A stretch of 33,472 bases of DNA from positions 1-33,472 of the forward strand of contig DASWID010000057.1 of NCBI GenBank assembly GCA_036397855.1, written 5' to 3'. The position numbers and the translations under genes are program-made. A model generated the notes under the pieces. That model searched no databases. It worked only from the letters and a program-made list of their open reading frames with translations, and had not been told where the DNA came from. Numbering within the stretch: the first letter of the stretch is position 1; the number at the start of each line of letters is the position of its first letter. Shown one piece after another: positions 1 to 33,472 of this stretch. The stretch is from Thermodesulfobacteriota bacterium (GTDB lineage: Bacteria; Desulfobacterota_D; UBA1144; Nemesobacterales; CSP1-2).

Positions 1-4
1 TATC

Positions 5-463
5 TTGGCAATAAAGTTCAAAATCAAAAAAGGCTATTTTCAAGATGCACTGCGTTTGATGCGAATTTCCAAAAATCTAAGGGATATAGAAGGCGTAGAA
101 AAGGCCGTCGCAGTAATGGCTACTGAAAAAGCCAAGTTTGCACTCAAAGATGCCGGTCTGATGACCGCAGAAATAAACGATGCTAGTGGAAGTGATCTAG
201 TAATCGTTGTTGAGGCTAAGTCTCTAGAAATTGCAGAAGATACATTGGGCAAGATGGAAGAAATGATATCATCAGGTGGTCCACGAGCTGGGAAGCCATC
301 TTCTTCTAATATACTTAATGATGAAATTCAAGCTATAAATATTGGACTTGAAGCCTTCAAGGACGCATTAGAAGCACAGTGGGTAAAGGTGAAGCACGTC
401 GATTGGCAGGTCCCCGCAAAAGGTGACATGAAGTTAATAAACATTCTGAAGAAGATGTATTGA
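5..463 (+). CDS. Mini-FdrA: N- and C-terminal ends of the FdrA family without the CoA-ligase core
   Basis: The protein has 152 residues from a TTG start at the window edge; the frame stays open upstream, so the true start may lie just outside. Residues 3-90 match the N-terminal domain of FdrA-type acyl-CoA synthetase-like proteins (KKGYFQDALRLMRIS, then EGVEKAVAVMAT and KDAGLMTAEI). Residues 106-150 match the extreme C-terminus of the same family (INIGLEAFKDALEAQ, then VDWQVPAKGD). FdrA is normally about 550 residues, and the CoA-binding and ligase domains in between are missing. A linker of about 15 residues (GGPRAGKPSSSN) joins the ends without a frame break. FdrA works with YlbE/YlbF-type proteins in oxamate/allantoin nitrogen metabolism in E. 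coli. Catalysis by this short form is unlikely, so a subunit or regulatory role is my inference. It could also be the relic of an in-frame deletion. Confidence 0.7.
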   Translation: MAIKFKIKKGYFQDALRLMRISKNLRDIEGVEKAVAVMATEKAKFALKDAGLMTAEINDASGSDLVIVVEAKSLEIAEDTLGKMEEMISSGGPRAGKPSSSNILNDEIQAINIGLEAFKDALEAQWVKVKHVDWQVPAKGDMKLINILKKMY

Positions 464-470
464 TGTAAGA

Positions 471-550
471 ACCACTACGGCACCAAGACACCACGTTCTT
501 AATTATATTAAAACAAATTCATGCCCTAGAGCCATAGTGCCGTTGTAGCC
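471..550. repeat. Left inverted-repeat element flanking the GxxExxY gene
   Basis: The arm ACCACTACGGCACCAAGACA starts at 471. An imperfect complementary arm (AGTGCCGTTGTAG) lies at 536-548, so the element can fold into a hairpin. The outer arm also pairs almost perfectly with 1067-1090 beyond the next gene, giving terminal inverted repeats of a cassette of about 620 bp. Confidence 0.75.
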
Positions 551-601
551 AAATCTGAAAACTATGATCATACTAACAAACGATCATATTGGAAGAACAG
601 G

Positions 602-1003
602 ATGCCTAACAAATTTCATCAAGCACTTCCACCGGAAGTTGATCATATCGCTGCTTTAATATTAGATTCGGCATTTAAAGTACACCGCGCACTCGGTCCT
701 GGCTTGCTTGAAAGTGTTTATGAGGTTTGTCTTTGTCATGAGCTCTCAAAAGCAGGACTCAAGTTCCGTCGTCAACCTGACTTGCCAATAATTTATGACG
801 GGATCAAGCTCGAGTCAGGACTGAGAATTGACGTTGTAGTTGAAGATCAAGTCATTGTCGAATTGAAAGCAGTAGAAACGATTATTCCTCTTTACGAAGC
901 ACAGATGCTGACGTATCTAAAGTTGACGGGCAAGCGATTGGGTTTACTTATTAATTTTAATATCCCCTTGTTGAAAGATGGAATCAAACGAATTATTCTG
1001 TGA
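602..1003 (+). CDS. GxxExxY family protein (PD-(D/E)xK nuclease-like)
   Basis: This 133-residue protein carries the family signature GLLESVY at residues 34-40 (G34, E37, Y40). It also has a PD-(D/E)xK-like core: D77 in RIDVVV, E87 and K89 in VELKAVE, and Q101 in QMLTYLK. Length and motif order match the PDDEXK_3/GxxExxY family, whose biochemical role is unknown. GGAAG lies six bases before the ATG and supports this start. The gene sits alone between two hairpin-forming repeats (471-550 and 1014-1090) whose outer arms are inverted copies of each other, so it looks like the cargo of a small repeat-bounded cassette. Family assignment is firm. Nuclease activity and mobility are inferred. Confidence 0.9.
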   Translation: MPNKFHQALPPEVDHIAALILDSAFKVHRALGPGLLESVYEVCLCHELSKAGLKFRRQPDLPIIYDGIKLESGLRIDVVVEDQVIVELKAVETIIPLYEAQMLTYLKLTGKRLGLLINFNIPLLKDGIKRIIL

Positions 1004-1013
1004 TCTTTAAACG

Positions 1014-1090
1014 ACCACGACACTACGACACGATGTATTTGTTGTTTTAAAAAATGAATTATTTTCTTAGTGTCTTGGTGCCGTTGTGGT
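1014..1090. repeat. Right inverted-repeat element flanking the GxxExxY gene
   Basis: The inner arm ACCACGACACTACGACAC starts at 1013 and the outer arm TTAGTGTCTTGGTGCCGTTG starts at 1067. The arms are imperfect complements with a loop of about 33 bases. The outer arm is the near-exact reverse complement of the left element's start. It ends only seven bases before the ATG of the next gene and leaves that gene with no visible Shine-Dalgarno. Confidence 0.75.
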
Positions 1091-1097
1091 ATAAATA

Positions 1098-1664
1098 ATG
1101 AGTTTAAGAAATCCTGAAAGATTAAGAGAGGTTCTTTCAAATCCCAGGGGACTTGCAAGGGCATTTAGTCGGCACACATACGGAATGCTCTCTTGGGTAG
1201 ATTTGTTTGGAACGAAGTTAAAGTCAATAAAAGGAATCGAAATGAAGCTGATCACGGCTAGAATAATTGCCGACAATGCGAAGCATGCGAAGCTTTTTTC
1301 TGATAGGGCTCAAGAACTCGGCGAGAATCCCGAAAAATATAAGCCGCCTCAAATTGGTCAGAAGATCTATGATATTCTCGAATCATATAACGATCCAATT
1401 GATGAATTTGCCTATGCGTTGGGATCACTGGTACATTTTTCTGCTTTACTGGATCTATATCAGAGCGTTGCAGATCCAAAAAGTCGAGAAATAATTGAGG
1501 AGGTTCAAAGAGATATTACAGAACATCTAACCATACTCGAAGATTATTTTGAAAAAGAACCACTCCCACGTGAAAGACAAAAACGTGCCGAAGAAATAAA
1601 GATGCTTGCCGATAAAATCTACACCGAAAGAGAAGATGAGGAGATAAAATGGTATGCAGAATAG
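1098..1664 (+). CDS. Ferritin-like helical protein (tentative di-iron protein), first gene of the PLP-enzyme cluster
   Basis: This 188-residue protein appears all alpha-helical and has no signal peptide. Two helices carry the same acid-x-x-x-His spacing: DNAKH in the segment ADNAKHAKLFSDRAQELG and DITEH in the segment RDITEHLTILEDYF. Further acidic residues lie in the helices before each. This pairing resembles the repeated metal-ligand helices of ferritin-like or PaaA/PaaC-type carboxylate di-iron proteins, but the usual ExxH spacing is shifted by one, so the call is tentative. Its end overlaps the next gene by 11 bases, which indicates translational coupling. No Shine-Dalgarno is visible because a repeat element ends seven bases before the ATG. 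If it binds iron, an oxygenase or oxidase step in the cluster's pathway is an attractive inference. Confidence 0.55.
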   Translation: MSLRNPERLREVLSNPRGLARAFSRHTYGMLSWVDLFGTKLKSIKGIEMKLITARIIADNAKHAKLFSDRAQELGENPEKYKPPQIGQKIYDILESYNDPIDEFAYALGSLVHFSALLDLYQSVADPKSREIIEEVQRDITEHLTILEDYFEKEPLPRERQKRAEEIKMLADKIYTEREDEEIKWYAE

Positions 1665-2508
1665 ATTGATGCCGACTTTTGAGGAGTTGCTTACACCCCT
1701 TCCCTTCTATAGTCCCAGGAAATGGTATTATGACTTGGCTTCTCTTCTTCTACGGTCGATTGGGAAGTGTTCCGAAGGGATAAAAGTAGGATTCCAACAT
1801 GGTTTCGATTCAGGAATGATCATGAACTATATTTACAATAACGTGTCAAGTGGTAGATTTTACATTGGTAAAGTTATAGACAGGGTTTTTCTAAATCAGG
1901 TTACCTGCAAGGCTTTCAGGGCAATAAAAAATATCCAGAAGAACATGATAAAGGATTATATTCAAGAGAGAAATGGAAGCCCAACCTTTGTAGTTGATTT
2001 GGCATCGGGAAAAGCTGACTATATATATGAAGTACTCAGGGAAACTAACGCTTGCGTTAGGGCTCTTCTTCGTGACATCGATCAAAGAGCGTTAATGGAA
2101 AGCAGACAAATTGCTAAGAATTTAGATTTAGAAGACGTCGTGAGTTATGAACTTGCGAATGCCCTTGACCCTGACAGTTTGAACCGGATTACTCCAAAAC
2201 CCAATCTTGTAATCGAAGTAGGACTGTATGGAATTATCCACGATGACGAGCAAATACGATTGCACCTCAAGAATCTTAAAAATATACTCGATCCAGATGC
2301 AATTCTTTTTAATGTTCAAACATACAATCCCCAAATTGAACTGATAGCTAGGACACTTAAAAATCAGGCTGGAGGAAGGTGTGTATGGCATCTACGTTCG
2401 GCAGATCTTGTGATTGGTTGGGCAGAGGGGGCAGGATTTAGGGATCCATATGTCGTGATGGATCCATATGGAATTTATGCAGTAGTCATGATGCGAAACA
2501 GCAATTAA
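1654..2508 (+). CDS. Class I SAM-dependent methyltransferase-like protein
   Basis: This 284-residue protein has a Rossmann SAM-binding motif I at residues 114-123 (VDLASGKADY), an acidic motif II around D142 (LLRDID) and a motif IV-like strand near 184-190 (NLVIEVG). About 110 residues precede the fold and contain a conserved-looking YNNVSSGRFYIGK segment. It resembles the family sometimes labelled Methyltransf_20, but I am unsure of that assignment. The start overlaps the upstream gene by 11 bases, with GAGGAG about ten bases before. ATG codon 6 is an alternative start. The gene lies between a ferritin-like protein and two PLP-fold enzymes, so a tailoring methylation in a small-molecule pathway is inferred. 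The substrate is unknown. Confidence 0.72.
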   Translation: MQNRLMPTFEELLTPLPFYSPRKWYYDLASLLLRSIGKCSEGIKVGFQHGFDSGMIMNYIYNNVSSGRFYIGKVIDRVFLNQVTCKAFRAIKNIQKNMIKDYIQERNGSPTFVVDLASGKADYIYEVLRETNACVRALLRDIDQRALMESRQIAKNLDLEDVVSYELANALDPDSLNRITPKPNLVIEVGLYGIIHDDEQIRLHLKNLKNILDPDAILFNVQTYNPQIELIARTLKNQAGGRCVWHLRSADLVIGWAEGAGFRDPYVVMDPYGIYAVVMMRNSN

Positions 2509-2520
2509 GAATAAATTCCA

Positions 2521-2576
2521 GCCACAGAGTTCACAGAGAAAAAAAATTTAAGTAAATACTATGTTTCCTCTGTGGC
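2521..2576. repeat. Inverted repeat between cluster genes
   Basis: The left arm GCCACAGAGTTCACAGAG (2521-2538) and right arm TGTTTCCTCTGTGGC (2562-2576) share the complementary core GCCACAGAG/CTCTGTGGC. They bound an A/T-rich loop. It resembles the CCACAGAG-type repeats often seen near GxxExxY genes, and lies in the only sizeable gap between the second and third cluster genes. Confidence 0.7.
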
Positions 2577-2584
2577 TAAAGAAT

Positions 2585-2591
2585 AAAGGAG
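2585..2591 (+). promoter_or_regulatory. Shine-Dalgarno fixing a GTG start
   Basis: AAAGGAG lies six bases before the GTG at 2598 and selects that non-ATG codon as the start of the aminotransferase-fold gene. Confidence 0.75.
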
Positions 2592-2597
2592 ATCAAA

Positions 2598-4001
2598 GTG
2601 ATCAAAGAGAGGTTCGTACTAGGATGGAAAGACGAACACCAAGATTCGTTTGATATCAAAGATTACTTATCTGACAGAGTAAAATCTGTTATGGAAAGTC
2701 CTCACGGGATGTGGAACTACATGACATACAGGGATGCAATAGGGATTTTGGGATTAGATGCCGGGGGAATTTACAAAGAAGGAAGAATTGATTTAGACCC
2801 CAAAGAATGGGCTGATTTTGGCTGGATGTCTTGTTACGTAGGACCTCCAAAGAGCGCTGTCAAAGAAATGAAGTCTAGAACAAAGGCTTCAAACATTAAT
2901 CCCTATTCACCCGATCTTATTAATCCGCTCAGGGATGCGTGTGCTTTATTGAAACTTGAACGACCAAGAGGAAGAGAGTTTGAAGTCATAGGAACAGAAG
3001 GGGGACAGGCAGGAATTTCTTACTTTCTCCAAACTATTCTCAATCATGGAGATGAAGTCATTATCACCGATCCGGGATATTTTCATTTTGAATCTGCAAT
3101 TCTTATGGCCAGGGGAGTACCCGTGAAGATTCCTCTTAATCCTAAGAATGGTTTCTGTTTAAATCCTGACGAAGTTAAAGAATTTATTTCTCCCAGGACA
3201 AAAGTTTTAATCGTCTGCGATCCGATAAACCCATTTGGGACAGTTCAATCGAAAGAGAGTCTATTAGAACTAATCGAGATTGCAAATGAGCATAATATTT
3301 TCATCCTTAATGATATTACACACAACACACATCGAATTGACCCGACTTTTGAACATCACAGTATGAGTTCATTATGGAGAGACATTAACGTAAATAAGGT
3401 GGTTTCAGTTTTCAGTGTTTCGCATGGATATGGAATGGCGGGTGTTCGCATCGGATTTCTTGCCGGCCATCCAGAGCTTATGAGGCCATGTTTATTGACT
3501 AAAATTTCTTTAACCAGGCTTAACACAAATCTCATCGCTCAGTACGGAGCAATGGCCGCATTAAATGATCATGACTACGTCAGGAAGTCGGAAAGTATTA
3601 TAAGACGCAATTACCGCATTATGAAAGAAATAATCGACAAAACAGAAGGTTTATCAATTCCTGTAGAACCCAGGTATGGCTTTTCCATGGTTTTAGATGT
3701 TTCCGGGACCGGCGTAACGGCCCAGGAGCTTACCGTGGCTTTGTTTAAACATCGAGTCGCCGTATATCCGGGAGATGGACTGGGCGATATCGGTGCAACC
3801 GAGTATATAAGACTCAATATATCCCGGCCGGACATCTGGGCATTTAGGCATTTTCGCAGTGCGCTGCCCATTGCTATCGAAGAAGCGAAATCGGGTATTT
3901 ATCGCGACAGCGTTTACCAATTTTTTAAAAGTAAGCGAACAAAGCGTGCCCGTAAGATCTTACAGAAAATGAATGATTTGCACCTTGCTCGAGACACTTA
4001 G
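2598..4001 (+). CDS. Class I aminotransferase-fold protein with His in place of the PLP-binding Lys
   Basis: This 467-residue protein has a class I/II aminotransferase layout: the TEGGQAGI loop near 133, DPGYFHFE near 158, DPINPFG with N211, NDIT with D239, a small-residue loop ending GMAGVRIGF, and C-terminal YIRLNIS with R405. By spacing to AspAT these equal N194, D222, R266 (R284 here) and R386. The residue equal to Lys258 is H276 (VFSVSHGYG, codon CAT). The tyrosine equal to Tyr225 is H242. A normal internal aldimine cannot form, so this is either a lysine-independent PLP enzyme, as known for ColD in another fold-I branch, or a non-catalytic partner. GTG start with AAAGGAG six bases upstream. 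The neighbours suggest a role in making or modifying an amino-acid-derived compound. Confidence 0.85.
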   Translation: MIKERFVLGWKDEHQDSFDIKDYLSDRVKSVMESPHGMWNYMTYRDAIGILGLDAGGIYKEGRIDLDPKEWADFGWMSCYVGPPKSAVKEMKSRTKASNINPYSPDLINPLRDACALLKLERPRGREFEVIGTEGGQAGISYFLQTILNHGDEVIITDPGYFHFESAILMARGVPVKIPLNPKNGFCLNPDEVKEFISPRTKVLIVCDPINPFGTVQSKESLLELIEIANEHNIFILNDITHNTHRIDPTFEHHSMSSLWRDINVNKVVSVFSVSHGYGMAGVRIGFLAGHPELMRPCLLTKISLTRLNTNLIAQYGAMAALNDHDYVRKSESIIRRNYRIMKEIIDKTEGLSIPVEPRYGFSMVLDVSGTGVTAQELTVALFKHRVAVYPGDGLGDIGATEYIRLNISRPDIWAFRHFRSALPIAIEEAKSGIYRDSVYQFFKSKRTKRARKILQKMNDLHLARDT

Positions 4002-4088
4002 ATCTGTATCCAGTTTTCAGAAATGATTAACAAATTATAGAATATATGCTAGGCATTCTTTAAGACGACTTTTTGTAGGGAACGCATA

Positions 4089-4155
4089 CCTGTCCTGAGC
4101 CCTTCGAGCCTTCGACTGCGCTCAAGCCTCAGGATAAACTCCGTCGAAGGGGAAG
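4089..4155. repeat. CCTGAGC...GTCGAAGG repeat element
   Basis: The stretch contains TGTCCTGAGCCCTTCGAG, TTCGACTGCGCTCAAG, CCTCAGGATAA and CCGTCGAAGGGG. The CCTGAG/CTCAGG and CTTCGA/TCGAAG parts are complementary, so it can fold into nested hairpins. The same module recurs at 15752-15840, 21868-21894 and 27567-27590. It sits between two cluster genes, which may therefore not share one transcript. Confidence 0.8.
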
Positions 4156-4187
4156 TCGCTAGTTAAGCATTTACCGTAAAATAAATA

Positions 4188-5420
4188 ATGGATAAGATAG
4201 AAGGCGTTTCGGTTGAAAAGCTCGTAAATGATTTCGGTTCCCCACTTTTTGTTGTCTCTGCTAAGACCATTAGAGATAATCTAAAAAGGTTTCGTGGCGA
4301 GTTTTCAGCTAGATATCCAAAAGTTGAAGTTGCCTATTCCTACAAAGCTAACTGTCTAAGTGGGGTGCTGGACATAATACACAATGAAGGGGCATGGGCC
4401 GAAGTAGCCTCCGGCTTTGAATATGAATTAGCAAGAAAGATTGGAGTACCAGGCGAATCCATTGTTTTTAACGGCCCCTACAAGAAAAAAGAGGAAATAA
4501 AAAAAGCGATTCGAGAAGGTGCCCTAATCAATGTTGACAACGAAAGTGAACTAAAGCTGTTGGAGGAAATTACATTCAAATCCAAACAGCCAATCGAGGT
4601 GGGTATCAGAATTAATACAGATGTCGGGATAAACCAGTTGCCTGATAGATTTGGATTTAACATTGAATCAGGCAAAGCTTTGGAGATCGTAAACTATTGT
4701 ACAAAGAAAACGTCTATCAGAATAGCAGGGATTCACATCCATATTACAAGCTATATCATTTCCCCGGAAGTCTTGAATAACAAGACCCCTGCAAAGAGTA
4801 TAGAACTTATTTGGCCAAAAGACTCAAATTTGTACAGACTAGCGGCGCATAAAATTACTTATTTTGCTGAAGAAATAAGAAAGAGGTTTGGTATAACCTT
4901 AAAGTACATAGACATGGGAGGCGGGTACCCGACACTTGATTCAATCACATCCTATGCAAACGCCATAGTTGAGCCAATGTTAGAGATGTTCGATCATGAG
5001 CACCCCCTTTTGATACTGGAACCTGGAAGAGCAGTTGTAAAAGATGCTGTAGAACTCATAACAACTGTTGTCGATGTTAAAGAATTATCGAATGATACAG
5101 CTTCAGTCGTAGTCGATTCAGGAATAAATATTCTTCCTACATCATTCTGGAAGTTCCAGCAGATTGAACCCATCAACAAAAAAGCTGTCAGCTCGAAGGA
5201 GACTGTTGTTTATGGGCCACTTTGTCTTCAGACAGATATTTTGGGTATAACAAAACTCCCAGATCTGAACGTAGGCGACAGGCTTGTTATAAAAAACGTC
5301 GGGGCATATAACATTTCTCAAGCCAGTTCATTCATATTCCCGCTCCCTTCTATAATTCTTACGGATAACAACAAGGTGAAAGTTCTAAGGAGTTCAGAAA
5401 CAATAAAAGACGTTATATAG
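4188..5420 (+). CDS. Alanine-racemase-fold PLP decarboxylase (DAP/ornithine decarboxylase group IV), divergent
   Basis: This 410-residue protein has the family layout: PLP-binding K53 in YSYKAN, a conserved-position His segment GIHIHIT at 181-187, glycine loop GGGYP at 244-248 for the PLP phosphate, EPGR at 278-281, and the second-subunit region GPLCLQTD with C346 and D350, then GAYNISQ. In diaminopimelate decarboxylases the Cys is followed by Glu (CESGD). Here Leu and Gln follow, so the substrate probably is not meso-DAP. Similar stand-alone homologues serve in natural-product and siderophore pathways (SbnH, BtrK). It lies 186 bases after the aminotransferase-fold gene, behind a repeat. No strong Shine-Dalgarno is visible. 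The likely reaction is decarboxylation of an amino acid or conjugate, by inference. Confidence 0.85.
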   Translation: MDKIEGVSVEKLVNDFGSPLFVVSAKTIRDNLKRFRGEFSARYPKVEVAYSYKANCLSGVLDIIHNEGAWAEVASGFEYELARKIGVPGESIVFNGPYKKKEEIKKAIREGALINVDNESELKLLEEITFKSKQPIEVGIRINTDVGINQLPDRFGFNIESGKALEIVNYCTKKTSIRIAGIHIHITSYIISPEVLNNKTPAKSIELIWPKDSNLYRLAAHKITYFAEEIRKRFGITLKYIDMGGGYPTLDSITSYANAIVEPMLEMFDHEHPLLILEPGRAVVKDAVELITTVVDVKELSNDTASVVVDSGINILPTSFWKFQQIEPINKKAVSSKETVVYGPLCLQTDILGITKLPDLNVGDRLVIKNVGAYNISQASSFIFPLPSIILTDNNKVKVLRSSETIKDVI

Positions 5421-5448
5421 TTTGAAAACCGAATGTCATAAACTTTTA

Positions 5449-5637
5449 TTATGAGTCACCAATCAGATACATTTCACCAGTAGGTTGTGGCACACCGCCG
5501 GGCGGCTCAAGTGTAACCGCGAATTTCTTAATCCGGCCCGTTTCCGGAAGTGTTCCTAGTTCCATAATGTTATTCCCTTTATCATCTACATTAAGAACGC
5601 CAGTCATCTCTTTGACCCGGGCCAATTTGTTCAGCAT
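5449..5637 (-). pseudogene. C-terminal remnant of an RskA-type anti-sigma factor
   Basis: The 62 codons end with FAVTLEPPGGVPQPTGEMYL. This is the hallmark C-terminus of the RskA anti-sigma-K domain, which in whole proteins reads close to 'AVTLEPAGG.P.PTGP..L.G'. The N-terminal zinc-binding ASD, the membrane segment and most of the extracytoplasmic domain are missing. The frame is open for about 23 more codons upstream without an ATG, then meets a stop. No partner sigma factor is nearby. I read it as the decayed tail of a lost ECF sigma/anti-sigma pair. A short expressed protein cannot be excluded, but there is no clear Shine-Dalgarno. Confidence 0.7.
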
Positions 5638-5725
5638 CTCAACATCAATTAAGTTATAATAAATGTTTCTAATGTGGAAAAATTATCTACTACGGAGCAA
5701 AGTATTTATCTAGAAGCTAGTAAGG

Positions 5726-6517
5726 ATGAAACAGATCAGGCTAAGAACTTTTATAATATTATCCTTGGTACTACATATTGTCCTTATAAGTGCTTTCGTC
5801 GCAATGTTCCTGCCAAAGCGAGCAATCTTTAGAACTGAGCAAACTCCAATATCAATCGGCATTCTGACTCAAAGCAATGGCACTGATAATGCAAAGGATG
5901 GCTCTTTAGATTCTATTGCACCTAATGCTTCAAAACATAAAGAAACCCAGAGAATAAATGATTCAGAAAACAGGGGGATGATCCCAGTTCATGATAATAA
6001 AAAAACAATAGAACAAACTCATAATGAAAAGGATAAAACAACTGTAAAAGAAAAAGTTAAAAATAAAGTTGCCGTATCTTCTGACTCAAGTGCAGCAGAA
6101 AACGAAAGGACCAATAATGACCTTGCCATTAGTGATACTGACAAAGAAACAACCGATCAAAGAACAGCCAGTTTAAGTGGTAACGAAAATGCGGATCTTA
6201 AAGACGACTTAGGTACCGATTCTTCAGGCCATCATATTGAGCTTGCTTTTCCAAATTATAAAATCAATCCTAAACCCAGGTATCCGATGTTAGCCCGGAG
6301 GAAGGGATATGAAGGAACCATTCTCTTGAGAGTATTTGTAGTTGAGAGCGGTGGTGTGGGTGAAGTAGAATTAGAGAAATCATCCGGGTATGAGATTCTG
6401 GATGAGTCTGCGCTTAAAGCCGTGAAGGAGTGGGTTTTTATACCAGGGAAAAAGAACGGAGAACCCATTTCAAGTTGGGTAACAGTTCCGATCAAGTTTC
6501 AATTAAATAGCGGTTAA
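5726..6517 (+). CDS. tonB: TonB-family energy transducer
   Basis: This 263-residue protein has a short cytoplasmic start (MKQIRLR), one N-terminal membrane anchor (residues 8-28) and a long charged, Ser/Thr/Asn/Lys-rich periplasmic linker. The TonB C-terminal domain fills roughly the last 80 residues: PRYPMLARRKGYEGTILL, the VVESGGVGEVELEKSSGY hairpin and EWVFIPGKKNGEPISSWV, ending VPIKFQL. The YP motif and final VPIxF strand are typical. The linker lacks the Pro-Glu/Pro-Lys repeats of E. coli TonB. No ExbB/ExbD or receptor gene is adjacent, so its partner is unknown. The AAGG just before the ATG is too close to be an ideal ribosome site. It converges on the next minus-strand gene with a 15-base gap. 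Confidence 0.9.
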   Translation: MKQIRLRTFIILSLVLHIVLISAFVAMFLPKRAIFRTEQTPISIGILTQSNGTDNAKDGSLDSIAPNASKHKETQRINDSENRGMIPVHDNKKTIEQTHNEKDKTTVKEKVKNKVAVSSDSSAAENERTNNDLAISDTDKETTDQRTASLSGNENADLKDDLGTDSSGHHIELAFPNYKINPKPRYPMLARRKGYEGTILLRVFVVESGGVGEVELEKSSGYEILDESALKAVKEWVFIPGKKNGEPISSWVTVPIKFQLNSG

Positions 6518-6532
6518 TCATCGATTCACATT

Positions 6533-7165
6533 TTATTTATCTTGACAGACCCACCTGTAGCTATATGAAATTTCATAATTATCGTCTTTTTTATCTCTAG
6601 CTTGCCCGCAAATCACGGTTGCATTAAGAGTATATTTGTTATCGTTTTTCGAAATTATATTTTTATATTGTGGGCTGCATTCCCCGCTGCACTTTTTGTA
6701 AAGGTTTTTACCATCTTCCCCCTTACCCTGTGAAAAGTTAGAGAACCAACTCTCGAGAGCCTGCATAGTGTCAAATTCCTTATCATTGTATGTCAACGGA
6801 TTTTCTTCAGTTTCATCCTGCAACGTTTCGCATTTTTCATGTTGATCATAATTAGTTAAAAAATTATTCGGTATAGATTGGAAAACAATCATCGGCTCAT
6901 GGGGGAGCTGACAATTAGATGGGCAAAGATCAGCGGGTTTTTCTGCATTCGTTAAGTCCGCCTCAGCTTTGTTTAACATCTCTTTCGTTTCAAAGCGAAT
7001 CGATCCTTTTTTATTTTGCACGTTTGCCAACATGGAAGCTGAAGCAAGGCTAGACTCTACCTTTATATCTCTGACAAGAGTAGAACAATCTCTCTCGTCT
7101 TCAGCTTTTACAAGCATTGAAATAGATGATAAAACGATTAAACAAATAGCTAATGTAATTCTCAT
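6533..7165 (-). CDS. Exported cysteine-rich protein of unknown function
   Basis: This 210-residue protein has a clear Sec signal peptide (MRITLAICLIVLSSISMLVKA, cleavage likely after VKA). The mature part holds eight cysteines, including CPSNC, CSGEC and a final WVC, suggesting disulfide bonds in the periplasm or outside. Toward the C-terminus CSGECSPQYKNII is followed by NATVICGQARDK and YEISYSYRWVC, a beta-rich end. I do not recognise the family. A perfect GGAGG lies before the ATG. It heads a run of four small minus-strand genes, but each has its own gap and ribosome site, so an operon is not evident. Confidence 0.75.
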   Translation of the reverse strand: MRITLAICLIVLSSISMLVKAEDERDCSTLVRDIKVESSLASASMLANVQNKKGSIRFETKEMLNKAEADLTNAEKPADLCPSNCQLPHEPMIVFQSIPNNFLTNYDQHEKCETLQDETEENPLTYNDKEFDTMQALESWFSNFSQGKGEDGKNLYKKCSGECSPQYKNIISKNDNKYTLNATVICGQARDKKDDNYEISYSYRWVCQDK

Positions 7166-7333
7166 ATCATCCTCCTACATCTTTTTCCAATTAATGATTG
7201 CTGTATTTACAGAGAAAATGGTCTGATCAGCCAGAAAACTATTCCTTTTAATGTATCGGATTCGAAGGTAATTTTAACAAAAACCGATGTTCATTTTTTG
7301 GTACTTTTAACTCTGGATTATCTTTCAGACTCT

Positions 7334-7555
7334 TTAATAAATTCGCTTAACCTCTACCATATCACCGACCCCTTCCACCTCAAGAAGAAACTTGTCACCA
7401 TCCTGCCAAACTGTCACTTTAGGACGATAATTATATACATACTTGTATTTGTCCTTGATCTGTTGCCACTTCTCTCCATTTTCTAATGTAAATATTTTTT
7501 TAATCTCAAATCCCTCAAATACGTCCTCCATATGACTTTCCGTCACTTTTTGCAT
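7334..7555 (-). CDS. Small conserved beta-rich protein of unknown function
   Basis: This 73-residue protein reads FTLENGEKWQQIKDKYKYVY, then YRPKVTVWQDGDKFLLEVEG and VEVKRI. An 'NGxxWxQ...Y.Y.YrPkV...V.G....V.RI' pattern is familiar to me from short, mostly hypothetical proteobacterial proteins, although I cannot name a family. The alternation of charged and hydrophobic residues predicts a small beta-barrel or sandwich. No signal peptide is present from this start. An in-frame ATG eight codons later is possible; neither has a strong Shine-Dalgarno. Confidence 0.6.
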   Translation of the reverse strand: MQKVTESHMEDVFEGFEIKKIFTLENGEKWQQIKDKYKYVYNYRPKVTVWQDGDKFLLEVEGVGDMVEVKRIY

Positions 7556-7854
7556 AATATTTCCACTACCTATTCTGAACGGCTATGGCTACATTCAGTG
7601 AATTAAACTAAACAAAGAGTACAAAGATTTTAGCATAAAAAAAAGTTAATAAAAGAAGGAGCAACAACTTCAAAACAATACGCAGATCTTGAGATTATGA
7701 TTAAAGAGAACTCTTAGACTTTTACGTCTATATCTTAATATTCATTTTCCAGATCAAAAGCAACTGATATGTGAGAAACTAAAACTCCAAACCTTGATTA
7801 CCCATCTACGTGCGCCTCAAAAGTCCTATTCTAATTAATCACACAGGAACAATT
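7556..7854. other. Gene-free gap, about 300 bases
   Basis: AT-rich sequence between two minus-strand genes. I see AAGGAG at about 7658 on the plus strand but no start codon at a usable distance. There is no stable hairpin or repeat. Confidence 0.5.
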
Positions 7855-8271
7855 TTATTGTAACACTGGAACAGCACCCAGCACCTCTATTCCCTTTGGA
7901 TACATAAACATTGAGGCCATACCCAGAGTGCTTCCGTTTCTTAAGTATGTATCTTTGCTATGAGGCGGCAACGTTACCGGTAACACACCCGTCTCCTGAG
8001 CAATTTGAGTTCCCGCTCTGGGAGCCGATGTCTGATAGTAGCGCACCCTTACCTTCACGTCCTTATAGGCTATATCGCTCGTGTTCTCAATTGTAACATG
8101 ATGTATGATTGCCACAGCACTCCAGGTTGAATAAATGGTCCAGTCGGTGATATTAATATACCACTCCGGATGCTCAATCATCGGTTTACTGTAATCAGAC
8201 GATTTAGCGCTCGGATTGAGAAGCATAAAGGCAATCAAAGTAATAATAGTTGCTATCTTGGAAATTTGCAT
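7855..8271 (-). CDS. Exported protein with an FxLYD-like beta domain
   Basis: This 138-residue protein has an N-terminal signal peptide (MQISKIATIITLIAFMLLNP, cleavage likely after SAKS). The mature part begins with a Trp-rich stretch (HPEWYINITDWTIYSTWSAV). It continues with HHVTIENTSDIAYKDVKVRV and GVLPVTLPPHSKDTYL, a pattern resembling FxLYD-type immunoglobulin-like domains ('v.n.s...y.dV.v.v.yy...G..i....g.lP..l.Pgs'). The final residues GIEVLGAVPV fit a closing strand. GGAG lies before the ATG. Function is unknown; periplasmic or surface location is inferred from the signal sequence. Confidence 0.72.
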   Translation of the reverse strand: MQISKIATIITLIAFMLLNPSAKSSDYSKPMIEHPEWYINITDWTIYSTWSAVAIIHHVTIENTSDIAYKDVKVRVRYYQTSAPRAGTQIAQETGVLPVTLPPHSKDTYLRNGSTLGMASMFMYPKGIEVLGAVPVLQ

Positions 8272-8453
8272 TATGATTCTCCGCCTTATCCGCGTGGTGA
8301 TGGACTTACAAGCAAAAGTACAGTCACATTATAGACCATTTAATTATCAATCTCCAGCATCTTCGGTTTGTTCAGTTCAAATTTAAACTCAAATTTCATT
8401 GCATTACTAAAGGACCGTCGGACTCGCACTCGTCAAAAAAGACACTTCAGGTC

Positions 8454-8849
8454 TTACCACCAACCCCAGGGGCCACCTAACCAATCCCAGGAGTTCATTT
8501 CCATTGCTGCTTCTTCGTTTATAAATGCAGCTTGCTGCTCCGCAGCCTCCTGGGCTAACTTTTCATAACGGTCGTAAGCTGCCTGATCGCCAGTATAAAC
8601 ACACTTACAGTTGTAAGGATCCGCATAGAAGTATAGTGGATTACCATCCTTGACACGGTACTGAAGATTAAGAGGTGGTAACGAATTCAACATCTCTTCC
8701 TTTTCAGGGGTGTCCGCCGGAAGCATCTTGAAGCCGGCAGCAGCTAACAGGCTATCCACTTGTTGTGCCTCGCTCGTGCGTATTCCAGCACAACTCAAAT
8801 GCATTAATATCATCATGCCAATTATTGTAAGGAGGGTTATTTTCATCAT
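8454..8849 (-). CDS. Probable lipoprotein of unknown function
   Basis: This 131-residue protein starts with a hydrophobic signal ending in the lipobox-like LMHLSCAG (Cys near residue 20), so export and lipidation are likely. The mature protein contains LPPLNLQYRVKDGNPLYFYA, then DPYNCKCVYTGDQAAYDRYE, a conserved-looking CxC segment followed by an alanine- and glutamine-rich helix (LAQEAAEQQAAF). It ends in a Trp/Gly tail (WDWLGGPWGWW). Tandem ATG codons open the gene and either may be used. I do not recognise a named domain. Metal or redox chemistry at the CxC is only a possibility. Confidence 0.75.
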   Translation of the reverse strand: MMKITLLTIIGMMILMHLSCAGIRTSEAQQVDSLLAAAGFKMLPADTPEKEEMLNSLPPLNLQYRVKDGNPLYFYADPYNCKCVYTGDQAAYDRYEKLAQEAAEQQAAFINEEAAMEMNSWDWLGGPWGWW

Positions 8850-9214
8850 TACTTAAACCCTAGCTACTGAAAACGTTGCTCGCGCAGTACATCCGTGCCC
8901 AGGACTGGTCATTTGATCATTTGACAATTTGATCATCCGATATTGGGGGATGCGGGGTGTGATTAGAGCCCAACCGTTATATTGGCACCACCCGAGCCCA
9001 AATTGTTAGATATTACAAGTCGAATAACAAGGCTAAGTAGTAATAAAGAGATGCGCAAATAGAAATCTTTTTTTCGACATTTACGTTAACAAATCATTTG
9101 AAGCAAGGAATTCAATAAACAGATAACACCTGCGCTGACAAGCTCGAGCTCCATATCAATAGATGCCAAAAGACTTACAGATTATCCAAGCGTAATATTT
9201 ATCGCAACTTATCA
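8850..9214. other. Gene-free gap with short direct repeats
   Basis: The gap holds a run of related TTGATCAT/TTGACAAT units at about 8912-8936 and two copies of GAGCCCAA (8966 and 8993). I see no open frame with a ribosome site and no strong hairpin. Confidence 0.5.
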
Positions 9215-10195
9215 TTAAGACTTGAATTGAGAAGACACCATATCGAGATGGTCTAAATCTTTCTTGCTGAGAGTGAACCTCATGGAATCAGTATTATTTT
9301 TTGCCTGTTCAACAGAAGTTGCGCCGGGTATGGCAACCACACTACTCCCGTTGAAATTTATTAACCAGTTGAGTGCGATCTGAGGCGCAGAGACTCCGTA
9401 TTTAACCGATAAATCTCTCAGTGCATCAATTACAGGACGGCTTTTTTCGAGACCTTCGCGCTTGAAGGGGCTGGTATACTTTCTAAATCCTTCCCGTATT
9501 CGGATTAAATCAGGATTATCATGAAACTTTCCAGTTAACAATCCTCTGGCTAAAGGCGAATGAGCAATAATTGTAATGTCAAGATCTTTAGCTGCATGTA
9601 AGATACCATTGCTCTCAATCTTCCTGTTAAGTAGGCTGTAGCTCACTTGGTTTGAAACAAGACCTTGTCCATACTTTGACAGTTCACTGTGAGCCCTTAC
9701 CATTTGCTTTGCCGAAAAATTGCTAACCCCTACATAACGGATTTTCCCCTCCTTTACCAGTTCCGCCATCGCTTTAATTTCGGATTGAATCGAAGAAAAT
9801 GAAAAGGGGTTATGAATTTGATATAGATCAATACAGTTGGTTTTCAGCGCTTCTAATCTTTTTCCAATTGTTCTGGTGATTGACGGGGCCGTTCTGAACA
9901 CAGGCCACCACTTCGTAGCAACAATTATTTCATTATATGATTTACCACACTTTTTTAAAGCGTTGGAAAGTGCTTTCTCGGACTCCCCCCAACCGTATAC
10001 CTCAGCGGTGTCAAACCAATTTATACCCCCCTTTAAGCTTTCTTCAACAATTCTCGCTATTCCATTATCATCTAACATTCCCCAATACTTCCCTGATAGA
10101 CCCCTCCTCTTACTAAACTGCCAACACCCAAGCCCAATGGGGGAGACCATCAGTCCAGAATATCCAAGTTTTCTTAAAGCCACTTCAGTTTCCAA
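9215..10195 (-). CDS. Aldo/keto reductase
   Basis: This 326-residue (beta/alpha)8-barrel NADPH-dependent carbonyl reductase keeps the full AKR tetrad: D62 and Y67 in FDTAEVYG, K95 in VATKWW and H128 in YQIHNP. Typical later motifs are YVGVSNFSAKQM, SNQVSYSLLNRK, IIAHSPLARGLLTG and VVAIPGATSVEQAKNN. Length is normal. The start is TTG (residue 5 is a GTG alternative); neither has a strong Shine-Dalgarno, but both give the standard 'LRKLGYSGLMVSPIGLGCW' opening. The closest known groups are YajO/Tas-like general reductases. The natural substrate cannot be told. It stands alone on the minus strand. Confidence 0.93.
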   Translation of the reverse strand: METEVALRKLGYSGLMVSPIGLGCWQFSKRRGLSGKYWGMLDDNGIARIVEESLKGGINWFDTAEVYGWGESEKALSNALKKCGKSYNEIIVATKWWPVFRTAPSITRTIGKRLEALKTNCIDLYQIHNPFSFSSIQSEIKAMAELVKEGKIRYVGVSNFSAKQMVRAHSELSKYGQGLVSNQVSYSLLNRKIESNGILHAAKDLDITIIAHSPLARGLLTGKFHDNPDLIRIREGFRKYTSPFKREGLEKSRPVIDALRDLSVKYGVSAPQIALNWLINFNGSSVVAIPGATSVEQAKNNTDSMRFTLSKKDLDHLDMVSSQFKS

Positions 10196-10282
10196 GTAAC
10201 TAACAATCTACAATCTTAAAAGGTATTAACAAATCTTAATCCCAAATTACAATCGGTCTTGATTAGTTAGTCTTTCGACTAA

Positions 10283-10969
10283 TTAGCATTCGGTGTTCCA
10301 ATTTCCCCTTCTCGTCTTCCTTTTCAAAGTGCTTTTTAGCACACCCAAGAAGGACTCCCGGTCGATCTCTCCTGCTCCAAGACTTTTCATGTGATTTGTC
10401 GCAATTTGAGAATCAATGAAATCAAATCCCCACAATTTCAATTTTTCCACTAGGTGATATAAAGCAACCTTCGAAGCATTGCTCATCAAGTGAAACATAG
10501 ACTCCCCGAAAAAGGCACCACCCAAAGAAACTCCATATAATCCCCCAACAAGCTTGTCTTGGTAAAACGTCTCTACTGAATGAGCAAAGCCCTCATTGTG
10601 CATTAGTATATATGCATCAATCATATCATTCGTAATCCATGTTGCATCCTGATTTTTCCGGCTAACAGTGGCACATTTAATTATTGCCTCTTCAAAGCAG
10701 GTATCGAATCTCACTTCAAAAACTCCTGAATTTATAACCCTTCTCAAGCTTCTGGAAACTCTTAATTGATCGGGGAACATTATTAAACGCGGATCAGGTG
10801 AAAACCACAAAATCGGATATCCCTCAGAATACCATGGGAAAATGCCATTTTGATAAGCTAATATCAAACGCTCAATTCTCAAGTCACCCCCAACTGCGAC
10901 CAAACCATCAGACTCAGCACATCTAGGGTCCGGGAATACTAATGAATTATTAAGAAAAAAAACAGTCAT
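10283..10969 (-). CDS. aat: Leucyl/phenylalanyl-tRNA--protein transferase
   Basis: This 228-residue enzyme transfers Leu or Phe from aminoacyl-tRNA to N-terminal Arg or Lys of proteins, marking them for ClpS/ClpAP degradation in the cytoplasm. The family landmarks are all present: FPDPRCAESDGLVAVGGDL, the signature AYQNGIFPWYSEGYPILWFS, PDPRLIMFP, then DATWITNDMIDAYILMHNEG, HSVETFY, GGLYGVSLGGAFFGESMF and DFIDSQIATNHMKSLGA. Length is normal. A 28-base palindrome lies between its start and the next gene upstream on the same strand. No clpS or clpA is in view. No Shine-Dalgarno is visible. Confidence 0.95.
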   Translation of the reverse strand: MTVFFLNNSLVFPDPRCAESDGLVAVGGDLRIERLILAYQNGIFPWYSEGYPILWFSPDPRLIMFPDQLRVSRSLRRVINSGVFEVRFDTCFEEAIIKCATVSRKNQDATWITNDMIDAYILMHNEGFAHSVETFYQDKLVGGLYGVSLGGAFFGESMFHLMSNASKVALYHLVEKLKLWGFDFIDSQIATNHMKSLGAGEIDRESFLGVLKSTLKRKTRRGNWNTEC

Positions 10970-10984
10970 TAATATGTTGATAAC

Positions 10985-11012
10985 GTAGGGTCAGTACATG
11001 TATTGACCCTAC
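10985..11012. repeat. 28-base near-perfect palindrome
   Basis: Arms GTAGGGTCA (10985-10993) and TGACCCTAC (11004-11012) are perfect complements. The central TACATGTA is itself palindromic, with one mismatched pair between. Having no T-tract, it resembles a dispersed palindrome or an operator more than a terminator. It is upstream of aat and downstream of the SelT/W/H-like gene. Confidence 0.8.
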
Positions 11013-11056
11013 CATTTGATTGCGGATTAGAATCAATATTGGCATTGTCAAAGCCT

Positions 11057-11335
11057 TTATCGATCCGTATGACCTAGGTCTTTTCCTGGAGCAACATGAT
11101 CCCTCACCAACTGTTTTAACTCCTTTATATCTGGAAATCGCCCCCGCTCTTTGCGAGACCAGATCGTTGTCTGATTTACTCTAACTTCAAATATTCCCCC
11201 GGTTCCCGGTATTAGAGAAACACCTCTCAGATCCATCTCGAAAGTCGACAGAAGCTCTTGTGCCATCCATGTCGCTCTTAACAACCATCGACACTGGGTG
11301 CAATATTCGATCTCGACCAATTTTGGATTTTTCAT
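11057..11335 (-). CDS. SelT/SelW/SelH (Rdx) family redox protein, Cys form
   Basis: This protein has 92 residues from the ATG at 11335, with GGAG about ten bases upstream. A TTG two codons earlier is possible. The N-terminal strand is followed by the redox motif CTQC (VEIEYCTQCRWLLRATWMAQ), which in selenoprotein members is CxxU; here both are Cys. GGIFEVRVNQTTIWSRKERG and FPDIKELKQLVRDH complete the thioredoxin-like Rdx fold, with the WxRKxxGxFP motif typical of the bacterial family. Members are thought to be thiol oxidoreductases, but physiological substrates are poorly known. It lies upstream of aat on the same strand, separated by a palindrome. Confidence 0.9.
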   Translation of the reverse strand: MKNPKLVEIEYCTQCRWLLRATWMAQELLSTFEMDLRGVSLIPGTGGIFEVRVNQTTIWSRKERGRFPDIKELKQLVRDHVAPGKDLGHTDR

Positions 11336-11642
11336 TGCCAAGCGACTCCAAATTCCTAAGTGTCAAATTTTCTTTAAAAATCAAACATTATTACACTCGG
11401 TTAGAATTTAATGTATCTGAAGTTAATTCATTTTATATTACCTTGAATTTCAAAATGCAAACGGCCCTAGTAAAGATGAATAATGCATAATGCGTAATTA
11501 ATCAATCATAGAAATATAATAATTTCTTCACAAAGAATCAAAGAAGATTAGTATATAGCAAGAAATTTCTTTCAGTCTCTGCTGAGACCCGTTAAAAACT
11601 CAAAAAATAAATATTAAAAAACCTAGGCGATAGGAGGAGAAA

Positions 11643-11693
11643 ATGAGAAATTTAATTTTGCTGGCAAGCATATTTGCGGAAGAGAAAAAGTAA
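11643..11693 (+). CDS. 16-codon mini-ORF with a strong ribosome site
   Basis: ATG at 11643 is preceded by TAGGAGGAG at an ideal distance. It encodes MRNLILLASIFAEEKK and stops with TAA. Twelve bases later comes a perfect 12-bp hairpin. The peptide looks like the start of a signal peptide, so this may be the head of a deleted exported-protein gene, a leader peptide or a genuine microprotein. The next genes are on the other strand, so it cannot regulate a downstream gene by attenuation. Confidence 0.35.
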   Translation: MRNLILLASIFAEEKK

Positions 11694-11705
11694 CATTTAC
11701 TTACG

Positions 11706-11733
11706 CCTCCTGGAGGTTACTACCTCCAGGAGG
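11706..11733. terminator. Perfect 12-bp hairpin after the mini-ORF
   Basis: CCTCCTGGAGGT (11706-11717) and ACCTCCAGGAGG (11722-11733) are exact complements around the loop TACT. No T-tract follows on either strand, so Rho-independent termination is not proven. It could stabilise RNA ends or belong to the palindrome family seen elsewhere in the window. Confidence 0.6.
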
Positions 11734-11781
11734 GCTATGTCGGTAATTTTATAACAAACAGTTGTCTTGCTTAACTAGAAC

Positions 11782-12471
11782 TCACTTTAACCTTATCAGT
11801 TCAAATGCCTTTTTTGCTTCGGATATAAATCCCTTTACGAGTTCCCCAGATTTACGTCCGTCTTTTAGTTCTACACCCGTATGGACATCAACTCCCGACG
11901 GTCTGACCCCCATAATAGCACTGTGAACATTATCTGGGTTTAGCCCTCCTGCTAAAATTACGGGCCTTGGTGATATCTCAACAAGTTTTCGGCTGATATC
12001 CCAATTATGTGTCTTACCGGTTGCTCCATACGCACCAGTACTCGGATCATATGTGTCAGTAATAAAAGCGTCAATATGAGGACTAAAACTTTTCAATTTT
12101 GTTTCTAATTCCAGCATATTATCAGCTCGTACAACCAAGCTTTTTATAATTAAAAGATTTGATGCGATTCTCCTTAATTTTGAAAGCTGAGACTCATCGA
12201 TCTCACCATGGACTTGAACAATATTAGTTCCAAGAAACCTGCAGAGCTCTGAAATATCTATAGCATCTCTCAGATATGTGATTAATACTCCATTTACTGC
12301 AGTGGGTAAATTTCGGATAATATTTGCTGTCATATACTCGGAAAGATCTTCTTCATTGGATGAAAGCTTGAGTGGAAATCCTATAAACTTTACACCACAC
12401 TCGATAAGCATCCTTGCTTCTTCTTCATCAATGACACCGGCAATCTGGATATAGTCCTTAAACATCTCCAT
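11782..12471 (-). CDS. TrpF-like (phosphoribosylanthranilate isomerase fold) protein lacking the catalytic Cys
   Basis: This 229-residue TIM-barrel protein is similar to TrpF: VQVHGEIDESQL, a late strand DAFITDTYDP with D139 at the catalytic-acid position, GATGKTHNWDIS, and the phosphate loops LAGGLNPDNVHSAI and SGVDVHTGVE. TrpF begins 'KICG' with a Cys general base. Here the segment is IQIAG, with A11 at that position. The usual SSGVE is HTGVE. Normal Amadori isomerisation in tryptophan synthesis is therefore doubtful. The gene has no trp neighbours. It is the last gene of a tight operon with an SDR and an F420-type oxidoreductase (7-base gap). A related sugar-phosphate isomerase or aldolase role is inferred. 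Confidence 0.8.
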   Translation of the reverse strand: MEMFKDYIQIAGVIDEEEARMLIECGVKFIGFPLKLSSNEEDLSEYMTANIIRNLPTAVNGVLITYLRDAIDISELCRFLGTNIVQVHGEIDESQLSKLRRIASNLLIIKSLVVRADNMLELETKLKSFSPHIDAFITDTYDPSTGAYGATGKTHNWDISRKLVEISPRPVILAGGLNPDNVHSAIMGVRPSGVDVHTGVELKDGRKSGELVKGFISEAKKAFELIRLK

Positions 12472-12478
12472 ATCAAAA

Positions 12479-12964
12479 TCATATTGGCTGCAAACATATA
12501 ACAGGTAGATCTGCCGCTAAATTTTCAAAACTTGTCTTCGTAATTCCCAAATCCACCCCGAGAATTCTCTTTGAAAGAATTCGAAAGGCCTTAGGGTGTT
12601 GATAAGCGTATTTTGAAATCACACTCTCAGCATGCTCAGACGTCATTTGAAACGCTATTGCTTCAAACCTCTTACCGCCGACATTGACGACAACTTCAGG
12701 GTTTTTCTGAATATTCATAAACCAGTCAGATTTATCTCCCCAACCCGATAAAATATAATATTCACCAGAAGTTTTGTTATGGTAAAGTACCTCCAATACC
12801 ACTTGGCGCTTGAGTCCGCTCTTACGCCCTATGTTTGTCAACATTAAGAATCGACCGCCAAATAGCCAACCCAATCCGATTTTGTAAAGTAGTATTGGAA
12901 AACGAAAGATAAGACGTAATAGACGGCTCGGTCTTTTCCCAATTTTCTCACCCAGATTAGACAT
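12479..12964 (-). CDS. Nitroreductase/F420H2-type flavin oxidoreductase (DUF385)
   Basis: This 161-residue split-barrel protein carries the family signature FLMLTNIGRKSGLKRQVVLE, then YYILSGWGDKSDWFMNIQKN and PEVVVNVGGKRFEAIA. These match the deazaflavin (F420)-dependent nitroreductase family and relatives. The ATG at 12964 gives the natural N-terminus. An upstream in-frame ATG at 13102 would overlap the SDR gene heavily, and its extra residues are out-of-frame SDR sequence. The gene follows the SDR stop by 13 bases and precedes the TrpF-like gene by seven, so the three are probably co-transcribed. Whether the cofactor is F420, FMN or another flavin cannot be read from sequence, and no F420 synthesis gene is present. 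Confidence 0.85.
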   Translation of the reverse strand: MSNLGEKIGKRPSRLLRLIFRFPILLYKIGLGWLFGGRFLMLTNIGRKSGLKRQVVLEVLYHNKTSGEYYILSGWGDKSDWFMNIQKNPEVVVNVGGKRFEAIAFQMTSEHAESVISKYAYQHPKAFRILSKRILGVDLGITKTSFENLAADLPVICLQPI

Positions 12965-12977
12965 GACTTTCAGACAC

Positions 12978-13664
12978 CTAAAATTTTTCCACCCATGGAC
13001 GCAACTCAACATTGAACGACCAACTGGTTCGATGCCGCGTATGGACCTGATAGTATGTTTCAGCGATGGCATCGGGATCCAATTTGCTATCTTTCGAGTC
13101 ACGCCCTATAACACCATCGATAACGAAATGGGCAACATGAATGCCCCTAGGCTGTAGCTCTCGAGCCATACTTTCAGCTAGACCTAACAAACCAAATTTT
13201 CCAACGGCAAACGCTGCTGAACTTGGGAAGCCTTTAATACTCGCAGTAGCACCGGTGAAGAAGATGCTGCCTTTTCCTCTGGGAATCATGTATTTCGCGG
13301 CCTCCCAACCCACAAGAAATCCTCCATAACATGAAAGCTTCCAGGCATTTATAAACTCTTCAGAAGAGATTTCAAGGACTGGCTTTCTAATCCTTAGGCT
13401 AGCATTGTATACGGCGATACTGATAGGCCCGAGTTCTTTTTCTGTCCTTGCAAATAACTTTTTAACACTCGATTCCGTAGTCGCATGCGCTCTAATTGCA
13501 ATCGCATTTGTACCAAGAGATTCAATCTCACTAACAAGAGGTAACAGCTTTTCACGGTTTCGAGCAACCAGCGATACTGAGAATCCTGACTCTGCAAAGC
13601 GTTTTGCTAAAGACGTCCCAAGCCCGGAACCTACACCAACTATGACCACACTTTCATTGTGCAT
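12978..13664 (-). CDS. Short-chain dehydrogenase/reductase with Phe at the catalytic Tyr position
   Basis: This 228-residue Rossmann oxidoreductase has the nucleotide-binding GVGSGLG at residues 10-16, an NAS motif near 87-89 (VYNASLRIRK), a Ser-containing strand (FFTGATASIKG) and the active-site helix AFAVGKFGLLGLAESMAREL. In classical SDRs that helix reads YxxxK; here it is F152 and K156. Other SDRs sharing the 'PRGIHVAHFVIDG' motif seen here also tend to have Phe, so this may be a subfamily trait. It is the first gene of a three-gene minus-strand operon. NAD versus NADP preference and substrate are unknown. There is no strong Shine-Dalgarno. Confidence 0.88.
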   Translation of the reverse strand: MHNESVVIVGVGSGLGTSLAKRFAESGFSVSLVARNREKLLPLVSEIESLGTNAIAIRAHATTESSVKKLFARTEKELGPISIAVYNASLRIRKPVLEISSEEFINAWKLSCYGGFLVGWEAAKYMIPRGKGSIFFTGATASIKGFPSSAAFAVGKFGLLGLAESMARELQPRGIHVAHFVIDGVIGRDSKDSKLDPDAIAETYYQVHTRHRTSWSFNVELRPWVEKF

Positions 13665-13756
13665 GCTTTGAATCCGTATTTATAAATTAAAGCCACTTGA
13701 ACCTAAAAGCGATCCAAAAACCTTAACAATACCCATGCAACCTAGAGAAGCCACTT

Positions 13757-13808
13757 AATGGTGTGACCTTTGTGCATCCATTTCACCATGCTAATATGTC
13801 ACACCATT
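13757..13808. repeat. Perfect 11-bp inverted repeat
   Basis: AATGGTGTGAC (13757-13767) and GTCACACCATT (13798-13808) are exact complements 30 bases apart. They lie upstream of the SDR operon start, about 95 bases from it, so an operator or cruciform role is possible. A dispersed repeat is equally likely. Confidence 0.65.
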
Positions 13809-13962
13809 CATAAACTTTCAAGCTAACCATTGGAACTGGTTAATACATAGGATTTATTTAACTAGCGAATTCTCTGTAACCCGCTTCAAGGTTTCCGCTG
13901 TCATTTGCTGCGAGCCACGCCACGCAATCTCCTAAATAACATGTAAAATTGAGATTATCAAT

Positions 13963-14043
13963 CCGCCAGCAAGACTGGCGGGCTACCCCATGAGCTTTTA
14001 GACAACTTCTCCCTTCGGGTAGGTCACGAGTCTTGCTCGTGAC
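13963..14043. repeat. Two hairpins with the same five-base loop
   Basis: CCGCCAG-CAAGA-CTGGCGG at 13963-13981 is followed by GGCTACCCC. GTCACGAG-TCTTG-CTCGTGAC lies at 14023-14043. The loops are reverse complements (CAAGA/TCTTG) while the stems differ. The first, with its GGCTACCC tail, occurs again inverted at 27321-27347. Confidence 0.85.
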
Positions 14044-14119
14044 AGAAACTAGTGCGCCGGTCACTATTTAACTGGACGCGGAACACAAAACTTGTTAGTA
14101 TTAAGCCTGAAGATCGTTT

Positions 14120-14124
14120 GGAGG
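14120..14124 (+). promoter_or_regulatory. Shine-Dalgarno fixing the start of the acidic repeat protein
   Basis: GGAGG lies eight bases before the ATG at 14133 and in front of a signal peptide. It argues against the upstream in-frame ATG at 14052. Confidence 0.7.
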
Positions 14125-14132
14125 ATAAACCT

Positions 14133-14645
14133 ATGATAATTCAATTTCTCAAACTACCATTTATGTCAGCCTTATTTTTGGTCTTATTGTCCTTCGGATT
14201 AAACATTACAACCTTAGATACCTTAGCTTGCGGTAAGATAGAACCATGCAAAAACCTTGTCGCACAAATCGATCCAGTGGAATCACAACCGATTGAGCCA
14301 GAAACCGAATCACTGGATTCCGTCTCTGAAACAGCGGAAGAAGCCTCAGAGCCAATTGGAGAAGAAATAGAGCCTACGGAACCCCTCGACTCTGTTTCCG
14401 AAACGGCAGGAGAAGCAACTGAGTCAGTTAATTCATTGACGGAACCTACCGAATCGCTCGGATCAGTCTCAGAAACCGATGACGAGGCTTCAGAACCAAT
14501 AGGGGCAATATCAGAAACAGCGGATGAGGCTTCTGAAAACTTACCGTTTGCCCCTGAAGGAGAAGAAACAACCGAACAATTGGGAGCACCTCAGGAACTC
14601 CCTCTTGGAGATAGGGAAGCGGAGGGAAGAGTTATAGGAGAATAA
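14133..14645 (+). CDS. Secreted acidic repeat protein
   Basis: This protein has 170 residues from the ATG after GGAGG. A hydrophobic signal (residues 5-28) is followed by a short Cys-containing segment (LACGKIEPCK). The rest is extremely acidic and repetitive. Units close to SVSETAEEASEP start at residues 63, 87 and 111, an exact 24-residue (72-base) period, with a fourth degenerate copy (AISETADEASE) at 125. Between them lie EPTEPL/EPTESL spacers. It has no recognisable enzymatic domain, and composition predicts a disordered chain that could bind cations or coat a surface. The 14052 ATG would add 27 residues of repeat-derived sequence and was rejected. The family is not recognised. The exact period suggests recent duplication. 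Confidence 0.75.
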   Translation: MIIQFLKLPFMSALFLVLLSFGLNITTLDTLACGKIEPCKNLVAQIDPVESQPIEPETESLDSVSETAEEASEPIGEEIEPTEPLDSVSETAGEATESVNSLTEPTESLGSVSETDDEASEPIGAISETADEASENLPFAPEGEETTEQLGAPQELPLGDREAEGRVIGE

Positions 14646-14696
14646 TATTATTCGATTGCTTGTTTGATCCGTGATCTAAAATTATCAGAGATGTAA

Positions 14697-15443
14697 TTAC
14701 CTGGAAGGAAGTCTGTGCCTCCTCTCCTTTATCCCAAAATGTTTAATGAATTCGCCGAAGACAATGTCGCTCAGCTTCTCAAGGCGGTCTATGTACAAGA
14801 TAGTTTCTTTCCTAATATCTTGAGGATCGATCCGCCCTTTTGTTTTCTGAATTTCCTCCTTATGATCAGGAACCCGTAACCAACGTTCTATCATTTTTCG
14901 GTCGACTTCGAGATGAAATTGAAATCCATATACGTTTCCGTTATATCTAAATGCCTGATTTTCACAGCAAGCTGAGCTTGCAAGATGAACGGCCCCATTC
15001 GGAATGTTAAATGTATCACCATGCCATTGAAATATTCTTTCAGTTTCCCTAAAGTGATTGATCAAAGGATCATTTCTCCCATCATCCGTTGGCGAAACAT
15101 CGTACCAACCAATTTCTACTTCTCTGTTCTTCCTAACCTCAGAGCCAAGCGCCTTGGCTATTAACTGCGCTCCAAGACAAATACCCAGTACAGGAAGTCC
15201 CCTTTTAATGGCGTCTTGTATTAAATTTATCTCAGTAACTAAATGCTTGTACTGGTCAACCTGATCGACATTCATCGGGCCACCAAGAATAATAACGCCG
15301 CGATAACCCTCGAGGCTTGGCTGTAAATTGGGAAACCTTCCGAAATTTACATACTTTATTCGGATTCCGGAACCTCTTAAAAGTGGATCAAGTGTTCCTA
15401 GAACCTCATAAGCTACATGTTGAAAAACCAGAATCTTACTCAT
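14697..15443 (-). CDS. Class I glutamine amidotransferase (GMP-synthase-like, stand-alone)
   Basis: This 248-residue class I GATase domain has the full triad: nucleophile C89 in VLGICLGAQ, H177 and E179 in YGFQFHLEV. GVIILGGPMNVDQVDQY and IFQWHGDTFNIPNGAVHLAS are typical of stand-alone 'GMP synthase-like' amidotransferases. A C-terminal helical tail of about 65 residues follows the triad. These proteins hydrolyse gamma-glutamyl amides or donate ammonia to partner ligases. No synthetase partner is adjacent, so the acceptor is unknown. It converges with the acidic repeat gene with a gap of about 50 bases. Confidence 0.9.
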   Translation of the reverse strand: MSKILVFQHVAYEVLGTLDPLLRGSGIRIKYVNFGRFPNLQPSLEGYRGVIILGGPMNVDQVDQYKHLVTEINLIQDAIKRGLPVLGICLGAQLIAKALGSEVRKNREVEIGWYDVSPTDDGRNDPLINHFRETERIFQWHGDTFNIPNGAVHLASSACCENQAFRYNGNVYGFQFHLEVDRKMIERWLRVPDHKEEIQKTKGRIDPQDIRKETILYIDRLEKLSDIVFGEFIKHFGIKERRHRLPSR

Positions 15444-16124
15444 ATTTCAAAAGTCACTTTGAAAACCCTGTTAATGATTGAAGCATATATTGCCGGATTT
15501 TGATCAACGCATGGAAATAATATTATCTTATTCCATGTGAGTCAACATAAAGCGACGGAATGCGTGAATTCAACCGGCATTCCAAAAATTGCGTTAAGAA
15601 AATCAGAAACGAAGAGGTTGAAAAAAATTTGCGGGTTGGGGTTGAATTAAATTTTTTAGTCGTTATGTCATCCCCGAAATCAGTAGTCGGGGATCCAATC
15701 GCAAAAGCATGGATTCCCGCTAACAAATGACACCAGCGGGGACATCCTAGTCTGAGCCTGTCTTGAGCTTGTCGAAAGGCGCCGTCGAAGGGCCTGTCTT
15801 GAGCCCTGAGCCTTGTCGAAGGGTCGAAGGATCGAAGGGTTGCTTCTTTGTACCTGTGCTGAACCATGTCCTGACGATAGGTCAGGATCTATTCAGTATC
15901 AAGACAAAGAAAGAAAAAAATAAATGAAAGGGTGTCTCCGAATAACCCTGCAGCGCGCCGCAGGGAAACCGGGGGTATTTTCGTGTTTTACCAAACCAAT
16001 GAAACGCCCTCCACCCCGAACGTGCATGTATACATGGACCGATGTGCGAATCAGTCCCTACAAACATAGGGACAACAGCAGAAACCCTGTAGCATGGTAA
16101 TATCTTAGCAAATAATTGGGTCTG
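15444..16124. repeat. Palindrome-rich gap without genes
   Basis: This gap of about 680 bases holds several dispersed repeats. ATCCCCGA/TCGGGGAT lies at 15670-15694 and is followed by GGATTCCCGC. A compound CCTGAGC...GTCGAAGG run spans 15752-15840. CCCTGC/GCAGGG lies at 15946-15965, the 12-base palindrome CATGTATACATG at 16025-16036, and GTCCCTA/TAGGGAC at 16054-16073. Open frames crossing it on the minus strand are composed of these repeats and are not genes. Confidence 0.8.
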
Positions 16125-16538
16125 TTATTGTTTCTTGATTTCTTCTACGGTTAAAGATGTTTCGGTTTCTTTGAGTCTAAGTTTTACCATATCTCCCTCT
16201 TCTAAGCCCTGAAGCTGATCGGGATTTTCAACATCATAACTCATTATCATGGCCCTCATTACACCAGGAATCTCATCTTCATCAACTACAACGCGATTTT
16301 TGGATTTTGAAAGCAGTACCCCTGATGCATCATGAAACTTGGGCCATTCTTCTGCTTCATGAAGATGATCTTTCCCCCAGGAATCAGCAAGCTCCTGTTT
16401 TACTCCAAGAATATCTTTGGACAAGACTTCTTGTCCCCTTTTCAGAGCATCAATCTTTTGAGATTGTTGAAAAACGAAAATCCCTAGAGCTACAACAGCG
16501 ACTGCAATTAGTGTAGAAGACACAACAAAAGTTTTCAT
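16125..16538 (-). CDS. Membrane-anchored CusF-like metal-binding protein
   Basis: This 137-residue protein has an N-terminal membrane anchor (residues 4-24, VVSSTLIAVAVVALGIFVF) and a short coiled-coil segment (KIDALKRGQEVLSKDILGVK). The C-terminal domain of about 70 residues matches the CusF_Ec small beta-barrel: ASGVLLSKSKNRVVVDEDEI, then PGVMRAMIMSYDV and LEEGDMVKLRL. CusF binds Cu(I)/Ag(I) with one His, one Trp and two Met. The MxxMxM Met cluster is present, but the usual His just before it appears as Asp, so affinity or metal may differ. The next gene upstream on the same strand (16675-17073) also encodes an exported, possibly metal-related protein. No CusCBA efflux genes are present. 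Confidence 0.82.
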   Translation of the reverse strand: MKTFVVSSTLIAVAVVALGIFVFQQSQKIDALKRGQEVLSKDILGVKQELADSWGKDHLHEAEEWPKFHDASGVLLSKSKNRVVVDEDEIPGVMRAMIMSYDVENPDQLQGLEEGDMVKLRLKETETSLTVEEIKKQ

Positions 16539-16674
16539 AAAAAATCTATTTACAAGAATTCAGTCATATGGAAACTAGTTAGAACCCAATATTATAACCC
16601 AGGGATGAATAATGCATATGCTATAAACAATCACCCCTTGCCTAAATTAAATCCAACCTAGAAATAAAATCTTC

Positions 16675-17073
16675 TTATTGCTCGGTAACTTCGGTCACGA
16701 TAAGGGCTTTCATGCCAGATTTCTCATAAAGCTTACCCTTTACTGTAATTACATCCTCTGCATTACCTATTATCAGTTTATTTGGGTCAGTACCAGGCGC
16801 ACCCTCTATAACCTGATAAAGCACATCATTTTTTTCATCCAAAATTCCTAATGCCTGACCAGCCTTTGCACACATCTCCGCACATCCCTTATGGTCCGGC
16901 CCCTTCAATCCCATATGCGTATAACAGGCAGGGTCAACCACACGACCGGTTATCGTCACATCTTTGCCCATGTCCTTTTCCTCCATCATTTCCTCGCCTG
17001 CAAAGGATAAAGGCATAGAAAACACAAATGCTACAGCAACCAAGCTGACAAAATAAACGATAAATCTACTCAT
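16675..17073 (-). CDS. Exported Cys/His-containing protein of unknown function
   Basis: This 132-residue protein has a signal peptide (residues 1-25, cleavage likely after SFAG) and a short acidic Met-rich start (EEMMEEKDMGK). An OB-like beta domain follows: VTITGRVVDPACYTHMGLKG, then HKGCAEMCAKAGQALGILDE, and VITVKGKLYEKSGMKALIV. The C...H..C...C arrangement recurs in this family and could bind a metal or heme, though I know of no proven role. AGGAGG before the ATG gives a secure start. The CusF-like gene follows it by about 135 bases on the same strand, suggesting a shared envelope metal-handling role, by inference. Confidence 0.75.
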   Translation of the reverse strand: MSRFIVYFVSLVAVAFVFSMPLSFAGEEMMEEKDMGKDVTITGRVVDPACYTHMGLKGPDHKGCAEMCAKAGQALGILDEKNDVLYQVIEGAPGTDPNKLIIGNAEDVITVKGKLYEKSGMKALIVTEVTEQ

Positions 17074-17275
17074 GCTAAAAACCTCCTGAAATAAATTTTG
17101 CTAAAATCTCCTCGAAAAAACAGAGACTTTGGATAAGATGCAACAAAAATCAAAAGGTTTCATTTTTGAAAGACTACACTTCAACCTTTTATCAACTGGA
17201 ATGTTGAGTGTTTATTATATTGAGAACATTAAGTAAGTTATAAATCAAAATACCGCTTTTTAACCAGCCAGAATA

Positions 17276-20200
17276 TTATACAACCCCCTTACCCAGATAA
17301 GCCCTGAGCTTAGGCGAAATCCTTCTCTGAACAAGAGTCTTTTGAATATACCATTTTCCCTTGTTCTCGAATTCGGTCAAAAACCTTAATTCCTTCCCTT
17401 CTTTAACCGCCACCGGCTCCCCGTCTTTATACAGAATGCGGTTATTAAAGAGTGAAGACACACGCTTGCCCGGTGTTATGATCCCCATTAGGTTCAATGG
17501 ATCGGCTCCACTGATTGAAATAAGCTCCCCAGTTTTGGGCTGTCTTCTTACAGCACGAAGCTTTCCAACCGCCTCGGCCAAAGCAAATTGCTCCCCCCAA
17601 ACTCCCTCAACAAATCTACCTCCTCTTATCTCACCCCTTGCTTCAAGAGTCCTATATACCCTCACCAATTCTCTCCACGGTGGTGTAAAGCTTTCATTTT
17701 CAAGGAGTTTACGAAAAACCACACCGTATCTTTTAAGAAGTACCCTGGCTATCGTAATTAACAATTCTTTTTCACCACTCTTGTCATTTTCGGATTTCGA
17801 ATCTTTATTTAGCAATGACCATCTGCCTGCCTGCTCCATATTAAATCCAACATTCCTTTTCCGCCTTCTACCTTCAAGAGTACGATATTTTGAATCAACC
17901 AAAAGCGCCCTTAAGCCTGTATAACTATCCGAAGTTAAGAGTCCACGGGCGACAAGCTCTGCCAACGCCTTTTCTACCTGTGCTCTTAACAGTCCCGTTT
18001 TATATACTATCTCATCAAAAAATGAGGCACCTTGATTTTTCAAAAGCTCGAAAACATCCATTGCCTCATGGGATAGATTTTCCACGACACCACTGGAAGA
18101 AAAATTTAATATCTTCCACGTTTCCAAATTCAATCTGCTTACTAGGGTAATCGGTGTGGTCTTAATCGGACTTGGGCTTTTCTTCCCGTTACTCTCAACA
18201 TTCTTTTGTCTGAATCTCCCCCATACCGTATAGCCAGAAAGACATAGCATATCCAGCCAAAGATGATCATAATCCTTCATACGCGAGGGTAATAACTCAC
18301 CTTCCCAAGAGGCGGCGGGAGCCTCATATCCTTCGAGCAGATTGAGAACCTCCTTCAAAGCCTCTTGCCCTTCTGGCTTATCATCCGATTCCAGCGTGTG
18401 CCACGAAAACAAGAATCGCATAAAGTCTACAGCCGGTACAGGTTCTATCTCCTTCCTTAAGCTTTTCAATGTGTACTTATGAATTCGGGCCAAAAGCCTT
18501 CTCTCGCACCATTCGAGATCATCGATGCCAGGTGTAAAATGTCCTCTGAATACAAAACCCTCATTCTCTAAGGTAAATAAAGCATGTTCTATTTCCGCTA
18601 CAGGTATCCCCATTGAAAGGGAAAAATCACTCGATCGGACTGGCCCAAGCGTTTCCAGTCTCCCTCTTACAATTTCAACGAGAGACCTTTCCTTTGAATC
18701 TATGTTTTCCAATAATTTTTCAGGTATTCGTAACACAGGGTTTATATCTGAATTCGGAAAGATCAACTTAATTTGTGGAATCCGCTCTATAGCTATCCAG
18801 AACACATTACCAATTTCAGTCTTTGCTATTGAAGCTCGATTTTCATTCTGCAATTCAACGAAATATTCTTCCCACCCCTTGTTACCATCCCCTTTAATTC
18901 CTTCTTCCACAGTTAAGAAGCCCGACAAGACTAAAGCGTCGTGTAGCTCATCGGCATTTCCCACTTGTGGCCATGCCTCGTTTTTCACAGCATTTATTGC
19001 GTCGTTACTTAATTTGCCAAAATCAGCAGCTTCAACTGGGTCAAGCCATCGTCGATTTTGCACAGCATTTGACCTACGTTCCTCAAGCGGCGCATCGTCC
19101 AAAAATGAGTATGGACGGGCGCTTAATATTTGGCCTGCAAGCGGTGAAGGCCCCCTTAGATCCATTGCTACAAGCTTTCTTTCGCCGTTATGTATGGAAG
19201 CAAGTAAGTTCTCAATTTCATCAATATCCATCGCCTCATAAAGACAGTCGTGAATAGTCTGATTTACCAATGGATGATCCGGAATCTCCCTTTCCCCTGT
19301 AATATTCTCTTGACATGCTAATTGATCGGGAAAGACCAGAGCAAGAAGGTCCTCCGATTGAATCCGCTGGATTGCGGGAGGTACTTTCTTTCCGGCTCTG
19401 CGCCTCAACACGGCAAGCGCCCGAGATGCATTCCAGCGCCATCGCACTCCAAACATAGGAGAATCAAGTAGTGCCTGGGTTAAAACATGTCGAACAGTCT
19501 TAGGGCTGAGATAATAAAAGACCTCATCCAGAGGGAAACTATGAGTGGCTCCCAGGGATAGAATCATTGAATCTTCTGTAGCAGCCGCCTGAAGCTCAAA
19601 ATTGAATTTTCTGCAAAATCGTTTTCTAAGGGCCAGTCCCCATGCACGGTTGAGTCTGTTACCGAATGGAGAATGAATGACGAGATGCATCGCTCCGGCC
19701 TCATCAAAAAAACGCTCCATGACTAGTGTTTCTTGTGACGGCATTACTCCGAAAGTAGCCTTGACAGCGGCAAGATAGGTCACCAATTGATCGGCTGCTT
19801 CTTGACTCAAGCCGACTTGACGCTCTAACCATTCCAAAGATTCTTTTTTCCATTCATCATTTAACAGCAGCTCCGCATTATCATCGGCATTTTTTAATTT
19901 ATCGAGATCTCCAACGCGACCTGAGATTTCCTCCCTTAATCTGGAAACCGCAAACGAGACTTCAGCAGTCCTCGCAGGTGCTTCCCCAAACCAGAACGGA
20001 ATCGTCGGTGGCTGACCTTCTGCATCTTCAACACGCACTTTACCTCCTTGGACGCCTAAGATTCTCCACGAGTTATTGCCCAAGAGGAATATATCTCCTG
20101 CCACGCTTTCAATCGCGAAGTCTTCATTAACAGTTCCGATAAATGTATTCGTCGGTTCGAGAATCACATCGTAATCAAAATTATCCGGAATGGCCCCACC

Positions 20201-21685
20201 TGAAACAAGTGCCGTAAGACGTGCGCCCCTTCGACCCCTCAGTCTACCATTTACAATATCATGATGAATATAAGCTCCTCTCCTGCCTTTCTGTGTCGCA
20301 TACCCTTTGGAAAGCATATCAATCACATCGTCAAACTCTTTACGTGAAAGATTCCTATATGGATAAGCGCCACAAACCAGATTATACATCTCCGGTTCTC
20401 CGCACTCCGTTGACGAGACCTCTGCGACGATCTGCTGGGCAAGAATATCAAGAGGCTTTTCCGGCATGATCGTACTATCCAGTTCCCCACGTCCTACCGC
20501 ATCTAGCAGGGCCGCACACTCGACGAGTTCATCCAGCGATAGGGGAAATAGCCTCCCCTTTGGAGTTCCTTTTATGGTATGACCAGATCGCCCCACTCGC
20601 TGTAATAGTATGGCTATAGATCTGGGTGAGCCAATCTGGCATACGAGATCTATCGAGCCAATATCTATTCCAAGCTCTAGTGATGAAGTTGCAACCAATG
20701 CTCTGAGCGAGCCTGATTTCAACCGCTGTTCCGCATGTAAACGGATCTCTTTTGATATGCTTCCGTGATGTGCGGCGACAACTTCAGTACCAAGCCTTTC
20801 CGTTAAATTGTGTGTCATTCTTTCGGCTAAGCGTCTTGTATTTACGAAGATCAGAGTTGTCTTGTGCTCATTGATTAGTTCGTCCAACCTTTCATAAATT
20901 TCAGCCCATACCTCATTTGACATGACGGCCGTAAGTGGTGAACGAGGAACTTCAATACCCAAATCTACATTTCTCTTATGACCTACATCAATAATTTTGC
21001 ATTTCAATTGATTGGTTTCATCTGTAACCCTGTTACCTGTTAAAAACCGCGCTACCTTTTCAATTGGCTTTTGGGTTGCCGAGAGTCCTATCCTAACCAA
21101 ATCCTTCTTAGTTAGAGCACCTAATCTTTCAAGCGATAGTGACAGGTGTGACCCACGCTTATTCCCAACCAAGGCATGAATCTCGTCAACAATAGCTGTG
21201 TGAACATTTGAAAGCATTTTTCTTCCGTTTTCACTTGTAAGAAGGAGGTAAAGTGACTCTGGTGTGGTGACAAGGATATGTGGCGGACTTTTGATCATTG
21301 CCGCTCTTTTAGAAGTGGAAGTATCACCGGTTCGAACCGAAACCCTTACATTCACCTCAGGTAATCCTGATTTTTTCAGCTCCTCACCAATCCCTTTGAG
21401 TGGCATTTGAAGGTTACGTTCAATATCATTACTGAGTGCTTTTAGTGGCGAGACATAGACAACCTGCGTTTTTTCCTCCAGTCGCCCTTCGAGACCTTGT
21501 TTAATCAAATCATCGATAGTAGCTAAAAACGCGGTAAGGGTTTTACCCGATCCGGTAGGAGCAGAAATTAGCAGATTTTGGCGGCTTTGAATTTCAGGCC
21601 ACGCCCTAACCTGAATCTCAGTAGGCTCCTCAAATGTATTTTGAAACCAATTTGCAACAGAGGGATGGAATCTTTCTAAATCCAT
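17276..21685 (-). CDS. lhr: Lhr-family superfamily 2 DNA helicase, full length
   Basis: This 1469-residue ATP-dependent 3'-5' DNA (and DNA:RNA hybrid) translocase is close in length to E. coli Lhr (1538). Motifs in order are [10 protein letters not shown] (Q motif, 21-30), APTGSGKT (Walker A, 42-49), TPES (141-144), DEIH (Walker B, 167-170), SAT (202-204), [13 protein letters not shown] (331-343) and QRVGRSGH (motif VI, 362-369). The Lhr core continues with winged-helix and Lhr-specific modules, followed by the long C-terminal extension seen in long Lhr proteins. It probably acts in DNA repair or replication-fork maintenance. No partner nuclease or phosphoesterase gene is adjacent. Weak GAAAG precedes the ATG, and a TATTAT-like element lies close upstream. 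Confidence 0.95.
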
Positions 21686-22038
21686 AATCTTTCAAATTGT
21701 ATAATAGATATTTGAATCTTTTCCAATATTATAAATGAATATTTCTTTTTCCCTTATTATTCTCATAACAATGCCCAAATTTGGTCCAAGCTACCAATAA
21801 TTCGCTGGTTAAACTGAAGAACGGGACAAACATGCGGGTTGCACATTGTACTAATATTATAAAAAATCCCTTCGCCCTGAGCACAGTCGAAGGGCATAAA
21901 ATTGGGATGCCCGAATAATTTGCTCACGCCTATAAGGGGATCCAGGTTAGAGTAAACGTTAAGAAAAAAAGCTAATTCGCCCCTTGCCGTTAAAGCAGGC
22001 CAAATAATTTTCTGAAATTCTTCAAATAATACAAATAT
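21686..22038. other. Gap with one CCTGAGC-type hairpin
   Basis: CCCTTCG (21868-21874) and CGAAGGG (21888-21894) flank CCCTGAGCACAGT, a compact copy of the CCTGAGC...GTCGAAGG element. The rest is AT-rich and shows no gene. Confidence 0.7.
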
Positions 22039-22476
22039 CTAATTCCCCAGGGCTTTCTTCGCTTCCTCAAGATGAGAAACTAATTCATCTATACTAGAGT
22101 GAAGTGTATGTAAATCTGATACCGCAGTCGAAGATACTGCAATCTTATCTGCCTCTTGAACATGTTTCAGCGCTTTGCTTCCCTCCGGCCCAGCCGCTTT
22201 CAAATCCGGGATAATCCCATTTCCCTGACCGTCACAGGGATTCATGGCCGATGAATCAAAATCCTTTCCTTCAGGTCCCTCAATGCAATTTATAACATGC
22301 TTAAGATGAGCCTTTACATTGTCAACTGATGAAGCATCGGATGACGCCTTTCCATGGTATATGGCAGTATCAATCTCCTTCTTAGCTTGCTCCATAGGTG
22401 TTGCAGCCATCGTATCCGTTGATGCAAGCACCAAAAGCGAACAAATAATAGGAAAAATCAGTTTAAATCTAGTCAT
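22039..22476 (-). CDS. Exported His-containing helical protein of unknown function
   Basis: This 145-residue protein has a signal peptide (MTRFKLIFPIICSLLVLAST, cleavage after TMAA). The mature part is helical, with His residues at regular positions: AIYHGKASSD, HLKHVINCIEG, KALKHVQEAD, DLHTLHSSIDELVSHLEEAK. A central loop, CIEGPEGKDFDSSAMNPCDG, carries two Cys that may form a disulfide. The fold suggests a small periplasmic four-helix bundle; similar 'HVINCLEG' proteins occur in nitrite-oxidising and sulfate-reducing lineages. Metal or heme binding is possible but no CxxCH is present. GGAGG before the ATG supports the start. Confidence 0.75.
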   Translation of the reverse strand: MTRFKLIFPIICSLLVLASTDTMAATPMEQAKKEIDTAIYHGKASSDASSVDNVKAHLKHVINCIEGPEGKDFDSSAMNPCDGQGNGIIPDLKAAGPEGSKALKHVQEADKIAVSSTAVSDLHTLHSSIDELVSHLEEAKKALGN

Positions 22477-22780
22477 ACTAACTTACCTCCGTTAGCTTAG
22501 GATTATGGATATTAATTAGCTTACATGATTATAATTAAAAGAGGAGACATAATTTTTTTGATCGCAAATATAGGAATGGATGAAGAATCGACGACCCCGT
22601 AGTAAAATTGCTGCACCATCTTTATCTTAAAGATATCGGTTACATAGTTAAATTGCATGACACGGGGCATAATTTTTAACCCTTCAATATCCTACTACCG
22701 ATTTCAACATAGATCACTATTTAGTCATATTAAGAATAACTATCACTCTCGATTAGAAAAATCTTATTCTACATCATGTT

Positions 22781-22822
22781 AAAAAGAATGCCCAGAGAAT
22801 CGGTGGGGAAAATCCTCTGGGC
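22781..22822 (-). terminator. Orphan Rho-independent terminator
   Basis: On the minus strand GCCCAGAG and CTCTGGGC form a perfect 8-bp stem around a 17-base loop, followed by ATTCTTTTT. No minus-strand gene ends nearby; the nearest feature in that direction is a plus-strand gene at 23242. It may end an unannotated small RNA or stop readthrough. Confidence 0.55.
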
Positions 22823-23114
22823 CAGTGGCAAAAGCGGAGGAAGGCAAGTGATCTTAACTATTAGAAACTATAGTATCACCCAAAAATTAATTGAATGTTA
22901 GGTAATTGTTAAGTTTGGTTACTTGACTAATCCGTCCTTGTAATTCAAGACAAACAGCATCGAGGGGAATCTGGACAATTAAATCCCCATAATTTCGTCT
23001 ACTAATAATAGATTACCGTACGCATATGCTATTAAGTTGTCTTGCGGTTTGTTAATATTAAGTAATTTATGGTAGATACGTAATATTTATTGTGTGCATG
23101 TGCGAAACAATTTG
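22823..23114. other. Gap with a possible mini-ORF
   Basis: Plus-strand GGAGGAAGG at 22836-22844 precedes a GTG at 22848 that opens 17 codons (MILTIRNYSITQKLIEC) and stops at 22901. No other coding or RNA signal is seen in this AT-rich stretch. Confidence 0.3.
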
Positions 23115-23142
23115 TTGACTTATTGTCCAGGATGCTTATATT
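23115..23142 (+). promoter_or_regulatory. Sigma-70-type promoter
   Basis: TTGACT (23115-23120) and TATATT (23137-23142) are spaced by 16 bases. They lie about 100 bases upstream of the gene at 23242, leaving a leader of roughly 90 bases. Confidence 0.6.
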
Positions 23143-23241
23143 TACGGTTAGTAATGATGTAAATCAATACGGAAAAATTAGAGGTGAAGGGTTCGCTAGA
23201 CGAAATTAAATCATTAGGAAGCGGCTCGAAAAAAGATAGTT

Positions 23242-23676
23242 ATGAATATGAATAAAATTCAAGATATATACAAAGATAATTTAAAATTTATGAGATTAGT
23301 CCTAAACTCCACCTATGATGTGATTGGGAAAGGGCAAGATCTCTGGATTAACTTATTAAAACCGATAAAACGCTCCACAAAGGTTGCGCGAAGGGACATT
23401 AAACAAGAACAAATCGAAGGTATTCAATCAAAAGGGGACCGATTTCTTTCTGAATTATATGCTTTGAGTCAAGCTAATCAGAATCAGGGATTCAATATGT
23501 ATGAAATAGGGGAAGGCATTGGTTTTGACGAATTTGAAACTGAAGAAATAGTAAATAATCTTTCAAGAGCAGAGATGATAAAACGAGATAAATCCTCAGA
23601 AGATGTCGTTATAACACCCTATGGAATCATGATAAATAATAGAGATATAACCGTCGGATACGCCCCCGTACATTAA
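23242..23676 (+). CDS. Small protein with a C-terminal winged-helix-like domain
   Basis: This 144-residue cytoplasmic protein has no signal peptide. The N-terminal half is helical and basic (LKPIKRSTKVARRDIKQEQI). Residues from about 68 to 130 read as a winged helix: FLSELYALSQANQN, then MYEIGEGIGFDEFETEEIVN, NNLSRAEMIKRDKSSEDVVI and TPYGIMI, the last resembling the beta-wing of helix-turn-helix regulators. DNA binding is plausible but unproven. A 23-codon frame starting with GTG at 23184 overlaps the start and could couple translation. A good promoter lies at 23115-23142. It converges with the radical SAM gene, 26 bases apart. Confidence 0.7.
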   Translation: MNMNKIQDIYKDNLKFMRLVLNSTYDVIGKGQDLWINLLKPIKRSTKVARRDIKQEQIEGIQSKGDRFLSELYALSQANQNQGFNMYEIGEGIGFDEFETEEIVNNLSRAEMIKRDKSSEDVVITPYGIMINNRDITVGYAPVH

Positions 23677-23702
23677 TACCCAAAAATACCCGAAGCTAAA
23701 AT

Positions 23703-24725
23703 TCAAAATGAATTAAAAACCAATTCCTTTACCTCATCTGTCTCAATCGAAAGATCTATACCTATATTTTCATCCAATCTCCTTATCCATGATACGATCT
23801 TACGATATACATCCACCCTTTGAAACTTCAGGTATCTATACTTGCCATCAATAGTCGGGAATATCTCCGCATTAACTGTAGGGCTATCTGGAAAACGCCT
23901 TCTTATGACATCAATTAGCAACTTATGGAGTTTAATACTTCCAAGCGAAACGTAATCAATTCCTTTAGGATCAAGTTTAATTAATATCTCTTCGACCATC
24001 CCGCGGTAATCTTCTTCCCATCCTTCATATATTATTATAGGGTCTAATCTTACACCGACGTCATAACCCGCATCCTGACACCTTCTTGCCGCATCCAGCC
24101 TTTCCCTGAATGAAGGTGTTTTATGCTCTATGGCATTCACAACCCTCGCGGGACTCAGTGTCCAAGAAGGGATCATATTTTTTGGATGATCTTTCAATAA
24201 TAGAAGGTTCTGGACATTTGTACTCTTGGTTCTAAATTCTATCACTCCATTCGTGTATTTTGAAAAAAGGTCTGAAATTTTCGTGGAAAAATCTGTTAGT
24301 GGATCAAAAGCAAGCGCATCACAGACTTCCCCGACGTGGAAATACGGTCGAGGATGGCTTTTTAAGACTTCCTCCATCTTTAAGAGAACGTCATCCCTAT
24401 TTACAAAAATTACCGGCACTTTGGTTTGGAAATAATATTGTAGGTAACAATATTCACAATCATATTTACAATCTATCTCATGGAAAAGGTAGTACTGGCC
24501 ACTCTCCATTCTTCCTATGTTCTTAAGGAGATCTCCCTTCTTCTCAGCTAAAGCCAATGAATTTTTATCCTCACAAGCCCGTAAAGGAAAAGGCTTCTCC
24601 TCTCCAATACATTTGTAATTATCCACAAGCTCCACGGGCACAGAGGGCAGCCTGGAGATTATCTTTTTTGTAAGAGGATAATCTTTTATGTGCCTCTCAA
24701 TATATAATTTATTGGGTGTTTCCAT
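23703..24725 (-). CDS. Spore-photoproduct-lyase-like radical SAM protein
   Basis: This 340-residue protein has the radical SAM cluster motif Cx3CxxC at C86, C90 and C93 (CKYDCEYCYL), with the CYL ending typical of SPL proteins. Family landmarks follow: FHVGEVCDALAFDPLTD, IEFRTKSTNV, IPSWTLSPARVVNAIEHKTP and the VGVRLDPIIIYEGWEEDY motif. The enzyme class uses S-adenosylmethionine to make a radical; in B. subtilis SPL this repairs thymine dimers of spores. In this SPL-related clade found in non-sporulating bacteria the role is unknown. A Cys lies in the region (GEVCDA) where some homologues have Ser, roughly near the H-donor Cys of SPL, but I cannot align it with certainty. No photolyase or spore gene is nearby. 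Confidence 0.88.
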   Translation of the reverse strand: METPNKLYIERHIKDYPLTKKIISRLPSVPVELVDNYKCIGEEKPFPLRACEDKNSLALAEKKGDLLKNIGRMESGQYYLFHEIDCKYDCEYCYLQYYFQTKVPVIFVNRDDVLLKMEEVLKSHPRPYFHVGEVCDALAFDPLTDFSTKISDLFSKYTNGVIEFRTKSTNVQNLLLLKDHPKNMIPSWTLSPARVVNAIEHKTPSFRERLDAARRCQDAGYDVGVRLDPIIIYEGWEEDYRGMVEEILIKLDPKGIDYVSLGSIKLHKLLIDVIRRRFPDSPTVNAEIFPTIDGKYRYLKFQRVDVYRKIVSWIRRLDENIGIDLSIETDEVKELVFNSF

Positions 24726-25027
24726 TTTTTGCTAAAAAATTTTTGAACTGAATACAACTCTAAATCTTCATAAGAATAACCATCAAATTGAAAGCTTAAG
24801 CCATCCGCCAATTAAAGATTTTAATCGAAGATATAAACCCAGGACAGACACTAGGATACCTAATAAACTTAAATCCAAGTAAATTTCCTATCTCCAAAGC
24901 AATTCATTGCAATTAGGACCTTCATTTTCTCTGGTTCAGCATATCACTAAAATTAAAAACCAATTGACGGGACACTATTGTGTATTTAAAATTGATTGAT
25001 CCTAAATTGGTATCTCCAGATAAGATT
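24726..25027. other. Gap between divergent genes
   Basis: About 300 bases of AT-rich sequence with no hairpin or repeat that I can support. It must hold the promoters of the radical SAM gene and mnmG. A GTG at 24980 would extend MnmG by 16 residues. Confidence 0.5.
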
Positions 25028-26938
25028 ATGACAAATCCATATTCAAAATCACATCAGATAATAGTCATAGGAGCAGGACACGCAGGTTGTGAAGCCGCTC
25101 TCGCTTCCGCCAGAATGGGGTGTAAGACACTTGTACTCACAGCGAATATTGACACAATAGGCCTCATGTCGTGTAACCCTTCTATTGGAGGTGTTGGAAA
25201 AGGACATCTTGTAAAGGAGATTGACGCCCTTGGAGGCGAAATGGGAAAGGCGGCCGACGCAACCGCGATTCAATTCAGAAGACTAAATACAAAAAAGGGC
25301 CCGGCAGTCCAAGCAACTAGAACTCAAGCAGACAGGCAAGCTTATAAGACGTACATGAGGAATGCCCTAGAATCCGAAAAGAATATAGATATAAAGCAGA
25401 GAATGGTGGAAGGATTTCTTGCCAAGGGTGGAAAGGTCTTAGGTGTTAAAACGAATCTCGGTGAGAATTTCTTCGCGGATGCCGTGGTAGTCACTCCCGG
25501 AACATTTCCCAACGGACTGATTCACATAGGGCTTACCAAGATACCTGCAGGTCGTGCCGGTGAAGCTCCTGCGCTAGGGATAACCGAATCTTTTGAGAGC
25601 CTTGGATTCAAAATGGGCAGGTTAAAGACTGGGACACCCCCTAGATTCGACGGAAGGACCATCAATTGGGAAATTCTAGAGATTCAACCAGGAGATAATT
25701 GTCCGGTTCCTTTTTCATCCTCAAGCAATATTATCGAGAGGAAACAGCTCCCGTGCTACATAACCTACACCAACGAAAAAACACATGACGTGATTAGAAA
25801 AAACCTCCATAAATCACCTTTGTATTCAGGACAGATTAAGGGAGTCGGTCCTAGATACTGCCCCTCTATAGAGGATAAGGTCGTAAAGTTTGCCGACAAG
25901 GACAGACATCAAATATTCCTTGAACCAGAGGGAATAAATACCTATGAAATTTATCCAAACGGTATCTCGACCAGCCTACCGTTGGACGTTCAATACGAAA
26001 TCGTCCGAACCATTAGAGGTCTCGAAGAAGTAGAAATAATGAGACCCGGTTACGCAGTAGAATATGATTTCTTAGACCCTACACAGCTAAATAATACTCT
26101 TGAATCAAAGCACATCTCAAATTTGTTTTTTGCAGGACAAGTAAACGGGACGACTGGTTATGAAGAGGCAGCTTCACAGGGTCTTATGGCTGGTGTAAAC
26201 GCAGCCCTTCTTGTAAAAGGAGAAGAACCATTAATTATCGATCGATCGGAAGGTTACATCGGAATCTTACTAGACGACCTGGTTACAAAAGGTGTTGACG
26301 AGCCATACAGAATGTTTACTTCACGGGCTGAGTATCGTCTAATTCTGAGAGAAGATAACGCAGATTTAAGGCTCAGGGGAAAGGGTCATCGCATTGGTCT
26401 AGTTAGGAATGAAGCGTACAATAAATTCGTTGAGAAAAAAGAAAAGATCGAAAATGAACTAGGCAGGTTGGAAAAAACAAAGGTCTTTCCTAACAATCAG
26501 GTCAATGATCTGCTTACACAAATTGGATCTTCACCTTTGAAAAAGCCACACACGTTAAAAGAATTACTTAGACGACCGGAAATTACATACAGAGAACTCA
26601 GCTTCATAGATCCTCTCTCAAGTTACTTTATAGACAGTGATATAACAGCACAGATATGTATGGAGATTAAATACGAAGGCTACATAAAAAGGCAGTTCGA
26701 ACAGGTGGAAAAATTCAAGAGGATCGAACATGTTCATATTCCAAAAGACTTTTCCTATGAAACCATCCCGGGGCTTTCAAATGAGATTGTTCAGAAACTC
26801 TCGAAAATCCGTCCATCATCTCTCGGGCAAGCAAGCAGGATTTCAGGTATAACACCTGCTGCTATTTCTGTCCTTATGGTTTATTTAAAGCAAAATGAGA
26901 TTAAGAATTTAGAGGGTTATTCTCCAAGATTTTCTTGA
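25028..26938 (+). CDS. mnmG: tRNA uridine 5-carboxymethylaminomethyl modification enzyme MnmG
   Basis: This 636-residue FAD enzyme, working with the GTPase MnmE, installs 5-carboxymethylaminomethyl groups at wobble U34 of tRNAs. IIVIGAGHAGCEAALASARM is the dinucleotide-binding motif, followed by LMSCNPSIGGVGKGHLVKEI, PAVQATRTQADRQAYKTYM, GRLKTGTPPRFDGR, GYEEAASQGLMAGVNAALL, DEPYRMFTSRAEYRLILRED and the C-terminal YEGYIKRQ. I chose the ATG at 25028 because it gives the standard length and N-terminus; a GTG 16 codons earlier keeps the frame open and neither has a strong Shine-Dalgarno. No mnmE or rsmG neighbour is present. The 3' end overlaps a small minus-strand gene by 22 bases. Confidence 0.96.
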   Translation: MTNPYSKSHQIIVIGAGHAGCEAALASARMGCKTLVLTANIDTIGLMSCNPSIGGVGKGHLVKEIDALGGEMGKAADATAIQFRRLNTKKGPAVQATRTQADRQAYKTYMRNALESEKNIDIKQRMVEGFLAKGGKVLGVKTNLGENFFADAVVVTPGTFPNGLIHIGLTKIPAGRAGEAPALGITESFESLGFKMGRLKTGTPPRFDGRTINWEILEIQPGDNCPVPFSSSSNIIERKQLPCYITYTNEKTHDVIRKNLHKSPLYSGQIKGVGPRYCPSIEDKVVKFADKDRHQIFLEPEGINTYEIYPNGISTSLPLDVQYEIVRTIRGLEEVEIMRPGYAVEYDFLDPTQLNNTLESKHISNLFFAGQVNGTTGYEEAASQGLMAGVNAALLVKGEEPLIIDRSEGYIGILLDDLVTKGVDEPYRMFTSRAEYRLILREDNADLRLRGKGHRIGLVRNEAYNKFVEKKEKIENELGRLEKTKVFPNNQVNDLLTQIGSSPLKKPHTLKELLRRPEITYRELSFIDPLSSYFIDSDITAQICMEIKYEGYIKRQFEQVEKFKRIEHVHIPKDFSYETIPGLSNEIVQKLSKIRPSSLGQASRISGITPAAISVLMVYLKQNEIKNLEGYSPRFS

Positions 26939-27078
26939 TCTTCGTCGTCTGAGGCAGATAATTCTTGTTCAAGCATTTCCATGATATCTTCATAGTCTCC
27001 ACCCACATAAGTGGAGCTCTCCGGTTCTTCAAGCAGATCTACGAGGTCTTTTATCTTTCTTCCTCCTCTTTTAGACAT
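26917..27078 (-). CDS. 53-residue acidic protein overlapping the 3' end of mnmG
   Basis: The ATG at 27078 is preceded on the minus strand by AAGGAGG, nine bases away, one of the best ribosome sites in the window. The product starts basic (MSKRGGRKIKDLVDLLEE) and ends strongly acidic (EDIMEMLEQELSASDDEDQE, then NLGE). The middle contains STYVGGDYED. It has no signal peptide, cysteine or histidine. The stop lies inside the mnmG coding region, so the two genes converge with a 22-base overlap. I recognise no family. Its size, charge split and helix-friendly tail suggest a small binding or regulatory protein, by inference only. Confidence 0.65.
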   Translation of the reverse strand: MSKRGGRKIKDLVDLLEEPESSTYVGGDYEDIMEMLEQELSASDDEDQENLGE

Positions 27079-27087
27079 GCATCTTAT

Positions 27088-27094
27088 CCTCCTT
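27088..27094 (-). promoter_or_regulatory. Strong Shine-Dalgarno of the 53-residue gene
   Basis: AAGGAGG on the minus strand, nine bases before the ATG at 27078. It is the main reason for calling this short gene real. Confidence 0.7.
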
Positions 27095-27265
27095 CATGTA
27101 ATTCTAACACAACCTATAAAATAATTACAAATATAACTTGATAATTCACCGCATCAAGCTGCATGGTATCTGCGTATTCAAAGAAACGCCAGTCGGTCAT
27201 CTCAATTACACTCAACCCCGCTGTCATTGATGAGACCCTCGTTTCTGTCGCCAGCAAGCCTCCAT

Positions 27266-27610
27266 GAGTCCGCTCGAAGGGACTCGTTGCCTACCAATGC
27301 GGATGGTGAAAAAATCTCTAGGGTAGCCCACCAGTCTTGCTGGTGGGAAAATCGAATGTCCGTTAATTGGAGATGTAGTTGCGGAGGACTTTAGTCGTCC
27401 ATAAAATCAATGGAATGGAAACCTGATTTATGATAGACGCATCTTCAGCATTTTCAAATTTCGGGACAAGAATGTCCCGACTATCCATAATAAATATTGT
27501 CATTAATTACGAAAGGCGGGGTTTTCCAACCCCGCATTGAAAAAACATAAAGAATGGAAACCTAACCTGTCCTGAGCGTTGTCGAAGGGAGGTTTCCCCT
27601 ACATTTGGGG
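27266..27610. repeat. Cluster of at least seven distinct hairpins
   Basis: In order: GAGTCC/GGACTC (27266-27285). CCCACCAG-TCTTG-CTGGTGGG (27327-27347). Imperfect GGAGGAC/GTCGTCC (27383-27400). TCGGGACA-AGAA-TGTCCCGA (27461-27480). GCGGGGTT-TTCC-AACCCCGC (27516-27535). GGAAACCT/AGGTTTCC (27556-27597), enclosing CCTGAGC and GTCGAAGG. CCCC/GGGG around TACATTT (27596-27610). The direct repeat AATGGAAACCT occurs at about 27413 and 27553. No stem matches another, but sizes (eight-base stems, four- or five-base loops) are similar. Confidence 0.85.
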
Positions 27611-27625
27611 TAAAAGTAGAAGAGT

Positions 27626-29863
27626 CTACGAGGCCTTCTCTTGTCGAGCTTTTTTTACGTTTAACAATTCCAGCATCTTCCCCACATTAGTTGTTGGAAG
27701 TTGACATTCATAGTTTAGACACACGTAGGCAGTTGCTTTTCCATTGAGGCTCGTGTGATTTCTAGCATATTCTGCGAAACGGCTAATATCGGAAGCGTTC
27801 TTATCACTCGCGCGAAACAGCACAATCTTATTGGGTAAGAATTGCTTCCTTAGGGCCTCCAACATGACACCGGTGTCATGAGCTTTGGTATCACCTGCAA
27901 TCACAACTTCGTATGAAGGGCCTATCCCGAAATCCAAAGCAACCAAGAGTTGAGTAAAAGCTGATGGATACTGTTCGATAACTTTTGAAAAAACTTCACC
28001 TATTTTTGCGGCCTTTTGCTCTAGGACCGAATCGGCAGTTATCCTTCCTAGTCTGATGAGGTTAAGCATTGCGACAGAATTGCCCGAAGGTATTGCACCA
28101 TCATTTATTTCCTTCTGACGAACAATAAGTTCTTCAACATCGCTTGAGGTAAAATAAAACCCTCCATTATCTTCATCCCAGAAATTTTCGATCAACTCAC
28201 GATTCAGCTCTAAGGCTGTTTTAAGATAGTTAACATCAAAGGTAGCCTCGTATAGCTCAGTTAGCCCCCAAACTAAAAATGCATAATCGGTAACGTTTGC
28301 CCTTATTCCGGACTCTCCATCTCTGTACCGATGAAGTAATTCGCCACTCTTATCTCGCAGATTTTTAAGTATAAAATCTACCGCACGGCCAGCAGCTACC
28401 GAATACTCTGGCTCATTAAATGCCTGTGATCCTTTAGCGAGGGCGGCAATCATCAATCCATTCCAATCAGTTAGTACCTTATCGTCTTTATGAGGATGAA
28501 CCCTTTTCTCTCTGACCTTAAACAGCTTCTCTCTTGCCACCTGAATTTTCTTATTTAGTTCCTCTCGAGAAATATTGAGAGACAGGGCAATTTCAGCTAC
28601 AGGCTTTTTTAGATGCAGGATGTTGTCTCCAGTCTTCCTTCCGGTTGCCTCCTCACCGAAATTGCCCTCTTCATCTATATTGAAAACCTTTATGAAGAAT
28701 TCGGCATCATCTTTACCCAATACTTGTTTAATCTCTCTTTCACTCCAGAGATAAAATTTACCTTCTTCTCCCTCGCTATCAGCATCCTCGGCCGAATAGA
28801 AGCCACCACCAGGGTCAGTCATGTCCCTGAGGACATATGTGAAGATTTCACGAGCGGTCTGCTCATAATCCTTTTTGCCGGTTGCTTGATAAGCCTCAAT
28901 ATATGCCATGGCAAGCATCGCCTGATCGTAGAGCATCTTTTCAAAGTGTGGAACAAACCAATTTGGGTCTGTGGAATAACGATGGAATCCAAATCCAACA
29001 TGATCGTATATACCACCAAGTCGCATCGATTGAAGGGTCTTTTCCACCATGGCTAATGCATTTTCATTACCACTTCGCTTCCAGTAACGAAGCAGGAAAA
29101 GATAATTATGCGGAGTTGGAAACTTAGGCGCGGTCCCTATTCCCCCATTACTTGAATCAAAGGTACCCGCAAGCTGATCATATGCTTTTTCCAATGAAGA
29201 TTCATCAAGTTCTTCACCCTTTAGCTGTCCTGAACTCCCTAACCCCTGCTGAAGAGCAGAGGTTATCTGATTAGCTGACTTCATGACCTCATCTCTCTGT
29301 GTAGTCCAGAGCTCTTTTAGGCGCGGGATCAGCTCGAGCATCCCGGCACGGCCAAAGCGTGCTTCCTTTGGGATGTATGTCGCAGCGAAAAAGGGCTTAT
29401 TGTCTGGTGTCATTATGATGTTTAGGGGCCATCCGCAATTACCTCTCGATATCATCTGACATACCGTCATATAGATGTTATCTATATCAGGTCTTTCTTC
29501 CCGATCTACCTTTATTGAAACAAATGTCTCATTCATGAGCCTTGCAACCTCGGGATCCTCAAAGGATTCGTGCTCCATAACATGACACCAATGGCATGTT
29601 GAGTACCCAATTGAAAGGAGAATCGGCTTATTCTCTTTTCGAGCTTTTTCAAAGGCCTCGTCACCCCAAGGATACCAATCCACAGGATTATCCGCATGCT
29701 GAAGCAAGTATGGACTCTTTTCATTCATGAGCCGATTTGGCTTTCCCATTTTTTTCGATTCCGTCGCGTGAAGTTTTGTTACATTAGTAAATAGTTCTGA
29801 TGAAAACAATACGATTAAGACTACTAGAATTCCACTTAAAAGGATAAAGGCTAACCTGTTCAT
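27626..29863 (-). CDS. Thioredoxin-domain protein of the YyaL/DUF255 (SPATA20) family
   Basis: This 745-residue protein has an N-terminal hydrophobic segment (residues 4-22) that may anchor or export it. The DsbH-like thioredoxin domain follows: [40 protein letters not shown] with the redox pair C90/C93, then [18 protein letters not shown] and [20 protein letters not shown]. The rest is the helical six-hairpin glycosidase-like domain ([47 protein letters not shown]) and a C-terminal region with [11 protein letters not shown]. The family is widespread but its reaction is not established. Length is slightly above the usual 680-700 because of the signal/anchor. It is a single minus-strand gene with no partner nearby. 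Confidence 0.93.
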
Positions 29864-30083
29864 TATTTCAATAAGCTCTTAGGTCACCCTTTTGATACAT
29901 CAGACCTCGGTATTCAGCATATCCAAGCAGAGTCATATCACTGATTGAAATGTTATTCTTAACCAATATTTACTAAAATCTGTTTTCCTAATAAGATAGT
30001 TTAATGCCATTTATTATTATTCGCAACATTCTTATTGGTTACTGATAGAATTCCACCTGAAACGAAGTATTTAAATACCCTTT

Positions 30084-30104
30084 ACTAATGACATTAGTTA
30101 TAAT
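30084..30104 (+). promoter_or_regulatory. Palindrome abutting a TATAAT -10 element
   Basis: ACTAATG-A-CATTAGT (30084-30098) is a perfect 7+7 palindrome. It is immediately followed by TATAAT (30099-30104), 30 bases before the dynamin-like gene. The palindrome covers the spacer between -35 and -10, where a repressor or redox regulator would sit. No clear -35 is visible. Confidence 0.55.
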
Positions 30105-30134
30105 TATCGACTCAAAAAATTTTTAAATCAAAAT

Positions 30135-31841
30135 ATGAATGTAATTGGTAAGAAATACTCTGAGATTATATTAGAGGAAAAGGCGCTGCTAGAATCCCTT
30201 GTTCCGGAAATTAAGTCGACATCAAACGAAAAGCTTGAAAGGAAATTAAACAGCGCGCGCGACAATCTTGAAAACCTCTTCTCAGTAGTTTTCATAGGTG
30301 AGTTCAGCACCGGGAAATCGACAATAATAAACGCGCTGTTGGGAAGAAACATCCTTCCGGAAGGAATCACTCCGACCACCGATAAAATAACCATCATCAA
30401 ATACGGTGAAACATTTGAGGAATCAAATGATAACGGCAACCATTATATTGCGATCAACGAAGAAAGGCTTAAAGGTTTTTTCATCGTAGACACTCCCGGA
30501 ACAAACGTCACAATAGAACAGCATGAAAAGATAACCCAGGACTTCATACCAAACGCCGATATAGTTTTTTTTACAATAGGAGCAGAAAGAGCCGTAACCG
30601 GAAGCGAAGCAAAGCTCATAAGATTCATAAAAGAAGACTGGCTTAAAAATATAGTATTCCTCCTAAATAAGACTGATATAGTAGATGACGACAGTGAACT
30701 AAATGAGCTGATACGGCATACGGAGGGTGAACTGCAGAGAATATTCAAGATTAGACCGTTTCTGATACCCATTTCTGCAAAGTTTGCCAATAATGCAAGG
30801 GCCTCATCCGATGAAGAACTTTATAGAAGGAGTGGAATAAAAAAGGTTGAAGACTACATTTTCAAGACTCTAGGAGAACAAGAACGGATCAGGATGAAAA
30901 TAAAGGGATCTTCCGAATTTGCTATGAGTCTATGTACCGAAACAATAAAAGCGATTGATAACAACATTCAAAAGATATCTACTGACATGGTAAAGATCGG
31001 CGAGTTCGAAAATAGATTAACAGGAATGAAGGAAGAGATCTTCTATAACTCAAATCAGTTCACGGAGAGGATTAAGACAAGACTCCTTGAATTTAAAACA
31101 AGGGGTATAGAGTTTATCGATGATCTAATCCGATTTGAGAATGTGCTTAAACTATTCAGAAAAGAAAAGATCGCAAAGGAATTTGAGTCCAGAGTCTCAC
31201 TTCAGACCGTAAAGGAGCTGGAAAAAGACCTTGATGCTTTGGTTAGCTGGACAGAGCGATCCGCGAGGACAATGATGGATACATCACTCGAGTTTTATCG
31301 CAATTCCATCCAACCAGAATCAACAAAGGTAAGCACTGGCTTTTCTTACGATAGATCACTGCTCATAGACACTGTCAGGACGGAAATCGATAAAAGACAA
31401 AAGCAAATCGACCCGGCGCTGCTGGGTGGCAATCTTGTCGACTCCGCAAGAACTGCTATTGCATCGGTTTTGGGAGTTCAAGTAGGATCCCTTGCAATCG
31501 GTGCGGCAGTTATCTCAGCATTCTCGTCTATAATTGTCGATATAACAGGGATAATAGCAACGATTGCCGTAGTTGCTACGGCTTTTGCTATACTTCCCAG
31601 AAAAAGAAGGAATGCGATGAAGGAGTTTAGCGCTAAAGTAGACACCTTGATTAAGGAATTAAGCTCAAGCATAAGCTCACAGCTTGAGAGAGACCTTGAT
31701 AGCATAAAAATGCAGATCCTGGATTCTCTGATTCCCCTAAAGAACTTTTATAAAATACAGGAAACAAAACTTCTTCAGTCTAAAAACCGTGTTGAAGAAA
31801 TAGGTGAAAAGTTCACTAAGATCAATAGGAGCGTGTCATAG
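30135..31841 (+). CDS. Bacterial dynamin-like GTPase
   Basis: This 568-residue large GTPase has G1 GEFSTGKST at 55-63, G2 threonines in GITPTTDK (78-84), G3 DTPG at 119-122 and G4 NKTD at 178-181. Long helical neck and trunk segments follow, then a hydrophobic hairpin (about residues 435-492, with LGVQVGSLAIGAAVISAFSS and IIATIAVVATAFAILP) that matches the membrane-inserting paddle of bacterial dynamins. These proteins bind and remodel membranes, sometimes in stress or phage defence. Bacterial dynamins often come in tandem pairs; only one is present here. No Shine-Dalgarno precedes the ATG. A palindrome and TATAAT lie just upstream. Confidence 0.92.
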   Translation: MNVIGKKYSEIILEEKALLESLVPEIKSTSNEKLERKLNSARDNLENLFSVVFIGEFSTGKSTIINALLGRNILPEGITPTTDKITIIKYGETFEESNDNGNHYIAINEERLKGFFIVDTPGTNVTIEQHEKITQDFIPNADIVFFTIGAERAVTGSEAKLIRFIKEDWLKNIVFLLNKTDIVDDDSELNELIRHTEGELQRIFKIRPFLIPISAKFANNARASSDEELYRRSGIKKVEDYIFKTLGEQERIRMKIKGSSEFAMSLCTETIKAIDNNIQKISTDMVKIGEFENRLTGMKEEIFYNSNQFTERIKTRLLEFKTRGIEFIDDLIRFENVLKLFRKEKIAKEFESRVSLQTVKELEKDLDALVSWTERSARTMMDTSLEFYRNSIQPESTKVSTGFSYDRSLLIDTVRTEIDKRQKQIDPALLGGNLVDSARTAIASVLGVQVGSLAIGAAVISAFSSIIVDITGIIATIAVVATAFAILPRKRRNAMKEFSAKVDTLIKELSSSISSQLERDLDSIKMQILDSLIPLKNFYKIQETKLLQSKNRVEEIGEKFTKINRSVS

Positions 31842-32048
31842 CTATTTAATAATGAAACAAATCTATAGAAGTAAAGTTAATATCTAAAGATGTTATGCTT
31901 ACCTAACAAATGCGTTTTAAACAAGATTCATTTAATTCATTCCGGTATTGCTTGAAATTGTCCAGGTTTTTTCAAGGTATTGGGATTTATATGTTTCGAT
32001 GGCTATGTATACTATATAAGTGATGAACCTTAACTGGAGTACAGTAGT

Positions 32049-33437
32049 ATGAGGGGAACTTTAGGAATAATACTTACACTCTTAGTCTTGCTCTCGCCGA
32101 CTCATCCATTACACGCCCAAAGCATCAGAGCCGGAGGTTTTGCGAGCCGCGGAATTAGCGGAGGAATTAGGGGAGCAAGGATTGGGACAACCGGTTCTGG
32201 AAGACAGGGGATGGTCTCAAATTTCCGCGGACGGTTCAGTCAGGTTGGCTCATCCTCAAGCTTTAGAGGAAATAGCGTCGGGATGAGTAATGGAATGGCT
32301 AATTCGAGCTTTCGAGAACGAGGTTTCGGACGAAATATTCCAAATGCCGGAGCTTCATTCAGTTCCAGCTCGAACCTAACAACCTCGACTCTGGGTAAAA
32401 ACATCTCAAATCCACAATTTCAATTAATTTCTCCCTCCAGAAAAAATACTATAGCACCTGTCAATAGGGGGTCTATCGGTTTTGGTTCTAGAAGGCTAAA
32501 CAAAGTAAGATCTACATTTCAAAAGGATACATTAATAACGAAGACAGGTCGAAATTATCCCTCTTCTAATAATATCGGCAATACGTTTAGGGGACTAAAC
32601 AAGCCTCTTATCATTGATAACAAGGCTTCCTTGATATCTAAGAGATTAAACTCCAATCGAAATGGGAATCTGAAACGCAGATTAGCCGGAAAAGAGGGAA
32701 GCATCAAACCTGTAAATGAAATATCAATAGCTTCTGCTGGGAACAGAGATATCGCTCATTGGGTTGATGGAGATAATGGCATTAAACATTTTTCAAACGA
32801 CATAAATTCAATTCCCGAAGAAGCCAAAAGAATTAGTCGGGTTGATGGTAAAAGGCCCAGGTTGGTGTCGGGTTTATCAGATAGAACCAGAAACCTTAGA
32901 AATTCTCAGCCTCGTTTAAGAGGAGCATCCTTCACGAGCCCAGATAAAACTGCAAATCTCGTCATGGAAAAGACCGCCGATTTTCCAGGTCAACGCCGAG
33001 GCTTTGCGATTGGCCGGGATCATGAAAGAAGAAATATTCACAATGCTAACCCTACTAAAGGCTTCCATCATAATAAGGGTTTCGCCGACACTGATCGCCA
33101 CCACTTCCGTCATCATCGCTTTCATCACGGTCACTTCTTTCCATTTGATCCATTTTTCTTTGGCAACTCATTTTTCTTTTTCCGGCCATTCTTCCCTCTT
33201 TCAAGCTTCTTCTTTGTGAATAATCCTTTTATATTTCAACCAATTTTTCCATCGCCATTCTTCGGTTTTCAGCCTTTTTTTGTGCCTGCGATACCAATTG
33301 TTTTCTTTCCAGTTTCCCCCCAATTTACAACATTCACACCATTTATAAATCCATTTTTCATAAATCCCTTTTTCGACCCATTTTTTTTTCAGACGGACTT
33401 TTTCTTTAACTCAATCGCCTTTAATAATTTCTTTTAA
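32049..33437 (+). CDS. Exported Gly/Ser/Arg-rich protein with a DUF4124-like segment and a phenylalanine-rich tail
   Basis: This 462-residue protein has a signal peptide (residues 1-24, ending LHAQ). An N-terminal low-complexity region is rich in Gly, Ser, Arg and Asn (GGFASRGISGGIRGARIGTT). Near residues 235-262, DIAHWVDGDNGIKHFSNDIN resembles the DUF4124 pattern 'yrWvDedGv.hfSd.P'. A His-rich stretch (HHFRHHRFHHGH) follows, and the last 100 residues contain 41 Phe in FFF, PFF and NPFF clusters up to the C-terminus. GGAG lies about eight bases before the ATG. Nothing known to me has such a tail. A sticky or membrane-associating surface module is inferred. The base run is T-rich but the frame stays open over 300 bases, so it is under coding constraint. 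Confidence 0.75.
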   Translation: MRGTLGIILTLLVLLSPTHPLHAQSIRAGGFASRGISGGIRGARIGTTGSGRQGMVSNFRGRFSQVGSSSSFRGNSVGMSNGMANSSFRERGFGRNIPNAGASFSSSSNLTTSTLGKNISNPQFQLISPSRKNTIAPVNRGSIGFGSRRLNKVRSTFQKDTLITKTGRNYPSSNNIGNTFRGLNKPLIIDNKASLISKRLNSNRNGNLKRRLAGKEGSIKPVNEISIASAGNRDIAHWVDGDNGIKHFSNDINSIPEEAKRISRVDGKRPRLVSGLSDRTRNLRNSQPRLRGASFTSPDKTANLVMEKTADFPGQRRGFAIGRDHERRNIHNANPTKGFHHNKGFADTDRHHFRHHRFHHGHFFPFDPFFFGNSFFFFRPFFPLSSFFFVNNPFIFQPIFPSPFFGFQPFFVPAIPIVFFPVSPQFTTFTPFINPFFINPFFDPFFFQTDFFFNSIAFNNFF

Positions 33438-33452
33438 AGCAGTAACAATGAA

Positions 33453-33472
33453 GCGGAGGACTTTAGCCCTCC
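33453..33472. repeat. Partial hairpin repeat at the window end
   Basis: GCGGAGGACTTTAGCCCTCC nearly repeats GCGGAGGACTTTAGTCGTCC of 27381-27400, and pairs GGAGG with CCTCC. It is probably another member of the palindrome set. Confidence 0.7.

Follow-up and report, generated by a model that had tools for sequence, protein, structure and literature searches.

The protein encoded at 2598-4001 has the fold of a class I/II aminotransferase (fold type I), but it lacks the Schiff-base lysine and has a histidine (His276) in its place. The change from lysine to histidine at this position is selected and conserved, not decay. A Schiff-base lysine is the defining mark of PLP enzymes; to our knowledge, only a few natural families do without it, and each has revealed unusual chemistry. 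We propose that this fold-I protein is probably an enzyme in which PLP or PMP is bound non-covalently and His276 acts as the acid/base, by analogy with ColD, E1 and SpnQ in another branch of the fold.

All 33,472 nucleotides of contig C57 make up the window, which comes from a bacterium of the order Nemesobacterales (Thermodesulfobacteriota). We refer to proteins with histidine at position 276 as His-type and to their relatives with lysine as Lys-type. The gene and the main pocket residues are as follows.

2598..4001, + strand: His-type (lysine-less) class I aminotransferase-fold enzyme, 467 amino acids, GTG start (PF00155, AlphaFold2, Foldseek)
3312..3314, + strand: Asp239 (AspAT Asp222, ligand of the pyridine N1), codon GAT; Asn in Lys-type
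3321..3323, + strand: His242 (AspAT Tyr225), codon CAC; invariant in His- and Lys-types
3423..3425, + strand: His276, in the place of the Schiff-base lysine of PLP enzymes, codon CAT; placed by alignments and conserved in 37/37
3447..3449, + strand: Arg284 (AspAT Arg266, phosphate); invariant
3810..3812, + strand: Arg405 (AspAT Arg386, substrate alpha-carboxylate); invariant in full-length members

The original prediction put a histidine at the PLP-lysine position of a class I fold and held that the other landmarks (N211, D239, R284 and R405), as well as the 8-residue spacing to the arginine, were kept. Our profile searches and alignments bear this out. The product matches PF00155 (Aminotran_1_2) with E = 4.8e-33 and 115.3 bits, versus a gathering score of 19.7. 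The match to PF01041, which covers the DegT/DnrJ/EryC1/StrS branch, is much weaker (E = 1.4e-07). ColD was rightly named as the comparison, and it is a case from another branch. HMMER alignments to the solved class I aminotransferases 1dju, 1gd9 and 1j32 set S-V-S-H-G-Y-G-M-A-G-V-R-I-G over S-K-x-x-x-M-x-G-x-R-x-G, so that His276 aligns with the PLP lysine and Arg284 follows at +8. Paralogues from the same genome have SK at this position, where the window has Ser275 (codon TCG) and His276. The equivalents of Asp222, Asn194, Arg266 and Arg386 are all present as D239, N211, R284 and R405; in AspAT numbering, we take Asn211, Asp239, His242, Arg284 and Arg405 to be N194, D222, Y225, R266 and R386. 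The AlphaFold2 model is confident (pLDDT 89.8, pTM 0.89), and its best PDB matches in Foldseek are ordinary class I aminotransferases (TMt 0.84-0.89). Thermus AspAT, prephenate aminotransferase and GntC are among the best solved folds.

We searched 61 genomes (the window's own and its relatives) and found a match at E 1e-30 in 26 and, in 22 of these, a close orthologue (~64% identity or more). A scan of the collection gave further His-type members at 38-55% identity in Thermoleophilia, Dehalococcoidia and Omnitrophota, and later searches added more from Thermoleophilia; together with those from Dadabacteria-type bacteria, these are the sources of the His-type orthologues. All 37 distinct (non-redundant) His-type proteins have His276, in the motif [SA]H[GC][YWH]G[ML]A. 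N211, R284, R405, His242, Tyr103 and Tyr161 are invariant. Between close pairs, dN/dS is ~0.05-0.10, which indicates strong purifying selection. The view that this is a selected change in an otherwise intact pocket is thus upheld by both the conservation of His276 and the dN/dS values.

Two relatives depart from this pattern. A protein from Thermoleophilia (L055/L092 in genome G072; L055 9524-11359) lacks residue 276 (SGLA-GLGL) and has a change at Tyr278, and it is still in the gene cluster described below, so His276 may be dispensable in places. The other is the Omnitrophota member (L057), which combines His276 with Asn239 and is not in the cluster. Among viral contigs, we found no relative of the 2598-4001 product with either a single sequence or a profile as the query. 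Plasmid records gave distant ordinary aminotransferases only, all less than 60% identical (24-33% among the matches listed).

Lys276 is kept in six proteins that are 45-48% identical to the His-type: from Rhizobium herbae, two Pararhizobium, a Rhodobacteraceae, a Rhodospirillaceae and a Tissierellia (loci L046, L050, L060, L045, L053 and L051). These tie the family to lysine-bearing enzymes. They resemble the His-type in matching over nearly the full length, in the same N-terminal region, and in having Thr241-His242 and Arg405; unlike the His-type, they have Lys276, Asn239, Pro281 and other residues at 307-310. Position 239 follows position 276: it is Asp in 36/37 His-type proteins and Asn in 6/6 Lys-type proteins. 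In all, 13 alignment columns part the two types cleanly, including D239/N, H276/K, A281/P, R307/K, N309/H and T310/I. Asp is near-universal at the position that contacts the pyridine nitrogen in fold-I enzymes, and the Asn239 of the Lys-type clade is itself unusual for such an enzyme. The Lys-type genes are outside the cluster, and a GntR/FCD regulator adjoins three of the six.

In rooted trees, the Lys-type proteins form a single clade with support of 100/100, and a single His-type clade is not rejected (p-AU 0.52). Because the outgroups and L057 are on long branches, the trees do not distinguish one change from lysine to histidine from a reversal from histidine to lysine.

The Lys-type clade bears on two parts of the original prediction. 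The first was that His276 and His242 are a selected pair of substitutions. Selection on His276 stands, and the coupling does not: Thr241 and His242 are invariant in the His276 family and the Lys276 clade alike, so His242 predates the loss of the lysine or is independent of it. The second was that homologues with lysine at 276 would refute the claim. Such homologues do exist, but because they are a separate clade, with Asn239 and outside the cluster, the claim for the His clade is not undone.

The His-type gene lies within a conserved cluster of ~17 to 20 genes, on which the original prediction was silent. The cluster combines a nitrilase-free Nit1C core (a radical SAM protein, a GNAT protein, AIR synthase, MSMEG_0572 and a glycosyltransferase) with genes for oxamate carbamoyltransferase (AllFGH) and carbamate kinase, and further with those for a methyltransferase, a PLP decarboxylase and a protein resembling ferritin. 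For instance, the complete cluster of genome G019 (L100/L115) runs GNAT, AIR synthase, HTH/cupin regulator, AllG, AllF, carbamate kinase, MSMEG_0572, radical SAM MSMEG_0568, disulfide reductase, small protein, AllH, glycosyltransferase MSMEG_0565, OsmC, FdrA-N-like, ferritin-like, methyltransferase, aminotransferase, PALP and decarboxylase. Across the order, the His-type aminotransferase gene comes after a PF12147 methyltransferase gene and usually a ferritin-like gene, and before genes for a PALP cysteine-synthase-like protein and a fold-III decarboxylase. Most His-type genes with enough flanking sequence are in the conserved cluster; a few copies (L034, L035 and L041) are beside the methyltransferase only. 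Thermoleophilia and Dehalococcoidia have a largely similar gene set, or part of it, in other arrangements, with a luciferase-like monooxygenase or an amidohydrolase. One genome has a second His-type copy in a rearranged locus (L109 10658-19373, G001:C23), with methyltransferase, aminotransferase, luciferase-like, PALP, oxidoreductase, ferritin-like and decarboxylase genes.

Within the order, 19 genomes have both the aminotransferase and the cluster's radical SAM gene, 3 and 2 have just one of them, and 20 have neither (Fisher p = 3.6e-7, which is a guide only because the genomes are related and not independent). The radical SAM protein MSMEG_0568, MSMEG_0572/Sll0783, the GNAT protein MSMEG_0567/Sll0786, the AIR synthase Sll0787 and the glycosyltransferase MSMEG_0565 all score over their NCBIfam cut-offs, and TIGR04043, TIGR04044, TIGR04045 and TIGR04049 do so in L048/L115. 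No Sll0784-type nitrilase was over its cut-off in the 44 genomes of the order or in the 9 genomes of other groups. All three AllFGH subunits and carbamate kinase (ArcC) are present by profile match: AllF is over its NCBIfam cut-off (478.5 vs 433), AllG matches PF06545 (7.2e-80) and AllH matches PF11392. As for the Nit1C flavoprotein (ORF7), the cluster has a pyridine nucleotide-disulphide oxidoreductase, but it scores as CoA-disulfide-reductase-like. The MshA/BshA-like glycosyltransferase, the disulfide reductase and OsmC could fit low-molecular-weight thiol metabolism. This Nit1C-AllFGH supercluster (seen at L100, L115, L048, L038, L040 and L120) is undescribed so far, and our literature search found no paper joining Nit1C, carbamate kinase, Dadabacteria and aminotransferase.

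The window itself carries one end of the cluster, without the PALP cysteine-synthase-like gene.

1..515, + strand: 5' end of the contig, matching the 3' end of contig C163 with 96.3% identity over 515 bases
5..463, + strand: FdrA N-terminal-like small protein, a cluster member at the 5' end of the contig (partial NF004760 match; synteny)
1098..1664, + strand: ferritin-like / TenA-HDO-like helical protein (weak MiaE_2 match, PF13794, 8.1e-06; AlphaFold2; Foldseek; synteny)
1654..2508, + strand: SAM methyltransferase, PF12147 Methyltransf_20 (E = 1.2e-54), conserved directly upstream of the aminotransferase gene
4188..5420, + strand: fold-III PLP decarboxylase, DAP / N-citrylornithine decarboxylase-like (profile matches; synteny)

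Because of the overlap of the contig ends (L120 16836-17350 on C163), the window runs on into C163, which bears the upstream half of the cluster, including homologues of the Nit1C genes for the radical SAM protein, MSMEG_0572, GNAT and AIR synthase, plus an amidohydrolase. That the overlap is less than perfect suggests a mixture of strains in the assembly. The decarboxylase retains its own PLP lysine (K53 in YKAN). The ferritin-like protein is modelled as a bundle of seven helices (pLDDT 94.9) with weak Foldseek matches (E ~4e-3) to TenA, CADD, BesC and a ferritin-like protein. H26, H63 (in NAxH63), H113, E179 and E182 are conserved among these cluster proteins, and a metal site is possible; because a canonical ExxH pair is not conserved, we do not claim a standard diiron oxidase. 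A GxxExxY protein (PD-(D/E)XK-like; 602-1003) is inserted after the FdrA-N-like gene and before the ferritin-like one, in this genome only among those we saw. Near the other end of the window are a LeoA-type bacterial dynamin-like GTPase (30135-31841) and a 462-amino-acid protein with no Pfam match (32049-33437), which is possibly its partner.

How might an aminotransferase fold work without the lysine? With the sites for the phosphate, the ring and the carboxylate intact, the protein would be expected still to bind a B6 cofactor together with an amino or keto acid. With the lysine absent, the enzyme would give up the internal aldimine, so the cofactor would be held non-covalently, by Tyr103, Tyr161, Asn211, Asp239, His242, Ser273/Ser275 and Arg284, and Arg405 would receive the carboxylate of the intermediate, an amino or keto acid. 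His276 would be the natural acid/base, taking over the lysine's role in proton transfer as the catalytic histidine does in E1, ColD and SpnQ. Most likely, the enzyme would act on one dedicated intermediate, either by elimination or dehydration with the help of PMP or PLP or by a single half-transamination. An engineered K258H variant of AspAT reportedly retains slow half-reactions.

The enzyme would then serve a pathway presumably encoded by the nitrilase-free Nit1C and oxamate-carbamoyltransferase cluster. From the gene content, it is plausible that this pathway handles a carbamoyl- or nitrile-related nitrogen compound. Carbamate kinase connects carbamoyl phosphate to ATP, and HypE, from the same superfamily as AIR synthase, makes cyanide from carbamoyl phosphate. 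We speculate that the AIR-synthase-like protein might, like HypE, activate a carbamoyl-derived amide toward a nitrile or a heterocycle. More tentatively than for the enzyme alone, we suggest that this could be an independently evolved lysine-less class I family, with non-covalent PLP/PMP catalysis on an amino acid, that carries out a step of an undescribed pathway coupling carbamoyl transfer (AllFGH and carbamate kinase) to the radical SAM/AIR-synthase core of Nit1C.

Alternatively, the protein could have lost B6 chemistry and act as a binding, scaffold or regulatory subunit of the cluster's enzyme complex. LCB1, the lysine-less subunit of eukaryotic serine palmitoyltransferase, is an example. 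The cluster does encode multi-subunit assemblies such as AllFGH, and the Thermoleophilia protein without even His276 remains within it. However, the residue at 276 is specifically histidine, Arg405, Asn211, Arg284, His242, Tyr103 and Tyr161 are all invariant, and the Lys-type partner that an LCB1-like subunit needs does not co-occur in the cluster. We consider a pseudoenzyme to be unlikely.

We think it quite improbable that the protein works with PLP rather than PMP and that the lysine was never needed for its key step, which would be external-aldimine chemistry such as decarboxylation, retro-aldol cleavage, C-S lysis or a guanidine-type cyclodehydration, with His276 merely positioning the substrate. 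In favour of this, the closest curated models and folds include the PLP cyclodehydratase GntC, and the neighbouring PALP and decarboxylase genes point to amino acid intermediates. But the score for the GntC equivalog is far below the cut-off, and because the resemblance to GntC is as strong in the Lys-type clade, it is not informative about the His-type specifically.

It is very doubtful that the protein is an ordinary transaminase with its Schiff base on another lysine. K302 is invariant, and it is the sole lysine found in at least 90% of His-type proteins. However, it is equally invariant in the Lys276 clade, so it is not a replacement for the lost lysine, and the non-redundant alignment has no lysine specific to the His-type. 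No lysine was found to stand in for it. Although the assemblies are metagenome-derived, sequencing error or early gene decay is refuted: 37 distinct sequences, drawn from many assemblies and several phyla, all have histidine here, with intact frames and strong purifying selection.

If His276 is indeed the acid/base of a non-covalent B6 enzyme, then these proteins suggest a new branch of B6 chemistry in uncultured bacteria. The His276/Asp239 clade, which is tied to one cluster, and the Lys276/Asn239 clade are a clean natural experiment: because they are paired clades of the same protein, the evolutionary loss of the lysine can be tested directly by swapping residues. Through the cluster, the Nit1C genes, long without an explanation, are linked with carbamoyl transfer, and concrete partner genes become available for finding their metabolite.

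Among the known systems closest to the cluster is Nit1C, which was originally described in PMC1199592 and whose genes have been connected, in Pseudomonas, with the assimilation of cyanide and nitriles (PMC11049912). Both have the radical SAM protein, MSMEG_0572, GNAT, AIR synthase and the glycosyltransferase. Unlike Nit1C, the cluster has no Sll0784-type nitrilase over the cut-off, and it is joined to AllFGH, carbamate kinase, the methyltransferase, the ferritin-like protein, the His-type aminotransferase and the decarboxylase. With carbamoyl phosphate, AllFGH forms or breaks down carbamoyl compounds (PMC11326118). AllFGH and carbamate kinase are the same gene set as in the allantoin pathway of E. 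coli. In contrast to E. coli, we recognised no allantoin genes nearby, and AllFGH is embedded among Nit1C genes.

For the enzyme, the nearest curated models and solved folds are the PLP cyclodehydratases GntC and VioD and class I aminotransferases (PRK06225, Thermus AspAT). All of these use a lysine, and the His-type scores far under their equivalog cut-offs: for GntC (NF041364), it scores 149.5 bits vs a cut-off of 415, with an NCBIfam E-value of 1.1e-43 and a TMt of 0.87 between the GntC structure 8fft and the His-type model (Foldseek). We found no known lysine-less family in the PF00155 branch from which to transfer a function, and literature searches for a catalytic lysine replaced by histidine mostly returned ordinary aminotransferases.

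A close parallel is with the ASAT-like fold-I nucleotide-sugar 3-dehydratases E1, ColD and SpnQ, which also have a histidine in place of the conserved lysine and use it as the catalytic base and acid on PMP (PMC8987622). These belong to the DegT/DnrJ/EryC1/StrS branch of sugar aminotransferases, whereas the His-type is class I (PF00155) and retains Arg405, the arginine of amino-acid enzymes. The His-type lacks the 2Fe-2S motif of four cysteines found in E1 and SpnQ, C207 being its sole invariant cysteine, and its cluster has no evident nucleotide-sugar genes except for one glycosyltransferase. Fold-I B6 enzymes with histidine instead of lysine were thus already known; what is new is their presence in a different branch and in an undescribed cluster.
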